This document shows positions 1 through 60,812 of a stretch of DNA of 60,812 nt, one piece after another. A program made the translations under genes and the position numbers. Source of the stretch: Eubacteriales bacterium (lineage in GTDB: Bacteria; Bacillota; Clostridia; Lachnospirales; Lachnospiraceae); NCBI GenBank assembly GCA_030524745.1, contig JAUNGC010000024.1:1-60812 (forward strand), read 5' to 3'. The notes under the pieces were generated by a model. The model was given only the letters and a program-made list of their open reading frames with translations. It was not told the origin of the DNA and searched no databases. Within the stretch, counting starts at the first letter, position 1; each line of letters opens with the position of its first letter.

Positions 1-210
1 CTTGAGGTTCTTTTTTGTTCAATTGGCATTATTTCTGAATTACAGGAATGCTCCTGTCATTTTCTTTCCCCGAATGCTCCCATATATTCTACAGCATATT
101 CATTATTTTCCGCCGCATACAGTGCATTCATTTTTCCAAAACGGCGCACAATAATCAGAAACGGGTTCTGACAAATCCCGCCCATATTCCGAAAAAGGAG
201 ACCATTCCAT
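1..210. other. Leader region upstream of the sulfite/nitrite reductase
   Basis: No gene recognised. The only clear signal is an AAAGGAG ribosome binding site about 10 bases before the ATG at 211. No convincing sigma-A promoter was found; weak TTG-containing -35-like stretches have no matching -10. The upstream gene lies outside the window. Confidence 0.4.
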
Positions 211-1749
211 ATGACCAACGACCTCTTCACCGAATACTTTCCCGATCTAACCCAATTTCGGGAAAAAACCTTACGCTTCCATCGGGGAGAACTTTCCGTC
301 GCCGAATACAAACTTTTTTCCGGCGGCTTCGGCAGCTACGCCCAGCGCGGCGGCCAAACCCACATGCTCCGCCTGCGCATGGCAGGCGGACGGCTCACGA
401 AAGAACGGCTGAAATTCATCGTCGACACCTGCGAAAAATATTGCGTCGGCAGAATCAAACTCACCTCCTGCCAGTCCGTACAGTTGCATGATTTAAAAGC
501 GGACGAACTTTGCAACATCATGGAAGCCGCCTGGCGGGCGGGCATGATCTCCCGGGGAGGCGGCGGAGACTTTCCCCGCAACGTCATGGCCTCCCCTTTA
601 TCCGGCGTCTCGTTGTCTGAGAATTTCGACGTGATGCCCTATGCGGAAGCGGCGGGCGAATATCTCATGGGCTTTATCAAAGCGGTCCGATTTCCCCGCA
701 AACTGAAAGTCTGCTTTTCTTCCTCCCCCGCAAACGAGCCCCACGCCACCTTCCGCGACCTGGGCTTTGCCGCCAATCCCGACCATACCTTCGACGTCTA
801 CGCCGCCGGGGGCCTGGGCGTCAAACCGCGTCTCGGCGTCCGCATGGCGCAGGGCGTTTCTCCCGCAGACGTTCTCTACCACATCAAAGCCATGGTGGAC
901 ACCTTCACCGCTTACGGCGACTACGAAAACCGGGCAAAATCCAGAAGCCGCTTTTTACAGGACACGCTGGGGCAGGAAGGGCTGATACAGGCTTATCAGG
1001 AAAAACTCTCCGAAGCGCTGTCCGTCGAACGCCTGACGCTTTCCATTCCCCAACATTCTGTCACAAAAAAAGGAAACGGACGGACCACTTCCCATAAGCG
1101 CATCCTTCCACAAAAACAGCCCGGCCTTTATGCCGTATCCTATCAGCCCATCGGCGGCTTTCTCTCTCCCATAAAGGCCGCGCAGCTTTGCCGCGCCATC
1201 GCGCCCATGGAAGAGGTGGAAATCCGTCTCACACCCGAAGGCGGGCTTTATCTGATCAACTGCGATGCCGCCGAAGCCGACCTGCTGTTAAAAATCACGG
1301 ACGACGGTGCGCAAACGCGCTTTGAAACCTCCACCGCCTGCGTCGGCGCGGATACCTGTCAGGTGGGAATCGGCCATTCCCAGGCATTGCTCAGCGACTG
1401 TATCGCTGCCGTCCGCCGGGAAAACTTTGCAGACGGCGTCCTTCCCAGGATTCACATTTCCGGCTGTCCCTCTTCCTGCGCCGCCCACCAGACCGCCGCC
1501 ATCGGCTTTCGGGGCGGCATGAAGCAAACGCCCGCCGGACCCAAACCCGCCTTCGCCGTCTTCACCGGCGGCAGCAGCCTGCAGGGACAGGAAACAATCG
1601 CCGAAACCGGCCGCCTCATCGCCGCCGCCGACATTCCGCGCTTCCTTACAGACCTTGGCCGCATGATCGCCGCCCAAAACACCACCTACGAAAAATGGCT
1701 CCCCCAACACAAAGATGCATTGCAGGACCTGATCAACAAATACGCGTAG
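211..1749 (+). CDS. Siroheme nitrite/sulfite reductase, ferredoxin-type
   Basis: A 512-residue one-subunit reductase of the NirA/Sir/CysI superfamily, expected to reduce sulfite to sulfide or nitrite to ammonia by six electrons in the cytoplasm. The siroheme/[4Fe-4S] signature is complete: Cys377-x5-Cys383 (ACVGADTC) and Cys419-x3-Cys423 (SGCPSSC). The duplicated ferredoxin-like halves of the family can be followed, with the first half about residues 45-300 and the second about 310-500. The ATG at 211 has an AAAGGAG site. No siroheme-synthesis or sulfate-activation genes lie alongside, so the substrate cannot be settled from context. The gene is monocistronic here and convergent with the DUF4132 gene. 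Confidence 0.88.
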   Translation: MTNDLFTEYFPDLTQFREKTLRFHRGELSVAEYKLFSGGFGSYAQRGGQTHMLRLRMAGGRLTKERLKFIVDTCEKYCVGRIKLTSCQSVQLHDLKADELCNIMEAAWRAGMISRGGGGDFPRNVMASPLSGVSLSENFDVMPYAEAAGEYLMGFIKAVRFPRKLKVCFSSSPANEPHATFRDLGFAANPDHTFDVYAAGGLGVKPRLGVRMAQGVSPADVLYHIKAMVDTFTAYGDYENRAKSRSRFLQDTLGQEGLIQAYQEKLSEALSVERLTLSIPQHSVTKKGNGRTTSHKRILPQKQPGLYAVSYQPIGGFLSPIKAAQLCRAIAPMEEVEIRLTPEGGLYLINCDAAEADLLLKITDDGAQTRFETSTACVGADTCQVGIGHSQALLSDCIAAVRRENFADGVLPRIHISGCPSSCAAHQTAAIGFRGGMKQTPAGPKPAFAVFTGGSSLQGQETIAETGRLIAAADIPRFLTDLGRMIAAQNTTYEKWLPQHKDALQDLINKYA

Positions 1750-1810
1750 ACGCATGATTCTATGCCCGGGCATCGCCAAACCCCTCCGTATTTTTGCGGC
1801 TGTAAGGCTC

Positions 1811-1860
1811 GATTGCCCGACAACCTGCCTCCCCCGGGGCACACAGCCTGCCGGGCAATC
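1811..1860. terminator. Inverted repeat between convergent genes
   Basis: GATTGCCCG at 1811-1819 pairs with CGGGCAATC at 1852-1860, enclosing a loop that itself contains CCCCCGGGG. It sits between the convergent reductase and DUF4132 genes, where a shared terminator is expected. No strong T-run follows on either strand, so this is tentative. Confidence 0.4.
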
Positions 1861-1866
1861 ACCCCC

Positions 1867-4800
1867 TTATCCGCCGATCTGACTCAGGATGTAGGGATCC
1901 TTTATTTTTTTATCCTGCGCAAAGAGCAGAATCTTCGACATGATCTCCGCCGTTTTGGGATCCTCATCCAGAAACGGCAAAAAGATTTTTCCTCTGGACT
2001 GGCTGTGCACCGGCAGCACATTGATCTGATGCCCGCCGAGTTGATGAATCACGCCGCTGCCCAGATGGATGCTATATCGCGCCCTGCTGCCCTCGATGAT
2101 GGCATGACTTTTCTCAAAGGTGACATTTTTCAGCCCGAACAGTTCCACATTAAACTGCGCGATCACCCTGCGCATTTCCACTGTGGAATGGCTGGTCTCC
2201 GGGTCCACGCCGCCCGCATGAGCGACGCTGACCGCCAGATCCACATCCCGCATCACCTCGGAATAAATGATGTCCGGCACCTCCCGGATTTTCATCTGCC
2301 GAAAGGTCTTGCGGTCATAGAACACCACATATTCCAGCGTCGGCGCTTCCACGTCCGCAGGTGAAAACCAGTCCGCCAGCGCATAAATTCCCGCAATAAT
2401 ATTTTCTTTATAATAAATCTTCTGCAAGCCCTCTTCCACATCCGCGATCCAGCGGCGTCCTTTTAAGCATGCCGCCGTTTTCTGGGGCTGAATCTGATTT
2501 CCCGCAAACATCAGGGAAACCTCTTTCTCCTGTTCCTCCGAAAGCTTCACATACAACTCCCGGAACACCTGCTTGAAGGGCTGACGGACATTTTCTCTTT
2601 GGCACAGATCGAAGAAATACCGCTGGAACGCGGGCCATTTGCCGGACCGGTACAGATCCCAGGGATGCGCCACCCGAAGAAGCGCGCCCTCGTCCAGTTC
2701 CTTCTCCGCCGGCACACCGTCAGCCTGCTGCGCTGGCTCTGTCAGTCCGCTTTTTGTCAGCAGGCCGATCCCCTGATCACAGACCCAGACCAGTCTTTCC
2801 AGAATCGCTTTTGCCACCGGATTTTCACACAGCTTCCGCAGTTCTCCGAAAGAATAGGCTTCGCTTTCTTCCATGCCCTGCTCAAACATTTTCACCGTTC
2901 TGGAATACTGCTGTTTCAGCTTCTTTTTAAATTCGGAAATCGCCAGAACCTCTTCGTTTTTCTTCAGCGCCGCGGGCACGGCCTTCTGCTTTTTGCTGCC
3001 TTTTGCAATCTCCAGCCCGGCGCTGCCCGACGCGTCGATCACAATTTTAAAGCAATACTCTCCGACCGTAATTCCTTCCAGATAATGCGCGTTCGCTTTT
3101 ACCAACTGCGTTTCCATGGCGAGGGTCAGCCGGGTCACATCCGAATAGCCCGCTGCGGTGGCCAGATTTTTCATCGCCATTTCCACCGCGCGCCCCTCGC
3201 TGGAGCGCCGCTGCGCGCCGAACTGCCTGCTTTCCTTTAAGAATTTCTGCAAAAACTCATACCGGCGCAGAATATCTTCCGTCCCCTTCACGGGCACGAC
3301 GCCGTAACTCATGAGCGTGTCCTTATTTCTTTTCTCAGCAATGGCTTCTTCCAGTTGGTCAAGACCGACCCTCTCCAGCGCCGCGTCCGCATATTTTCTG
3401 GCTCTGGAATGCTTGCTTCCGTCCGAAATATACTTCGCCGCGTTGTAAAGCCTGTGAAAACGCGCTTCCCCAAGTTCCCGGTAGGCGTCCCAAAACCAGT
3501 CCACATCAAAGGCGCCGTCGTTTAACTCCTCCTTTGTCAGCGGCGTATATTTTGCGATCATCGCCGCCTTCCGGTCGTCAAAGCGCTCATTCATATGGGC
3601 CATAAAATAATAACAGCCGGACTTCAATCCGTTCCAGCCCAGATATCCTTCCACGATATCCAGCCACTGCGGCGCATACATCGCCGTCTCGATCAGCCGC
3701 TCCTCCCGGATGCCGCTGCCCTTTAACAATTCGGCCAGCCTTTCGGAAGAGTCTTCCTTATCCGGCCAGCAAGCCTGCAGCAAATGACTTAAGCATTCCC
3801 GTTTTCCGTCTGAACGCCCGTAAAAGCCATAATAAGTTTTCCGGTCCAGGGAATCTTTTCCCAGCGCCGTCAAAATGGCGATCAGCCGCTTTCCCCCGTA
3901 AATTCTCCGGATCGCGCAGATGCTGTCCGAAAAAACGGTGGGCGAATCGCCGCGCTTTAATTCCACATCCAGTATCGTGTCCACAATCCGTAAATAGAAA
4001 TCGGTTCCCGCTTTAAAAACAGGGCTTTCCGGATCAACCTCTCCATCCGTCAAAAACGCCCTGTACTGCGTTTTTTCATACGGAAACAGCTTTTCCTTCA
4101 TCAAAATACCGAGCTGGTTTACCGCAGCCCGCAGGCCAATCACATCAAAAGCGGCATGATAAACGCTGTCCGCTTCGATCAGGCCCAGCGTATAAGCTTT
4201 CGCATAATCCGCCATGGTCAGCTTTGTCTCGCTGCCGGTTCCTCCATAAACGGCATAAGTGACGCCGGTCCTGTTTTTTTGCCCGCCGCAAAAGCCAAAC
4301 CTCTGATCCAGCCGGCAGTAAAGCCAGAACATTTCTTCAAATTCCCGGTCGTCCTTCCATTTTGCAACAGCATCCACCAGCTTATTCACTTTTGACGGGT
4401 ACAGAAAAGAACGTTTCGGTTCCGACCTGCCGCTGTAGGTCCCCCGGGCCGTCTGATACCAGAGCGCCTCGTTTGGCATTTCCTGCGTGATATATAAAAT
4501 CGCCTGTTTTGCGACATTTTCCGGAACGGGTTCCGGTTCCATGCTGCGCATAATTTCCAGCACCGTCAGAAGCGTGCTTCCCCAGAGTCCGTTCTGCGCA
4601 TATTTGCGGTCCGGCAGAGCATACCCTGACAAATCGGAAAACAGCTTCTTTTCATAGACTGCATAGAGCGCAACGTTCTCGATGCTCTGCGGCTGCATGC
4701 CCGGCAGGACCGCGAAATACAGATTCCATAAGACCTGCGGCGTTTTGATCCAGGTATCATAAAACTCCCGCCACAATTCGGGAAAAGGGTAACATTCATA

Positions 4801-7002
4801 AAGAGGCTTTGTGCCGTCCTCTCTCTGCACGCGGCGCAGGCCGTTGCACAGCAGACACTCCTCGCCCCCCAGATCCCGATATTCCCGCCTGCCGTTGGCG
4901 TCCAGAAAGGCGTTGAGCGCATTGAAAATACGGTCCAACTCTTTCTTCGTCAGGCAGAAGAACTCCTGCACCGTCTTAAGATCAGCCTTCTCCTCCGGAA
5001 CCTTCATGCTGACTGACGGATCATACAGGCCAAAGCCTTTTTTCTGCACGATTTCATCCGCGCTGCCGCTGCCCCTGATCTCGTCAATCAGAATTTTTTC
5101 CTTGGGCGTGGGCGCGCTCATTGCCGCCAGCAGGTCCGAAATCTGCTTATCCCATTTTCCTTCGGCGCCCTCTTTTTTCACGCTGCGCAAAAGATCCAGC
5201 GCTCCAAGATGCATTTCCTCTGATTTTTCCGAAAGCAGACGTCCCGCGCTTTCCAGAAGCTGCGCTTTTTCCTGTTTTCCCAGAAGCGTCAGCACGTTTT
5301 TGCGGATACCGCCGTCCTTATATTTCAAAAATCCTTCCAGTTTCCGGTATTCCTCCCCGGTCAGTTCCAGCTTATCTGCGATTTCATAAGCGGCCTTGCG
5401 GGACATGGTTTCCCGGTCCGCCACATAACCGATCAGACAATCCCTCTGTTTTTTAGTCGAAGGATTTTCCAGCAGCATGCCTACATACTGGCTGCGGCTG
5501 CTGTAGGTGCTTCCGTCGTTTCCTTCCCCGATTTCGGAGAGTTCCGGGCAGATTCTGTCAATCAGCGCGTCATCCTGGAGCGCATAAGCCAGAACCGCCA
5601 TGCGGATGACCAGCGCGCCCTTCGTCAGAACGGTGCTGTACCACGGAAAAATACAGGGAGAAAATACCAGTTTTTTCTTCGGCATGGACCGATACATTCC
5701 CATCAGGAGTTCAAAATGGCGGTAAGCTTCTTCCCGGCTCATGTAAAGATCGTTTACAACAATCCGCCAGTATACTCCTTTTTCCCGTTTCATGTCCGCC
5801 GCCTTCCAGACCAGCGAAGAAAAGCCCTGCATATAGGTCGGCAGAAACGCCGCCGCCATTTCAAAGTCGTCCGGACAGGCCTCCAGCATTTTTTTCGCCG
5901 TCACCGACGCAAAATATCCGTTTCCCAGCCCTATGTTAAAATAGGACATAGTCAGCTTCTGGTTTCTGCTGCCGTCTTTTATATAGCCCTCCATGACCTC
6001 CAGCGCATCCTGAACATTCCATGCGCCCAACGCCCATAAGCCGATCATGATATGGACAGAGTCGTTGCTTTTGGTCATCGCATATGCCTGCCCGCGGTCA
6101 TGCGCCGCCTGCACAATATCCGCAAACACCTTCTCCGTAATCCGGTCCACATGCTCGATGCCGCAGACCCCGGTCCAGGTCGCCACCGCCCTCTTCACCG
6201 CAGAAAAACGAAGCAGATCATTTTCCCGGATCGTATCGATGATCCGAAGGAAGGCTTCCATACAGCCGCAGTCCGCATTTTCACAGATGGCCTGCCGCAC
6301 GCCCTCCTGCAGCCGCGCCGCCAGCAAAAAATCGCACAGCATCTGATGCATCTGTCCGTCCGAACTTTTTACAATCGCCCGGATGATATCCGTCGTCACC
6401 ACCGCCGTATTGTTCTCTGAAAAAATAATCTCCCGGATGGCCCGGCGCACTTCCTCATCCCCCGCGTCGATCCGGGCCGCAAGGCAATCGTCAAAGTAAT
6501 ACATGCGCATCGGTGTATAGGCTGTCTTCTTATAATCCAGAAGTTCTCCGGGCAGTTCATTTTTCAGATAATCCGCCATGGAAACATGATAAATGCCAAA
6601 GGCGCGGTAGGTCTGCAAAAGCAAAAATACCTGCACCATGAACGGCCTGTAGGAGGGACTGCGCATGCTTCTGCGCCACATCCCCGCCGCATACTGAAAC
6701 TGATTGTATTTGTCGATGATCGTATAAAAATCATCCTGCCATTGTTTCGGTACACAACACTTCACAAGCTGCCCGTAATACTTTTTCATATATGCAGAAG
6801 GTTTCATCGTTCCATCGAAGCGCCATGCAGCCTGATACAGCGCCTTCTCCCGGTTTGTCTGCCATTCAGACCAGTCCTTCATTTCCTCCAGGATCTTTTT
6901 CTGCTCCGCCGTCAGCAAAAGAAGCGTCAGCCGATTTTCTTTCTTCCACGCCTCTTCATACTCTTCCGCCAGTTTCTTTCTGGTGTTCCAGTTGTATTCC
7001 AT
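1867..7002 (-). CDS. Giant DUF4132 domain protein
   Basis: A protein of about 1711 residues whose C-terminal region (around MRDVDLAVSVAHAGG, then VEMRR and a short GSGxIHQLGG segment) matches what I know of the DUF4132/DUF7737 (YehI/MolR-like) family. The first about 1100 residues are helix-rich and look like degenerate HEAT-type repeats; no signal peptide or membrane segment is visible. The start is placed at the ATG at 7002, because an AGAGGTGAGG ribosome binding site precedes it; the in-frame GTG at 7014 lies inside that site. It follows the 140-residue gene by 22 bases, last in a GNAT / small protein / DUF4132 operon. Biochemical function is unknown. Confidence 0.85.
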   Translation of the reverse strand: MEYNWNTRKKLAEEYEEAWKKENRLTLLLLTAEQKKILEEMKDWSEWQTNREKALYQAAWRFDGTMKPSAYMKKYYGQLVKCCVPKQWQDDFYTIIDKYNQFQYAAGMWRRSMRSPSYRPFMVQVFLLLQTYRAFGIYHVSMADYLKNELPGELLDYKKTAYTPMRMYYFDDCLAARIDAGDEEVRRAIREIIFSENNTAVVTTDIIRAIVKSSDGQMHQMLCDFLLAARLQEGVRQAICENADCGCMEAFLRIIDTIRENDLLRFSAVKRAVATWTGVCGIEHVDRITEKVFADIVQAAHDRGQAYAMTKSNDSVHIMIGLWALGAWNVQDALEVMEGYIKDGSRNQKLTMSYFNIGLGNGYFASVTAKKMLEACPDDFEMAAAFLPTYMQGFSSLVWKAADMKREKGVYWRIVVNDLYMSREEAYRHFELLMGMYRSMPKKKLVFSPCIFPWYSTVLTKGALVIRMAVLAYALQDDALIDRICPELSEIGEGNDGSTYSSRSQYVGMLLENPSTKKQRDCLIGYVADRETMSRKAAYEIADKLELTGEEYRKLEGFLKYKDGGIRKNVLTLLGKQEKAQLLESAGRLLSEKSEEMHLGALDLLRSVKKEGAEGKWDKQISDLLAAMSAPTPKEKILIDEIRGSGSADEIVQKKGFGLYDPSVSMKVPEEKADLKTVQEFFCLTKKELDRIFNALNAFLDANGRREYRDLGGEECLLCNGLRRVQREDGTKPLYECYPFPELWREFYDTWIKTPQVLWNLYFAVLPGMQPQSIENVALYAVYEKKLFSDLSGYALPDRKYAQNGLWGSTLLTVLEIMRSMEPEPVPENVAKQAILYITQEMPNEALWYQTARGTYSGRSEPKRSFLYPSKVNKLVDAVAKWKDDREFEEMFWLYCRLDQRFGFCGGQKNRTGVTYAVYGGTGSETKLTMADYAKAYTLGLIEADSVYHAAFDVIGLRAAVNQLGILMKEKLFPYEKTQYRAFLTDGEVDPESPVFKAGTDFYLRIVDTILDVELKRGDSPTVFSDSICAIRRIYGGKRLIAILTALGKDSLDRKTYYGFYGRSDGKRECLSHLLQACWPDKEDSSERLAELLKGSGIREERLIETAMYAPQWLDIVEGYLGWNGLKSGCYYFMAHMNERFDDRKAAMIAKYTPLTKEELNDGAFDVDWFWDAYRELGEARFHRLYNAAKYISDGSKHSRARKYADAALERVGLDQLEEAIAEKRNKDTLMSYGVVPVKGTEDILRRYEFLQKFLKESRQFGAQRRSSEGRAVEMAMKNLATAAGYSDVTRLTLAMETQLVKANAHYLEGITVGEYCFKIVIDASGSAGLEIAKGSKKQKAVPAALKKNEEVLAISEFKKKLKQQYSRTVKMFEQGMEESEAYSFGELRKLCENPVAKAILERLVWVCDQGIGLLTKSGLTEPAQQADGVPAEKELDEGALLRVAHPWDLYRSGKWPAFQRYFFDLCQRENVRQPFKQVFRELYVKLSEEQEKEVSLMFAGNQIQPQKTAACLKGRRWIADVEEGLQKIYYKENIIAGIYALADWFSPADVEAPTLEYVVFYDRKTFRQMKIREVPDIIYSEVMRDVDLAVSVAHAGGVDPETSHSTVEMRRVIAQFNVELFGLKNVTFEKSHAIIEGSRARYSIHLGSGVIHQLGGHQINVLPVHSQSRGKIFLPFLDEDPKTAEIMSKILLFAQDKKIKDPYILSQIGG

Positions 7003-7024
7003 GCTATTCCTCACCTCTTTCCTT

Positions 7025-7447
7025 TCACCACATTCTGCCCGCCAGCATCGTCAGCCGGACAAAGGTGACTTCGCTGTTCTCTTTTATTGTCAAAGGGTCT
7101 TCCGGTTTTTCCAGCCGTACCCCATCCACAAACGCCGCAACGATACCGTCTTCAAAGCATTGCAGCGCATTTTCAACCGCTTCCTTCTCTTGCACGCTCT
7201 CTGTCCCATAGTTTACGCCGAACGCAATTTTCCCCGCTGCCGCCCTGTCTTCCAGCTCCGCTCCGGAAAACACCTGCAGAATATCCGTCCCCGCTTCCCG
7301 CCGGCTGTTATAATCCGCGACGCAAAGCTTCACCGTCTCTTCCAGCAGTTCTTTGACCGTTGCCGGACATTTCGGGTATTCATAAACGACCTGACGAATG
7401 CCGCTTTTCTTTCCGGAAACGCTCTTTTTGTTCACTTTAATCTTCAT
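7025..7447 (-). CDS. Conserved small partner protein of DUF4132
   Basis: 140 residues, soluble, no family I can name. It starts MKIKVNKKSV and ends with a hydrophobic block, EVTFVRLTMLAGRMW. A beta-rich start, a middle helix and a beta/Gly end loosely suggest a beta-grasp (ubiquitin/ThiS-like) layout, but there is no terminal GG and this is speculation. The start overlaps the end of the GNAT gene by 11 bases, and the stop lies 22 bases before the DUF4132 start, so the three are probably translationally coupled. The tight coupling suggests it works with, or on, the DUF4132 protein. Confidence 0.75.
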   Translation of the reverse strand: MKIKVNKKSVSGKKSGIRQVVYEYPKCPATVKELLEETVKLCVADYNSRREAGTDILQVFSGAELEDRAAAGKIAFGVNYGTESVQEKEAVENALQCFEDGIVAAFVDGVRLEKPEDPLTIKENSEVTFVRLTMLAGRMW

Positions 7448-8309
7448 GCCCCGCCTCGCTTATCTCCATTTCGTAAAATATACACATCCTGCCGTCCGTT
7501 TCCGCAACGTTATCCACAGTAAATCCCAGTTTTTCACACAGCCGCCGGGATTTGAAATTATCCTGATCCACCACGGCGCGAACCCGGTCAAGTTCCAGTT
7601 CTTCTTTCGCATATTGAAGCACTGCCCGGCACGCCTCCTGTGCATATCCCTTCCGCCTGTATGGGGACGCAATGGCAAATCCCAGTTCCGGCGTTTCAAA
7701 GCCGTCCCGCATTTGCAGACCTGCCATGCCCACCGGCCTGCCGCTTTCCTTCTCCACTACTAGCCAGATGCCGAATCCGTAAAAACCGTACACGTTGTGC
7801 CGGTATGCCGCCAGCTTTTGTCGTTCCGTTTCCCAATCATGACTCAATCCGCCCAGAAACCGGGCCGCCTCTTCGTCTCTCTGCATTTCATATAAAAAAT
7901 CCAGGTCCGCTTCCGTCATTTCGCGCAAAACAAGCCGGGGCGTCTCGCAAATATGCCAGGGCAGATTGCGGCTACGCCGCCACACCCGCCGTAAAAATTC
8001 TTCCGGTAGCCAGTCAGGCAGTCCCGTCTCTTCGGCCGCTGCAAGCTGCGCTTTCCAACCGGGCGCTCCCTCCGGCAAAACCGCCGCGCTTCCATCCCTG
8101 TCTTCATCCGCGTTTTTGTCCTGCGGCGTCTCTGCGCACCATTCCACGCCGCCGCAGAAGTCATTTTTATTTTCCGGAGTGATCAGATAGACGACGCATG
8201 CCCCGTCTTTTGCAAGCGCTTCCGCTTTTTGCGCGCTGTCCGTCAGCCAGACCTGCGCGCCATCCTGTTTTAACTCCCATTTTTTTATGAAAGTTTTGTT
8301 ATTTTTCAA
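7437..8309 (-). CDS. GNAT family N-acetyltransferase
   Basis: The C-terminal half (about residues 130-285) is a RimJ/RimL-type GNAT domain: it begins RLVLREMTEADLDFLYEMQ and has the acetyl-CoA loop YRRKGYAQEA followed by NFKSRRLCEKLGF. The N-terminal about 120 residues are not recognised. The frame stays open far upstream to 8603, but that part overlaps the divergent cyclophilin gene. I place the start at the TTG at 8309, because AAAGGA lies 6 bases before it; this choice is uncertain. First gene of the GNAT / 140-residue protein / DUF4132 operon. The substrate is unknown. Confidence 0.75.
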   Translation of the reverse strand: MKNNKTFIKKWELKQDGAQVWLTDSAQKAEALAKDGACVVYLITPENKNDFCGGVEWCAETPQDKNADEDRDGSAAVLPEGAPGWKAQLAAAEETGLPDWLPEEFLRRVWRRSRNLPWHICETPRLVLREMTEADLDFLYEMQRDEEAARFLGGLSHDWETERQKLAAYRHNVYGFYGFGIWLVVEKESGRPVGMAGLQMRDGFETPELGFAIASPYRRKGYAQEACRAVLQYAKEELELDRVRAVVDQDNFKSRRLCEKLGFTVDNVAETDGRMCIFYEMEISEAGHED

Positions 8310-8459
8310 ACCGAATCCTTTACGCCTTCCCACTTTTCCAGTACAATAGTAACTGTTCCGGCCAGGCATCCATGCGCGTTTTATCTGATACGCTGCAGGA
8401 ATCATGCCGCCGGATGACTTTATCATAATACAATTTAAATAAGAAAGGAAGTTCTTATT

Positions 8460-8990
8460 ATGGCACAGAATCCGATTGTTACAATAACCATGGAAAACGG
8501 CGGCATAATCAAAGCGGAACTTTATCCCGAAATCGCTCCCGAATCCGTCAACAACTTCATCAGTCTGATTCAGAAAAATTTTTACGACGGCGTTATTTTC
8601 CACCGCGTCATCAAAGGCTTCATGATTCAGGGCGGCGATCCTGAAGGCACCGGTATGGGCGGCCCCGGCTACTGCATCAAGGGGGAATTTTCCTCCAACG
8701 GTTTTCCCAATAACTTAAAACACACCGCAGGCGTTCTTTCCATGGCCCGCACGATGATTCCCGACTCCGCAGGCAGCCAGTTTTTCATCATGCACAAGGA
8801 CTCCCCGCATCTGGACGGCGAATATGCAGCCTTCGGCAAAGTAATCGAAGGAATCGAGGTTGTGAACGCGATTGCTGAAACGAAAACCGACTGGTCCGAC
8901 AGACCCAGAGAAGAGCAGAAAATTAAGACCATGACAGTGGAAACATTCGGCGTAGATTATCCCGAACCGCAGAAGCTGAAAGAAAGATAA
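8460..8990 (+). CDS. Cyclophilin-type peptidyl-prolyl cis-trans isomerase
   Basis: 176 residues, cytoplasmic (no signal peptide). The catalytic core is intact: FHRVIKGFMIQGGDPEGTG (Arg of the active site and the Gln-Gly-Gly-Asp block), then SAGSQFFIMH. It catalyses isomerisation of Xaa-Pro bonds during folding. The ATG at 8460 follows AAAGGAAG. Divergent from the GNAT operon and followed by a strong intrinsic terminator, so it is monocistronic. Confidence 0.93.
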   Translation: MAQNPIVTITMENGGIIKAELYPEIAPESVNNFISLIQKNFYDGVIFHRVIKGFMIQGGDPEGTGMGGPGYCIKGEFSSNGFPNNLKHTAGVLSMARTMIPDSAGSQFFIMHKDSPHLDGEYAAFGKVIEGIEVVNAIAETKTDWSDRPREEQKIKTMTVETFGVDYPEPQKLKER

Positions 8991-9005
8991 ACACCTATAT
9001 AGCGT

Positions 9006-9037
9006 AAGGGCTGGATCATTTCGTTCCAGCCCTTTTT
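9006..9037 (+). terminator. Intrinsic terminator of the cyclophilin gene
   Basis: AAGGGCTGGA (9006-9015) pairs perfectly with TCCAGCCCTT (9025-9034), followed by T residues. The A-rich left side may also serve the opposite strand. Confidence 0.85.
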
Positions 9038-9103
9038 CCTATTATTTTCCATTTTTTATGAAGCTGCAGGCGCACCGCTGCACAGCAGCATTTCTCCTTT
9101 TTT

Positions 9104-11521
9104 TCAAATACGGCGCACCTCTCCCGTCGTGCCGTTGACAAATACCCTGTCTCCATCCTTCAACTGTGTTGTCGCGCATCCGGCGGCAAGGACCGCCGGA
9201 ATATGATATTCTCTTGCCACGATTGCGGCATGGGACAATACTCCGCCGGTATCGGAAACCACCGCCGCCGCCAAAGTAAACAGGGGCGTCCATTCCGGAT
9301 CTGTATAACGGCAGACAAGAATGTCCCCCTTTTTCAATTTGTGAAACTCAGCCGGACTTGTCACGATGCAGACTTCTCCGATGGCTTCCCCCGCGCTTCC
9401 GCTGATCCCTTTAAGACCGTCTTCATCTCCTTTGAGGGCTTCCCACTGCTGCCTGCGCCAATATTCCTCTACCGTAGGGCGCAGATTCCTGCGTCTGCCG
9501 ATCAAATCGAGTTCCTCCGAAAGCAAGGCGCCCCGTTTCATGGCAGTTTGCAGTTCATCCCAGAAAAGATATAAAAGTTCCTGCGTTGTCACCCCGAACA
9601 GTTCCGCCGTGCGCTTTAAAATTTTTCTGCAGGCAAAAAAGAAGGTTTCCCACAGGTACTGCGTTTCTTCCCGGAACACATGATAAAACCGGTAATATTC
9701 CACCCGCCGCAAAACTTCTCTTTTTTGTTTTTCCTTCAGTCCGGCTGTCATTTTCCCAAGAAGGTCCTGATGATACGCCTCCCCTTCCGCAAGGGACATT
9801 TCCTTCTCCCTCTCTGATGACAAAAGGGGCTTTACCACCTGTAAAAACCGGTCCTTATCCTCTTCCCATGCCCGCCCTCTGAAGCAATAACAATTGAAAT
9901 CGGATTTATAACCATGTTTTCCGAAAAACTCCCCAAACCACTCCCGGGTTTTCGGAAACTGTTCCGTGATCTCCTCATAGCTTTTCCCCGAAAGTACGGC
10001 ATCCTTTATGGGATGGTCCGATTTGATTTTCTCCGCCAAAGCCGCCAGATCCCGGTTGATATCAGCGGTTTTATAAGATAATCCCGACAGCAGATTATAG
10101 GCCGTAAGATTTTCGTCCGTCCTTTTCAAATATTTCTCAAGTTCCCGGTTCATCATAAATCCCGGAAAAACCGCATCGTAAAACCTGGCGTAAGCCGTAT
10201 CGGTAATCAATTGACGCAGCTTCGTGAGCGCATCCAGGCATTCCGGCATCTCCATATGAGAACAGTCCAATCCGGCAAACCTGTCCGCTTTTGGTTTGGC
10301 CTCTTCCAGCGCGGCCTTTGCCTTTCTGACATTCTCCGGATGATTTTTCATGTCCTTCAGCATGGCGGGAAGATGCAGGATGTTCTTTCCCAATTTGATT
10401 TTCTCCGTGGGCAACGACATGAACCCGTTTCTGTCAATGCCGCAGTCATTATCCACCAAAATACCGCCCTCCGCAAAAATGACAGCCTTCTGCTTTCCGA
10501 GAATCATGGAAAAATCATAATCCAGAGGATCATAGGAAAAAGGTTCCTTTTCCAGCATAAACAACAGCGCCGCTTTCATTTTTTTGTTGACCGGCCGGAT
10601 GGGCGGCATCAACGCTTCCTCAAAAGCCTTCTCCGCTTTCGCTGTAATTGCTCTGGCCTGCAGGATGTAAAGCTCGTTTCCCGCAAACGCCCATTCTATA
10701 TCCATGGGTGCCTGATAGTGGGCTTCAATTTCTGCGCCTTTTCTCACCAGTTTTCTGATCTGATCCGGCGAAAGCGACAGTCTGCTTCTGTCTTTTGCCT
10801 CCACCGGCACTGTCACAGTCCGCTTTTCCCCGTAAATCACTTTGGTTTCCTTCGTGCCAACCACCTGCTTTATGACCTGTCCGTCTCTTGAACAGACCAG
10901 TTCATCCGGGCTGACCGCCCCCAAAACCACAGATTCTCCAAGCCCATAGGACGCATTGATCAGCATTTCGGACTTTTCCCCGGTCGACGGATTCTGTGTA
11001 AAAAGCACTCCGGCGACCTCGCTTTCCACCATGCGCTGAATCACCACTGCCAATGCCACAGGCTGTGAATCGTATCCCTTTTCCTTCCGATAGCTGACCG
11101 CCCGCTCTCCCCACAGAGAAGCATAGCAGGCTTTGATGCAGTCCAGGAGCATATCCTCTCCCTGTACATTCAGAAAAGTCTCCTGCTGTCCTGCAAAGCT
11201 GGCGTCTTCAAGATCCTCCACCGTTGCAGAGGAGCGCACCGCAACCCTGGCCCCTTCTCCCATACTTCGATAAAACTCCAGTATTTCCGCTTTCACATCT
11301 TCGGGAATATCGGCCGCACAGATTGCAGCGCGGATTTGACCGGGCCTGCCGGAAACGTCAATCCCATTGTGCTTCATGAACCGCCGGTATGCCTGCGCCG
11401 TCAATACCGCTCCCGGCGGAACCGGAATGCCTGCTCCTGTCATTTCTCCAAGGTTCGCCCCTTTGCCGCCCGCCGTCTCAAGATCCTTTTTGCCGATATT
11501 TTGAAATGTCTGAATATACAT
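9104..11521 (-). CDS. PEP-synthase / rifampin-phosphotransferase-like dikinase
   Basis: 805 residues with an N-terminal ATP-grasp PEP/pyruvate-binding domain (GGKGANLGEMTGAGIPVPPG near residue 20; RSSATVEDLEDASFAGQQ near 117; QARAITAK near 290), a long helical middle region (about 300-690) and a C-terminal swivelling phosphohistidine domain (GGVLSHAAIVARE, His764). There is no C-terminal TIM barrel, so it is not a canonical PEP synthase. The order ATP-grasp, variable substrate domain, His domain is that of rifampin phosphotransferase and the Bacillus YvkC type. Expected chemistry: ATP + H2O + acceptor gives AMP + Pi + phospho-acceptor. The acceptor is unknown. GGAGG lies 6 bases before the ATG. 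It follows the tetR-type gene by 12 bases. Confidence 0.85.
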   Translation of the reverse strand: MYIQTFQNIGKKDLETAGGKGANLGEMTGAGIPVPPGAVLTAQAYRRFMKHNGIDVSGRPGQIRAAICAADIPEDVKAEILEFYRSMGEGARVAVRSSATVEDLEDASFAGQQETFLNVQGEDMLLDCIKACYASLWGERAVSYRKEKGYDSQPVALAVVIQRMVESEVAGVLFTQNPSTGEKSEMLINASYGLGESVVLGAVSPDELVCSRDGQVIKQVVGTKETKVIYGEKRTVTVPVEAKDRSRLSLSPDQIRKLVRKGAEIEAHYQAPMDIEWAFAGNELYILQARAITAKAEKAFEEALMPPIRPVNKKMKAALLFMLEKEPFSYDPLDYDFSMILGKQKAVIFAEGGILVDNDCGIDRNGFMSLPTEKIKLGKNILHLPAMLKDMKNHPENVRKAKAALEEAKPKADRFAGLDCSHMEMPECLDALTKLRQLITDTAYARFYDAVFPGFMMNRELEKYLKRTDENLTAYNLLSGLSYKTADINRDLAALAEKIKSDHPIKDAVLSGKSYEEITEQFPKTREWFGEFFGKHGYKSDFNCYCFRGRAWEEDKDRFLQVVKPLLSSEREKEMSLAEGEAYHQDLLGKMTAGLKEKQKREVLRRVEYYRFYHVFREETQYLWETFFFACRKILKRTAELFGVTTQELLYLFWDELQTAMKRGALLSEELDLIGRRRNLRPTVEEYWRRQQWEALKGDEDGLKGISGSAGEAIGEVCIVTSPAEFHKLKKGDILVCRYTDPEWTPLFTLAAAVVSDTGGVLSHAAIVAREYHIPAVLAAGCATTQLKDGDRVFVNGTTGEVRRI

Positions 11522-11533
11522 CTGGAACCTCCG

Positions 11534-12160
11534 TCAGGATTGAAAAGTGCCTGTCACCTGAAAATAGCGTGCTGTATTTTCATATACAAACGCATAATAA
11601 ATCTCCGGAAAATACTGCTTTCCGATAATTTCCTCATTCATGAACAAAACTGCTGCCGCTTTCATAAAAGCGCGCAATCCTCCGGTATCCACCGTCACCG
11701 TCAGACCATGCGCTTTCCACCAGTCAATCAGCCGGATCAGCAGTTCTTTGATTACCCGGACGCTGTTCTGTTCCAGATTATCGCAATCGCCAAGCAGGAT
11801 GTTAACCGAATCGCTGATCAGATTGTTAAAAACCAGATTATCCTTCAGGCGGATTCCCGTCGCGTACATTCTCTCTGCCAGAAAATGGACCGGATCCTGC
11901 ATTTCCTCTTTGTACTGCTCCATGGGACTGTCCATAAACGCTTTTATTTTCTCTGTTATTCTTCTGTTCACACAGTCTATCAGCAGCGCTTCCTTGTTCT
12001 CATAAAAAGTATAGAAGCCTCCCTGCGCAATTCCCACAGCCTGTGTCAACTCCCGGACAGATACCTTTTTCAGCCCTTTTTCTTTAAACTGCTTCAAACC
12101 CTCGTCCTGAAGTCTTCTGCGGATCGCTTCTTTCTCCTCTTCCGTAAACGCCTTTCCCAT
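11534..12160 (-). CDS. TetR/AcrR family repressor
   Basis: 208 residues with an N-terminal TetR helix-turn-helix at about 10-56 (VSVRELTQAVGIAQGGFYTF, then YENKEAL) and an all-helical ligand domain. The start ATG follows AGGTGG. It is the first gene of an operon with the dikinase. The promoter carries a near-consensus -35/-10 pair and a perfect palindrome over the -35, so autorepression of both genes, relieved by a small ligand, is the likely mode. The ligand may be the dikinase substrate; that is inference. Confidence 0.9.
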   Translation of the reverse strand: MGKAFTEEEKEAIRRRLQDEGLKQFKEKGLKKVSVRELTQAVGIAQGGFYTFYENKEALLIDCVNRRITEKIKAFMDSPMEQYKEEMQDPVHFLAERMYATGIRLKDNLVFNNLISDSVNILLGDCDNLEQNSVRVIKELLIRLIDWWKAHGLTVTVDTGGLRAFMKAAAVLFMNEEIIGKQYFPEIYYAFVYENTARYFQVTGTFQS

Positions 12161-12198
12161 ATGACCACCTATGAATTTTTTTCTTTTTATTCACAGCT

Positions 12199-12227
12199 AT
12201 TGTACGACACATTTTTTTCTATGTCAA
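12199..12227 (-). promoter_or_regulatory. Sigma-A promoter of the tetR-dikinase operon
   Basis: On the minus strand, -35 TTGACA (12227-12222) and -10 TACAAT (12204-12199) are separated by exactly 17 bases. This is one of the best promoters in the window and lies about 40 bases before the TetR start codon. Confidence 0.85.
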
Positions 12228-12246
12228 TAGGCTCTTATTGACATAG
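12219..12246. promoter_or_regulatory. Palindromic operator over the -35 box
   Basis: CTATGTCAATA (12219-12229) and TATTGACATAG (12236-12246) form a perfect 11-base inverted repeat with a 6-base spacer. One arm contains the -35 hexamer of the tetR promoter. Size and position fit an autoregulatory TetR operator. Confidence 0.8.
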
Positions 12247-12250
12247 GCAC

Positions 12251-12802
12251 CTATCGCTGAGAGCACCCTTTTCTCACCATTTCCAGTTCCTCTAAAACAA
12301 TGCAGTTAGGGATTCGGTTTTCCTCCACCTGCTTCACACAGTCCTCAAACGCAAACCACCGCACTTCGGAAACCTCTTCTTTTTGCAGCACAAATTCTTC
12401 CGGTTCCCTGTCCAGCCAAAGCGCATAGACATTGCTCACCTGATTGTCATGAAACTCCCTGCCGTGAAAAATCCGATCGAACGCAAATATCCGCTGCCCG
12501 CAATAGATAAGCTGCTCCGGCTCTGCATCGCAGCCCAGTTCTTCCTTCAGTTCCCGGATTGCAGAAGGAATGAAATCCACCCCGGCGGGAATATGCCCTG
12601 CGCTGGATATATCGTAACAGCCGGGATAGGAATCCTTCTCTTCGCTCCGTTTCTGCAATAAAATCTGCAGTTCCCCCTCTTTTTCCCGTACGATCCAGAC
12701 ATGGGAACTCCTGTGCCGGATTCCTTCCGCATGTGCGGTTTCCCGATCTACCGTCTTCCCAGTGGGATTTCCCTTTTCGTCAACAATGTCTAAAAGTTCC
12801 AT
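12251..12802 (-). CDS. Nudix hydrolase (YfcD / IPP-isomerase-like)
   Basis: 183 residues. The Nudix box is present as GHIPAG...SAIRELKEELGC, with the catalytic REUxEExGU core intact; the Glu usually eight residues before the Arg is Val (an Asp follows). The opening MELLDIVDEKGNPTGKTVDR and the HxSSHVWIV segment are typical of the Nudix subfamily that includes YfcD and IPP-isomerase-like proteins. It probably hydrolyses a nucleoside diphosphate derivative; the substrate cannot be told. AAGGCGG lies 6 bases before the ATG. The palindromic operator of the tetR operon begins just downstream of its stop codon. Confidence 0.85.
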   Translation of the reverse strand: MELLDIVDEKGNPTGKTVDRETAHAEGIRHRSSHVWIVREKEGELQILLQKRSEEKDSYPGCYDISSAGHIPAGVDFIPSAIRELKEELGCDAEPEQLIYCGQRIFAFDRIFHGREFHDNQVSNVYALWLDREPEEFVLQKEEVSEVRWFAFEDCVKQVEENRIPNCIVLEELEMVRKGCSQR

Positions 12803-13130
12803 GTTAAGCCGCCTTTCCGAACGCGCTATCCGCTGTTATCATGATCGAGTATAGCACATTTGAAAAGATTCCGCCACCGACGTTCCCGCCGACTATAAGG
12901 GATACGTTCGGCACAAAGTCAAGCGTTTCACTTTTTTCCGGAAAATAATTGTATTTTTCATCCGGCTGTGCTACATTAACCGTATCAGACTCAATATTCA
13001 TGTGCATTCGCAGCACAGAATTGAACGACAATTCTGCACAGATGATCGGTTATATTGATAATCCGTTTTTCTGTATCATCGGCGGCATTTTCGCCGGAAA
13101 CTCCACATTTTAAATGATGACCATAAATGC
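12803..13130. other. Intergenic region between Nudix and Rpn genes
   Basis: No secure gene. An extended -10 element (TGCTATACT, hexamer at 12853-12848, minus strand) probably starts the Nudix transcript. A perfect 8-base hairpin, CAGAATTG/CAATTCTG, lies at 13016-13036. An open frame of 75 codons on the minus strand (13031-12804) ends one base before the Nudix start, but has no clear ribosome binding site or family match. Confidence 0.4.
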
Positions 13131-13159
13131 TTGTTATCGCTTGCCATTTTGGTTATAAT
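13131..13159 (+). promoter_or_regulatory. Promoter of the first Rpn-family gene
   Basis: -35 TTGTTA (13131-13136), 17-base spacer, -10 TATAAT (13154-13159). An AAGAAGG ribosome binding site follows at 13164-13170. Confidence 0.75.
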
Positions 13160-13175
13160 CAGAAAGAAGGTACCC

Positions 13176-14180
13176 ATGAAGAAATGCAAAGCTAAAAGAA
13201 ACAATGCAGGGAAAAGCATGGCGACGAGAAAGGCTGGTCATTCCCTTCAAAGTCGCCGCCAGCCTACAGTCAACCGGAATCATAAAGACCGTTTATTTCG
13301 TTTGATATTCTCAGAAAAGAAAAATCTTCTGCAGCTTTACAACGCTATACGCGGAAGCAATTATGATAACCCCGATGACCTGACCATCACAACGAACGAG
13401 GATGTCATTTATCTGGGAATGAAAAATGACGTTTCATTCCTTATCGACGATGTCCTGAACCTTTATGAACATCAGGCAAGTTTTAATCCGAACATGGGCC
13501 TGCGGGGATTTTTATATTTGGCAGATTCCTTCCGTAAGTATATAGAATCCAATAGAATCTATATATATGGCAGCAAAGCGGTCAAGCTTCCCGTTCCACA
13601 ATATGTAGTCTTTTACAACGGCACAAAAGAGGAACCGGACAAGCTGGAAATCCGGCTATCTGATCTATTTGACAAGACCGCTGAAATCCAACCTTGCATT
13701 GAGGTAACTGCCATTATGCTCAATATCAACCGGGGACATAACCGCGCATTAATGGACAAATGCAGCATCTTATGGGAATATGCGGAGTTTATTGGACGGA
13801 TTCGGGAAAATCAGGTAAATTTATCGTTAGAGAACGCTGTCAATGAAGCAATTGAAAGCAGTATTCGGGACGGCATTCTCGCAGGGTTTTTAAAAGCCCA
13901 CCGCGCGGAGGTAATTGAAGTGGTTTTAACAGAATATGATGAAAAGGGATATATTGAATATGAAAAGCAACTGAGCCGTGAAGAAGGGGAACTAAGCAAA
14001 CTGGTTCAACTGGTTTGTAAAAAGCTATCCAAAGGCAAGTCTCCCGTACAGATTGCTGAAGATCTGGAAGAGAATTTGAAAACCGTAACCAGAATCTGCG
14101 ACGTTGCATGCCCCTTTGCGCCCAATTATGACTGCGATCAAATTGTTTCAAAAATAATGGAACAAAACATTTTAAACTGA
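13176..14180 (+). CDS. Rpn-family PD-(D/E)XK nuclease / transposase-like protein (copy 1)
   Basis: 334 residues from the ATG at 13176, which has AAGAAGG 5 bases upstream; the open frame extends to a TTG at 13131, but that TTG is the -35 box. The nuclease-like core is at about residues 35-180: MKNDVSFL, then LNLYEHQASFNPNM, giving the D...E-x-Q pattern of the recombination-promoting nuclease (Rpn, transposase_31/PDDEXK_2) family. The C-terminal about 100 residues are helical, and the last part (KSPVQIAEDLEENLKTV) looks like a small DNA-binding or adaptor segment. Closely related in its core to the protein at 59.6 kb. The 3' end overlaps the convergent DUF3781 gene by 9 bases. Confidence 0.82.
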   Translation: MKKCKAKRNNAGKSMATRKAGHSLQSRRQPTVNRNHKDRLFRLIFSEKKNLLQLYNAIRGSNYDNPDDLTITTNEDVIYLGMKNDVSFLIDDVLNLYEHQASFNPNMGLRGFLYLADSFRKYIESNRIYIYGSKAVKLPVPQYVVFYNGTKEEPDKLEIRLSDLFDKTAEIQPCIEVTAIMLNINRGHNRALMDKCSILWEYAEFIGRIRENQVNLSLENAVNEAIESSIRDGILAGFLKAHRAEVIEVVLTEYDEKGYIEYEKQLSREEGELSKLVQLVCKKLSKGKSPVQIAEDLEENLKTVTRICDVACPFAPNYDCDQIVSKIMEQNILN

Positions 14181-14435
14181 ACGCAGATGTGCCGTAATGA
14201 TCGTATAACTGTAAGCATTAACCGTAATCACGCAGCCATCTGCAGTTACGTACCAGTTTTTTCCTTTCCTGTTTATCAGCGCGCCGGGACTTTGTATCTT
14301 TTCCCGGCACCAGCCGATAACGTCTTCTGTTTCTAAAGAGAGATTTCTCCTGATCCGCCCGATTCCCAGTTCTGTGGAATGCAGTTTATCCAGATTTTGC
14401 AGTAACTCATTCCCCTCGCTTTTTCTGATTTCCAT
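14172..14435 (-). CDS. DUF3781 family protein
   Basis: 87 residues from the ATG at 14435 (GAAGGGGAAG site upstream). It carries the family pattern as I know it: LHSTELGIGRIRRNL, then RKGKNWYVTADG and a C-terminal ITVNAYSYTIITAH. Small soluble protein of unknown function. Its end overlaps the end of the convergent Rpn gene by 9 bases. Confidence 0.8.
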   Translation of the reverse strand: MEIRKSEGNELLQNLDKLHSTELGIGRIRRNLSLETEDVIGWCREKIQSPGALINRKGKNWYVTADGCVITVNAYSYTIITAHLRSV

Positions 14436-14514
14436 ATTGCTTCCCCTTCGTGGCGTCCATAATTGCCATGCACTTTTTTTGCTCGGACAGCCGTTATCCA
14501 TTCTGCGCCTGCCC

Positions 14515-16056
14515 TCACAGCAGCGGCGCAAACAGCCGCAGAATGCACTGCCAGATCCGCAGCGCCGCCGGTCTGCCGCTCTTATACTGTTCCGTCACTT
14601 CCCTGCACACCGGAAAGGTCCGGTCAAAATCCGCTTTTACGTCCCGCACCGCCTCACAGTCATAAAGCAGAACGCCGTTTTCAAAATGGAGATACAGGCT
14701 GCGGTAGTCCAGATTGATGGTTCCCACAGTCGCCACCGCGTCATCGCTCACACACTGCTTCGCGTGCAAAAATCCCGGCGTATATTCATAGATGCGCACC
14801 CCGTTTCTGACAAGTCCCGCATAATAAGAACGCGTCATCCCATAAACCACTTTTTTATCCGGAATGCCCGGCGTGATAATGCGCACATCCACGCCTCTCT
14901 TCGCCGCCAGGCCCAGTTCCCGGTTCATCTCATCGGTGATGATGAGATAAGGGGTTGTGAAATACACATATCTCCTGGCGTTTTTGATGACGTTCATATA
15001 GACGTTCTCTCCGGTCTGTTCATCATCCAGAGGGCTGTCCGCATAAGGCGCGGCAAATCCTTTTTCTTTTGCCTGATAAGAGACAGCCGGAAAATATTTT
15101 TCATAATCCGTATCCGTTTTTTTGATCGCATTCCACATTTCCAGAAACATGACCGTCAGGCTGCGCACCGCGTCTCCGGTCAGCTTCACGCCGGTATCCT
15201 TCCATTGCCCGTAGGGATGCGTCAGATTGAAATATTCATTGGCCAGATTGTATCCTCCGGTAAATCCGACTCTTCCGTCAATCACCGTAATTTTTCTGTG
15301 GTCGCGGTTATTCATGAACATATTCAGCACCGGAATCAGCGGATTGAATACCCGGCACAGGATTCCTTCCGCTTCCATCCGCTTGACGAAGTCGTTATTG
15401 ATGAAACCGATGCTGCCGATATCGTCATAAAACAGGCGTACCTCTACCCCCTGTTTCGCTTTTTCCGCGAGAATTTCCTTCAATCCCCGAAAAGCTTCCG
15501 CGTCTTCAATCGCATGATATTCCATGAAGATAAATTTTTCCGCTTTGCGCAGTTCTTCCTTCTGCGCTTCCAGCCCTTCCACCGCCTCGCTGTAATAGAC
15601 CACATCCGTGTTCTGATAAAAAGGATATTTCCCGTAATCCCGGATATAACGCATCTGGTTGGCAACCGCCAGATCTTTGTCTTCCAGCCGCGCTGCAACT
15701 GCCGGATCCTGCACGAGCTTATCCGCCAGTTCGGCGTCGATCCTTTCAAACCGCTTCTGCATTCCCCTGGTCACCTTGGAATGACCGACCAGCAGATACA
15801 GACATACGCCCATCACCGGAAACACCAGGATGACCATGATCCACGGCATCTTAAACGCCGCATTGGTGCGCTCCCCATAGAGTTTCAGCACTACGATCAG
15901 CGCAAGGATGCTGGTCAGCAGAGAAATCCAGGTGGAATACGCATTCAGTTTTATAAGCAGGAACAAAATCCATGCCATCTGCAGCAGTACGGAAACCGCC
16001 ACAAAGGCCAATCTTCCAATGCTGTTTTTTACCGACGTTTTTTCTTCTGTACGCAT
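14515..16056 (-). CDS. cls: Cardiolipin synthase
   Basis: 513 residues, membrane-bound phospholipase D superfamily enzyme that condenses two phosphatidylglycerols into cardiolipin and glycerol. Two N-terminal membrane helices (about 15-38 and 42-62) plus a third hydrophobic stretch near 72-91 precede two HKD motifs: His253-x-Lys255-x4-Asp260 (HRKITVID) and His431-x-Lys433-x4-Asp438 (HAKQCVSD). Both are complete. It starts 24 bases after the stop of the AlkZ-like gene and is probably co-transcribed with it, although its ribosome binding site (AAGGAAGG) is unusually far upstream. Confidence 0.93.
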   Translation of the reverse strand: MRTEEKTSVKNSIGRLAFVAVSVLLQMAWILFLLIKLNAYSTWISLLTSILALIVVLKLYGERTNAAFKMPWIMVILVFPVMGVCLYLLVGHSKVTRGMQKRFERIDAELADKLVQDPAVAARLEDKDLAVANQMRYIRDYGKYPFYQNTDVVYYSEAVEGLEAQKEELRKAEKFIFMEYHAIEDAEAFRGLKEILAEKAKQGVEVRLFYDDIGSIGFINNDFVKRMEAEGILCRVFNPLIPVLNMFMNNRDHRKITVIDGRVGFTGGYNLANEYFNLTHPYGQWKDTGVKLTGDAVRSLTVMFLEMWNAIKKTDTDYEKYFPAVSYQAKEKGFAAPYADSPLDDEQTGENVYMNVIKNARRYVYFTTPYLIITDEMNRELGLAAKRGVDVRIITPGIPDKKVVYGMTRSYYAGLVRNGVRIYEYTPGFLHAKQCVSDDAVATVGTINLDYRSLYLHFENGVLLYDCEAVRDVKADFDRTFPVCREVTEQYKSGRPAALRIWQCILRLFAPLL

Positions 16057-16079
16057 AAATTTCTTACAAAAACCCTTCC

Positions 16080-17150
16080 TTACGGCAATTTTTCTTTATT
16101 CTCCGCGCAATGCGCAAACGGTATTTCACCCTCGTTCTCCCGTTTTCCGTTCACTTCCCGCACCGCTTCCCATATTTCTTCCCGGCGAAGCTGCATTTGG
16201 GCTTCCGGCAGATCGACCCGGATCTCATGCAGATCATACGGCCCGTAGCGGAAATGTCCCATCACGGCTCCCCGGATCTGTCCGTCGATCAGCAAATACT
16301 GCATGACCTCAGAGCCTTTCTCTTTTCCTTTATATTCTTCCTTAAGATGCCACTCGTCGATCCTCACCAGCGGGTCATTCCGGTGCAGCGCTAAAATTCC
16401 CTTCATCGGTTCGAAATCCGCGCCCTGAAGGATTTCTTTGTCTTCCGGTAAAAGCCACCCGTTCTGCCAGCTAACCAGCTTTTCTTCCTGCGCCAGCTTT
16501 TCCAGCGCGGCTTTTACATCTTTCTTCGGCAGTCCCAGAAAGTGCCGGGCGTTTTCCGTATTTAAATATACAAAACGGTAGAACAGCCTCGGCAGCACGC
16601 ATTCCAGCGCCTGCTGACGCGTATACCGGTTCAGATCCGCTTCCGGAAACATCTCTTCAAACAAATACCAGCCACGGTCCCATTCCCCGTCGTTCTGGTC
16701 CTCAAATACCAGAAAAGATTCCTGCAGGCGGTGCAGGGCAGGGGTGATCTGCTTGACCAAAAGCCCTGTCATCTCCTTCATCACTTCGATATTCATGGGG
16801 CCTTCCCGCTCAATCAGATGCAGCAAAAGATCGCTGTACGGAGCCGGCCGGTAAGGCTTTTGATACAGGCAGGCGAACAGTTCCATCATCCGCGCTTCTA
16901 CAAATCCAATATTTCCATTCTGAAACCGCCCCTTTACAAGTTCCCGCTTCAACTGGCGTTTTCCGTTCAAAGCCACATCGTCAAAATCCGTGCGGTACAC
17001 CAGACAGGGCGGCTGTCCGAATCCATGCCAGTGAACGTTCAGTCCCGGCGACAGATCCCTGTATAATTGTTCATATTCTGTTTGATCCGCATGATGTTTC
17101 AGACACTGCCGCTGCATCCGCAGCGCAATTATATTTTCCCAATTGAGCAT
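16080..17150 (-). CDS. AlkZ-related winged-helix protein (HTH_42-like)
   Basis: 356 residues from the ATG at 17150, chosen because GGAGG lies 8 bases upstream; an in-frame ATG 15 bases earlier overlaps that site. The opening NWENIIALRMQRQCL and the following layout (HGFGQPPCLVYRTDF, then winged-helix-like repeats) resemble the AlkZ/YcaQ DNA glycosylase superfamily, which removes alkylated or crosslinked bases. I cannot confirm the catalytic QxQ/QxD motif, so call it AlkZ-related rather than a proven glycosylase. Probably in an operon with cls. Confidence 0.6.
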   Translation of the reverse strand: MLNWENIIALRMQRQCLKHHADQTEYEQLYRDLSPGLNVHWHGFGQPPCLVYRTDFDDVALNGKRQLKRELVKGRFQNGNIGFVEARMMELFACLYQKPYRPAPYSDLLLHLIEREGPMNIEVMKEMTGLLVKQITPALHRLQESFLVFEDQNDGEWDRGWYLFEEMFPEADLNRYTRQQALECVLPRLFYRFVYLNTENARHFLGLPKKDVKAALEKLAQEEKLVSWQNGWLLPEDKEILQGADFEPMKGILALHRNDPLVRIDEWHLKEEYKGKEKGSEVMQYLLIDGQIRGAVMGHFRYGPYDLHEIRVDLPEAQMQLRREEIWEAVREVNGKRENEGEIPFAHCAENKEKLP

Positions 17151-17474
17151 TCCCGTTTCCTCCATTTCTTTTCAATATAACAGAGAAAACATGACAACAG
17201 TCCGTCATGTTCTTTGCCGGACCGGAAATGCTCTCCTATCATTTTATCAGTATAACATAAAAAAACTCCCCGTAAAAGGGAGGATGCCAGACAACCTGCT
17301 GTTGCCTGGCATTTTATTATGAAAAAGCTATTTAAAAAGTTTGAGTAATTGTCTTATTTTTATTTTCTGCTCTTGCTGTATCTTATGGTTTAAGTATAGA
17401 AAAAGAAAGTGTCTAAAGCATGATCCGGGAAAAAACTTTCCGTTAAAGAAATATGAACAAACTATGAACGCGCG
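17151..17474. other. Intergenic region with two hairpins
   Basis: Between the DedA and AlkZ-like genes (both on the minus strand). Besides the terminator at 17259-17282 there is a second inverted repeat, ATGCCAG (17284-17290) with CTGGCAT (17306-17312). The remainder is AT-rich with no gene recognised. Confidence 0.5.
17259..17282 (-). terminator. Intrinsic terminator downstream of the DedA gene
   Basis: On the minus strand, CTCCC (17282-17278) pairs with GGGAG (17270-17266), followed by seven T residues (17265-17259). It lies about 190 bases past the DedA stop codon. Confidence 0.7.
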
Positions 17475-18116
17475 TCAGTGACGGTTTCTTTGCCTTTTTC
17501 GGCTTTGTGATGCCACCCTTTTTCCGATTATGCGTATAATCCAAAAAGCAATTCCCACCCACAATAGCAGTTTCGTCACCTGGGAATACCCCGAAAGCCA
17601 CTCCTGTACGATTCCCCAGGACGCGCCCAGCGCCGCTCCCAACGAAACCAGTAATAAATTCCAGGCCGTGCTCCCTGCCACCGTATAAACAAAAAATGTT
17701 GTCAGTTCCATTCCCGCCATTCCTGCCGGAATGGAAACCAGGCTGCGGATGATCGGCACGCACCGCCCGAACAGTACGGCCTTCCTTCCCTTTTTTTCAA
17801 ACCAGACGACTGTTTTCTGCACATCTTCCTTTTTAAATCCCAGTATTTTACACACCTTCGTGTTGAGCGCCCGTTCCAGTTTCTGCATTGTAAAGCAGGC
17901 GCCAAGCCTGTAAAGAATCAGCGCTCCCACCGTGGAACCGATCGTGGAGAAAAAGATAACGCCCCAGACGCTCATATTGGTATAGGTGGTCATAAATCCG
18001 CCGAAGGGCAGAATGATCTCCGACGGAATCGGCGGAAACAGATTTTCCACCGTAATCAGAAAACAGATTCCCATATAGCCGAAACGGTTCATGACTTCTA
18101 CCACAAATTCCTGCAC
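17475..18116 (-). CDS. DedA family membrane protein
   Basis: 213 residues, polytopic. Family hallmarks are present: ENLFPPIPSEIILPFGG near residue 24 (acidic residue and PPxPSE re-entrant loop) and FGRCVPIIRSLVSIPAG near residue 115. DedA proteins are lipid scramblases/flippases linked to undecaprenyl-phosphate or phosphatidylethanolamine recycling and membrane potential. The C-terminus is basic (SRKRQRNRH). Apparently a single gene. Confidence 0.9.
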   Translation of the reverse strand: MQEFVVEVMNRFGYMGICFLITVENLFPPIPSEIILPFGGFMTTYTNMSVWGVIFFSTIGSTVGALILYRLGACFTMQKLERALNTKVCKILGFKKEDVQKTVVWFEKKGRKAVLFGRCVPIIRSLVSIPAGMAGMELTTFFVYTVAGSTAWNLLLVSLGAALGASWGIVQEWLSGYSQVTKLLLWVGIAFWIIRIIGKRVASQSRKRQRNRH

Positions 18117-18216
18117 GCTGCCATTCCCCTTTTTACGTTTTCATAAGCATTCTATTCCCGGAATTCCATTTCCATGCATCGCTGTCCGCCGTTCGATCAG
18201 CTTGAAAATGAGACGT

Positions 18217-18250
18217 AAAAAGGACCTCCCCTGACGGAAAGATCCTTTTT
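18217..18250. terminator. Bidirectional intrinsic terminator after the aldolase gene
   Basis: AAAAAGGA (18217-18224) pairs with TCCTTTTT (18243-18250), A-rich on one side and T-rich on the other. It is positioned to end the aldolase transcript, which runs on the minus strand. Confidence 0.7.
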
Positions 18251-18308
18251 CCTGTTTGTATTTATCTGCAGTCATTTGTACTGCACAAATGCGTTTTTTC
18301 CCGGATCA

Positions 18309-19172
18309 TCAAGCCTTGCCAACAGAACCGAACAGTTCCATCTTCTCTTTTACAGTAGCCTTGATCGCTTCAAAACCGGGTGCTAACAGCTTACGAGGGT
18401 CATAGCCCTTGCCCTGCTGATCCTTGCCTTCTTCAATGTACTTTCTGGTAGCTGCTGCGAAGGATAACTGGCACTCTGTATTCACGTTGATCTTCGCAAC
18501 GCCAAGAGAGATTGCTTTCTTGATCATATCAGCCGGAATGCCTGTGCCGCCGTGAAGAACCAGCGGAAGATCACCGGTAAGCTGCTGGATTGCATCCAGA
18601 GTTTCAAAGGAAAGGCCCTTCCAGTTTGCAGGATATTTGCCGTGAATGTTGCCGATGCCTGCTGCCAGGAAGTCAACGCCGAGATCTGCGATTGCCTTGC
18701 ACTCGTTGGGATCTGCGCATTCGCCCATACCGATAACACCGTCTTCTTCGCCGCCAATGGAACCTACTTCAGCTTCGATGGAAACGCCCTTCTCATGAGC
18801 AGCTTTTACCAGTTCTGTTGTCTTCGCAACGTTCTCGTCGATCGGATAGTGAGAACCGTCGAACATAATAGAAGAGAAGCCTGCTTCCAGACATTTGTAG
18901 CAGTGTTCATAAGAACCATGATCCAGATGCAGCGCAACCGGAACAGTGATCTTCTGCTCTTCCATCATACCGTTTACCATGCCGACAACAGTCTTGTAAC
19001 CGCCCATATACTTACCTGCGCCTTCGGATACGCCGAGGATAACAGGGGAGTTAAGTTCCTGAGCTGTTAAAAGAATAGCCTTTGTCCACTCAAGGTTGTT
19101 GATGTTGAACTGACCTACAGCATAGTGGCCAGCTTTTGCTTTGTTCAGCATTTCTGTAGCAGATACTAACAT
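18309..19172 (-). CDS. fba: Class II fructose-1,6-bisphosphate aldolase
   Basis: 287 residues from the ATG at 19172 (GGAGG 8 bases upstream; upstream in-frame ATGs lie in the promoter region). Zn-dependent aldolase of glycolysis and gluconeogenesis, cleaving fructose-1,6-bisphosphate to DHAP and glyceraldehyde-3-phosphate. Metal and substrate residues are visible in HLDHG, EAEVGSIGG, IGNIHGKYP, LHGGTGIP and KINVNTE. Near 290 residues, it is of the common FbaA/GatY-like class II type; a ketose-bisphosphate aldolase of related specificity cannot be excluded. Monocistronic. Confidence 0.93.
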   Translation of the reverse strand: MLVSATEMLNKAKAGHYAVGQFNINNLEWTKAILLTAQELNSPVILGVSEGAGKYMGGYKTVVGMVNGMMEEQKITVPVALHLDHGSYEHCYKCLEAGFSSIMFDGSHYPIDENVAKTTELVKAAHEKGVSIEAEVGSIGGEEDGVIGMGECADPNECKAIADLGVDFLAAGIGNIHGKYPANWKGLSFETLDAIQQLTGDLPLVLHGGTGIPADMIKKAISLGVAKINVNTECQLSFAAATRKYIEEGKDQQGKGYDPRKLLAPGFEAIKATVKEKMELFGSVGKA

Positions 19173-19217
19173 GTTATTTACCTCCATATGTGAATATTGT
19201 TTTGTCCAACCGCTGTT

Positions 19218-19223
19218 ATTATA
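19218..19223 (-). promoter_or_regulatory. -10 element of the aldolase promoter
   Basis: TATAAT on the minus strand at 19223-19218, about 45 bases before the start codon. The -35 at 17 bases spacing (TTTCCT) is poor. Confidence 0.5.
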
Positions 19224-19273
19224 ACCCATCTCGTTCAAAAAGGAAATACGGCAGCGGTAAAATTTTCATAAAA

Positions 19274-19310
19274 CTCCCTTCTTTATCAGGGCGTACGTCC
19301 CTGGCGGGAG
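19274..19310 (-). terminator. Terminator-like nested hairpin after the lipid kinase gene
   Basis: Nested pairs CTCCC/GGGAG (19274-19278 with 19306-19310) and CAGGG/CCCTG (19287-19291 with 19299-19303). On the minus strand it is followed by TTTT. It separates the lipid kinase from the aldolase promoter. Confidence 0.6.
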
Positions 19311-19334
19311 ACGAATCGTAACCCTTATGAAGAT

Positions 19335-20243
19335 TCAGCGGTCCTCAGCCGTTGCCGGCGTCATAATTTTCAGCGCCTGTTTCCGGTTTTCGATGACCAC
19401 CTCCGTATGCTTTCCGCCAAACTCTCCGTCCAGCGTCCAGGCAAGTTCCTCATCCGTCTCAAATTTTATACGGGAAGTTTTAAAACAGTACATCTGGGCG
19501 GCATCGATATCCCGCATGGTCAGCGCCCCCAGTATCTGGTTAAGATCTTCCAGATTTTTCGGTCTTTTCACCAGCGTCACCTCAAAAACGCCGTCGCTCA
19601 GATTTACGAATTTACCGGTAATTCCCCTGAAACCTCCCACAGATGTGGAATTTGTCACCATGCCATATAAAAAATCATCCTCGATCACCGTATCCTGCGT
19701 CGTAATTTTCATATGATAAGATTTCACGGCAGCCAGTTTTTTCATGCCCTCCAGAATATACGCCATGTGGCCAAGCACGTTTTTCATCTCCTGACGCGTC
19801 TCATAGGAAACGTCCGTAAAAAGGCCGAACGCCGCGATATATACGAATGTGCTGTCATTGAAGGCGCCGACGTCGCAGGCATACAGTTCCCCGCTAACAG
19901 CCGCCTCTGCCGCCCGCTTCATGCTTTTGGGAATCCGCAGGCTGTTGGCGAAATCGTTTGTACTGCCCGCCGGAATATAGCCGACCGGAACCTGCGGCGC
20001 AGTTTTCATGATTCCCGTCACCACCTCGTCCAGCGTTCCGTCTCCTCCGCTGCATACCACCAGATCATATTTTTTCGCCGCCTCCGCTGCAATTTCTGCC
20101 GCTTCGCCCGCATATTGGGTCGGACGGGCCGTCACCTCATAACCCGCTTTTACAAAAATGTCTATAATATCGAGCAGATGATTCCGGATCTGCCCCTTTC
20201 CCGCCTTCGGATTAAAAATAAAAAGCAGTCGCTTTTCTTCCAT
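19335..20243 (-). CDS. Diacylglycerol kinase family lipid kinase
   Basis: 302 residues of the DagK/YegS/BmrU family. The ATP-binding loop is seen as FNPKAGKG near residue 10 and GGDGTLDEVVTG near residue 66; PAGSTNDFANSL near residue 92 is the family substrate loop. It probably phosphorylates diacylglycerol or a related lipid, feeding phosphatidate back into phospholipid synthesis. GGGAGG lies 8 bases before the ATG. The HPr-like gene lies upstream, separated by two hairpins. Confidence 0.88.
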   Translation of the reverse strand: MEEKRLLFIFNPKAGKGQIRNHLLDIIDIFVKAGYEVTARPTQYAGEAAEIAAEAAKKYDLVVCSGGDGTLDEVVTGIMKTAPQVPVGYIPAGSTNDFANSLRIPKSMKRAAEAAVSGELYACDVGAFNDSTFVYIAAFGLFTDVSYETRQEMKNVLGHMAYILEGMKKLAAVKSYHMKITTQDTVIEDDFLYGMVTNSTSVGGFRGITGKFVNLSDGVFEVTLVKRPKNLEDLNQILGALTMRDIDAAQMYCFKTSRIKFETDEELAWTLDGEFGGKHTEVVIENRKQALKIMTPATAEDR

Positions 20244-20270
20244 CGCTGCTGCCTCCCGTCTTATTGCCGC

Positions 20271-20297
20271 AACAGTTCAGCCTTCGGCTGAACTGTT
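20271..20297. repeat. Perfect 12-base hairpin
   Basis: AACAGTTCAGCC (20271-20282), TTC loop, GGCTGAACTGTT (20286-20297). It lies 27 bases upstream of the lipid kinase start codon, with no T-run, so it may act on mRNA stability or translation rather than termination. Confidence 0.6.
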
Positions 20298-20320
20298 ATG
20301 ACTTTCGTTATATATAGCTG

Positions 20321-20350
20321 AGGGGACATCACGTTCCCACAATGTCCCCT
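20321..20350 (-). terminator. Hairpin at the end of the uvrC-hprK-whiA-HPr cluster
   Basis: AGGGGACAT (20321-20329) pairs with ATGTCCCCT (20342-20350), 10 bases after the HPr-like stop codon. There is no T-run, so termination would be weak or Rho-dependent; it may instead stabilise the 3' end. Confidence 0.45.
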
Positions 20351-20360
20351 CCATCCATTC

Positions 20361-20618
20361 TCAATTTCTGCCGCACAGATAATCTGCCATATCCGCAACC
20401 GCTTCTTCTTCATCCGGGCCGTCTGCAATCACAGTTACCATTTCACCACTGTCAAGGCCAAGACTCATCATACCCATAATGCTCTTCGCATTCACCTTTT
20501 TTCCTTCCGCCTCCAGGTACACGGAACTGCTATGCTTACTCGCCACCTGTACAAGCATCGCTACCGGTCTGGCTTCAAGACCCTGTTCCAGTTTAATCGT
20601 CACAGCTTTTTGTTTCAT
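20361..20618 (-). CDS. Crh-like HPr homologue lacking His15
   Basis: 85 residues, whole length HPr fold. The usual phosphorylatable His15 of the GLHARP motif is Glu here (GLEARPV, codon GAA), while the regulatory Ser46 block (NAKSIMGMMSLG) is intact at the canonical position. It therefore cannot take the phosphate from Enzyme I in the PTS, but should be a substrate of HPr kinase, encoded in the same cluster at 25.4 kb. This is the logic of Bacillus Crh (Gln15), which also sits next to whiA/yvcL. Expected role: a signalling-only HPr that helps CcpA-type catabolite control. Preceded by AAGGAGG and 13 bases after the whiA stop. Confidence 0.9.
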   Translation of the reverse strand: MKQKAVTIKLEQGLEARPVAMLVQVASKHSSSVYLEAEGKKVNAKSIMGMMSLGLDSGEMVTVIADGPDEEEAVADMADYLCGRN

Positions 20619-20631
20619 AATTCTCCTCCTT

Positions 20632-21588
20632 TTATGACCTCATGCTGTCTGCCAACTCGCACAACTTTCGCAAACGGTGATTTACGCCCGACTTGCCGAC
20701 AGGCGGATCCAGATATGCGCCCAGCTCCTTCAGCGGAGCGTCCGGATGCTCCAGCCTCACCTCAGCCATCTGGCGTAAACTTTCCGGTAAGTTCTCAAAA
20801 CCATATTTTTCCTGCAAAAACAGAATATCTTCCGTCTGTCTTGCCGCTGCGGTCACCGTCTTGGCAATATTGGCAGTCTCGCAGTTCACACGGCGGTTAA
20901 CGGTATTACGCACATCTCTGACGACGCGGGAATTTTCGAATTCCATCAGCGCCACATGCGCTTCTGTCACATTCAGGAAATCCGAAATGCCGGATCCTTC
21001 CTTCACATAAACTACAAAATATTTTTTTCTCTGCACAATCCGCCCTTCAATCTCAAATCCAGACAGAAGTTCGCAGATCTGCTCTGCCTGCCGCTCATTG
21101 CTGCAGACAATCTCCAGATGGTAACCCTTCTCCGGGTCGCTCATGGATCCAGCAGACAAAAACGCCCCTCGCAGAAAAGCCCTCTGACAGCAGGCGTTCT
21201 TCACCACCATCCGGTTGACCGGTTCCCGCAATCCGCCCGGAAAATCCCCGCCGCTGTGACAAAAATTCCCGTCGCTGTCCAGAAATTTAGTCCCCTGCAG
21301 AATTTTTTTCGCCTGTTCCTGATCCCTGATCCTGAGAATCCAGGCTCCGGTCTGACCTTCCTGACTGAGTTGCGTTTCCGTACTCATCTTAAACGTTTTC
21401 TGCAATAATGTAAAGCATTTTCTGACAACGAGGGCGTTTTCTGCCTTTATTTGTAAAAAATTGCCACTTTCCAGGCTTCCTATGCTGCCGCAAAAGTGCA
21501 AAATCGCCGCAAGTTCAGCCAACTGGCAATGCCTTGCCGTACTCACATGTCTATACAGTTCTTCTTTTATTTTTGTTGAAAATGACAT
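20632..21588 (-). CDS. whiA: WhiA sporulation/cell-division regulator
   Basis: 318 residues. N-terminal LAGLIDADG-derived domain (starting SFSTKIKEEL; ELAAILHFCGS near residue 25) and a C-terminal helix-turn-helix (about 220-318; LKELGAYLDPPVGKSGVNHR). In Firmicutes WhiA influences Z-ring formation and chromosome segregation. It lies between rapZ (20 bases) and the HPr-like gene (13 bases), the order seen in Bacillus. Confidence 0.95.
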   Translation of the reverse strand: MSFSTKIKEELYRHVSTARHCQLAELAAILHFCGSIGSLESGNFLQIKAENALVVRKCFTLLQKTFKMSTETQLSQEGQTGAWILRIRDQEQAKKILQGTKFLDSDGNFCHSGGDFPGGLREPVNRMVVKNACCQRAFLRGAFLSAGSMSDPEKGYHLEIVCSNERQAEQICELLSGFEIEGRIVQRKKYFVVYVKEGSGISDFLNVTEAHVALMEFENSRVVRDVRNTVNRRVNCETANIAKTVTAAARQTEDILFLQEKYGFENLPESLRQMAEVRLEHPDAPLKELGAYLDPPVGKSGVNHRLRKLCELADSMRS

Positions 21589-21608
21589 AATCCTATCCTT
21601 TAAGGAGG

Positions 21609-22469
21609 CTATATATCCCTGTGGTTCAAAATCACGCCATAACCGGCATTCTGCCGCTTGAGTCTTCCGTAAAGTTCATTCGCCAAAGTAACGCTCCTGT
21701 GCTTTCCTCCGGTACATCCGATCGCAATGACGAGTTGGTATTTTCCTTCCTTCACATAATTCGGAATCAGAAATTGCAGCATATCCGTCAGCTTGTCCAG
21801 AAAAACGCCGGCTTCCGAAAATCCCATCACATAGTCCTGCACGCCCCGATCATTGCCCGTAAGATATTTTAACTCGTCAATATAAAACGGATTCGGCAGA
21901 AAACGCACGTCAAAAACCAGATCGGCGTCAGCCGGAATGCCATTCTTAAATCCAAAAGAAAGTATATTGACCATGAGGCTGTTATATTCCTCATTCCGCA
22001 CAAAAATCCGGTCCAGTTCTTCCTTCAGTTCCCTTGTGAGAAGCTTAGAGGTGTCGATCACATAATCCGCTTCTTTTTTGATCTGCTTTAAGACGCTGCG
22101 TTCCTTCTCAATTCCCTCTTCCACGCGGCTCTGCTCCGGCGTACACAAAGGATGCATGCGGCGGCTTTCCTTATAGCGCTTCAGCAGCACCGCATCGGAC
22201 GCGTCCATGAAAAGCACTTCAAATACGAGGCCGTTTTGACGCATCGTCCGGAGAATCTTCAAAGTCTGTGCGAAAGACTGGTCTGTCCGCACGTCGATTC
22301 CCAGCGCCGCCTTTGAAATTTCCGTGTTTGGCGTGGATAACAATTCCACAAATTTATCAATGAGCGGAACCGGAAGGTTGTCCACGCAATAAAATCCCAT
22401 ATCTTCCAAAAGGCGCATGGCGGTGCTTTTTCCGCCGCCGCTCATACCGGTCACAATCACAAATCTCAT
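21609..22469 (-). CDS. rapZ: RapZ/YvcJ family nucleotide-binding protein
   Basis: 286 residues. Walker A GMSGGGKS at 8-15, and the conserved C-terminal IGCTGGKHRSV. In Proteobacteria RapZ guides RNase E to GlmZ and so controls glucosamine-6-phosphate synthase; in Bacillus YvcJ binds nucleotides and its role is less clear. The ATG overlaps the murB stop (ATGA), so the two are coupled. Context with murB and whiA points to wall-precursor control. Confidence 0.93.
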   Translation of the reverse strand: MRFVIVTGMSGGGKSTAMRLLEDMGFYCVDNLPVPLIDKFVELLSTPNTEISKAALGIDVRTDQSFAQTLKILRTMRQNGLVFEVLFMDASDAVLLKRYKESRRMHPLCTPEQSRVEEGIEKERSVLKQIKKEADYVIDTSKLLTRELKEELDRIFVRNEEYNSLMVNILSFGFKNGIPADADLVFDVRFLPNPFYIDELKYLTGNDRGVQDYVMGFSEAGVFLDKLTDMLQFLIPNYVKEGKYQLVIAIGCTGGKHRSVTLANELYGRLKRQNAGYGVILNHRDI

Positions 22470-23383
22470 CCTGAAAAGTCTCCCAAAAAAATCACTTCCG
22501 GTTCCAGAGTGACTCCAAATTTATCCTGCACGGTTTCCACAGTTTCCCGAATTAATCTTGCGACGTCCGCCGCGGTCGCATTTCCTTTGTTGATGATGAA
22601 ACCGCAATGTTTTTCTGATATCTGGGCGCCGCCGCAGCTTTTTCCCCGAAGTCCCGCATCCATAATCAGCTTGCCTGCAAAATACCCTTCCGGCCGTTTG
22701 AACGTGCTGCCCGCGCTGGGATATTCCAGCGGCTGTTTTTCCCTCCGCTTTCCGGCGAGTTCCTGCATCAGGCGCGCTATGTCTTCCCGGTCTCCTCTTT
22801 TCAGCTTCATCTCCGCGCTCAATACCACGTAGGGCCGGTTTTTGATCGCGCTGGTACGATAGCCAAACTCCATCGTCTCCCGGTCAAGTTGCAGGATTTC
22901 CCCATCCATTCCCATGACTTCCACGGAATTCACGATCTGAGCCATTTCTCCGCCGTAAGCGCCTGCGTTCATCCGCACCGCGCCTCCCAGCGTTCCGGGA
23001 ATTCCCGCTGCAAATTCAAGTCCGGTCAGGCCTTCCTGCTGCGCCGCCTGCGCCGCGGCAGCCAGAATCGCTCCCGCTCCCGCAATCAGTCTGTCCTGGT
23101 TTACCCTGATCTGTTTAAAGTCCTCTCCCAACCGGACAATCACGCCGCGGTAACCTTTGTCCGATACGAGAAGATTGCTGCCGTTTCCGACAACAAAAAA
23201 ATCCCAGCCCGTTTTTTGCAGATAGGAAAACACCTTCGCCAGTTGTTCCCGCGTGTCCACCGTAATAAAACACGCTGCCGGTCCGCCGACCCGGAAAGTC
23301 GTATGCCGTTCCATTGGCTCTTCCATCAAAATATGATCTTCCGGAAGAATTGTTCTGAAAAATTCTTCTAATGCTTTGCTCAC
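22466..23383 (-). CDS. murB: UDP-N-acetylenolpyruvoylglucosamine reductase
   Basis: 305 residues, FAD enzyme reducing UDP-GlcNAc-enolpyruvate to UDP-MurNAc in peptidoglycan synthesis. Markers: MERHTTFRVGGPAA, the FAD-binding segment VVGNGSNLLVSD, AGIPGTLGGAVRMNAGAYGGE, YPSAGSTFKRP and the C-terminal LEPEVIFLG. This is the Firmicute-type MurB of about 300 residues. It begins with GTG at 23383 and overlaps rapZ by 4 bases. Confidence 0.95.
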   Translation of the reverse strand: MSKALEEFFRTILPEDHILMEEPMERHTTFRVGGPAACFITVDTREQLAKVFSYLQKTGWDFFVVGNGSNLLVSDKGYRGVIVRLGEDFKQIRVNQDRLIAGAGAILAAAAQAAQQEGLTGLEFAAGIPGTLGGAVRMNAGAYGGEMAQIVNSVEVMGMDGEILQLDRETMEFGYRTSAIKNRPYVVLSAEMKLKRGDREDIARLMQELAGKRREKQPLEYPSAGSTFKRPEGYFAGKLIMDAGLRGKSCGGAQISEKHCGFIINKGNATAADVARLIRETVETVQDKFGVTLEPEVIFLGDFSG

Positions 23384-23443
23384 ACTCTCTCACCAGGTCC
23401 TTTTTTACTGCTTTCTGCCTGCTACTTATCCTATGCAGGCTGA

Positions 23444-23497
23444 CGGCGGATTATGCTGTCCTGATGCATCATGCAAAGGACTTTCCACAATCCGCCG
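23444..23497. repeat. Inverted repeat upstream of murB
   Basis: CGGCGGATT (23444-23452) and AATCCGCCG (23489-23497) are perfect complements with a 36-base loop, in the gap between the ROK kinase and murB. No T-run; possible processing or attenuation element. Confidence 0.35.
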
Positions 23498-23518
23498 CTT
23501 CTATTTCTTCTTCGCTTT

Positions 23519-24454
23519 TTACTTCAATACCATTCTGGCCGCGCCGTAGATGCCCGCGTCATTTCCCAGCTTCGCCAGCGTAAACAATGCGCCGCGGCAG
23601 CCTGTAAATGCATATTTCTGATAATTTTTCTGGATATAGTCAATCAGAATATCGCCCGCTTTGGAAACGCCACCGCCGATTACAAACACTTCCGGATTGA
23701 CCACGCAGGCCACCGAAGCCAAAGCCTTACCCAGAATCCATCCGAAGTCCTCCGCCACTTCCATCGCCAGCGGATCGGCCTTCTTCGCCGCATCCCACAC
23801 ATCTTTGGCCGTCACTTCCGTATCGCGCAGCGCGCTCGGCCTGTCGCTTTCCGCCAGCTTTTCTTTCGCCAGCCGCACCACGCCGGTTGCGGATACATAC
23901 TGCTCCAGGCAGCCGTGATTGCCGCAGTTGCAGGCAATTTCTTCTTTATCATTCACATGCATATGTCCGATCTCGCCGCCGGCGCCGGTTGCGCCGGGAA
24001 GAATTCTGCTCCCCACAATGATGCCGCCGCCAACGCCGGTTCCCAGCGTCACCATCACGACGTTCTCATAGCCGCGCGCGCCGCCCTGCCACATTTCTCC
24101 CAGAGCCGCCACGTTAGCGTCATTTCCCGCTTCAACAGGTACGTTCAGCAATGTCTGCAATTCCTTTTTGATGCTGAACGTCCCCCAGCCCAGATTCACC
24201 GCGCCGTATACGGTTCCTTCGGAATCGATGGGGCCCGGCGCGCCGATTCCAACGCCTACCACTTCATCTCTTGCCATCTCACGTTCATCCATCATTTTCT
24301 GGATACTTCTGGCAATATCAGGCAAAATGGCCTTTCCGCCGTCCTCTGTAACGGTAGGAATCTCCCATTTTTCCAAAAGATCTCCCTCTGTGCTGAACAG
24401 CCCCAGCTTCACTGTAGTTCCGCCCACATCCACGCCAAAACAATACTTGCTCAT
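23519..24454 (-). CDS. glk: ROK family glucokinase
   Basis: 311 residues. N-terminal ATP motif FGVDVGGTTVKLGLF, sugar-binding EAGNDANVAALGE, ATP loop VMVTLGTGVGGG and the ROK zinc motif CNCGNHGCLEQ. Phosphorylates glucose with ATP to glucose-6-phosphate. GGGAGG lies 9 bases before the ATG. Placed between hprK and murB, it ties free-sugar entry to the catabolite-control genes around it. Confidence 0.9.
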   Translation of the reverse strand: MSKYCFGVDVGGTTVKLGLFSTEGDLLEKWEIPTVTEDGGKAILPDIARSIQKMMDEREMARDEVVGVGIGAPGPIDSEGTVYGAVNLGWGTFSIKKELQTLLNVPVEAGNDANVAALGEMWQGGARGYENVVMVTLGTGVGGGIIVGSRILPGATGAGGEIGHMHVNDKEEIACNCGNHGCLEQYVSATGVVRLAKEKLAESDRPSALRDTEVTAKDVWDAAKKADPLAMEVAEDFGWILGKALASVACVVNPEVFVIGGGVSKAGDILIDYIQKNYQKYAFTGCRGALFTLAKLGNDAGIYGAARMVLK

Positions 24455-24515
24455 GTTTTATTTCCTCCCAGATATATTTTTCCTGTAACGGTTCAGCGCC
24501 CCGAACCATTCCTTT

Positions 24516-25457
24516 TTAATCGTCGGTCTCTTCTCTCCTGCGCGCCAGAGAATTCTGAACGCGGGTGTACAATTCCTGTGCGGCGTTATAGCCCATCTTC
24601 TTCTGACGGTGATTTACCGCTGCAGACTCACAGATAATTGCCAGATTCCGTCCGGGTCTGATCGGAATATTATGGCAAACAACTTTGTTGCCGAGGTAGT
24701 CCGTATATTCCTCTTCCAGACCAAGCCTGTCGTACTCTTTATCCTTATCCCAGTCCTCCAGCCGAATGACCAGATCAATATTTGCCGTCTCCCTTACGCA
24801 GGATGCGCCGAACAGCGCCTTTACATCGATGATGCCAATACCGCGCAGTTCGATGAAGTGCTTGGTAATATCCGGAGCCGTACCCACCAGCGAATTCTCG
24901 CTCACCTTTCTGATCTCCACGACGTCGTCCGTCACCAGACGGTGTCCTCTCTTAATCAGTTCCAGCGCCGCTTCTGATTTACCGATTCCGCTCTCTCCTG
25001 TGATGAGCACGCCTTCTCCGTATACATCCACCAAAACGCCATGTACAGATATGCAGGGAGCCAGTTCCACATTCAGCCAGCGAATAATCTCCGCCGTGAA
25101 AGAACTGGTAGCCTTCTTCGTCATCAGGAGCGGAACTCCTTTCTCAATCGCAATCTTCCGGAACAATTCATCGGGATGCAGTTCCCGGCAAAACACCAGA
25201 CAGGGAATCGGATGAGAGAGAAGTTCTTCCAAAACCTTACGTTCCTGCTCTTCCGACATACTTCCGATATAGGAATACTCCACAAATCCGATAATTTGCA
25301 GGCGGGTCGCTTCAAAATGTTCAAAATATCCCGCCATCTGCAATGCAGGCCTGTTAATGTCCGGCTGCGTGATCCGGATCCCCTTCACCTCAATTTCCGG
25401 CGTCAGGTTTTCCAGTTTCATCTTATCAATGACTTTCGTCAGGCTGATGCTCGCCAT
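24516..25457 (-). CDS. hprK: HPr kinase/phosphorylase
   Basis: 313 residues from the ATG at 25457 (AAGGAG upstream; the frame extends 21 bases further without a site). Walker A GESGIGKS near residue 155, followed by the catalytic block GHRLVTDDVVEI, and the family segment ELRGIGIIDV. It phosphorylates Ser46 of HPr/Crh when glycolytic intermediates are high, and removes the phosphate when Pi is high, steering CcpA. One target is probably the Glu15 HPr homologue at the end of this cluster. 44 bases after uvrC. Confidence 0.95.
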   Translation of the reverse strand: MASISLTKVIDKMKLENLTPEIEVKGIRITQPDINRPALQMAGYFEHFEATRLQIIGFVEYSYIGSMSEEQERKVLEELLSHPIPCLVFCRELHPDELFRKIAIEKGVPLLMTKKATSSFTAEIIRWLNVELAPCISVHGVLVDVYGEGVLITGESGIGKSEAALELIKRGHRLVTDDVVEIRKVSENSLVGTAPDITKHFIELRGIGIIDVKALFGASCVRETANIDLVIRLEDWDKDKEYDRLGLEEEYTDYLGNKVVCHNIPIRPGRNLAIICESAAVNHRQKKMGYNAAQELYTRVQNSLARRREETDD

Positions 25458-25501
25458 AACCCCTCTCCTTCTTCCCAAATATTTTCAAGTTCTGTTTTGG
25501 C

Positions 25502-27403
25502 TTATATTTTATCATAATTTGTTTTCTGCGACAATCCCTCTTGCGGTTTATGGAAAAAATCATATATTTCCTGTGCGATGTGCGCCGGAATTCCTGTATT
25601 TTCACATAACTGCTCCACTGTCGCGCCGCGCACTTCATCGATGGAGGAAAAGCCGCGCATGAGCGCCTTCCTCCGGGCCGGTCCGATGCCCGGAATCTCA
25701 TCCAGCACGCTCTTCACCTGCCCTTTCCCGCGCAGCAGGCGGTGATATTCGATGGCAAAGCGGTGTGCTTCATCCTGTATCCGGGTGATCAGTTTAAAGC
25801 TTTCAGAACTTTTATCGATGGGAATTTCCACATTGTGATAATACAATCCCCGCGTCCGGTGATTATCGTCCTTCACCATGCCGCAGACCGGTATGGAAAG
25901 ATGCAATTCGTCAAGCACCTGCAAGGCGATGTTCACCTGTCCCCGCCCGCCGTCCATAAGAAGCAAATCGGGAAACTTCGTAAAGCTGCCGAATTCGCCT
26001 GAAAGCTGCCTTTCCTTCAGTTCCTGGGCTTCTTCCAGTCCGTGCACAAAACGCCTGGTGAGCACCTCCCGCATGCAGGCATAGTCGTCCGGTCCGGCCA
26101 CTGTCTTTATTTTAAACTTCCGGTAATCGCTTCTCTTGGGTTTTCCTTTCTCATACACGACCATGGAACCCACGTTTTCAAATCCGCTGATATTGGAAAT
26201 ATCAAAAGCTTCCATCCGGTCCAGCACAGGTAAGTCCAGAAGCTTTGCGATCTCCCTGACCGCGCCGATCGTCCTGGCTTCTTCCCTCTTGATCCGTTCC
26301 CGGTCTTTTTCCAGCACCAGCCGGGCGTTTTTCTCCGCCAGTTCCACCAGCTTTTCCTTCTGCCCTTTCTTCGGCACCCGGATATAAACCCTGCCGCCGC
26401 GACGGGCACTCAGCCATTCCTCCAGAATCGGAATATCTTCAATTTCCTTTTGCAGAATCAATTCCCGCGGCACGAAGGGAGTCCCCGCATAGAACTGCTT
26501 CACAAAGTCCAGCAATATCTGGGCTTTCTCCGAATCCTCCACATGGGTCATATAAAAATGCTCCCTGCCGATCAACTTGCCGCCGCGTACAAAAAATACC
26601 TGCACTACGGCTTCGCCGCCGTCTTTGTCCAGCGCAATGATGTCCTTATCCTCTCCGTCGCTGTCCGTGATTTTCTGCTTCTGGGAAACGGTTTTCACGC
26701 TGTTAAAAAGGTCTCTGTACCGGGCCGCCTCTTCAAATTCCAGATTCTGGGCCGCCTCTTCCATTTTTGCCTGTAAATCATCCAGAATCATGCTGTAATT
26801 TCCGTTTAAGAATTCCAGCGCCTTGTCCACATTTTTCCGGTATTCTTCCCGGGTAATACTCCCCTGACAGGGCGCCTGACATTGCCCGATATGGTAATTC
26901 AGGCAGGGCCGGTCCAGTCCGCAATCCCTGGGAAGCACCCGGTTGCAGGTCCGCAGCTTAAACAGCTTATTCAGCAGTTCAATGGTATCCTTCACCGCCG
27001 CCGCAGACGTAAACGGCCCGAAATAGCGGGATTTATCCTTTTTCATGATCCGCGAAAAAACCACCTTCGGATATGCTTCTCCCACCGTCACTTTGATATA
27101 AGGATATGTTTTGTCATCCTTCAATAACGTATTATATTTCGGATTGTGCTCTTTAATCAGGTTGTTTTCCAGCACCAGCGCTTCCAATTCGGAATCCGTC
27201 ACAATATACTCAAACCGGTCGATCTGCGTCACCATCTTTTCGATCTGAGGCCCACGGTTGATCTTTTCCCGGAAATAAGAACGGACCCGGCTGCGCAGCC
27301 GGATCGCCTTTCCCACATAAATGATGTTGTCCTGAGCATCGTGCATGATATATACGCCGGGCTTTTCCGGCAGCTTTTTCAATTCCTCTTCAATGTTGAA
27401 CAT
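25502..27403 (-). CDS. uvrC: Excinuclease ABC subunit C
   Basis: 633 residues. Order: GIY-YIG nuclease (about 12-95; [19 protein letters not shown]) for the 3' cut, a four-Cys segment near 155-185 ([23 protein letters not shown], key Cys only), UvrB-binding UVR motif near 205-240, RNase H-like endonuclease for the 5' cut, and tandem HhH at the C-terminus ([15 protein letters not shown]). Makes both incisions in nucleotide excision repair with UvrAB. First gene of the hprK-glk-murB-rapZ-whiA cluster, with its own promoter. Confidence 0.96.
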
Positions 27404-27483
27404 GGTTGATTCTCTTCTCCCTATTCACATTCCGCATAAAATTCTTCTTCCGTTACTCCCCGCCGCACACGGCGGTATGTTAA

Positions 27484-27512
27484 TTATAACGTCAAAAAGG
27501 ATTCCACACAAT
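27484..27512 (-). promoter_or_regulatory. Promoter of the uvrC-hprK cluster
   Basis: Minus strand: -35 TTGTGT (27512-27507), 17-base spacer, -10 TATAAT (27489-27484), about 80 bases before the uvrC start. Confidence 0.7.
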
Positions 27513-27584
27513 CAAAAAAAGCCGGGAATCTGCTATTATGATGCCCCATACCGGAAATTTACCACTACGGCATTTCCGCTCTCA

Positions 27585-28124
27585 TCAAAGCTTTCCCTTT
27601 TTATTGAACTGCAGCTTCCCGCCGGTTTTTATTCCGATCGCATAGCCCAGACACAAAACGGCTCCGACGATTCCGGCTCCTATAGCGGGGAGAAAGAATT
27701 TTTCATAATCCACGGGCGCATTGGCATACTCTCCCACAACAATATATCTGTATAACATATATTGAGTGCTGATTGTGGTGCTGCGGATTGCCGTCACGAA
27801 AACCGCCGTCATAACGCTCACCATTAAAAAAATCAGACCGCTGATCAGCAACAGCGTCATTCTGCGATTATAAAGATTCATTTTCACCAGATCCTCCAGC
27901 GTCAATTTCTCCTCCGACGCCGCCGTTCTCCCTTCTAACAGCAATTCATCCAATGAAACCTGAAAAATTTTACTGATTTTTACAATACTCTCCAGATCCG
28001 GAGAGGTTATCCCCGTTTCCCATTTTGAAATCGTTTGTCTCGAAACGCTCAATTTTTCCGCCAGTTGCTCCTGTGTCATCCCCGAAAGCTTTCTCAGTTG
28101 ACTGATTTTCATTCCGACATCCAT
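27585..28124 (-). CDS. XRE-family regulator with two membrane helices
   Basis: 179 residues. N-terminal HTH_3 domain at about 6-62 (ISQLRKLSGMTQEQLAEKL, then SVSRQTISKWETG), followed by two predicted membrane segments at about 90-112 and 143-165. Membrane-tethered XRE regulators of this shape are common in Firmicutes and often respond to an envelope signal; target genes are not evident here. AAAGGAG lies upstream at a slightly long spacing. It appears to stand alone between uvrC and the Rpn gene. Confidence 0.85.
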   Translation of the reverse strand: MDVGMKISQLRKLSGMTQEQLAEKLSVSRQTISKWETGITSPDLESIVKISKIFQVSLDELLLEGRTAASEEKLTLEDLVKMNLYNRRMTLLLISGLIFLMVSVMTAVFVTAIRSTTISTQYMLYRYIVVGEYANAPVDYEKFFLPAIGAGIVGAVLCLGYAIGIKTGGKLQFNKKGKL

Positions 28125-28261
28125 TTTTCATTTTCTCCTTTCGAAATCCGGCTTTCACCTCGATTCTCCTTGAAATCCATTCTAATGAAATCCGCAACTT
28201 TATCCAGCAACAGTTCTTTCCATTTGCGCTAAAAATCTGAGCGCCCGCTTTTTTTACCGAA

Positions 28262-28299
28262 AACGCCGGAGTCGGGAGTTTTTTCTCCGTACTCCAGCG
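28262..28299 (-). terminator. Intrinsic terminator after Rpn copy 2
   Basis: On the minus strand two stacked stems, GGAGT/ACTCC and GGAG/CTCC, enclose an A6 loop and are followed by TTTTC. It lies about 65 bases past the stop of the Rpn gene. Confidence 0.65.
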
Positions 28300-28362
28300 C
28301 TTTGATGCAATTTGCGATCCTGCCTGTTTTCTGCCGCTCCAGCTTTTTACTGCGTCACATTT

Positions 28363-29445
28363 TTAATTCTTTACTTCTGCCAGCTTCTTTTTCAGTTCCT
28401 CTATCTCTGCTGCCTGCTGCTCTAACTGCCGGCGCTGCGCAGCCAACTCCTGATTCTGCTCGTCTATTTGCTGACTTTGCACATCTATCTGCTGATTTTG
28501 TTCCTCTATCTGCTGATTTTGTTCCTCTATCAGTTTCCGCTGTTCCTCCACCTGCTTTTGCTGCTCATCCATCATATACTGTACTGTGTTTCTATCCAGA
28601 ATTCTCAATTCTTCTGAAAACATCTCCATCACCCTTTCCGTATTCAGGCACATGCTGTAGAGGGTTTCATACATGGCTTTAAACGCAGGATACGCCGTAA
28701 TCAGTTCAATAATTTTCTCCGGCCTGTCCTCACTCAAAAACGTCAGCCATGCCTCTAAATCCGTTGTAATAGTTTTATTGTGCATGCACTTTTTAAAGAT
28801 GTCAAGCGGAATCATCACATATTCCTGGAGCATATCCAGTTCCAGACCGCTTTCAAACTTCTGCTTTCCATAATGATAATAAATATCCGGAAAATTCCTG
28901 AATTCTCCGGGGCTCTGCTCATACAACACAATCAAATACACATTACGGATATCATGATAGGAAAAGGATGTTCCCTTCTCTCCCCGTACCCGTTTATACT
29001 GCCGCAAAAGCATGTCGGCCCCATAACAGGCGCATCTGGGCCCCGGAAAAGCGTAGCCGATCTTCTGAATCTCCACGTTTGCAAGCGAACCATCCTCCAG
29101 TTCAACCACAATATCCGTAATCAGCAACGAGGTCTCATCCGCAATCCTGGTGGAATCATTGGGCAGAATCCGCAAAATCTTCACTTTCTTTTTCAATACC
29201 GTGCAAAGGAAAAATTCCAGCCGGCTGACATCATATTCACTGTTTAAGGCTTCTTTGAAAAAAGAATCATACAAAATCTTCATTCCCCTCACGCCTGTGC
29301 AGAAGTTCAAAAACTCTTCCTGTTGTCTCAGACTCCATTCTTCATATATCCGTGACAGTTTGTCATTTGTCTGAATCTCCTGCATAATTTCGCTCCGTTC
29401 GCGGATAAGCGGAAAATGAGCCTTTAAAGCGGTACAATTTACCAT
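28363..29445 (-). CDS. Rpn-family nuclease-like protein with coiled-coil tail (copy 2)
   Basis: 360 residues. The nuclease-like domain (about 25-250) shows the PDDEXK_2 pattern: LLITDIVVELEDG, then LANVEIQKIG (acidic ... E-x-Q), and CYGADMLLRQY. After about residue 285 comes a glutamine-rich coiled coil of about eight heptads (IEEQNQQ, IEEQNQQ, IDVQSQQ, IDEQNQE, then LAAQRRQ and so on) up to the C-terminus. The tail probably oligomerises the protein. Two exact 21-base DNA repeats encode part of the tail. AAGGAGG lies 9 bases before the ATG. Role in the cell unknown; the Rpn family is linked to RecA-independent recombination and, recently, to phage defence. Confidence 0.82.
   Translation of the reverse strand: MVNCTALKAHFPLIRERSEIMQEIQTNDKLSRIYEEWSLRQQEEFLNFCTGVRGMKILYDSFFKEALNSEYDVSRLEFFLCTVLKKKVKILRILPNDSTRIADETSLLITDIVVELEDGSLANVEIQKIGYAFPGPRCACYGADMLLRQYKRVRGEKGTSFSYHDIRNVYLIVLYEQSPGEFRNFPDIYYHYGKQKFESGLELDMLQEYVMIPLDIFKKCMHNKTITTDLEAWLTFLSEDRPEKIIELITAYPAFKAMYETLYSMCLNTERVMEMFSEELRILDRNTVQYMMDEQQKQVEEQRKLIEEQNQQIEEQNQQIDVQSQQIDEQNQELAAQRRQLEQQAAEIEELKKKLAEVKN
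28485..28526. repeat. Tandem 21-base repeat within the coiled-coil tail
   Basis: Two exact adjacent 21-base copies (28485-28505, 28506-28526), each encoding one heptad. Imperfect copies flank them. In-frame gain or loss of a unit would change tail length by seven residues. Confidence 0.8.
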
Positions 29446-29554
29446 AAGCAGCTTCCTCCTTGAAATTGTATAAACAAAACTGAAAAATTGTCGGCCGATT
29501 CAGCCGTTGATCTGCAGCCATCGTTTCCTGTCCGATGCTGCAAAAGAATATCCC

Positions 29555-29613
29555 GCCGTTTCCCAAACGGCAGCTTTTCATGAAAAGATAAGAGCAGCGG
29601 CGCCCCGCCGCTG
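29555..29613. repeat. Three consecutive perfect palindromes
   Basis: GCCGTTT-CCC-AAACGGC (29555-29571), CTTTTCATGAAAAG (29574-29587) and CAGCGGCG-CCC-CGCCGCTG (29595-29613) follow one another within 60 bases upstream of the second Rpn gene. The outer two share a three-base CCC/GGG loop. Confidence 0.75.
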
Positions 29614-29694
29614 TATTCGGATGAATTAACCTTATCATAGATAATGAAAGAATACAAGAGAAACCTTCATTTAAAACAGAGAGTAAACCAGAAA

Positions 29695-29734
29695 ACGCCG
29701 GAACCGCAGACTATATTTTCCACGGTTCCGGCGT
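29695..29734 (-). terminator. Terminator downstream of ftsH
   Basis: ACGCCGGAACCG (29695-29706) pairs perfectly with CGGTTCCGGCGT (29723-29734). On the minus strand it is followed by TTTT. It lies about 65 bases past the ftsH stop. Confidence 0.75.
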
Positions 29735-29797
29735 CTTTACGCGCTTTTGTGTCCGACGTACGCCTGCCCACCATAATGTCTGTAAACAGGCGCTTTC

Positions 29798-32035
29798 TCA
29801 TTTTTCTTTCTTATCTTCGTCCTCTAAAGAGGCGCCGGAAAATCTTCCGACCGGACCTCTGTTTTGTGCTTCCGGTCCCGGCGTCGGCGGCATCCAGTGT
29901 TCTTTTTCTTCTGAAGCTTTCTCTTCATCCGCCTTCCCCGTTTCATTCTCAGAGGATTCTTCAATAACCTGCCCGGCAATCGTCCTGGGCTTCGGCTGGC
30001 TTTCTCCCGGCAACACGCTACTTTGCTGCGCCGCCGTATCTTTTTCTGCCCGTCCTTTGGTATCCGCTTCCTTTTCTGCCGGTTCCGGAATGCCCTTGAT
30101 TTCCCGGTAAATTTTCATAAATTCCCTGCCGGTAATCGTCTCTTTCTCAATGAGGAATGCTGCAAGCTGATCCATCACCTCGCGGTTTGCAGAAAGCAGA
30201 TCCAGCGCCTCCTGATAGCATTCCTTCAAAATCTTCATCACTTCCTGATCGATCTGCGCAGCGGTCGCGTCGGAACAGTTTAAAACGCTGCGTCCTTCCA
30301 GATACTGGCTTTCAATGGATTCCAGTCCGATCAGTCCGAATTTCTTACTCATACCAAAGCGCGTCACCATGGACCGGGCCAGCTTGGTAGCCTGCTCAAT
30401 GTCATTCGCCGCGCCCGTTGTCACCGTATCGAATACGATCTCCTCTGCCGCGCGTCCTCCCAGATAGCCCACCAGCATATCATGAATTTCCGCCTGCGTA
30501 TTCAGATACTTTTCCTCTTCCGGAACGTGCATGACATAACCGAGCGCGCCCATCGTCCTCGGCACAATCGTAATCTTCTGCACAGGCTCCGAGTTTTTCT
30601 GCAGAGCGGCTATGAGCGCATGCCCCACCTCATGGTAGGAGACAATACGGCGCTCTTCCTTGCTCATAATGCGGTCTTTTTTCTCTTTTCCTACAAGCAC
30701 CTGTTCCACCGCTTCAAAGAGATCTTTTTGGCAGACGTATTCTCTGCCTTCCTTAACCGCGTTAATTGCCGCCTCATTTATCATATTGGCGAGATCGGAT
30801 CCCACCGCGCCGCTGGTGGCCAGCGCAATCGCATCGAAGTCCACCGTCTCGTCCATCTTTACATCCTTGGCATGCACTTTCAGAATATCCACGCGGCCCT
30901 TTAAATCCGGTTTATCCACGATGATCCGCCGGTCAAAGCGTCCGGGACGAAGCAGAGCCTTGTCCAGAATTTCCGGACGGTTGGTCGCGCCGAGCACTAA
31001 AATGCCCTTGGAAGTATCAAATCCATCCATTTCAGACAAAAGCTGGTTCAGCGTCTGTTCTCTTTCTTCATTTCCGCCGCCGTACTTGGAATCGCGGCTC
31101 CGTCCGATTGCATCGATTTCATCAATAAAAATGATGCAGGGCGCGTTCTTCGTCGCTTCCTTAAACAGATCGCGCACACGGGAGGCGCCGACGCCGACAT
31201 ATAACTCAATGAAATCAGAGCCAGTCAGCGAGAAAAAAGGTACCTTCGCTTCCCCCGCTACAGCCTTGGCCAACAGCGTTTTACCGGTTCCGGGCGGGCC
31301 GACAAGCAGCGCGCCTTTGGGCAGTTTTGCCCCGATTTTTACATATTTCTGAGGATTGTGCAGGAAATCCACCACTTCCTGCAAGGATTCCTTCGCCTCA
31401 TCTTCTCCGGCCACATCCTTAAAAGTGACGCCGGTTTCCTTCTGTACATAGACCTTTGCATTGCTCTTGCCCACACCCATGGGGCCGCCGCTGCCGCCCA
31501 TGCGTTTAAACAGAAAACTCAGCAATACCCACATCACCACAATCGGCAAAACATACGTCAGAATCAGCGTAAGCAGATAGCCCGAATTATCCGGAATCTC
31601 TTTCCCGTATTTTTCCAGTTTCCCCGCCTGCTTACTTTCATCCAGGAATTCTTCCAGCTTGTCATCCGATACGGATTTGCCGGTATAATAAGTCATGGCG
31701 GGCATTGTCCCCAGAATCCCTTTGGATTGCTCGCTCCTTGGCTTAATATAGATTTTATTTTCATCATAGGAAACTTCTTCCACTTCCCCCGCCGTTACCA
31801 TGCGCTTAAACTCGTCGTACGAAACTTCTTCATTTGTCGCATTGTTGAACATTCTCATGAAAAAACTCATGGAGAGAAGCGTAATGACCGCCGCAATTGC
31901 CAGCAGTATCAGGCTGGTCCGTCTGGGATTATTCTGTCCCGGTCCTCCGGGTCCGCCCGGGCCTCCCTGACCGTTACCCGGTCCCCCGGAGCCGCCTCCG
32001 GGACCGCCGTTATAAGAATTCATATTATTGTCCAT
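29798..32035 (-). CDS. ftsH: ATP-dependent zinc metalloprotease FtsH
   Basis: 745 residues. A Gly/Pro/Asn-rich N-terminal extension (about 10-36) precedes the first membrane helix (41-60); the second is near 160-180. Then AAA+ ATPase with Walker A GPPGTGKT, Walker B IIFIDEIDAIG and SRH arginines (RPGRFDRR), and the M41 peptidase with HEVGH zinc motif. A poorly conserved acidic tail of about 100 residues follows. Degrades misassembled membrane proteins and regulatory substrates. Expressed from a strong promoter in the divergent gap with the DUF1846 gene; single gene. Confidence 0.96.
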   Translation of the reverse strand: MDNNMNSYNGGPGGGSGGPGNGQGGPGGPGGPGQNNPRRTSLILLAIAAVITLLSMSFFMRMFNNATNEEVSYDEFKRMVTAGEVEEVSYDENKIYIKPRSEQSKGILGTMPAMTYYTGKSVSDDKLEEFLDESKQAGKLEKYGKEIPDNSGYLLTLILTYVLPIVVMWVLLSFLFKRMGGSGGPMGVGKSNAKVYVQKETGVTFKDVAGEDEAKESLQEVVDFLHNPQKYVKIGAKLPKGALLVGPPGTGKTLLAKAVAGEAKVPFFSLTGSDFIELYVGVGASRVRDLFKEATKNAPCIIFIDEIDAIGRSRDSKYGGGNEEREQTLNQLLSEMDGFDTSKGILVLGATNRPEILDKALLRPGRFDRRIIVDKPDLKGRVDILKVHAKDVKMDETVDFDAIALATSGAVGSDLANMINEAAINAVKEGREYVCQKDLFEAVEQVLVGKEKKDRIMSKEERRIVSYHEVGHALIAALQKNSEPVQKITIVPRTMGALGYVMHVPEEEKYLNTQAEIHDMLVGYLGGRAAEEIVFDTVTTGAANDIEQATKLARSMVTRFGMSKKFGLIGLESIESQYLEGRSVLNCSDATAAQIDQEVMKILKECYQEALDLLSANREVMDQLAAFLIEKETITGREFMKIYREIKGIPEPAEKEADTKGRAEKDTAAQQSSVLPGESQPKPRTIAGQVIEESSENETGKADEEKASEEKEHWMPPTPGPEAQNRGPVGRFSGASLEDEDKKEK

Positions 32036-32416
32036 TCAGCTTAACCTTTCCTTACTTAAGACCGGTTTCCGCATACCGGAAACAGATCGAAAAATTTTCA
32101 AAGTTTCTAATAATTATAGACATTCCCCCGCGATAAATCAATAGAAAAACCATGAAATTGTTGTGTCTTCACAGTTTGACTTCCCAAAGCGCCTTCATTT
32201 CTCCCGAAATATCGCGCCGGCTATTTGGGGAAACTGTCCGGGATCTGCCGGACAACGCATGCGAAAAAGCCACGGACAAAAGAATCTTATTTTTTTACCA
32301 AAACGGTAGATTTTTCAAGCCCATACGTTATATAATCAGAAATGACAAAATAAGAAACAAAAGCGGCGGCATTTGCAGCACCGCTGCCGTACCCCCAAAG
32401 GAGCAACGTAAGAAAC
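32036..32416. other. Divergent regulatory region, ftsH / DUF1846
   Basis: No gene. It holds the ftsH promoter, a hairpin in the ftsH leader (GTTTCCG 32065-32071 with CGGAAAC 32077-32083) and, on the plus strand, a TATAAT at 32331-32336 with a weak -35 that probably starts the DUF1846 transcript. Confidence 0.55.
32113..32141 (-). promoter_or_regulatory. ftsH promoter
   Basis: Minus strand: -35 TTGATT (32141-32136), 17-base spacer, -10 TATAAT (32118-32113), about 78 bases before the start codon. A 7-base hairpin lies in the leader. Confidence 0.8.
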
Positions 32417-33901
32417 ATGAACATCGGATTTGACAATCAAAAATATCTGCAAATGCAGTCCGAACACATCAGAGAACGGATCGGCATGTTCGGCGATAAA
32501 CTGTACCTGGAATTCGGCGGCAAGCTGTTTGACGACTATCACGCTTCCCGGGTTTTGCCGGGTTTTGAACCTGACAGCAAGTTAAAAATGCTTCTGCAAC
32601 TGAAAGACCATGCCGAAATTGTCTTTGCGATCGGCGCCGGCGCTCTCGAAAGCAGCAAAACCCGCCGCGACTCCGGTCTTACTTATGACCTTGAAGTCAT
32701 CCGCCTCGCGGAGGCCTTCCGCAAAATCGGTCTGATGGTAGGCAGCGTTGTCATCACCCAGTACGCAGGGCAGCCCGCGGCGGACCTGTTTAAGAAAAAG
32801 CTGGAGAATCTCGGTATCCGCTGCTATATCCATTACCTGATCGAAGGCTATCCGACAAATGTGGATAAAATTGTCAGCGAGGAAGGTTACGGCAGAAACG
32901 AATATATCGAAACAACGCGTCCCCTCGTCGTCGTAACCGCTCCGGGCCCCGGCAGCGGCAAAATGGCGACCTGCCTTTCCCAGCTTTACCATGAACATAA
33001 ACGAGGCATCAAAGCCGGTTATGCAAAGTTTGAGACATTTCCGATCTGGAACCTGCCCCTCAAGCATCCGGTCAATCTGGCCTATGAAGCGGCCACGGCA
33101 GATTTGAACGACGTCAACATGATCGATCCCTTCCACCTGGAGGCCTACGGCGTCACTACGGTTAATTATAACCGGGATGTGGAAATTTTCCCCGTTCTGA
33201 GCGCCATTTTTGAGCAGATTCTGGGCGAATGCCCTTACAAATCTCCCACCGATATGGGCGTCAATATGGCGGGCAATTGCATCATCAACGACGCTATCTG
33301 TAAAGAAGCCTCCCATCAGGAGATCATCCGCCGTTACTATAACTGTCTGTGCGATTTAAAACGCGGCAACGCTTCCCAGTCCGTTTTGTACAAGCTGGAA
33401 CTTCTGATGAAACAAGCCGGAATCACAATCGCTGATCGTAAAGTAATCTCCGCCGCTATGGAGCGGGAAGAAAATACCGGCGCTCCCGCCGTGGCAATTG
33501 AATTGCCCGATTCCACCCTCGTAACCGGAAAAACCTCAGCGCTTTTAGGCGCCGCTTCCGCCTGCCTGTTAAATTCGCTGAAAATACTGGCCGGTATCGA
33601 TCACGAAGTGCATCTGGTATCTCCTGAAGCAATCCGCCCCATTCAATCCCTGAAAACGGATTATCTGGGCAGTATCAATCCCAGACTGCACACGGATGAA
33701 ATTCTGATCGCGCTTTCCATAAGCGCGGCGACTGATGAAGGCGCTGCCAGAGCCTTAGCTGCGCTTCCCCTTCTTAAAGGTTGTGAAGTGCATTCCACCG
33801 TGCTCCTTTCGTCCGTGGACGAAGGCATTTTCAAAAAACTCGGCATGCATTTGACCTGTGAACCCAAAAACGAAGCGAAAGGCAAACAGGAAGAACAATA
33901 A
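32417..33901 (+). CDS. DUF1846 family protein
   Basis: 494 residues. The opening ([19 protein letters not shown]), the glycine-rich [20 protein letters not shown] and [17 protein letters not shown] match the DUF1846 family as I know it. The GPGSGK loop suggests nucleotide binding, and the N-terminal part has a P-loop-like alpha/beta layout; the reaction is unknown. The ATG is preceded by AAAGGAG at a rather long spacing of about 13 bases. Monocistronic, with a strong terminator. Confidence 0.9.
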
Positions 33902-33906
33902 AGCGC

Positions 33907-33947
33907 AAAAAGTCTCCCGTTTTTTCATCATCACCGGGAGACTTTTT
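33907..33947 (+). terminator. Intrinsic terminator of the DUF1846 gene
   Basis: AAAAAGTCTCCCG (33907-33919) pairs perfectly with CGGGAGACTTTTT (33935-33947), ending in a T-run. Confidence 0.9.
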
Positions 33948-34026
33948 TATATTCATTCAATTCTGACTGCCGTCGTTTTCTCTACATCCACTCCGTGCAA
34001 GAAGGATGCTTGCGCCGGGGAAATCA

Positions 34027-34920
34027 TCACAACTTCTTTAAATAATGTCCGACCACCGTCACGCCTTCATTCATCACGATAAACGCCTGTGGATCATATT
34101 TCAGTACGATCTGCTTTAATCGGGCAACCTCATATTTTGAAATCAGAATAAAGAGCATATTAGACTTCTCATTCGTATAAGCCCCGGTACTGTCCAAACG
34201 CGTGATACCGCGGTTTAATTCCCTGAAAATCTCTCCTTCCAGTTCACGGTCGTCCTTCTTCGTGATGATCTGTACCTGCACATTGATATTTTGTGAATGC
34301 ACGCGGTCTACAGAGGCGGAACTGACAGCCGCATAGATCAGAGAGTAAATTACCGTACTGACGTCGAACAGGAACAGACAAATCCCGTATAATACCGCAT
34401 TCGCAATCAGATTCACCCTTCCCACGCTGATATTCTGTTTCCACTTGATCAGCAGCATTCCCACAATATCCATGCCTCCCAGCGAACCGCCATTGCGCAG
34501 CGCAACGCCCATGCCGAAACCGCACGCGATCGCGCCGATCACGCTGTTCGCCAAAATATCGTCCGGAAGCAACGGCGCTGACGGGACCGGAATGACGGAT
34601 AAAAATACAGTGGTCGCCGTAACACAAATAACGGTTTTTGCAAAAAACTGCTTGCCGATGTCCTTCATCGCCAGAAGCATCACCGGAATATTAACCGCAT
34701 AATAAATCAAACCGGCGATATCAAAATTGTGTAACGGCAGATGCAGATAATTGACAAGCAGGGTACGAATCACCTGCGCCGCGCCCATCATTCCACCGCT
34801 GTAAAGCCCGGCCGGAACGATAAACAGATTGACCCCTGCCGAATAAACCAAAGCGCCTCCCAGCGCAACGCCAAGACGCTTCCCCTCTCCCGTAAGTTGT
34901 TTCCTGCTGATTGTACGCAT
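34027..34920 (-). CDS. YitT family membrane protein
   Basis: 297 residues from the ATG at 34920 (GGGGAGG upstream). The N-terminal about 205 residues form the five-helix YitT (DUF161) membrane domain (ALGGALVYSAGVNLFIVPAG, YSGGMMGAAQ, SLGGMDIVGMLL); the C-terminal about 80 residues are the cytoplasmic DUF2179 domain (MLFILISKYEVARLKQIVLKYDP, key residues only). Members are putative transporters or sensors; substrate unknown. Stands alone. Confidence 0.9.
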   Translation of the reverse strand: MRTISRKQLTGEGKRLGVALGGALVYSAGVNLFIVPAGLYSGGMMGAAQVIRTLLVNYLHLPLHNFDIAGLIYYAVNIPVMLLAMKDIGKQFFAKTVICVTATTVFLSVIPVPSAPLLPDDILANSVIGAIACGFGMGVALRNGGSLGGMDIVGMLLIKWKQNISVGRVNLIANAVLYGICLFLFDVSTVIYSLIYAAVSSASVDRVHSQNINVQVQIITKKDDRELEGEIFRELNRGITRLDSTGAYTNEKSNMLFILISKYEVARLKQIVLKYDPQAFIVMNEGVTVVGHYLKKL

Positions 34921-35029
34921 AAAGATCCTCCCCTTTTCCAAACGATATGACCGCGTTCATAACAGAACCGTCATCCATTTCTTCCCCTGTTATCATTTTA
35001 CTATGGAGAATCTTTACTTTCAACAGGAT

Positions 35030-36415
35030 TTATTGGGATTTCTGATTCTTTGCGCGTCTGCCGCCATCCTGCGCCCAGATCCGGTCCGCCGTTTCCTGCC
35101 AGCACGCAGCATAAGCTGTGCATTTTTGGCACAGATGCTCCGGGGATTCCGGCGACTGCATATCCGTGGACTTCGCTCCGGTGCGCGCTACCAGTTCTTG
35201 CAGGCATTCCGGATTTTCCAGCATCGGGCAGGGGCGAAGATGATTGCTGTTAAACGGCTGTTCCTTCTGATACTCCAAAAAAAGCGGCTGCTGCAGACAT
35301 TCCAGCAGACTCTTCTCATGGATATTCGCGCCCGAATAATGGATGAACACGCATGGCTCCACATCGCCGTTGGGATTGATATGACAGTAAAACCGGCCGC
35401 CCGCAATACAGCCTCCCACAAATTCTCCGTCATTCTGGAAATCAAAAGCAAAGATCTGCTTTCCGCCCTCCATGGCACGGATTTCGCGCACTCTGTGATA
35501 CATATATTCTCTCTGCGCCCTTGTCGGCAGAAGATCGGGCGCCGCATCGTTTCCAACGGGCATATAATGGAAATACCAGGTGAACCGGCAGCCTTTTTCG
35601 ATAATCATGTCCAGAAATTCATCAGAGGTCACGACCTCCACATTATTTCTCGTATAACAGATGGAAGTTCCAAAAAGCAGCCCCTGTTCCTTCATCAGAT
35701 CCATCGCTTGCAAAACCTTGTGAAAAATACCGTCTCCGCGGCGTCCGTCGTTAGCCTCTTCAAAGCCCTCCAGCGACAGCGAAAAGGAGAGATTCCCCAC
35801 CCGGCGCACTTCCTTACAGAAAGCCTCGTCAATCAGTGTACCGTTTGTAAATGCGTGGAATGCGCAGTCCCTGTGTTTCTCACACAGTCTGATGATGTCC
35901 GCCTTGCGCACCAGCGGTTCCCCGCCGGTCATCATATAAAAATGAATGCCCAGTTCCTTTCCCTGCGTGATGATGGAATCCATGTCTTCAAAACTCAGAT
36001 TCATCCGGTTTCCATACTCCGCCGCCCAGCATCCGGTACAATGCAGATTACATGCGCTGGTAGGGTCCATCAAAATGATCCATGGAATCTGGCAGCCGTA
36101 CTTTTCCGGCGCTTTCCGTGTCTTCTTAAAGCCGGAAAAACCGGCTTCAAACCCAAGATTCAGCGCGTTCATCTTTACCACGTTGGGGTCCAGTTCGTCC
36201 AGCGCCCGGTTCACATACTGCATCCATTTCCCGTTTTCTGCGATCAGCTTTCTTGCCCCCTCGAATACGGCCGGCTGAAAAGTATCTCCCAGAAATTTTT
36301 CCGACAAATCCACCAGCGTCAGCAGATTCTTTTCCCGGTCCTTATTCACATATTTCAAAGTGCCGTCGATCGCAGCGCCAAAGGTCGCCCTTGTTGCCGC
36401 ATGTTTTACATCCAT
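35030..36415 (-). CDS. Radical SAM / SPASM-type enzyme
   Basis: 461 residues from the ATG at 36415 (GGGAGG 9 bases upstream; the longer frame has no site). After an N-terminal helical domain of about 110 residues comes the radical SAM core with Cys122-x3-Cys126-x2-Cys129 (SACNLHCTGC), the GGEP motif (MTGGEPLV) and a SPASM-like C-terminus: CIAGGRFYCHINPNGDVEPC, then HLCQKCTAYAAC. Expect one [4Fe-4S] in the core and one or two auxiliary clusters. SPASM enzymes often modify peptides or proteins; no obvious peptide substrate gene is adjacent. It is divergent from a colinear homologue that lacks the cysteine loop, and the shared region carries palindromes. Confidence 0.9.
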   Translation of the reverse strand: MDVKHAATRATFGAAIDGTLKYVNKDREKNLLTLVDLSEKFLGDTFQPAVFEGARKLIAENGKWMQYVNRALDELDPNVVKMNALNLGFEAGFSGFKKTRKAPEKYGCQIPWIILMDPTSACNLHCTGCWAAEYGNRMNLSFEDMDSIITQGKELGIHFYMMTGGEPLVRKADIIRLCEKHRDCAFHAFTNGTLIDEAFCKEVRRVGNLSFSLSLEGFEEANDGRRGDGIFHKVLQAMDLMKEQGLLFGTSICYTRNNVEVVTSDEFLDMIIEKGCRFTWYFHYMPVGNDAAPDLLPTRAQREYMYHRVREIRAMEGGKQIFAFDFQNDGEFVGGCIAGGRFYCHINPNGDVEPCVFIHYSGANIHEKSLLECLQQPLFLEYQKEQPFNSNHLRPCPMLENPECLQELVARTGAKSTDMQSPESPEHLCQKCTAYAACWQETADRIWAQDGGRRAKNQKSQ

Positions 36416-36520
36416 TGTACATTTCCTCCCGTTTTTCATTTGAGTAACAGTGACGCATTCCTGATTTGCTCCCATTTTAACGGAAAGAAATTTATACTTC
36501 ACCGGTCAGAAATTTTTTCC

Positions 36521-36537
36521 TGTCCCAAATTTGGACA
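36521..36537. promoter_or_regulatory. Operator-like palindrome 1 in the divergent radical SAM region
   Basis: TGTCCCAAATTTGGACA, a near-perfect palindrome around AAATTT (one extra base). Same TGTCC/GGACA element as the second palindrome 23 bases away. Confidence 0.6.
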
Positions 36538-36559
36538 AAACCGGATTTTGTTACTTTTT

Positions 36560-36583
36560 GGGACAAAAAGAAAACTTTGTCCC
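36560..36583. promoter_or_regulatory. Operator-like palindrome 2 in the divergent radical SAM region
   Basis: GGGACAAA (36560-36567), 8-base spacer, TTTGTCCC (36576-36583): a perfect inverted repeat just upstream of the promoter region of the gene at 36640. Probable binding site for the TetR regulator encoded downstream. Confidence 0.7.
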
Positions 36584-36639
36584 TTTTTTTCAGAATACAT
36601 GGTATTATAGAATGTATATAAACTGACAGGAGGCCCACA

Positions 36640-37551
36640 ATGAACAGACAGGATGTTACCAGAGCGCTGATCGAACTGGCTGTCGACCAGGGCATTAAAA
36701 ATATGCAGGCGGATTCGCACAGATCTGTCCGCAGAATGGCGGATCTCGGAAAACAGTTTGCCAGGGGACGCTTTCAAACAGAAATTTTTTCCCTGTTTCA
36801 ACGGCTTCTGGCCCGGGAAGACAGTCCTTATTATGATATGATCGACCGGCTTCTGGCCAACACAGAAATCGCCGCAGTCAAACGCTTCGGCATTAATGCT
36901 GCCTACAACGGCTGGACCTACGGCGCTTCCCTGCTGCGTCAAAGAAAAGCAGAAACGGGAATCGAACTTCCCTGGCTTCTCACATTTTCATGGAACCCCT
37001 GCGCGAACGGCGCTCTGACCCTGCAGGATATTTCTTCCCTTATTACTGAAAACAGAAAAAACGGAACATATTGCTACGCTATCCGGGTCCGCGAATCTCT
37101 CCTGGACGACGTTTCCATATTCCGGCTGTCTGAAAAATTTCCGGACTGCGTCTTTGTGCTGGATCTTTCCGATACGGACTGCCATTTCACCGAAAGGCAG
37201 CTTTCGGAAGTAAAGAATTGCGCCAATCTGATGACGCTGCTCCCCTGCGAATCGCCAGGCTGCGAAAGGCTTGCGTCAGAACTGCTGAAGCAAAAATCAT
37301 TGTTCGCGGTTTCCTGCCATTATCAGGAGGAAAACATTGACGGCAGCTTCGCTGAAGGACTTGTGGAAAAACTTCTCTCTTACGGCAGCGTCATAATATG
37401 CCTGATTTCCGGGAAACGCTGTTCCGCCGAAAGCAGAAAAAAAGCCGCCGACTTTGTCTTAAACGCCAGGATGGAACAAAAATTCCCCGCGATTCTTCTG
37501 GAATGGAATTCCGACGTAGAAAGAGTCAATCAGATCATTTACCATGAATGA
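36640..37551 (+). CDS. Radical SAM-like protein without the Fe-S cysteine loop
   Basis: 303 residues, ATG with CAGGAGG upstream. It aligns with the divergent radical SAM enzyme without gaps over the first about 112 residues: LGKQF against LSEKF, Val80-Lys81 in both, Pro111-Trp112 in both (ELPWLL against QIPWII). The segment after that, NPCANGALTLQDISSLITE, matches TSAC...MNLSFEDMDSIITQ with about 14 residues deleted, taking out the CxxxCxxC loop. No GGEP motif and no SPASM cysteines remain. So it cannot bind the SAM-cleaving cluster and is probably a partner, substrate carrier or regulator of the active enzyme. It ends 15 bases before the convergent tetR gene. Function unknown. Confidence 0.75.
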   Translation: MNRQDVTRALIELAVDQGIKNMQADSHRSVRRMADLGKQFARGRFQTEIFSLFQRLLAREDSPYYDMIDRLLANTEIAAVKRFGINAAYNGWTYGASLLRQRKAETGIELPWLLTFSWNPCANGALTLQDISSLITENRKNGTYCYAIRVRESLLDDVSIFRLSEKFPDCVFVLDLSDTDCHFTERQLSEVKNCANLMTLLPCESPGCERLASELLKQKSLFAVSCHYQEENIDGSFAEGLVEKLLSYGSVIICLISGKRCSAESRKKAADFVLNARMEQKFPAILLEWNSDVERVNQIIYHE

Positions 37552-37565
37552 AATTGAAATTCTTT

Positions 37566-38126
37566 TTATTCCGGCCGCTGCTCCTTCTGCGCATCGTCTA
37601 TCACCTTCCTGGCCAACACGATGATGATTTCATGAAGATCCTCCAGAAATTCATCCGGTCCAATCCGCGTTCCTTCTTTCAGCCACCGCATAATCGCCGT
37701 AAGAAAACCGTCGCAGAAAAAAGTCACATAAAAATCCTTTTTTCCGCTTTCCGCAAAGGCGCTCTGCATATAATATAAAATGACCGGCCGCAGCGTTTCA
37801 AAAAAATATTCCTTAAAGGAATTCTGTCCTTCAATCTGCAGCGCATTCTCATAAAACGTTCTTTCGGCGTAAAAATAGCGGCAGAGATCGTCCAGCAGAC
37901 TCCACTCATTTTTGTAGGAATCCCAGTTGATCCTGCCGATAAAATCCACATAAAAAATCCAGTTCACCAGATCATACTTATCCTTAAAATGATAGTAAAA
38001 GCTTTTCCGATTCATGCCGCAGTCATCGCAAATATCCCCCACGCTGATCCTGGCAAAAGGTTTCTGCGACATCAGCTTCTTCATGGATGCAGCAAGCGCA
38101 TTTTTTGTAATATTGGATTCGGGCAT
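37566..38126 (-). CDS. TetR/AcrR family regulator
   Basis: 186 residues from the ATG at 38126 (AGAGGTGA upstream). N-terminal HTH at about 8-55 (ISVGDICDDCGMNRKSFYYHF, then KDKYDLVNWIF), a form typical of the DhaS/TetR_C-type Firmicute regulators. C-terminal helical ligand domain. It is convergent with the cysteine-less radical SAM homologue, and the palindromes between the two radical SAM genes are the likeliest targets. Its own promoter carries no such palindrome. Confidence 0.88.
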   Translation of the reverse strand: MPESNITKNALAASMKKLMSQKPFARISVGDICDDCGMNRKSFYYHFKDKYDLVNWIFYVDFIGRINWDSYKNEWSLLDDLCRYFYAERTFYENALQIEGQNSFKEYFFETLRPVILYYMQSAFAESGKKDFYVTFFCDGFLTAIMRWLKEGTRIGPDEFLEDLHEIIIVLARKVIDDAQKEQRPE

Positions 38127-38148
38127 ATCCTTCACCTCTTTGTCGAGG

Positions 38149-38177
38149 ATTATAACACTTTCCGGAACCATTCACAA
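38149..38177 (-). promoter_or_regulatory. Promoter of the second tetR-type gene
   Basis: Minus strand: -35 TTGTGA (38177-38172), 17-base spacer, -10 TATAAT (38154-38149), 23 bases before the start codon. Confidence 0.75.
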
Positions 38178-38239
38178 TATCAGGATAGGACGTCCTCTCT
38201 ATTATCGGACCATATTTTTGAATACTCCGTCCTCAGTTT

Positions 38240-39628
38240 TCAATCCGTTTTCCGGTTGTTTAAAAGGCACACAGTCTCCACATGAACGGACTGGGGAAAA
38301 TTATCAAAAATTCTTCCCTTTACCAGTTCATAGCCGTTCCCGCACAGATACTTCAAATCCCTGGCCAGCGTTGCGGAATCACAGCTTACATATACGATCC
38401 GTTTCGGTTTCATGCGCGCCATCGTGGAAAGGCAGGCCCCGTCGCAGCCCTTTCGGGGCGGGTCCACCACAATGACATCGGCATAAATTCCTTCCTTCTC
38501 ATATTTCTCAGGCAGCACTTCTTCCGCCTTGCCCACGTAAAAACGGGCATTTGAAATTTGATTGCGTTCTGCATTCCGCTTCGCGTCTTCGATCGCCTGG
38601 GGCACGATCTCCACGCCGTATACCGCCTTCGCCTTTTTCGCCAGAAACAAAGAAATCGTCCCGATGCCGCAGTAAAGATCCCAGACGGTTTCCTCTCCGG
38701 TCAGTCCTGCATAGGAAAGCGCCTGCGCGTATATTTTTTCCGTCTGCACGGGATTTACCTGATAGAAGGAAAGAGGCGAAATGGAAAAAGTCAGATCGCC
38801 GATCGTATCTTCAATGCGTTCCTGTCCCCGAATCAAACGCGTTTTTTTACCCATAATGACATTGGTATTCTCCGTATTGCTGTTTAAGGAAAAGCTGGTC
38901 ATGCCCGCAATCCGCTCAAACAGGCGGTCAGCCAGCACGCCCTCCTCCGGCAGCGACGCGCCGTTCACAATCAGGCAAACCATGATCTGACCCGTGGAAA
39001 AGCCCTTGCGGATCAGTACATGGCGAAGCAGTCCTTCTCCGGTCGTTTCCTCATAGGCGGGGATCTTTTTTTCCTCACAGAAGTCCAGAATAATATCCAG
39101 AATCTTCCGGTTTTCCGCCGCGCCCAGCGCGCAATCCCTGTTTTCAATAATCGTATGGGTCCGGCCCGCATAAAATCCCGTTATCAGGCGGCCGCTTTTG
39201 TCTGTGCCTATGGGAAACTGCGCTTTGTTGCGGTAATGGAACGGTTCTTCCATTCCTGCCGGCTCCTCCATGAGCCGCTCCACAAAATCCGGCTCAAAAC
39301 CGCCGATGCGGATCAGATTATTTTTCACCTTCCGGTTTTTAAACTCTATCTGCTTTTCATAGGAAAGCGCCTGGATCTGGCAGCCCCCGCACTGACGTGC
39401 AAAGGAACAGACCGTTTTCACCCGGTCCGCCGAAGGCTCTGTGATTTCTTCCAGCCGCGCAAAAGCATATCCCTTCTTCGCCTTTACAATCCGCGCCTTC
39501 ACCACGTCGCCGATGACCGCGTCCTTGACGAAAAGGGTATATCCGTCCTCCAGATGTCCGATGCCTTCGCCGTCGCTTCCCATGTCCGTTATTGTCACGG
39601 TATAAATCTGATTCTTCAAAACGTTCAT
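38240..39628 (-). CDS. rlmD: 23S rRNA (uracil-5-)-methyltransferase, RlmD/TrmA family
   Basis: 462 residues. N-terminal TRAM domain (about 1-62), Fe-S cysteines CSFARQCGGCQIQ near residue 72, SAM fold with VWDLYCGIGTISLFLA, and the catalytic block VVDPPRKGC followed by YVSCDSATLARDL. Methylates C5 of a uridine in 23S rRNA (U1939 or U747 type; which cannot be told from sequence). Starts 10 bases after yhaM with GAGGAAAAA before the ATG; last gene of the htrA-like/yhaM/rlmD set. Confidence 0.92.
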   Translation of the reverse strand: MNVLKNQIYTVTITDMGSDGEGIGHLEDGYTLFVKDAVIGDVVKARIVKAKKGYAFARLEEITEPSADRVKTVCSFARQCGGCQIQALSYEKQIEFKNRKVKNNLIRIGGFEPDFVERLMEEPAGMEEPFHYRNKAQFPIGTDKSGRLITGFYAGRTHTIIENRDCALGAAENRKILDIILDFCEEKKIPAYEETTGEGLLRHVLIRKGFSTGQIMVCLIVNGASLPEEGVLADRLFERIAGMTSFSLNSNTENTNVIMGKKTRLIRGQERIEDTIGDLTFSISPLSFYQVNPVQTEKIYAQALSYAGLTGEETVWDLYCGIGTISLFLAKKAKAVYGVEIVPQAIEDAKRNAERNQISNARFYVGKAEEVLPEKYEKEGIYADVIVVDPPRKGCDGACLSTMARMKPKRIVYVSCDSATLARDLKYLCGNGYELVKGRIFDNFPQSVHVETVCLLNNRKTD

Positions 39629-39638
39629 TTTTTCCTCA

Positions 39639-40583
39639 TTATTCCATTCGCGTCATGCGCAGATTGGATTCAAACAGCCGGTTATAGCCAAGCCATCCCT
39701 GTTCGGTCGTTCCTTCCAGAATTTCCGTGAAGGTTTCCAGCTTTGCGTCCGCATTGTCCGCCAGATTGAGCGCCAGCGCTTCCATAATGGCGGGCTTTTT
39801 GGGCGAGCCATACTCATATTCCCCATGGTGAGCCAGAATGCAATGCTTTAACTGTGCCGCCAGCACTTCCGGAAAGCCCGGAATATTGCGCACCTTTTCC
39901 CCGATCATTTCCGATCCCATCACGATATGCCCCAAAAGCTGCCCGTCATCCGTATAATCGTTCTGTGGGAAAAGGGAAATTTCCTTCGTTTTCCCGATAT
40001 CGTGGCACATCGCCGCCGCCAGCAGCAGATCCCTCTTTAACAAAGGATATGTTTTGCAGAAATAATCGCACAGCTTCACCACGCTCAGCGTATGCTCCAG
40101 AAGTCCGCCCACAAAACCGTGATGCACGCTTTTTGCCGCGGAGGATTTCTGAAACGCCCGGATGAACGCCTCGTCCTCCACGAAAAAAGATTCCAGAAGC
40201 TTCTTTAAATACACATTCTGAATGCTTCCGATATACCCCAAAAGTTCTTTATACATTCCGGCAATTTCTTTTTTGCTGACAGGCAGATAATTAGCCGGAT
40301 CATATTCTCCTTCCCGGCAGCGGCGGACGCGTTTGACGTTGATCTGCAACGCGCCCTGAAAGCTGGTCACGTCTCCATAGACCTCTATGTAGTCCAGGCT
40401 GTCAAAATCGTCGATGCCCGCATTATTGGGGTCCCAGATCTTTGCGTCAATCGTTCCCGTTTTGTCCTGCAAAATCACCGTATCATAAGGTTTTCCGTTC
40501 TTTGTCACCGCAGACTGCTTATGTTTGCAAAGATAAATATCAAATACGCGGTCGCTTTCTTTATAATCTTTTAAAAATTTCAT
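39639..40583 (-). CDS. yhaM: 3'-5' exoribonuclease YhaM-type, OB-fold and HD domain
   Basis: 314 residues. N-terminal OB-fold nucleic-acid-binding domain (about 10-95; TVILQDKTGTIDAKIWDP) and HD-type metal phosphohydrolase (about 150-290) with HHGFVGGLLEHTLSVV, the MCHDIGKT HD doublet and ILAHHGEYEYGSPKKP. YhaM degrades RNA and single-stranded DNA from the 3' end. 34 bases after the HtrA-like gene. Confidence 0.93.
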   Translation of the reverse strand: MKFLKDYKESDRVFDIYLCKHKQSAVTKNGKPYDTVILQDKTGTIDAKIWDPNNAGIDDFDSLDYIEVYGDVTSFQGALQINVKRVRRCREGEYDPANYLPVSKKEIAGMYKELLGYIGSIQNVYLKKLLESFFVEDEAFIRAFQKSSAAKSVHHGFVGGLLEHTLSVVKLCDYFCKTYPLLKRDLLLAAAMCHDIGKTKEISLFPQNDYTDDGQLLGHIVMGSEMIGEKVRNIPGFPEVLAAQLKHCILAHHGEYEYGSPKKPAIMEALALNLADNADAKLETFTEILEGTTEQGWLGYNRLFESNLRMTRME

Positions 40584-40617
40584 CGTACTGTCCGATTCCT
40601 TTCTTTTTTTATCCCAA

Positions 40618-41910
40618 TCAGCGCCCCAAAATCACATCGATGGGCATTTCCTGATATGCGTCCTGTCCCTGCCGCATGACCACCACCGTGACGGCAGTAT
40701 CCGGCGACAAATTCATCATCGCTTCCTGATAGTCCGAAAAGGAGGCAATCTCCACGGTGCCCAGTTTCACAATCACATCGCCGCTCTGAATCCCTGCCTG
40801 CATTGCCGGAGAATCCATTCTGATACCTGTCACATAGGCACCTATCGGCACGCCCAGTTCCTCGCTTACCTCCTGCGGCACATCGGTTCCTATAATTCCC
40901 ATATGAGCGATTTCCTGACCATTGGAAAGTTTCTCGATAATTTTGCGCAAATCCGCAGTTCCGTAAGCGGACAAAACAGTCTCCTTTGTTGAACTTTTGC
41001 TGCTGCCCGGACGGATAATCCCGACCACCTGTCCCGACAGATTGAGCAATACGCCGCTGGCATTGCTGTTTCCTGTCATATCCGTCGTCAGAATTCTCAC
41101 ATTTTGGTCCGCCAGGCTCGCCCAGGTATCCGTGGACGTTACCATACCATAAACAACAGAAGCCGATCTTCCCAAAGGTCGGCCGGCTGCAATAACCGGC
41201 GACGCCAGAAGGCTGCTGCCTGAACCGCCCAGCACAGCAGTCGTTATACTTTCCCTGGTTGTTTCCTCTATCTCTTCCAGCGCTACGCTCACAATGGCCA
41301 GACCGGTTTCTTCATCCGCTCCTTTCAATTGCGCCGCAGCCTGCGTGCCGTCGCTGAATGTGGTCTTCACGGAATCCGCCTGCTTCACTGTAGCAAGTTC
41401 CGTCAGAATTAAAAGTTCCTTTCCGTTTTCCGCTACAATCAGTCCCGACGCCTGCCCCTGGTTTTCATACGGGTTATCAAACCAGTCCATGTCCGTCACC
41501 ACGCCAGTCACCGTCACCATGGAATTGGACGCCTGCTGCACCAGCGCATACATGAGCCGGTAGAGCCGCTGGTAATCGCTGATTTCGATTTCCACTTTTT
41601 CCACCACAGTCTGCTGGATCGCAGGCGCCTCGCTTTCCGTCTCTTCTTCCAGAATCATGTCTTCCGGACGCATCTCTTCGTTGATGCTTTCCTCCTTCAG
41701 TTCCACCTGCTGCGTTTCTTCCTGGGGATACAAAAGATTCGTGAAGACTGGTTCCAATACAAGAAATGTGAAACAGGCGATCAGGCCGAAAATAACCGCC
41801 ATGCTTGCCGTCACGATCGTCCTCTTTAACAGCTTCCTGCGGTTCAGCGGACGCTCCTTCACTTTTTCCTTAATAAATTCTATATCCTGATTCTGCTTAT
41901 TTTCTTCCAT
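40618..41910 (-). CDS. HtrA/S1C-family protein with degenerate catalytic triad, PDZ
   Basis: 430 residues from the ATG at 41910 (AAAGGA upstream). Cytoplasmic N-terminus, one membrane helix (about 31-53), acidic linker, trypsin-like domain (about 125-325) and a PDZ domain (about 335-428; MGIIGTD...SPAMQAGIQSGDVI). By alignment with the HtrA motifs I know, the catalytic His (ILTNxHVV) is Ala173 (ILTELATV), the Asp (ETDLAVL) is Gly203 (ETGLAIV) and the Ser (NSGGPL) is Ala284 (NASGVL). It therefore looks like a membrane-anchored pseudoprotease or scaffold. Operon with yhaM and rlmD. Confidence 0.85.
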   Translation of the reverse strand: MEENKQNQDIEFIKEKVKERPLNRRKLLKRTIVTASMAVIFGLIACFTFLVLEPVFTNLLYPQEETQQVELKEESINEEMRPEDMILEEETESEAPAIQQTVVEKVEIEISDYQRLYRLMYALVQQASNSMVTVTGVVTDMDWFDNPYENQGQASGLIVAENGKELLILTELATVKQADSVKTTFSDGTQAAAQLKGADEETGLAIVSVALEEIEETTRESITTAVLGGSGSSLLASPVIAAGRPLGRSASVVYGMVTSTDTWASLADQNVRILTTDMTGNSNASGVLLNLSGQVVGIIRPGSSKSSTKETVLSAYGTADLRKIIEKLSNGQEIAHMGIIGTDVPQEVSEELGVPIGAYVTGIRMDSPAMQAGIQSGDVIVKLGTVEIASFSDYQEAMMNLSPDTAVTVVVMRQGQDAYQEMPIDVILGR

Positions 41911-42126
41911 CCAAAAGTCCTTTCTGCCTTTGATTGTAAGCAACGGTTCGGACCACTGCATTCTTACAACTGTATCAATTAGTATACAGCAAAACAAAAA
42001 GAAACGCTATCCGTTTTTTCTTCTTTATGATATGATAATAAAGGCAGCGGTCCGGCAACAAAAACCGCCGCAATAAAGAATCAGCAGCAAAAACACAACA
42101 CCTTTATTACCCTCATAAGGAGAAAT

Positions 42127-44502
42127 ATGAACGCAAAAGTTTTACGCGTACTGGAATATGATAAAATCATCCGCATGTTAGAAAACAAGGCCACCTCGGA
42201 TCCGGGCCGGGAGTTGTGCCGCAGTCTGACGCCGATGACGGACGCCGGCACAATTGAACAGGCGCAAACCGAAACGGCGGACGCCCTGACCCGGATTTTT
42301 CAGAAAGGAAGCCTCAATTTCGGCAGCAACAAACCGCTGGGTATGTGTCTGCGTTCCCTCGAGATCGGAAGCGCGCTGTCCATGGAAGAACTACTGCGCA
42401 TCGCAGGACTTTTGGAAAATACCGCCCGTGTGAAAAATTACGGGCGTTCCGATAAGGAGGAAGCGCAAGCGGATTCCCTGACGGAATACTTTAACTGTCT
42501 GGAGCCGCTGACTCCCCTTTCGCAGGAAATCCGCAGATGTATTCTCGACGAAGATACGATAGCAGACGACGCCAGTTCCGGCTTAAAGCGGATCCGCCGC
42601 AGCATGGTTCTGACCGGTGAAAAAATTCACAGTCAGTTAAACAGCATGGTGAACGGTTCCGCCAGAAGCTATCTGCAGGACGCCGTCATCACGACGCGCG
42701 ACGGCCGCTACTGCATTCCTGTCAAATCCGATTACAAAAACCAGGTACCCGGCATGGTGCACGACCAGTCTTCCACCGGCTCCACCTTTTTCATCGAGCC
42801 TGCCGCCGTGGTCAGCTTAAACAATCAACTGCGCGAACTGGAAATCGAAGAGCAAAAGGAAATCGCCGTCATCCTGGCAGATTTAAGCGCACAGGCCGGC
42901 GAACATACGGTGGAAATCGCAGAGAACCAGAAGATCATGACGCAGCTTGACTTCATTTTTGCCAAAGCCGCTCTGGCCATGGATCTGAATGCGACCCGGC
43001 CGATTTTCAACGACGATCATTATATCCGCATCCGTCAGGGACGCCATCCTCTTCTGGATAAGAAAAAGGTGGTTCCCATCGATATGGAACTGGGTAAAAA
43101 TTTTGATCTTCTCATCATTACCGGCCCCAATACAGGCGGCAAAACGGTTTCCTTAAAGACGGTAGGCCTGTTTGCTCTGATGGGGCAGGCAGGACTGCAT
43201 ATCCCGGCGCTGGACCGCTCGGAACTGTCCATCTTCACGGAGGTTTTTGCGGATATCGGCGACGAGCAGAGCATCGAACAGAGTCTGAGCACCTTTTCCT
43301 CCCATATGACCCGCATCGTATCGATTCTGGCAAATGCGGATGCGGATTCATTGTGTCTGTTCGACGAACTGGGCGCCGGAACGGACCCGACGGAGGGCGC
43401 CGCTCTGGCAATCGCCATTCTGAATTTCCTGCACGACCGGGGAATCCGCACCATGGCCACCACCCATTACAGCGAATTGAAGATCTATGCCCTTTCCACC
43501 GATTTTGTGGAAAACGCCTGCTGCGAATTCGACGTGGAAACGCTGCGTCCCACATACCGGCTGCTTTTAGGCATTCCCGGCAAGAGCAACGCTTTCGCCA
43601 TTTCCAAAAAGCTGGGATTGTCCGACGAAATCATCGAGGCTGCCAGAGAACAGATCACGGAACAGGATATCAACTTTGAAGACGTCATTTCCGATCTGGA
43701 AGCGAGCCGCATCACGATCGAAAAAGAACAGCGTGAGATTGAAGCCTATAAAAAAGAAGTGGAAGCCTTAAAACAGCAGCTTCAGGCAAAAAATGAAAAA
43801 ATAGACCAGGCGCGCGACCGCATTCTCCGGGAAGCCAACGAAAAGGCAAGGGATATCTTAAAGGAAGCAAAAGACGTTGCAGACGAAACGATCCGCATGT
43901 TCCAAAAGGCAGGTCCCGGTGCTTCCATGAAGGATCTGGAAAAGTCCCGCGAACAGCTTCGCGGCAAAATCAACGAAAAAAACGCAAACCTTTCCGTCGG
44001 CAAAAAGGAACCTGTCAAGGCGGCGCTCAAGCCTGAACAACTCAAGAAGGGCGATTCCGTCAAAATCCTTTCCATGGGCTTAAAGGGCACGGTCAGCACG
44101 CTGCCGGACGCAAGAGGCAATCTCTTCGTGCAATGCGGTATCATGCGTTCCTCCGTCAATGTGAAGGATCTTGTCAGGATCGAAGAGGAAACGATCACCA
44201 CTCCCTCCATGAAACGGACCAACAACGGAAAGCTGCGGATGGCCAAATCCTTTTCCATCTCTCCCGAGATCAATCTTCTGGGGAAAACCGTGGATGAAGC
44301 TCTTTCTGTTTTAGACAAATATCTGGACGACGCTTATCTGGCACATTTAAAAAGCGTCCGCATCGTGCACGGAAAAGGAACCGGCGCCCTGCGCCAGGCC
44401 GTCCACCAGCATTTAAAGCGGGTAAAATATGTCAAATCCTATCGTCTGGGCGAATACGGCGAAGGCGACGCGGGCGTCACAATTGCAAACTTTAAAGATT
44501 AA
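42127..44502 (+). CDS. mutS2: MutS2 ATPase with Smr domain
   Basis: 791 residues. Lever/clamp helices, ATPase with Walker A GPNTGGKT near residue 336 and LCLFDELGAGTDPTEGAALA, a KOW-like segment near 645-690, long coiled coil (about 520-630), and C-terminal Smr nuclease domain (about 715-790) with the HGKGTG motif. MutS2 suppresses homologous recombination and, in Bacillus, acts on collided ribosomes. AAGGAG upstream of the ATG. Followed after 12 bases by the two-component pair, so it may be co-transcribed with it. Confidence 0.95.
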   Translation: MNAKVLRVLEYDKIIRMLENKATSDPGRELCRSLTPMTDAGTIEQAQTETADALTRIFQKGSLNFGSNKPLGMCLRSLEIGSALSMEELLRIAGLLENTARVKNYGRSDKEEAQADSLTEYFNCLEPLTPLSQEIRRCILDEDTIADDASSGLKRIRRSMVLTGEKIHSQLNSMVNGSARSYLQDAVITTRDGRYCIPVKSDYKNQVPGMVHDQSSTGSTFFIEPAAVVSLNNQLRELEIEEQKEIAVILADLSAQAGEHTVEIAENQKIMTQLDFIFAKAALAMDLNATRPIFNDDHYIRIRQGRHPLLDKKKVVPIDMELGKNFDLLIITGPNTGGKTVSLKTVGLFALMGQAGLHIPALDRSELSIFTEVFADIGDEQSIEQSLSTFSSHMTRIVSILANADADSLCLFDELGAGTDPTEGAALAIAILNFLHDRGIRTMATTHYSELKIYALSTDFVENACCEFDVETLRPTYRLLLGIPGKSNAFAISKKLGLSDEIIEAAREQITEQDINFEDVISDLEASRITIEKEQREIEAYKKEVEALKQQLQAKNEKIDQARDRILREANEKARDILKEAKDVADETIRMFQKAGPGASMKDLEKSREQLRGKINEKNANLSVGKKEPVKAALKPEQLKKGDSVKILSMGLKGTVSTLPDARGNLFVQCGIMRSSVNVKDLVRIEEETITTPSMKRTNNGKLRMAKSFSISPEINLLGKTVDEALSVLDKYLDDAYLAHLKSVRIVHGKGTGALRQAVHQHLKRVKYVKSYRLGEYGEGDAGVTIANFKD

Positions 44503-44514
44503 GGAGGTTACACC

Positions 44515-45213
44515 ATGCCGAATAAACAAAAAATACTGATCGTGGACGACGACGCCAATATTGCGGAACTGATCTCGCTTTACCTCACCAAGGAGTGCTT
44601 CGACACCATGATTGTGGGGGATGGCGAATCGGCGCTGCAGGCCGTAAAAACCTTTGCTCCGAATCTGATCCTGCTTGATCTGATGCTCCCCGGCATCGAC
44701 GGCTATCAGGTCTGCCGGGAAGTCCGCAGCCATTCCAGCGTGCCGATCATTATGCTCTCCGCCAAAGGTGAAATCTTCGACAAGGTACTCGGTCTGGAGT
44801 TGGGGGCTGACGATTATATTGAAAAACCTTTCGATTCCAAAGAACTGGTGGCCCGTGTCAAAGCCGTTTTGCGCCGCTATAAGCCGGCAGTTGTAACTCC
44901 TGCCCAGCCGGCGGTGGAATGCGTGGAATATGAAGGACTGACCATCAACAAAACCAATTATTCCGTCGTTTATCTGGGAAATACGGTGGATATGCCGCCC
45001 AAAGAGTTGGAACTGCTTTACTTCCTGGCGGCTTCTCCCAATCACGTTTTTTCCAGAGAACAACTGCTCGACCAGATCTGGGGATATGAATATATCGGCG
45101 ACACCCGTACGGTGGACGTCCATATCAAGCGTCTCAGGGAAAAAATCAAGGACTATGCCAACTGGAAAATCGCTACCATCTGGGGCATCGGCTACAAATT
45201 TGAGGTACGATAA
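44515..45213 (+). CDS. OmpR/PhoB-type response regulator
   Basis: 232 residues. Receiver domain 1-120 with acidic pocket DDD (11-13), phospho-acceptor Asp55 (LILLDLMLPG), and KPF near residue 105; C-terminal winged helix (about 130-230; SREQLLDQIWGYEYIGDTRTVDVHI). AAGGAGG 7 bases before the ATG. The adjoining sensor kinase begins directly after its stop codon. Confidence 0.95.
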   Translation: MPNKQKILIVDDDANIAELISLYLTKECFDTMIVGDGESALQAVKTFAPNLILLDLMLPGIDGYQVCREVRSHSSVPIIMLSAKGEIFDKVLGLELGADDYIEKPFDSKELVARVKAVLRRYKPAVVTPAQPAVECVEYEGLTINKTNYSVVYLGNTVDMPPKELELLYFLAASPNHVFSREQLLDQIWGYEYIGDTRTVDVHIKRLREKIKDYANWKIATIWGIGYKFEVR

Positions 45214-46635
45214 ATGCGCAAAACCCTTTACCTGAAATTTTTGCTGGCCTACCTGATTTTCGGCTGTTTTGGCTTTCTCGTTGTCGCCACCTTCGGCTCC
45301 AGCATGACAACGGAACATCTGAAACGCGAAAAGGCGGACGCCCTGTATAAAGAAGCGACCCTGATCGCCAATACTTACGCTTCCGACCTTTACAACAATG
45401 AAATATCTCTGGAAACGGTCAAGTCACAGCTTGACGCCCTGAGCACTTATCTTTCCGCCGAAGTATGGATCATCAATCCTTCCGGGCGCATGATCATGAC
45501 CACAAACGCGCCCCTGGACGTGGAAAACGAAACCCTTGTGGAAAACTTTGATCCCACCGTCACAGCCGGTTCCTACTATACGATCGGCAATTTCTTCGGC
45601 TGGTTCGGCGAGGACATGCTGAGCGTTTTCGCCCCCATCACTTCCAACTATAAAGTGCGGGGATATGTGGTCATCCATACAACCCTTTCCGCTATCCGCA
45701 CCTCCAGCGAGGGCCTGCTGAATATCTCCTACATCATGCTGGTGATCTTCTTCCTGCTTTCGCTCATCATTCTGATCTTTTTTACGGAAATGGTATATCT
45801 TCCGCTGCGGAAAATCACCGCCGCCACGGAACAATATGCGGCGGGAAATCTGCACTACGAACTGCAGGTGGACAGCGAAGATGAAATCGGCTATCTGGCC
45901 GCATCCCTCTCTTACATGGCGAACGAAATCGCCCGGAGTGAAGACAACCAGAAGAAATTCATCGCCAACGTCTCCCACGACTTCCGCTCTCCGCTCACTT
46001 CCATCAAAGGCTATCTGGAAGCGATGCAGGACGGCACCATACCAGCCGAACTGTATAATAAGTATCTGGGAATTCTTTTAAATGAAACGGACCGCCTGAT
46101 CAAACTGACCAACAGCCTGCTGACGCTGAACAACCTGAATATGAAAGGCGTCGTGCTGGAAAAAACGCAATTTGACATCAATCAGGTGATCCGCTCCACA
46201 GCGGCATCCTTCGAGGGCACCTGCCGCCAAAAGAAAATCGGCATTGATCTGGTGCTCACAGGCGAAACGCTTCCCGTGCTTGCCGATAAAAGCAAAATCG
46301 AGCAGGTACTATATAACCTGCTCGACAACGCCATCAAATTTTCCCATGCCGATTCGTCCATCAGGATCGAAACCTCGGAAAAGCACGGCAAGGTTTTTGT
46401 CTCCGTCAAGGATCATGGCATCGGCATTCCAAAAGACAGCTTGCGGCTCATCTTTGACCGCTTTTACAAAACCGACCTGTCCCGCGGCAAGGACAAAAAA
46501 GGCACCGGCCTGGGGCTTTCCATCACGAAGGAAATCATCCGGGCTCATAATGAAAATATCAACGTCATCAGCACCGAAGGCGTGGGGAGTGAGTTCATTT
46601 TCTCCCTACCAGTGGCGGATGAGGACGAAGATTGA
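45214..46635 (+). CDS. Membrane sensor histidine kinase
   Basis: 473 residues. Membrane helices at about 7-29 and 172-192 enclose an extracytoplasmic sensor domain of about 140 residues. Then HAMP (193-245), HisKA with phospho-accepting His255 (SHDFRSPLTSIKGYL) and HATPase_c with NLLDNAIKFS, DHGIGIP and GTGLGLS boxes. The ATG follows the regulator's TAA with no gap. The signal and target genes cannot be told from sequence. Confidence 0.95.
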   Translation: MRKTLYLKFLLAYLIFGCFGFLVVATFGSSMTTEHLKREKADALYKEATLIANTYASDLYNNEISLETVKSQLDALSTYLSAEVWIINPSGRMIMTTNAPLDVENETLVENFDPTVTAGSYYTIGNFFGWFGEDMLSVFAPITSNYKVRGYVVIHTTLSAIRTSSEGLLNISYIMLVIFFLLSLIILIFFTEMVYLPLRKITAATEQYAAGNLHYELQVDSEDEIGYLAASLSYMANEIARSEDNQKKFIANVSHDFRSPLTSIKGYLEAMQDGTIPAELYNKYLGILLNETDRLIKLTNSLLTLNNLNMKGVVLEKTQFDINQVIRSTAASFEGTCRQKKIGIDLVLTGETLPVLADKSKIEQVLYNLLDNAIKFSHADSSIRIETSEKHGKVFVSVKDHGIGIPKDSLRLIFDRFYKTDLSRGKDKKGTGLGLSITKEIIRAHNENINVISTEGVGSEFIFSLPVADEDED

Positions 46636-46643
46636 GAACAATT

Positions 46644-46690
46644 GCGGGGAATTACTTATGATTTTTTAGTGGTCGTAAGCAGCTCCCCGC
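46644..46690. terminator. Long hairpin between convergent genes
   Basis: GCGGGGA (46644-46650) pairs with TCCCCGC (46684-46690), with a further inner pairing of CTTATGA with TCGTAAG. It marks the end of the mutS2/two-component block and the start of the AT-rich island; likely a bidirectional terminator. Confidence 0.6.
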
Positions 46691-46704
46691 TAAAATTATG
46701 TAAT

Positions 46705-47631
46705 CTATAATCTGTCAAATATTGCAATATACTTTAATATTTCAGAATTTTTTGCAGTAATTGTATCTGCATATGCACTAATCGAAGTATTCTGTTCTAT
46801 TGCATTTGTATTATCAATCAGTCTCATGGAATTATCATATAATTTTTTTGCTACTCTATTTCCCTCATTTATTGCACTGTAAATAGCATACTGATTATTT
46901 TTGATTTCCTCCAGATGATTGATCACATCATCTAATTTACTTAATATTGCATTCAGCCGGATTTCATTTTCATAAATATTATAGGCGCCTTCGTGCCCTT
47001 CCAGCGAATTACATCTTCCCGAGTCAAAATACTCATAAAATGTAGCAATCGCTATGAAATTTCGATATTTTGGATAAATTACATTTAACTGATACAATTG
47101 ATTCAATGTTTGTCTTATTATATTTCTCTTTTGTACCAGAACTTCTATTTGAGAATGGATATTCTCTTTCTGTTGTAACGCCCTACTAATACGTTGCTTA
47201 TCTTTTTTTACTAATTCATTATATTCTCTGCATTTTCTCTCATAATCTGACTCTTTTTCACCAGAGTCACTCGCCCCGCCCCCCCAAATCATTAATAAAG
47301 ACAGTACAAAACCAATGGCCCCGCATACAATCATAATTATTTTGAGATCACTCCACTCTGCGCCACCACTAAATGCCCTAATAATGGCGTAAACGAAAAA
47401 AATGGGGATTCCTACTATTGCGCAAACCAAACTTATTAGTAGTACACCGAAAAGGTCTGCTATAAAATCTACAGCACCTGAGGAATGATGAGGCACTTCA
47501 GGTTCTGGGTAGTTCTTAGGTGTCACATTTATTCCATTTTCCTGGGTTTGTAACCAACTAATCGCCCGATTTAAGGTATATATTATTTTCTCCAACTCCA
47601 ATGCTTTCGCTAAATACAGTTTCAAGTCCAT
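46705..47631 (-). CDS. Membrane protein with coiled-coil C-terminus, unknown
   Basis: 308 residues, not recognised. N-terminal helical stretch (about 1-25), two membrane helices at about 52-88 and 96-118 with a short charged hairpin between, then a long helical/coiled-coil region (about 130-308) rich in Lys, Glu, Asn and Ile. AAGGAGG lies 8 bases before the ATG. AT-rich codon use compared with neighbours outside 46.6-49.4 kb. Last in a set with the cysteine-rich protein (13 bases upstream) and the DUF5685 protein. The shape suggests a membrane-anchored scaffold. Confidence 0.75.
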   Translation of the reverse strand: MDLKLYLAKALELEKIIYTLNRAISWLQTQENGINVTPKNYPEPEVPHHSSGAVDFIADLFGVLLISLVCAIVGIPIFFVYAIIRAFSGGAEWSDLKIIMIVCGAIGFVLSLLMIWGGGASDSGEKESDYERKCREYNELVKKDKQRISRALQQKENIHSQIEVLVQKRNIIRQTLNQLYQLNVIYPKYRNFIAIATFYEYFDSGRCNSLEGHEGAYNIYENEIRLNAILSKLDDVINHLEEIKNNQYAIYSAINEGNRVAKKLYDNSMRLIDNTNAIEQNTSISAYADTITAKNSEILKYIAIFDRL

Positions 47632-47644
47632 TAATGTTTCCTCC

Positions 47645-48085
47645 TTATAAGTTTACAGTTACTCCCTTACAACAACAATCCCATATCCAGCAGAATACCC
47701 CACCCGCACAAGATAGAGTACAACATAAGCTGCACACATTGCCACATGTTGTTTCACCGCATAATTCACAGCAACAACAGTCATTGCATCCATCACATAC
47801 ACCCTCACAGCAAGTATCTATTCCAATGCAGCAAATCAAATCACTCAAAAAATCATCATTATCCGAGCGTTCAATATGAATCTTCAGATTTGGATCTGCC
47901 TGCATGGTGCAGAGACAATCTACCGCTTTTTCAAAATTTGCATTCTGAATATAGTAATAACAATTAAGTTCATAATACTCCAGCATCGTCAGTTTATTTT
48001 TAAGTAGCGATATGCAATACTGAAAAGTATTCTCATCTTTGCTCCAGATGTTTTTAAATTGCTTCATTGCTTCTTCTGTGTACAT
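47645..48085 (-). CDS. Cysteine-rich protein, unknown
   Basis: 146 residues. The N-terminal half (about 1-75) is helical; the C-terminal part holds 20 cysteines within 55 residues, in CC, CxxC and CCCC groupings (for example CEGVCDGCNDCCCC), ending in a hydrophobic VTVNL. No signal peptide, so the cysteines are probably metal-binding rather than disulphide-bonded, unless it is exported by another route. The start overlaps the end of the DUF5685 gene by 32 bases in a different frame. Not recognised as a named family. Confidence 0.8.
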   Translation of the reverse strand: MYTEEAMKQFKNIWSKDENTFQYCISLLKNKLTMLEYYELNCYYYIQNANFEKAVDCLCTMQADPNLKIHIERSDNDDFLSDLICCIGIDTCCEGVCDGCNDCCCCELCGETTCGNVCSLCCTLSCAGGVFCWIWDCCCKGVTVNL

Positions 48086-48938
48086 GCGTTCTTTTCTCCT
48101 CTGCCTTCATAAGTGAATGTTCTATTCCAAAAGTTAATATATTCTCTATAATTTCTTTGTTTTTAGCAACTTCCACTTTTTTTATTTCCTGTGCTATACA
48201 AAATTTTAATAACAGCATAATTTTTCTCGTTTTCTCCAAAGCAGCCAAACGGCCTTTTTCCGGACTTATAAAAACGATTGGATTAAATTGATTTTTGCTG
48301 ATGTCGCTTTCAAAGTCCTCGTATGCATCCAGCGTATATATCAATTTTCCCACATGAAAATGCAACTGTACAACTGTGCCGTACATTTCACTTTCTGTTT
48401 CGATATCTCGAAGCCAATACTTAATGATTTCTACCAGCATATTACCTGTTGTATCTGCACAGGAATCCAGGTTACTATTCTCCTTTTCTCTTCTCCGTAA
48501 CAAATCGGCCTGGTCTTTTAAGCTTTCCAAAAGTCCCTTATGAGACTCGGACATTTCTTTATACCGCTTTTTTCCATGCAATATCCTTTTTAATATCCGC
48601 CATGGCAATTTGTTTCCATCATATTCATTATCCTCAAATTTTAAATCCAATAACGCCATATTAACAAAAGCCGAATATGCTAAAATGTCACCATTTATTT
48701 GAAGCTTCTTTTTCATAAAAGGATTCAAATGGCATCTTAGTGTAAGACTTTTTTCCGGATATTCCTTAAATGATTCTAAAAATAGCAAAGTATAAACAGA
48801 CTCATAATTCAAAAAGGCGGTCCAGAAAAAACCATAATCTTTTCTAATCTGGTTACATAGAGCACAGTAATAGGTAGAATACTTTCTTATATCCTTTAAT
48901 CGCATTTCATCTTTATAAGGACGTAAATATCCGAACAT
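48054..48938 (-). CDS. DUF5685 family protein
   Basis: 294 residues, all helical. It has the family start MFGYLRPYKDEM and the YYCALCNQIRKDYG motif (Cys25, Cys28), then RCHLNP (Cys69-His70), which together could form one metal site, and a LDAYEDFESDISKNQFNP segment near residue 205. Function unknown. AGGTGATGATAAG before the ATG. The end overlaps the cysteine-rich gene. Codon use is AT-rich like the rest of the island. Confidence 0.82.
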   Translation of the reverse strand: MFGYLRPYKDEMRLKDIRKYSTYYCALCNQIRKDYGFFWTAFLNYESVYTLLFLESFKEYPEKSLTLRCHLNPFMKKKLQINGDILAYSAFVNMALLDLKFEDNEYDGNKLPWRILKRILHGKKRYKEMSESHKGLLESLKDQADLLRRREKENSNLDSCADTTGNMLVEIIKYWLRDIETESEMYGTVVQLHFHVGKLIYTLDAYEDFESDISKNQFNPIVFISPEKGRLAALEKTRKIMLLLKFCIAQEIKKVEVAKNKEIIENILTFGIEHSLMKAEEKRTHVHRRSNEAI

Positions 48939-49076
48939 CTTATCATCACCTGTTTTTCACTTGTTAATTCTGCGGAACTTTTATTTATCCGGCCCCGCTG
49001 CTTTGCCAGGAACGACGGAGCCCTTATGATGAAGTATTTATAAAATCCTCCCGGAGGAGTGATTTTATCCATTAAA

Positions 49077-49235
49077 TCAATTCCCACCTGAAAATGCCGC
49101 CGGATAGTCGTTTGTCTGTACAAAGGCTGGCCCTTGCGGAAAATATTGTCTATTTTCCCAGGTTAAATAAACAAAAAAGAGGATAAAATACAAAACTATA
49201 GCCAACCCCCAAATATATATCTTCATTCTTTTCAT
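49077..49235 (-). CDS. 52-residue single-pass membrane peptide
   Basis: Begins MKRMKIYIWGLAIVLYF and ends AAFSGGN. One membrane helix at about 5-26, basic N-terminus (inside), then a 26-residue outer tail with an aromatic/Pro-rich stretch (YFPQGPAFVQTNDYP). GAGGGAAG lies before the ATG. It has the same AT-rich composition as the adjacent island and points toward the DUF5685 gene, 139 bases downstream. A short but plausible gene, not recognised as a family. Confidence 0.6.
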   Translation of the reverse strand: MKRMKIYIWGLAIVLYFILFFVYLTWENRQYFPQGPAFVQTNDYPAAFSGGN

Positions 49236-49264
49236 TTCCCACTTCCCTCTTCACTTGCATGAAA

Positions 49265-49316
49265 CTCTTTAAGAGATTTTTATAGTTCTTTAAGAGATAT
49301 TATATATCTCTTAAAG
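49265..49316. promoter_or_regulatory. CTTTAAGAGAT repeat cluster, probable XRE operator
   Basis: Copies CTCTTTAAGAGAT (49265-49277) and CTTTAAGAGAT (49288-49298), and an inverted copy ATCTCTTAAAG (49306-49316). The last two form a perfect 11-base inverted repeat with a 7-base TA-rich spacer that contains a minus-strand TATAAT. It lies between the divergent XRE gene and the DUF5685 island. Confidence 0.65.
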
Positions 49317-49389
49317 CTAATTTTCAAGGCTCAATTATAGAACTATTGTTTTTAATATAAAATAATTTGAAGAAAGCAGGATTTGAAAC

Positions 49390-49707
49390 ATGCAAAGAGG
49401 AATCCTTGGCAACGCCATCAGAAAAGCCCGGTTGGAAAAAGGTTTTTCTCAGGAAGAACTGGCTGAAATTGTGGATATTACGCCCACCCACATGAAACAT
49501 CTGGAAAGCGAACACAGAAAACCTTCCATCGAAGTATTAGAAAAGCTGATGATAGCATTGGATTTATCGTTTGACATGATCGTATTTCCGGAAATGGAGA
49601 AAATAAAAGCAGGTGATTGGCCTGTTTTACTTGCTGATTGCAGCAAAAGTGAGTTGAATATCATCCGGGATGTAATTATTTCCATGAAAAAGAACCGAAG
49701 CAGATAA
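49390..49707 (+). CDS. XRE-family regulator
   Basis: 105 residues. HTH_3 domain at about 6-66 (GNAIRKARLEKGFSQEELAEI, then PTHMKHLESEHRKPSIEVLEKL), followed by a short helical tail. AGGA upstream of the ATG. Divergent from the DUF5685 island, with a repeat cluster between them, and followed by a terminator. It probably controls the island and itself. Confidence 0.9.
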   Translation: MQRGILGNAIRKARLEKGFSQEELAEIVDITPTHMKHLESEHRKPSIEVLEKLMIALDLSFDMIVFPEMEKIKAGDWPVLLADCSKSELNIIRDVIISMKKNRSR

Positions 49708-49726
49708 AATATAATGATTCCATGTA

Positions 49727-49755
49727 AAAAGGGCGTCGCAGGATAACGCCCTTTT
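49727..49755. terminator. Bidirectional terminator between the XRE and Rpn genes
   Basis: AAAAGGGCGT (49727-49736) pairs perfectly with ACGCCCTTTT (49746-49755); T-run on both strands. Confidence 0.85.
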
Positions 49756-49779
49756 ACATTTTACATAATTATACAGGTT

Positions 49780-50802
49780 TTAAAATACCTCTTCCTCTCC
49801 GTAAATTTCCCGGCAAACTGCGCCGTCATCCCATTCCGGATGATCCGATATCATTTGGAAAATCGGTAAAATCCGCTCAAGAGGCTCTTCTAAATCATCC
49901 GCGATCTCCTCCGCTGTAAGCTGGCGGTTCTTTTTCCTCCGCACGAAAGATATCACGGTAAGGTTTTCTCCCTCATTCCTTCCTATCATCTTACTGTCCA
50001 TAAGCCATTCCCTTATTGCAGTGCACATATTATGCCCTCCTTCTTCACTCTGAAAATCTCTACGCTGTACTCCATCCAGACAACCTATTCCAAGAAAAGT
50101 TTCCAACAAATCACAACTCTCGTCATCCAGTTCTGCAAAACTGGTACTATTTTCTTTTATATACTCTCTCATTTTTCTTTTGTTTCCTGCATATGGCATA
50201 AGTTCAAATAACTGACGCAAGCCGGTTTTAAAATGGTTCGGATTCACATGTTTCCAATCAATCAAATTGATTTTAAAATCGGGGCAAAATTCCCGTAACC
50301 TTTCCAATCCCTTGGGAAATTCTATCATATCATGCAGTCTGGTAGGGCCCTCCCAGGGCTTCTCTCCATGATAGAAAACGATACAGCACACAGGAGACAA
50401 CTTGTCTTCCCGCCGTATACCACTTAAAAATTCAGCGCTGTCTTTCCATTCTCCCTGCTCTTTTCTCTCTTTTTTGATCTCCTTAACCTGCTGGTCATAG
50501 AGCAGCGCGCTGATCAGCATATCTTTCAGCGGCATAATATAGTTGCTGTCATGCTGATTTTCGAGAGAAATCAAGGCAAAATGTTCTCTCCCGTCATAGC
50601 GGAACAGACCATCCGCTGTCCGTTCCTTCTTCTTTTCCTTGCCATTACCATCCTGATAGATAATGGCTGCTGTCGGTGGGACTTTCTCCATCTTTGCAGG
50701 GTCTAAAACCTGTTTTCCCCGAAAAAGTCCTCCATTTACGAGGTCGCAGACATGTATCGGGTCCGCGACAATCGCTTTTCCTTTTGGGTCTGTGACACCC
50801 AA
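49780..50802 (-). CDS. Rpn-family nuclease-like protein (copy 3)
   Basis: 340 residues, starting with TTG at 50802 behind a strong AAAGGAGG (6-base spacing). Nuclease core: RTADGLFRYDGREHFALISLENQHD, key residues Asp (ADG) and E-x-Q (ENQ), then IMPLKDMLISALLYDQQV. The C-terminal end (QLTAEEIADDLEEPLERILPIFQMI) resembles the end of the protein at 13.2 kb. It is a more distant member than copies 1 and 4. Transcribed from a consensus promoter with a 155-base leader. Confidence 0.8.
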   Translation of the reverse strand: MGVTDPKGKAIVADPIHVCDLVNGGLFRGKQVLDPAKMEKVPPTAAIIYQDGNGKEKKKERTADGLFRYDGREHFALISLENQHDSNYIMPLKDMLISALLYDQQVKEIKKERKEQGEWKDSAEFLSGIRREDKLSPVCCIVFYHGEKPWEGPTRLHDMIEFPKGLERLREFCPDFKINLIDWKHVNPNHFKTGLRQLFELMPYAGNKRKMREYIKENSTSFAELDDESCDLLETFLGIGCLDGVQRRDFQSEEGGHNMCTAIREWLMDSKMIGRNEGENLTVISFVRRKKNRQLTAEEIADDLEEPLERILPIFQMISDHPEWDDGAVCREIYGEEEVF

Positions 50803-50962
50803 GATATGCCTCCTTTACAGATGTCTCTTACATCAAACGACACTTTCCCCTATTCTGGCATAACAACTTGAAAACACCGGGAGAAACTCCCGTCTGAACA
50901 TGCAAAAGAACAATAGAATCAACCACAGCCGAATGCTGAGGGAAATTATTCGGAACATCTTT

Positions 50963-50991
50963 ATCATAATTCCCGCGGCCTGATTTGTCAA
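50963..50991 (-). promoter_or_regulatory. Promoter of Rpn copy 3
   Basis: Minus strand: -35 TTGACA (50991-50986), 17-base spacer, -10 TATGAT (50968-50963). The leader to the TTG start is about 155 bases and contains a CGGGAG-AAA-CTCCCG hairpin (50878-50892). Confidence 0.7.
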
Positions 50992-51000
50992 TTATGATAT

Positions 51001-51078
51001 AAAAAAGACAAGCGTTCGCCGATTTAAAAAAGACAAGCGTTCGCCGCACATCAGCGCAGTCGAAACTCTTGTCTTTTC
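51001..51078 (-). terminator. trmL terminator with duplicated 3' arm
   Basis: On the minus strand AAAAGACAAG (about 51078-51069) pairs with CTTGTCTTTT of a 21-base unit at 51046-51026, followed by a T-run; the same 21-base unit occurs again at 51021-51001, giving a second CTTGTCTTTTTT. The start of the hairpin is 15 bases after the trmL stop. Confidence 0.75.
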
Positions 51079-51092
51079 TACTTTTTCCTTTT

Positions 51093-51611
51093 TCAATTTT
51101 TCCAGTGCAGCCGGTGCAGTTCTCCCGCTTCCTGCAGTCCGGCGAACTGATTCTGCCGCAGTGCCTCATACAGCACAATCGCCACGGAATTGGATAAATT
51201 CAGCGACCGGATCTGATCCAGCATGGGAATGCGGATGCAGGTTTCTTCGTGTTCCACCAGAATTTCTTCCGGAATGCCCGCGCTCTCTTTCCCGAACATG
51301 ATATAGTCGTCCGGTCCGATCTGCACGTCGCTGTATACATGCTTCGCTTTCGTCGTCGCCATCCAGAGTTTTACTCCGGCATTCTCCTGCAGGATCACCG
51401 GATTCTTTTCCAGAAAGTCTTCAAAGTTGATATAACGGCGCACATCCAGCTTATCCCAGTAGTCCATTCCGGCGCGCTTCAACTGCTTTTCATTCAGCGA
51501 AAATCCCAGCGGTTCGATCAGATGAAGCACCGCGCCGGTGGCCACACAGGTGCGCCCGATATTTCCCGTATTCTGGGGAATTTCCGGCTGGTGCAAAACG
51601 ATATTCAGCAT
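51093..51611 (-). CDS. trmL: tRNA (cytidine(34)-2'-O)-methyltransferase
   Basis: 172 residues, SPOUT fold. Family markers: LHQPEIPQNTGNIGRTC at the N-terminus, LIEPLGF near residue 33, MFGKESAGIPEE near residue 105 and the knot IRSLNLSNSVAIVLYEALRQ near residue 135. Methylates the wobble ribose of leucine tRNAs. Its ATG overlaps the end of the aminotransferase gene by 7 bases; last gene of the Lrp/aminotransferase/trmL set. Confidence 0.95.
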   Translation of the reverse strand: MLNIVLHQPEIPQNTGNIGRTCVATGAVLHLIEPLGFSLNEKQLKRAGMDYWDKLDVRRYINFEDFLEKNPVILQENAGVKLWMATTKAKHVYSDVQIGPDDYIMFGKESAGIPEEILVEHEETCIRIPMLDQIRSLNLSNSVAIVLYEALRQNQFAGLQEAGELHRLHWKN

Positions 51612-52786
51612 GATTCTTTCTCCGCTTTCAGTCTGCCGACGAAATCTGCCAGTCTCCCGATCGCAATTTTTAAGTTATCCAGAGAATACGCATAGGAGAT
51701 ACGCAGGAAACCTTCTCCGCAGTCGCCAAACGCGGTTCCCGGCACAACCGCAACCTTTTCCTCTTCCAGAAATCGCGTCGCAAATTCGTCGCTCGTCATG
51801 CCGAATTCTTTGATACAGGGAAACACATAAAATGCTCCGTAAGGCTCAAAGCAGGGCAGCCCCATCTCTCTAAACGCATGCATCAGGTAACGCCGCCGCT
51901 GGTTATACTCTTCCCGCATCTTTTCCACATCGCCGTCGCCGTTTTTCAACGCGTCCACCGCCGCATACTGGCTGGTAGTCGGCGCACACATGATGGCAAA
52001 CTGATGAATTTTAAGCATTTGCTCCGTGATAACCGCAGGAGCGCAGCAATACCCCAGACGCCATCCGGTCATCGCATAGGATTTTGAAAAGCCGTTAATC
52101 AGGACAGTGCGTTCCCGCATGCCCGGCAGTTCCGCGATGGAAACATGGCGCTCTGAATTGTAGGAAAGTTCCGCATAAATCTCATCGGAAATGACAAAAA
52201 TATCATGTTCGATGATGACCTTCGCAATCGCCTCCAAATCCTTTCTTTCCATGATCGCGCCGGTAGGATTATTGGGGAAAGGCAGGATCAGGACCTTTGT
52301 TTTGTCCGTGATCGCCGCTTCCAGTTCCTCTGCTGTCAGCCGGAATTCATTTTCCGCTTTCAGATCGATGATGACCGGAACCGCATCCGCCAGCACAGCG
52401 CAGGGCTCATAAGATACATAGGAAGGCTGGGGAATGATAACCTCTTCCCCCGGATTAATCATGGCGCGCAGCGCAATATCGATCGCTTCCGAGCCGCCTA
52501 CCGTGACGATCACTTCATCCTTATAGTCATATTCCAAATTGAAACGGCGCTTTAAGTAATGGCAGATTTCAACTTTTAATTCTTTCAGTCCTGCATTGGA
52601 CGTATAAAAGGTACGTCCCTTTTCCAGGGAATAAATTCCCTCATCCCTGATATGCCAGGGCGTATCAAAGTCAGGTTCCCCCACGCCGAGAGAGATCGCA
52701 TCCTCCATCTCGCTCACGATGTCGAAAAACTTCCGGATACCTGACGGTTTAATCGCAACAATTTTGTCAGATACTGGATTTCTCAT
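51605..52786 (-). CDS. Class I/II aminotransferase (PLP)
   Basis: 393 residues, fold type I. GVGEPDFDTP near residue 34, FPNNPTGA near residue 173 and the PLP lysine in NGFSKSYAMTGWRLGY near residue 235. It belongs to the AspC/PatA/DapL-like group; the amino donor cannot be told. Overlaps the Lrp gene by 4 bases (ATGA), so Lrp probably controls it directly. Confidence 0.9.
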   Translation of the reverse strand: MRNPVSDKIVAIKPSGIRKFFDIVSEMEDAISLGVGEPDFDTPWHIRDEGIYSLEKGRTFYTSNAGLKELKVEICHYLKRRFNLEYDYKDEVIVTVGGSEAIDIALRAMINPGEEVIIPQPSYVSYEPCAVLADAVPVIIDLKAENEFRLTAEELEAAITDKTKVLILPFPNNPTGAIMERKDLEAIAKVIIEHDIFVISDEIYAELSYNSERHVSIAELPGMRERTVLINGFSKSYAMTGWRLGYCCAPAVITEQMLKIHQFAIMCAPTTSQYAAVDALKNGDGDVEKMREEYNQRRRYLMHAFREMGLPCFEPYGAFYVFPCIKEFGMTSDEFATRFLEEEKVAVVPGTAFGDCGEGFLRISYAYSLDNLKIAIGRLADFVGRLKAEKESC

Positions 52787-53265
52787 GGTGTAATTTTCTC
52801 CCTCTGGTCTTCATATTTTTTGCTCAGAATCGTTCCGTGGTCTTTGTATTTTTTCAGAATAAAATGAGTCGCCGTGCTCAAAACGCTGTCCAGCGGCGCA
52901 AGCTTATCGGAAACAAATGCCGACACTTCTTTTAAGGATTTGCCCTCCAGCGTAATCAGCAGGTCAAAGCCGCCGGAGATCAGATATACCGCATTCACTT
53001 CCGGATATTTATAAATGCGCTCCGCAATATTGTCAAATCCCTGCCCTCTCTGTGGCGTCACGCGCACCTCGATCAGCGCCGATACCTTTTCGATGCTCGT
53101 TTTTTCCCAGTCGATCAGCGTGTGATAACCGCAGATGATGCCTTCCGCTTCCATCGCGGCCATCTCGTTCACCACGTCAATCTCCTCCACCCCGAGAATG
53201 ACGGCCAGTTCCTTTAAATTGATACGGCTGTTTCTCTCAATAATTCTCAACAATTCTTCTCTCAT
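52783..53265 (-). CDS. Lrp/AsnC family regulator
   Basis: 160 residues. N-terminal winged HTH (about 1-50; RINLKELAVILGVEEIDVVNEM) and a C-terminal RAM/ligand domain (about 65-145; NAVYLISGGFDLLITLEG). Lrp-type proteins sense an amino acid. GAGG before the ATG. Coupled to the aminotransferase gene, which it probably regulates. Confidence 0.92.
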   Translation of the reverse strand: MREELLRIIERNSRINLKELAVILGVEEIDVVNEMAAMEAEGIICGYHTLIDWEKTSIEKVSALIEVRVTPQRGQGFDNIAERIYKYPEVNAVYLISGGFDLLITLEGKSLKEVSAFVSDKLAPLDSVLSTATHFILKKYKDHGTILSKKYEDQREKITP

Positions 53266-53343
53266 TTTTTCCTCGTTTCTGCCGCCAAAGCGGCCATATG
53301 TTTCATAGCCGGAAGCATATCCGGCCCGCTTTGCAGTCCTGCT

Positions 53344-54333
53344 TTATTTCAGGATTTTATATATTTCATCCATCTTCGCCGGTTCCAGGAATCTTTTCTC
53401 CTCTCCGTTTACAATGACTTTGTCATTGTTCGCAGTCGCCATTCCGATGATGGCAGCCGGAATTTTTTCCCGCTGCAATTCCTTCAGCAGTGTTTCGCCA
53501 TGTGCAGTTATGCACAAAAGACTCCCGTTGCCTGCCAGTTCATATGGATTTAAATCCAGATAATTACAGATTTCTACCGTTTCCTGCCGGATAGGAATCT
53601 TTTTTAAGTCGATTTCCAGTCCAACCCCGGCGCGCTGCGCCAATGTCCAGAGCGCGCGGAAAATCCCGCCCTCTGCCGCTGCGCACAACGCGCTGACGCC
53701 GGACTTCCCGGCGGCTGCGGCCTCCGGAAGTACCGACAGCATTCTTCCAAATCCCGCCGCTTCTTCCAGCAAATGGGAAGGGTAACGCTCCCGAAGCCGG
53801 TCAAAGCAACGGGACGCCAAAATAGCGCTGCCTTCCAGTCCGGCCCATTTCGTCATGACGATCTGTCCGTTCTCCGCCATTTTCCCGGACTTTTTGAACA
53901 TTCCGGCCGTTGTCCCGACAGCCGTTGCACTCAGTACGGGAGCGTTTACCGCCGCAGTCACACTGGCTTTTACGTCCGCTATGGCCGTTCCCAGTGCATC
54001 CGCCGCCGCCTGCGCATCCTCCACGATCCGGCGAAGTTCCTGTTCACCGGTTTCTGCAGGAAGCAGAATATTCAGCAGAACGCCTATGGGATTTCTCACT
54101 CCGAAAACAGCCGCCTGATTGACCGCGGCATAGACCGCATACTTTCCGCATTCTTTTCCGCTGTAAACTGCCTGCGCCTGCGCGACGGCCACTTTTTCCG
54201 CATTGAAGTCAACGGAAAAAACGGCGCAGTCTTCCCCATAAGCCGCGCCATTTTCCACTCCTCTTCTTCTGCTATTCAGTTTTTTGTGAATGGAACGGTC
54301 GTAAATATCCCCCGTCACGTTTCCAAGTTTCAT
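53344..54333 (-). CDS. AIR synthase-related (PurM/HypE-like) protein
   Basis: 329 residues from the ATG at 54333 (AAGAGG 7 bases upstream). N-terminal and C-terminal halves match the PurM-like fold: GDIYDRSIHKKL, the acidic GEDCAVFSVD, MTKWAGLEGSAIL, and LDLNPYELAGNGSLLC. HypE and AIR synthase share this fold; free-standing Firmicute versions next to amino-acid genes are of unknown role. 78 bases upstream of Lrp, on the same strand. Confidence 0.75.
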   Translation of the reverse strand: MKLGNVTGDIYDRSIHKKLNSRRRGVENGAAYGEDCAVFSVDFNAEKVAVAQAQAVYSGKECGKYAVYAAVNQAAVFGVRNPIGVLLNILLPAETGEQELRRIVEDAQAAADALGTAIADVKASVTAAVNAPVLSATAVGTTAGMFKKSGKMAENGQIVMTKWAGLEGSAILASRCFDRLRERYPSHLLEEAAGFGRMLSVLPEAAAAGKSGVSALCAAAEGGIFRALWTLAQRAGVGLEIDLKKIPIRQETVEICNYLDLNPYELAGNGSLLCITAHGETLLKELQREKIPAAIIGMATANNDKVIVNGEEKRFLEPAKMDEIYKILK

Positions 54334-54390
54334 AAAAAACCTCTTATTATATCCCTCTGTATCCGTCCGCACTTCCGGAACGGAAATGGT

Positions 54391-55920
54391 TTAATTCCCC
54401 GCTTCCGCGTCCGCTGCCGCCTGCTGCGCAGCCGCGATTTCCGCAAGCTGTTCCGGCGTCAGGGCCGCCATAGCTTCCTGTATCGCCTTAATGTTTGCAA
54501 TTGTATTCTTTATGGTCGCCGTATCGTTTGTGGCAATCGCCGCCTGTATCTGCTGGCTGAACTCCGGATTGTCCGTTGCCGTCCCCACCGTCACCGTCTT
54601 CGGGCTCATCTGGTAGTTGCTGCTGTTAATCTGCTCCCGGCTCACTTCCACTCCATTTTCCTTCACTACTTTCCAAAGCCGCGCCTTATAACCGATATGC
54701 GCCGAACTGGTCTGAATATAACCGACCGGCCGGGACGCATCCGCCACGATATTATCGTGATCCGGCACCTTCGTCTCCAGAACTTCACTTTCATAGGTAA
54801 CCGTTCGGTTGGAATCCCTCGATTCCACGCCATAGATGTTAAACGTAATTTTCTTATCCTTCGTATAGCCTTCTATGTAAATCGGATATTCCGTATTATT
54901 GACAAACTGAAAGTCCTTTCCGGCAGATTCCGCAATCGCGGCATCGGCAGAAGGATCCACATAGGTGACGATCATGGAATGATTATGCCGTTCCGTCACA
55001 TCCAGTTCAGCACGCAGCACTGCGTTATACAGCGTTGTGGACACCTGACAGATTCCGCCGCCGATGCTGTCCACAACCTGCCCGTTCAGATAGGATCCTG
55101 CCATGAAGTACCCGTTTTCCTGCGTAAAAGGCTTCACCGCATCATAGGTGGAAAAAGTATCCCCGGGATAGATGGTTGTGCCGTTAATCTTGCTGCATCC
55201 GTTGCTGACATTGCCGCTGCGGTCTGCGCTTGACGTGGAATAGCTGGTGGTGAATGTGCCGAGCAGATCCTTTACCTTCAGAAGATCTTCCGCCTTTCCC
55301 TTCGGTTCATCCACGGCCATCACAAGTTCCACGCTGCTCTCCGCCCGGTCCCACTGCGTCGTCATATACGCATAAATATTCTCAGCAGAGGCGCTGTTGT
55401 CCACAACGTAGCCTGTCTGCCCTTCTTCCACCTCAAAAACGCCGTTTACCCGGTTCAGATGGGCGTCAACCGCCTCCACATTAAACTTGCTGCAGCGTTC
55501 TTCTACAATACTCTCAATCAGCGCCCGATCAAAATCAAGCTGAATTTCATAATCCCGCCCTTTGTACTTCAAATCCTGCTTCATTTTATAGCGGACTACA
55601 ATATTCCCTTTTTTCCCAAGCTGCGCTGCTTCCGACACCAATTCCGTATTCTTCCAGGTGATTCCCAATTCCTCCGCCGTCGCCGAAACGCTGTCGCCTT
55701 CCGCGGACTGCAGCCGTATGGGAATTTCCCCCAAAGAATCCACATAATTCTCAATTGCACGGGAAGCTTCATCCTGCGTCATACCGGACAGATCGATTCC
55801 GCCCGCCGTCACGCCCTCCGGAATTACATCATCCGGAGCCGCATAGGCCTGCTGCCCGAAAAACAGGAAACAAAATCCCGCCGTTATCATCATTGCCAGC
55901 GCATTTCTGATTTTCTTCAT
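54391..55920 (-). CDS. Exported VanW-family protein
   Basis: 509 residues. Signal peptide about 1-28 (ending AYA). Peptidoglycan-binding-4-like domain (about 85-205), then the VanW domain (about 225-355; GTFTTSYS, GDTFSTYDAVKPFT, DSIGGGICQVSTTLYNAVL, HSMIVTYVDPSADAAIA), and a G5-like beta region followed by an Ala-rich coiled tail. VanW proteins are found in wall-related and spore genes of Firmicutes. Follows a 34-residue membrane peptide by 10 bases; the peptide stop lies next to the AAAGGAG site. Confidence 0.88.
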   Translation of the reverse strand: MKKIRNALAMMITAGFCFLFFGQQAYAAPDDVIPEGVTAGGIDLSGMTQDEASRAIENYVDSLGEIPIRLQSAEGDSVSATAEELGITWKNTELVSEAAQLGKKGNIVVRYKMKQDLKYKGRDYEIQLDFDRALIESIVEERCSKFNVEAVDAHLNRVNGVFEVEEGQTGYVVDNSASAENIYAYMTTQWDRAESSVELVMAVDEPKGKAEDLLKVKDLLGTFTTSYSTSSADRSGNVSNGCSKINGTTIYPGDTFSTYDAVKPFTQENGYFMAGSYLNGQVVDSIGGGICQVSTTLYNAVLRAELDVTERHNHSMIVTYVDPSADAAIAESAGKDFQFVNNTEYPIYIEGYTKDKKITFNIYGVESRDSNRTVTYESEVLETKVPDHDNIVADASRPVGYIQTSSAHIGYKARLWKVVKENGVEVSREQINSSNYQMSPKTVTVGTATDNPEFSQQIQAAIATNDTATIKNTIANIKAIQEAMAALTPEQLAEIAAAQQAAADAEAGN

Positions 55921-55930
55921 TTAAACTCCT

Positions 55931-56035
55931 TTACAAAAAATACAATAAAGTCGGTATCACCATCGCCAACACCAAAATCACAATAATTACCGACGATATA
56001 ATCTTCTGCGTCTTTTTGTTATGAAAATTAAACAT
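55931..56035 (-). CDS. 34-residue membrane peptide
   Basis: MFNFHNKKTQKIISSVIIV... ending PTLLYFL: a basic N-terminus and one membrane helix. A strong GGAGGAGG site precedes the ATG at 56035, and the VanW start follows 10 bases after its stop. The NKKxxK-then-helix layout recalls the Prli42-type short membrane peptides of Firmicutes, but the match is loose and not enough to name it. Confidence 0.75.
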   Translation of the reverse strand: MFNFHNKKTQKIISSVIIVILVLAMVIPTLLYFL

Positions 56036-56127
56036 GAGACCTCCTCCGCCTTCCGCGGTATTCTGTCGCATTTCGTTACAGCTTCCAAATATCAGGCGCC
56101 ATAGCGCCGTCTTTTGCCTATTATAAT

Positions 56128-56856
56128 TCACTTCACAGAGTTTTGCAAGATTCCATATGACGCAAGTATTTTGTCAATCAGACGACTTGCTTCATTTTTC
56201 GTCAGCAGTTCTATCTCATAATCCGCCGTCAGTCCGTTCTGTAAAAGCAGCCGCCCAAGCCTTTCCTTCTGCGCTTTGGTCGCAGGTCCTTCCCGTTTCA
56301 CCTTATAAATAAGCGGGCGGGGAGAAAATTCCTCTTTACTCTGCTCATAGAAATTTTCATATAGTTTCTGATACAGAAAATGAGTCGCCTTCGCATCCTC
56401 CAGCGCCCGGTGCGCCTGCAGCCTGATTCCGTAATGCTCACACAGATCGGAAAGTTTTCTGCTGGGCAGGTCTGCCAAAAACTTCCGGGACAGCTTCAGC
56501 GTATCGACGCCGCTCCGCTCAAAGGTAAGCCGCGCATTCACAGCAGCGCGTTTCAGAAAAGAATAATCAAACAGCAGTTGATGTCCCACCAATGGCAGTT
56601 CCTGCGCAAATTCCAGAAACCGCGGCAGCGTCTCGCCGATTGGCGGCGCATCTGCCAGATCGGCTTCCGAAATCCCCGTCAGCTTTACAACATGCTCCGA
56701 AAGAGCCCTTCCCGGATGGACAAAAGTTTGAAAAGTATCCTCAATCTGCCCATTCTTCACCTTCACGGCGCCGATTTCTATGATCTTATCCAGTTTCGGA
56801 CTGAGTCCCGTGGTTTCCAGATCCACGCACAGATAATCTCCGACTGCTTCCGCCAT
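56128..56856 (-). CDS. DnaQ-like 3'-5' exonuclease with C-terminal extension
   Basis: 242 residues from the ATG at 56856 (GGGAGG upstream; the earlier ATG lacks a site). DEDDh exonuclease: Asp12/Glu14 (VDLETTGLSP), HQLLFDYSFL, and HRALEDAKA. After about residue 180 comes an extension ending ATKAQKERLGRLL, then LTKNEASRLIDKIL, a short pattern like the DUF3072 type. Likely a proofreading/repair or RNA-trimming nuclease. 16 bases after the nth stop. Confidence 0.88.
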   Translation of the reverse strand: MAEAVGDYLCVDLETTGLSPKLDKIIEIGAVKVKNGQIEDTFQTFVHPGRALSEHVVKLTGISEADLADAPPIGETLPRFLEFAQELPLVGHQLLFDYSFLKRAAVNARLTFERSGVDTLKLSRKFLADLPSRKLSDLCEHYGIRLQAHRALEDAKATHFLYQKLYENFYEQSKEEFSPRPLIYKVKREGPATKAQKERLGRLLLQNGLTADYEIELLTKNEASRLIDKILASYGILQNSVK

Positions 56857-56872
56857 GTCTCCTCCCATATGC

Positions 56873-57538
56873 CTAAACCATTTTCTTTTCGGCTTTTTTT
56901 GCCTTCTTTTGCCGCGCCTGATAATCCGGACAATGCTCCGTCAGGAAACATTCCTCACACTTCGGCGTGGGCGCTTTACAGATCTGACGCCCCAGCGTGA
57001 TGATCTGAATGTTATATAAAATCCAGTGATCCTTCGGCAGCACTTTCATCAGATCCATTTCCACCTTGACCGGATCTTCCTCCCGGGTCAGCCCCAATTT
57101 TCTGGAAATCCGCTTTACATGGGTATCCACCACAACGCTCGGCTCATGAAAAATATTTCCGCGAATCACGTTGGCCGTCTTGCGCCCGACTCCCGCCAGG
57201 CTGGTCAGATCTTCCAGAGAAGACGGCACTTCTCCGCCGAATTTTTCCACCAGGTCCTTGCAGCAGGCGATAATATTTTTCGCTTTATTATGATAAAATC
57301 CGGTGGAATGGATATCCCTCTCCAGTTCTTTTAAGTCCGCATTTGCGAAAGCTTCCACGGACGGATACTTCACAAACAGATCCTTCGTCACGATATTCAC
57401 TCTCGCATCCGTACACTGGGCGCTTAAAATTGTGGCGATTAAAAGCTGCCAGGCGTTTTCATGATTCAGATAGCAGATATATTCTGTCCCGTAATGCTCA
57501 TCCAGTAAATTCAGAATTTCTTTTGTATGTGCTTTCAT
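56873..57538 (-). CDS. nth: Endonuclease III
   Basis: 221 residues from the ATG at 57538 (GAGG 5 bases upstream; the earlier GTG lies in the site). HhH motif with catalytic Lys120 (LAGVGRKTANVI), Asp138 (VVDTHVKRIS) and the C-terminal [4Fe-4S] cysteines (CKAPTPKCEECFLTEHC, C-x6-C-x2-C-x5-C). Removes oxidised pyrimidines and cuts at AP sites. Between the DUF4080 and DnaQ-like genes on one strand, probably co-transcribed. Confidence 0.96.
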   Translation of the reverse strand: MKAHTKEILNLLDEHYGTEYICYLNHENAWQLLIATILSAQCTDARVNIVTKDLFVKYPSVEAFANADLKELERDIHSTGFYHNKAKNIIACCKDLVEKFGGEVPSSLEDLTSLAGVGRKTANVIRGNIFHEPSVVVDTHVKRISRKLGLTREEDPVKVEMDLMKVLPKDHWILYNIQIITLGRQICKAPTPKCEECFLTEHCPDYQARQKKAKKAEKKMV

Positions 57539-57589
57539 TTTCACCTCTATGCCGCAAAAAAATTAACCATCCGGCTTTTTTAAGCTTCG

Positions 57590-59431
57590 CTACAACTCCA
57601 CTTCCACAGTCCGCGCATCATTCGTCAGCGGATCACGCGTCCGATAGTCAAATAAAACCGCCGTTTCCTGCATCCCCATAAACATGCGGTCATGCAGTTC
57701 CAAAAGTTCCCATGCCTGTTTTTCCACAGGCCACCGAAAAAGTTCTATGTGGGTCATGCGCTGCATCTGTCTCGCGTTGTACCCTTCATAATCCGGAAGA
57801 TAATTTCGTTCCGTTTCTTCTTTTTTATAAAAATCCGTGATTTTATCATGCCATCCGGACAAATCTTTTGCAAAAACCGGCCGGCTTTTGAGATTTTCCC
57901 GCAGATACATATCGTATACGAGCAATTCCCGATACAGATTTTCCCGCCCTAAATCCACGGCCGCCGCAAAGTCAAGCAGCACCTGATAGCGGTACATGCG
58001 GGACGGGCTATTCACAAAATAACCGTTTTCTTCATAAAAATCCGCCAGCGCGGCAAACATATCAAAAGGAGACGGAAACTGTTTTTCCAATACCGGCAGG
58101 ACATGAGAGAACTGATTGCTATTATAATACAACTCCACCATTTCCTCAATCCGTTTCAGCCGGATCACCTCTTCATAGGATAGCCACTTCGTATATAACA
58201 CCTCATAAGGCGGTTTGGACGTGTACGCAATGCCGTAATTCTCCGCCATTTCTGCCATATAAGAACCTTTGAGCACCTTCAGAAAGCCAAGCTGCAACTG
58301 CTCCGGGCGCATATAATAAACATCGTTAAAGGACCTTTGAAAACTGGCGAAATCTTCAAAGGGCAGTCCCGCAATCAGATCCAGATGAATATGGATATTG
58401 TGCTCCGCATGAATCCGTACCACGGTGTGACGCAGTTTATCCAGATTGGCATATCGTCTGATTTCCCGCAGCGTATCCGGATTCGTGGACTGCACACCGA
58501 TTTCCAACTGCATCAGTCCCGGGCGCATCTGAGACAGCAGCGCCAATTCTTCCCCATTTAACAAATCTGCCGATATTTCAAAATGGAAATTTGTGACGCC
58601 ATTGTCGTGTTCCAGAATATAGCGCCATATTTCCTGTGCGTGTTCATGATTGCAGTTAAAAGTCCGGTCCACAAACTTCACCTGGGGCACCTTCGCATCC
58701 AGGAAAAACTGCAGTTCCTTTTTCACCAGAGACAAATCGCGCAGCCTGACCTTCTTATCAATGGAAGAAAGACAATAGCTGCAGTTAAACGGACATCCCC
58801 GGCTGGATTCATAATAGAGAATCCTGTTTTCAAATGCGCCCAGATCTTCATAAATAAAGGGAAGGCCGCTGATATCAGTTAACGCCCTCTCCTGTGTCCG
58901 GACAATCCCGCCCGAAACAGGGTCCCAAAATACCAGACCGGCAATCGCATGCAGTCCCGTGTGCTCCGCCGCCCCCGGCCAGAAAGCCGTAAGCTGTAAC
59001 TGCATAGCCTCCGGGTCTTCTCCCACCCTCTGTCTCCGGTAATGCTGCAGCAGTTGAAAGAAAGTCTCTTCCCCTTCTCCCGTCATAATCCCCGTCAGAA
59101 AAGGATATTGCTCCAAAATCTCCGGCACATTATAGGAAACTTCCGGTCCTCCCAGCCAGATGGGAATTTGGGGCATCACTTTATGAAACTCCGTCACCAG
59201 TTCCTGCATCATATTCCAGTTCCAGATGTAACAGGAGAATGCCGCGGCATCCGGCTTTCTTTTATAAATATCAGCCAGAATATCGGACAGCTGCTGGTTA
59301 ATCGTATATTCCGCCAGTTCCACCTCATTCTCCGCCTCAGAATCCCGTGCCACCGCGTAGGACCGCAGGCTATAGAGAGCAGGATTGGAATGGATGTATT
59401 TTGCATTCAATGCGACCAGTAAAAATTTCAT
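57590..59431 (-). CDS. B12-binding-domain radical SAM protein, DUF4080
   Basis: 613 residues. N-terminal B12-binding-like domain (about 1-135; LLVALNAKYIHSNPAL, WLGGPEVSYN), radical SAM core with CPFNCSYC near residue 217, and a C-terminal DUF4080-like domain (about 420-613). Members act on unknown substrates; some related proteins are methyltransferases or cyclases. AGAGGG before the ATG. First of the DUF4080/nth/DnaQ set. Confidence 0.9.
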   Translation of the reverse strand: MKFLLVALNAKYIHSNPALYSLRSYAVARDSEAENEVELAEYTINQQLSDILADIYKRKPDAAAFSCYIWNWNMMQELVTEFHKVMPQIPIWLGGPEVSYNVPEILEQYPFLTGIMTGEGEETFFQLLQHYRRQRVGEDPEAMQLQLTAFWPGAAEHTGLHAIAGLVFWDPVSGGIVRTQERALTDISGLPFIYEDLGAFENRILYYESSRGCPFNCSYCLSSIDKKVRLRDLSLVKKELQFFLDAKVPQVKFVDRTFNCNHEHAQEIWRYILEHDNGVTNFHFEISADLLNGEELALLSQMRPGLMQLEIGVQSTNPDTLREIRRYANLDKLRHTVVRIHAEHNIHIHLDLIAGLPFEDFASFQRSFNDVYYMRPEQLQLGFLKVLKGSYMAEMAENYGIAYTSKPPYEVLYTKWLSYEEVIRLKRIEEMVELYYNSNQFSHVLPVLEKQFPSPFDMFAALADFYEENGYFVNSPSRMYRYQVLLDFAAAVDLGRENLYRELLVYDMYLRENLKSRPVFAKDLSGWHDKITDFYKKEETERNYLPDYEGYNARQMQRMTHIELFRWPVEKQAWELLELHDRMFMGMQETAVLFDYRTRDPLTNDARTVEVEL

Positions 59432-59589
59432 AAACAGTCCCTCTTTTGCGCCGTATCATCCGGGAATTCCCATACAGATCCCCAGCGAAACCTTGACTAC
59501 ATATAATACTGCTATCTTACCATAAACGATGCCGCCTTACATCCCCGCAAATTTTCCCATAAAGCAACCAAATACCTCCTTATAATTAA

Positions 59590-59617
59590 GCCGCATGGCG
59601 AAAATACGCCATGCGGC
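59590..59617 (-). terminator. Terminator of Rpn copy 4
   Basis: GCCGCATGGCG (59590-59600), 6-base loop, CGCCATGCGGC (59607-59617); on the minus strand followed by TTAATT. It begins 15 bases after the Rpn stop. Confidence 0.8.
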
Positions 59618-59631
59618 AACACTTGTTCTTA

Positions 59632-60555
59632 TCAAAAGTCTTTAGGAATACCTTTTACAAAATCTTCTATTGATTCCGCTTTGGCAGCCAGCTTCAGCCA
59701 TTCGCTCAGCACCTCCTGATCCTGAACCTGTATAATCCGGTCATGAAGTTCTTTCGGAACTTCTCCGAGATCCCCCAGCAGGACAAGAATAGCCTCTGCT
59801 TTTCCCTCGGATCGTCCGGCTTCCAGTCCCAACTCGTATTCAGCTTCCCGGATCTTGCGCATTTCCTCTTCTTCGTTGTATTCAAAAATAGACATCGCCA
59901 CTACCTCCGATCGCTGCGCCGTCAGGAAATCTGAGAGAATTCCCCTCTGAATACACTCCGTGACAGCATGTTCAACTGCATCTTCAATTTTTTCTTTCCC
60001 CGCATATGCGCGGACACAGGCCACATACTCACTGTATTCCTTCAACGTCCTGCACTTTTCCATCAGTTCGCTGTTATTGCCAGCATTAATATTCAGCATC
60101 AGAACTTTCAGTTCCAGTTCCGGATCATCTACAGGCTTTTCAAATGCATCTGACAGCTTCAATATCTGTCTCTCCGGCTGTTTGCGGCTTCCATTATAAA
60201 ATACAACAAACCTCGGAACGGGAATCTTTGTCAGGCCAGCAGAATATAAACTTTTTGTCCGTATATATTTTTCCAGTTGCCGCGAGATGTAAAGCAGATC
60301 CCGCAAAGGCATATTCGGACTAAAAGATGCCTGATGTTCATAAAGATTTAACTCAGATCCCAGCAGAAAAGAAACATCATTCTTAACCGCCATATAAATG
60401 GCATTTTCCAGCGTATAGGTTTCCAATTCCTCCGGATTCTGATAATCCGTCCCATTCAACGCATTATATAATGCCAGCAGTTCCTTCTTGTCCCGATACA
60501 GCATCCGGAACACCGTATCCTTTTGATTGCGCACTACTTTCCGTTTTTCTTCCAT
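59632..60555 (-). CDS. Rpn-family PD-(D/E)XK nuclease / transposase-like protein (copy 4)
   Basis: 307 residues from the ATG at 60555 (AAAGGAG 9 bases upstream; the longer frame has no site). Core as in copy 1: VKNDVSFLLGSELNLYEHQ and SFSPNMPLRDLLY, then RFVVFYNGSRKQPERQILKLSDAF, with the D...E-x-Q pattern. The C-terminal third differs and ends GIPKDF. Same family as copies 1-3; the Rpn proteins are linked to DNA cleavage and recombination. A predicted promoter and two 24-base tandem repeats lie upstream. Confidence 0.85.
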   Translation of the reverse strand: MEEKRKVVRNQKDTVFRMLYRDKKELLALYNALNGTDYQNPEELETYTLENAIYMAVKNDVSFLLGSELNLYEHQASFSPNMPLRDLLYISRQLEKYIRTKSLYSAGLTKIPVPRFVVFYNGSRKQPERQILKLSDAFEKPVDDPELELKVLMLNINAGNNSELMEKCRTLKEYSEYVACVRAYAGKEKIEDAVEHAVTECIQRGILSDFLTAQRSEVVAMSIFEYNEEEEMRKIREAEYELGLEAGRSEGKAEAILVLLGDLGEVPKELHDRIIQVQDQEVLSEWLKLAAKAESIEDFVKGIPKDF

Positions 60556-60713
60556 AAAAAGCCGCTCCTTTCTGCGATCATATGCAGGAAGCCGCTTTCT
60601 TCTCAGCAACTCCTGCCTGTTAAAAGTGAATTTTAAGCATAGAGTTTCTGAAATGAATGATAGAATTAAGACGGTCCGTGACCTGGATTTCCCGAAAGTT
60701 TATGCTTGTCCTT

Positions 60714-60742
60714 ATCTTATCATGATAATTCCCCCGGCACAA
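60714..60742 (-). promoter_or_regulatory. Promoter of Rpn copy 4
   Basis: Minus strand: -35 TTGTGC (60742-60737), 17-base spacer, -10 TAAGAT (60719-60714). The leader is about 155 bases. Tandem 24-base repeats begin just upstream of the -35. Confidence 0.55.
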
Positions 60743-60746
60743 TCCT

Positions 60747-60795
60747 TTTCTCGTTTCTTTAATTTAAACATTTCTCGTTTCTTTAATTTAAACAT
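60747..60795. repeat. Tandem 24-base direct repeat upstream of Rpn copy 4
   Basis: Two exact copies with a 24-base period (60747-60770 and 60771-60794) of an AT-rich unit containing TTTAATTTAAACAT. They abut the predicted -35 of Rpn copy 4. More copies may lie beyond the window edge, but the sequence changes after 60795. Confidence 0.8.
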
Positions 60796-60812
60796 AGAAA
60801 AAAAGGCGTTAC

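What the first reader, a model, noticed from the sequence alone, without database searches (positions are those of the whole stretch)
35030..38126. Active radical SAM enzyme paired with a dead, colinear homologue and a TetR regulator
The protein at 36640-37551 aligns without gaps to residues 1-112 of the divergent SPASM radical SAM enzyme (Val80-Lys81 and Pro111-Trp112 coincide), then lacks about 14 residues that hold CxxxCxxC, plus GGEP and the SPASM cysteines. A dead partner divergent from its active paralogue under shared palindromes suggests a two-protein modifying system, with the dead member as substrate carrier, inhibitor or adaptor.
Basis: partly seen in the sequence, partly recalled or inferred. 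Interest (0 to 1): 0.82.

Follow-up and report, generated by a model that had tools for sequence, protein, structure and literature searches.

The report
Dead radical-SAM twin in TetR regulon
Next to an ordinary radical SAM enzyme these gut bacteria carry a related protein that has lost the enzyme's iron-sulphur machinery but is kept by selection and apparently switched by the same regulator, so it is probably a working non-enzyme helper rather than a decayed gene.

Summary
The 303-aa protein (36640-37551) is a colinear homologue of the SPASM radical SAM enzyme beside it (25% identity; profile-profile E 1.4e-37) and lacks CxxxCxxC, GGEP and the SPASM cysteines. It belongs to a probably single-origin family in Clostridia (87 distinct loci examined) with no relevant Pfam or NCBIfam match. 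Pair dN/dS is 0.08-0.37, so it is not a pseudogene. The 'shared palindromes' are real: a conserved 17-bp site (TGTTACYTTTTKGGACA), with a second one 28 bp upstream, lies between the divergent genes and also precedes many tetR genes, a Ca-type ATPase and, in three genomes, an unlinked intact enzyme. The tightest partner is the TetR: of 26 genomes with the short gene (393 searched), 25 have this TetR but only 18 the intact enzyme. Two species lack the short gene where a near-identical relative has it, yet keep enzyme, operator and TetR. An obligate two-protein enzyme is therefore unlikely; a non-catalytic binding or adaptor protein in a TetR-linked, perhaps membrane-lipid, regulon fits best. Conservation has shifted from the barrel to the N-terminal helical domain. 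Ligand, contact with enzyme or TetR, and the enzyme's substrate remain unknown.

The parts
35030..36415 (-). Intact SPASM radical SAM enzyme, probable 461-aa form (ORF list gives 490 aa from GTG 36502)
36029..36052 (-). CxxxCxxC cluster motif of the intact enzyme (C151, C155, C158 of the 490-aa ORF)
   Evidence: (invariant in the 33 aligned enzymes)
36640..37551 (+). Short, cluster-less radical SAM homologue, 303 aa
36868..36957 (+). Most conserved helix of the short family (residues 77-106)
36988..37023 (+). Place in the short protein (about residues 117-128) where the cluster-binding loop of the enzyme is missing
37566..38126 (-). TetR-family regulator (PF00440 + PF14278), convergent with the short gene; start probably 38126
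36521..36537 (.). Upstream operator-like palindrome TGTCCCAAATTTGGACA
36549..36565 (.). Conserved 17-bp site TGTTACTTTTTGGGACA (the only site with at most 1 mismatch in the held genome)
36576..36583 (.). TTTGTCCC half-site upstream of the short gene

Best explanation
The 303-aa protein is a pseudoenzyme: a fast-evolving but selected, catalytically dead homologue of SPASM radical SAM enzymes, kept as part of a small regulon of the adjacent TetR. SHOWN by computation: homology, loss of all cluster and SAM motifs, a single branch in the tree, purifying selection, near-strict co-occurrence with this TetR, and a shared operator-like site. INFERRED: that this TetR binds the site; that, when it meets its ligand, enzyme and dead homologue are made together; that the dead protein does no radical chemistry but uses its conserved N-terminal helical domain, with the barrel as scaffold, to bind the substrate or ligand it shares with the enzyme, and presents, sequesters or buffers it (a binding or adaptor protein, not an obligate subunit). 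Neighbours of the enzyme branch (FakB-like DegV, patatin phospholipase) suggest that the substrate is a fatty acid or membrane lipid.
For: Homology and motif loss; no CxxxCxxC in the short protein of any of the 87 distinct loci. One branch: all 39 shorts put into the tree (of 87 loci), SH-aLRT 100. Selection: dN/dS 0.081-0.366 in 47 usable of 48 pairs, against 0.023-0.086 for the linked enzymes in 6 pairs. Conservation moved: short N-domain 0.62 over barrel 0.45; enzyme N-domain 0.66 under barrel 0.83; R28, R31, Q46, S62, G84, R100 conserved in 92-100% of 75 shorts and not shared by the enzymes. TetR: 25 of 26 genomes with the short gene; convergent in 59 of the 60 loci that have it. Site: 47 with at most 1 mismatch in 87 loci against 0, 0, 0 in shuffles; upstream of 29 of 39 linked enzymes and of none of 52 enzyme genes in genomes without the short gene (but see G170 and G259 under evidence against). 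In G015 and G392 it precedes the short gene, the TetR and the enzyme on another contig. DegV in 13 of 42 loci with the enzyme against 1 of 45 without; patatin 10 of 42 against 1 of 45.
Against: G170 and G259 carry TetR, site and enzyme without the short gene. 8 of 26 genomes have the short gene but no intact enzyme, so a substrate shared with that enzyme cannot be general. 27 of 87 loci show no such TetR in the stretch held, and 23 neither TetR nor enzyme, among them five Anaerostipes-like loci with long flanks. Only 39 of 87 short genes and 19 of 60 tetR genes have a site with at most 2 mismatches. Of 18 unlinked enzyme copies examined in short-gene genomes 3 have it, and in one of these (G184) the short gene has none. 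On the tree the enzymes linked to a short gene are scattered (at least 11 changes). The lipid substrate rests on gene neighbours only.
Confidence: 0.42

Rival explanations
1. Dedicated sensor or co-regulator of the TetR: the dead homologue binds the TetR or its ligand and so sets the response; the enzyme is only one of the regulon's targets.
For: Co-occurrence with this TetR is the strictest link (25 of 26 genomes); it holds in 7 of the 8 genomes without the enzyme (G262 is the exception); orientation is nearly fixed (59 of 60); distance matrices correlate best between short and TetR (r 0.78, against 0.69 short-enzyme and 0.56 enzyme-TetR; 34 loci).
Against: 5 of 30 genomes with the TetR lack the short gene, two of them with the site kept. 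Co-inheritance of neighbours alone gives such correlations. 27 of 87 loci show no TetR in the stretch held; in G386 the TetR lies upstream in the same direction and in G410 on another contig.
Confidence: 0.25
2. Obligate pseudo-subunit: enzyme and dead homologue form a heterodimer that modifies a substrate.
For: Divergent shared promoter with operator-like sites; 18 of 26 genomes with the short gene also have the enzyme; enzyme copies on other contigs carry the site in G015, G392 and G184.
Against: 91 of 109 genomes with the enzyme lack the short gene and 8 of 26 the reverse; short gene absent in G170 and G259 with the enzyme still constrained (dN/dS 0.06 against G416).
Confidence: 0.12
3. Independent membrane or lipid-binding protein of the TetR regulon, functionally tied to the Ca-type P-ATPase and other envelope genes rather than to the enzyme.
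For: The site precedes the P-type ATPase in several loci (named); ATPase in 12 of 45 loci without the enzyme and 10 of 42 with it.
Against: No ATPase in the window's locus; 65 of 87 loci show none.
Confidence: 0.15
4. Decaying pseudogene or chance ORF.
For: Motifs lost, fast evolution; one locus (L120) is split into two frames.
Against: Open in many Clostridia, dN/dS 0.08-0.37, AF2 pLDDT 93.3.
Confidence: 0.02

Closest known systems
SPASM radical SAM maturases SkfB and SuiB (by fold)
Catalogued pseudo-SAM proteins (NCBIfam TIGR04347; that they are haloarchaeal is read from the model's short name)
   Same: By its name the same kind of thing: a radical SAM/SPASM homologue without catalysis. The intact enzyme scores E 2.6e-16 to this model, far below its cut-off (59.9 of 525 bits).
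   Different: None of 75 short proteins matches it at E 0.01.
DhaS-type TetR regulators (TIGR02366)
   Same: Window TetR scores 119.6 bits over residues 19-165.
   Different: Below the model's cut-off of 129 bits. I did not look for dha genes.
Tes/Mss membrane-spanning lipid synthases
   Same: Enzymes that couple membrane lipid chains in archaea (Tes) and Clostridia (Mss) (passages of PMC13274423).

Membership tests
Radical SAM superfamily, enzyme (intact 461/490-aa protein) | CxxxCxxC and radical SAM domain | tested here: met
   C151/C155/C158 invariant in the 33 sequences of A3; Pfam 2.6e-17
Radical SAM superfamily, enzyme (intact) | SPASM domain | tested here: met
   Pfam SPASM E 2.3e-05, 25 bits over a cut-off of 21.5
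Radical SAM superfamily, enzyme (short 303-aa protein) | CxxxCxxC | tested here: not met
   absent in the short proteins of the 87 distinct loci; the columns are a gap
Radical SAM superfamily, enzyme (short) | GGEP SAM-binding motif | tested here: not met
   positions 150-153 variable in 75 sequences
Radical SAM superfamily, homology (short) | statistically supported relation to radical SAM proteins | tested here: met
   BLASTP E 1e-17; hhalign 99.95%, E 1.4e-37
Radical SAM superfamily, fold (short) | alpha/beta barrel of radical SAM type | tested here: inconclusive
NCBIfam pseudo-SAM family TIGR04347 | match to the family model | tested here: not met
   0 of 75 members at E 0.01
TetR family (37566-38126) | TetR_N HTH and C-terminal domain | tested here: met
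   PF00440 3.6e-09, PF14278 4.3e-18
DhaS equivalog TIGR02366 | score above curated cut-off | tested here: not met
   119.6 against 129 bits
RiPP maturase system | conserved precursor peptide next to the enzyme | tested here: inconclusive
   784 small ORFs (20-90 aa) within 1.5 kb of enzyme or short gene: similar ones in at most 5 loci; a precursor elsewhere in the genome was not sought
Obligate enzyme-pseudoenzyme pair | neither occurs without the other | tested here: not met
   18 both, 8 short only, 91 enzyme only of 393 genomes

The most novel reading that the evidence does not exclude
A dead radical SAM enzyme has become the dedicated sensory partner of a TetR repressor: it still binds the enzyme's (lipid-like) substrate or product and reports its level to the TetR, which controls both the dead sensor and the live enzyme, and in lineages without the enzyme the sensor controls an ion pump instead.
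Probability: 0.2. Interest if true: 0.8.

Novelty: new variant of a known kind. Interest (0 to 1): 0.58.

Why it matters
Dead members of the radical SAM superfamily seem hardly described: six searches of the held library that asked for them in various words gave no paper whose title or abstract shown treats one; I read none of those papers, and subscription journals are mostly missing from that library. NCBIfam holds at least one model named pseudo-SAM. The family described here occurs in many gut and other Clostridia, is under selection, sits with one regulator and a candidate operator, and offers a natural comparison (G170 and G259 against G416). That makes 'what does a dead radical SAM protein do?' testable by one knock-out and one binding assay, and may point to an unknown envelope or lipid modification.

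Tried and rejected
Pseudogene: rejected by dN/dS and wide conservation. Peptide substrate nearby: no general one found. Identity with the lipid synthases Mss/Tes: the enzyme is SPASM-type and structurally nearer SkfB/SuiB, though Tes appears lower in the list; lipid chemistry stays a guess from neighbours. Matching the short protein to catalogued pseudo-SAM models: none. Fold search: SuiB first, but tied with unrelated TIM barrels, so I rest homology on sequence profiles. The few hits of single members to unrelated models (SIL1, fructose-bisphosphate aldolase, PgrA) were taken as chance. My idea that the site precedes the enzyme only where the short gene is present had to be given up: G170 and G259 have it without the short gene; it seems to follow the TetR. 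Even so, no site with at most 2 mismatches lies in the TetR stretches of G311, G441, G109, G212 and G270, and one of the 52 control enzymes (G264) has a 3-mismatch site.

Limits: the 80 named loci (best 80 of 116 confirmed places) were found with a pattern inside the conserved helix, so conservation of that helix is partly selected for. A2 holds 74 of these 80 plus the window (L071, L087, L095, L100, L109, L120 left out). The site was derived from the same loci on which one search counts it, and its shuffles keep only blocks of two bases. Fisher tests ignore relatedness. The 26 short-gene genomes are the 25 at E at most 1e-60 plus G401 (1.8e-45, 356-aa frame, convergent TetR); G198 (134-aa frame) was dropped. 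The 30 TetR genomes are those at E at most 1e-60; four weaker ones listed at 1e-45 (G055, G372, G212, G270) were dropped, none of them with a short gene. The enzyme cut-off was E 1e-120. Three duplicate loci (L035, L036, L037) were dropped before counts. Many loci are cut by contig ends, so neighbour counts are lower bounds. TetR neighbours are undercounted by the ORF picker (antisense ORFs); searches use a profile. Second enzyme copies of G000, G286 and G326 were not tested for the site.
Full report
1. Observation. The window carries, in order, a SPASM radical SAM enzyme (-), a 303-aa protein (+) and a TetR regulator (-). The 303-aa protein has no Pfam or NCBIfam hit but aligns to the enzyme at 25% over 184 aa, E 1e-17 for the pair, with the 14-residue cluster loop missing. 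The held genome has a second intact paralogue on another contig (52% identical, C30), with no short gene found in the 17 kb held around it. The enzyme most likely starts at ATG 36415, which makes the divergent intergenic region 224 bp.

2. The short family. In 145 related genomes, 10 carry a full-length short homologue (open frames of 309-359 aa, E at most 6.3e-23); the other matches lie in frames of 452-577 aa, save a 148-aa fragment in G008. A profile of these found 116 confirmed places in species genomes, of which the best 80 were returned. Over 87 distinct loci no short protein has CxxxCxxC. Short and enzyme profiles align over 336 columns, probability 99.95, E 1.4e-37; longer members keep a stretch that aligns to the start of the SPASM domain, which the window's copy lacks. 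In a quick tree of 39 shorts and 95 intact proteins the shorts form one side of a branch with SH-aLRT 100, so the loss probably happened once, though the program warns of long branches. The enzymes linked to a short gene do not form one group (at least 11 changes): the linkage was gained or lost repeatedly. None of 75 members matches a relevant Pfam or NCBIfam model.

4. Neighbourhood. In 87 loci the TetR is present in 60, and in 59 of these it is convergent, downstream of the short gene, 47 within 250 nt; the enzyme lies in 42, divergent and upstream in 32. Contig ends cut some loci, so these are lower bounds; 22 loci show neither TetR, nor enzyme, nor ATPase. Enzyme-bearing loci also carry a DegV/FakB-like protein (13 of 42, against 1 of 45) and a patatin-like phospholipase (10 of 42, against 1 of 45); a Ca-type P-ATPase is about equally common in both (10 and 12). 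Enzyme loci in genomes without the short gene show, in part, other TetR_C_8 regulators, an LPG_synthase_TM protein, an Mntp-like protein and MATE-like transporters (the MATE label is recalled from the sequence, no family search was run on it). This points to membrane or lipid work, by context only.

5. Phylogenetic profile. In an even sample of 393 genomes of the order: short gene in 26, this TetR in 30, intact enzyme in 109 (cut-offs under Tried and rejected). Short and TetR together 25 (Fisher p 1.7e-33); short and enzyme 18 (p 6e-6); TetR and enzyme 22 (p 8e-8). The tests ignore kinship. Short without enzyme: 8 genomes. Enzyme without short: 91. TetR without short: 5. In this sample the TetR is mostly convergent and next to the short gene, but in G386 it lies upstream in the same direction, in G286 1.5 kb away and in G410 on another contig.

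6. The site. Words GGACAAA, TGGGACA and TGTCCAA are enriched upstream of short genes and enzymes. The 17-bp site TGTTACYTTTTKGGACA occurs 47 times with at most 1 mismatch in the loci, and 0, 0, 0 times in three shuffled sets (60 against 1, 0, 0 at 2 mismatches; 93 against 11, 9, 10 at 3); it sits in divergent enzyme/short promoters, before tetR and before the P-ATPase. A second palindrome lies 28 bp upstream and a TGTCCC half-site downstream (28 sites aligned). With at most 2 mismatches it precedes 29 of 39 linked enzymes, 39 of 87 short genes and 19 of 60 tetR genes. It precedes none of 33 and none of 19 enzyme genes in genomes without the short gene; two further such genomes, G170 and G259, do have it and two, G311 and G441, do not. 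Genome-wide, with at most 1 mismatch, it occurs once in the window's genome, at this promoter; in 4 of the 15 genomes searched it was not found. In G015 it occurs three times: before tetR/ATPase, before the short gene and about 150 bp before the enzyme on a different contig; in G392 at the same three kinds of place plus one 1-mismatch site elsewhere. In G184 the unlinked enzyme has a perfect site but the short gene has none. Of 18 unlinked enzyme copies examined in short-gene genomes, 3 have a site. That the TetR binds it is inferred.

7. A natural comparison. G170 is 94-96% identical to G416 over the locus, G259 mostly 95% (one 1.2-kb piece 90%), but both lack the short gene; the two BLAST pieces of G170 meet at G416 positions 3000 and 3869. 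Enzyme, site and TetR remain and the enzyme is still constrained (dN/dS 0.06). Because other members of the genus (G231, G286, G326) and other families have the gene in this place, loss is likelier than gain. The short protein is then dispensable for the TetR-linked enzyme in these species, which argues against an obligate subunit.

8. Mechanism. Shown: a dead, selected homologue, tied to one TetR, with tandem operator-like sites in the shared promoter. Inferred: the TetR represses the divergent pair and an inducer releases it; the short protein binds, by its N-terminal domain, a ligand shared with the enzyme, or the TetR itself. I put 0.42 on a non-obligate binding or adaptor role, 0.25 on a TetR co-sensor, 0.15 on an independent envelope role and 0.12 on an obligate heterodimer.

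9. Known or new. Pseudo-SAM proteins as a kind exist in NCBIfam by name (TIGR04347), but this family matches nothing relevant in the libraries searched, and ten searches of the held literature listed no paper that by title or abstract treats it (I saw search listings only, and of PMC13274423 passages). I file it as a new variant of a known kind.

Noticed in passing
L241 and L242 against L218: Short gene absent from two species of genus g127 with enzyme, site and TetR kept, in loci otherwise nearly identical to one that has it: a natural knock-out.
   Followed up: yes
L049, L050, L052, L053, L055: Anaerostipes-like genomes carry a short gene with neither TetR nor enzyme within 8 kb, in a fixed context of an oxidoreductase-, LysR-, alcohol-dehydrogenase- and TRAP-transporter-like gene (labels read from sequence, no family search run).
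   Followed up: no
L080, L089, L094, L095 and L083, L090, L100, L106, L107: Two further groups of short genes with their own fixed neighbours and no TetR or intact enzyme in the stretch held, possibly repurposed again.
   Followed up: no
L120:550-1587: A short gene split into two frames (137 and 200 aa): decay or sequencing error. Left as it is.
   Followed up: no
L127, L128, L130, L135, L137, L141, L144, L158: Enzyme loci without the short gene have recurrent Mntp-like (c4) or LPG_synthase_TM (c5) membrane proteins near the enzyme.
   Followed up: partly
window 34027-34941 and L034: YitT/DUF2179 membrane protein next to the enzyme; in G006 the order YitT-short-TetR is kept but no enzyme is found there, nor at E 1e-40 in that genome; a peptidase-like gene (label from sequence) lies in its place.
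   Followed up: partly
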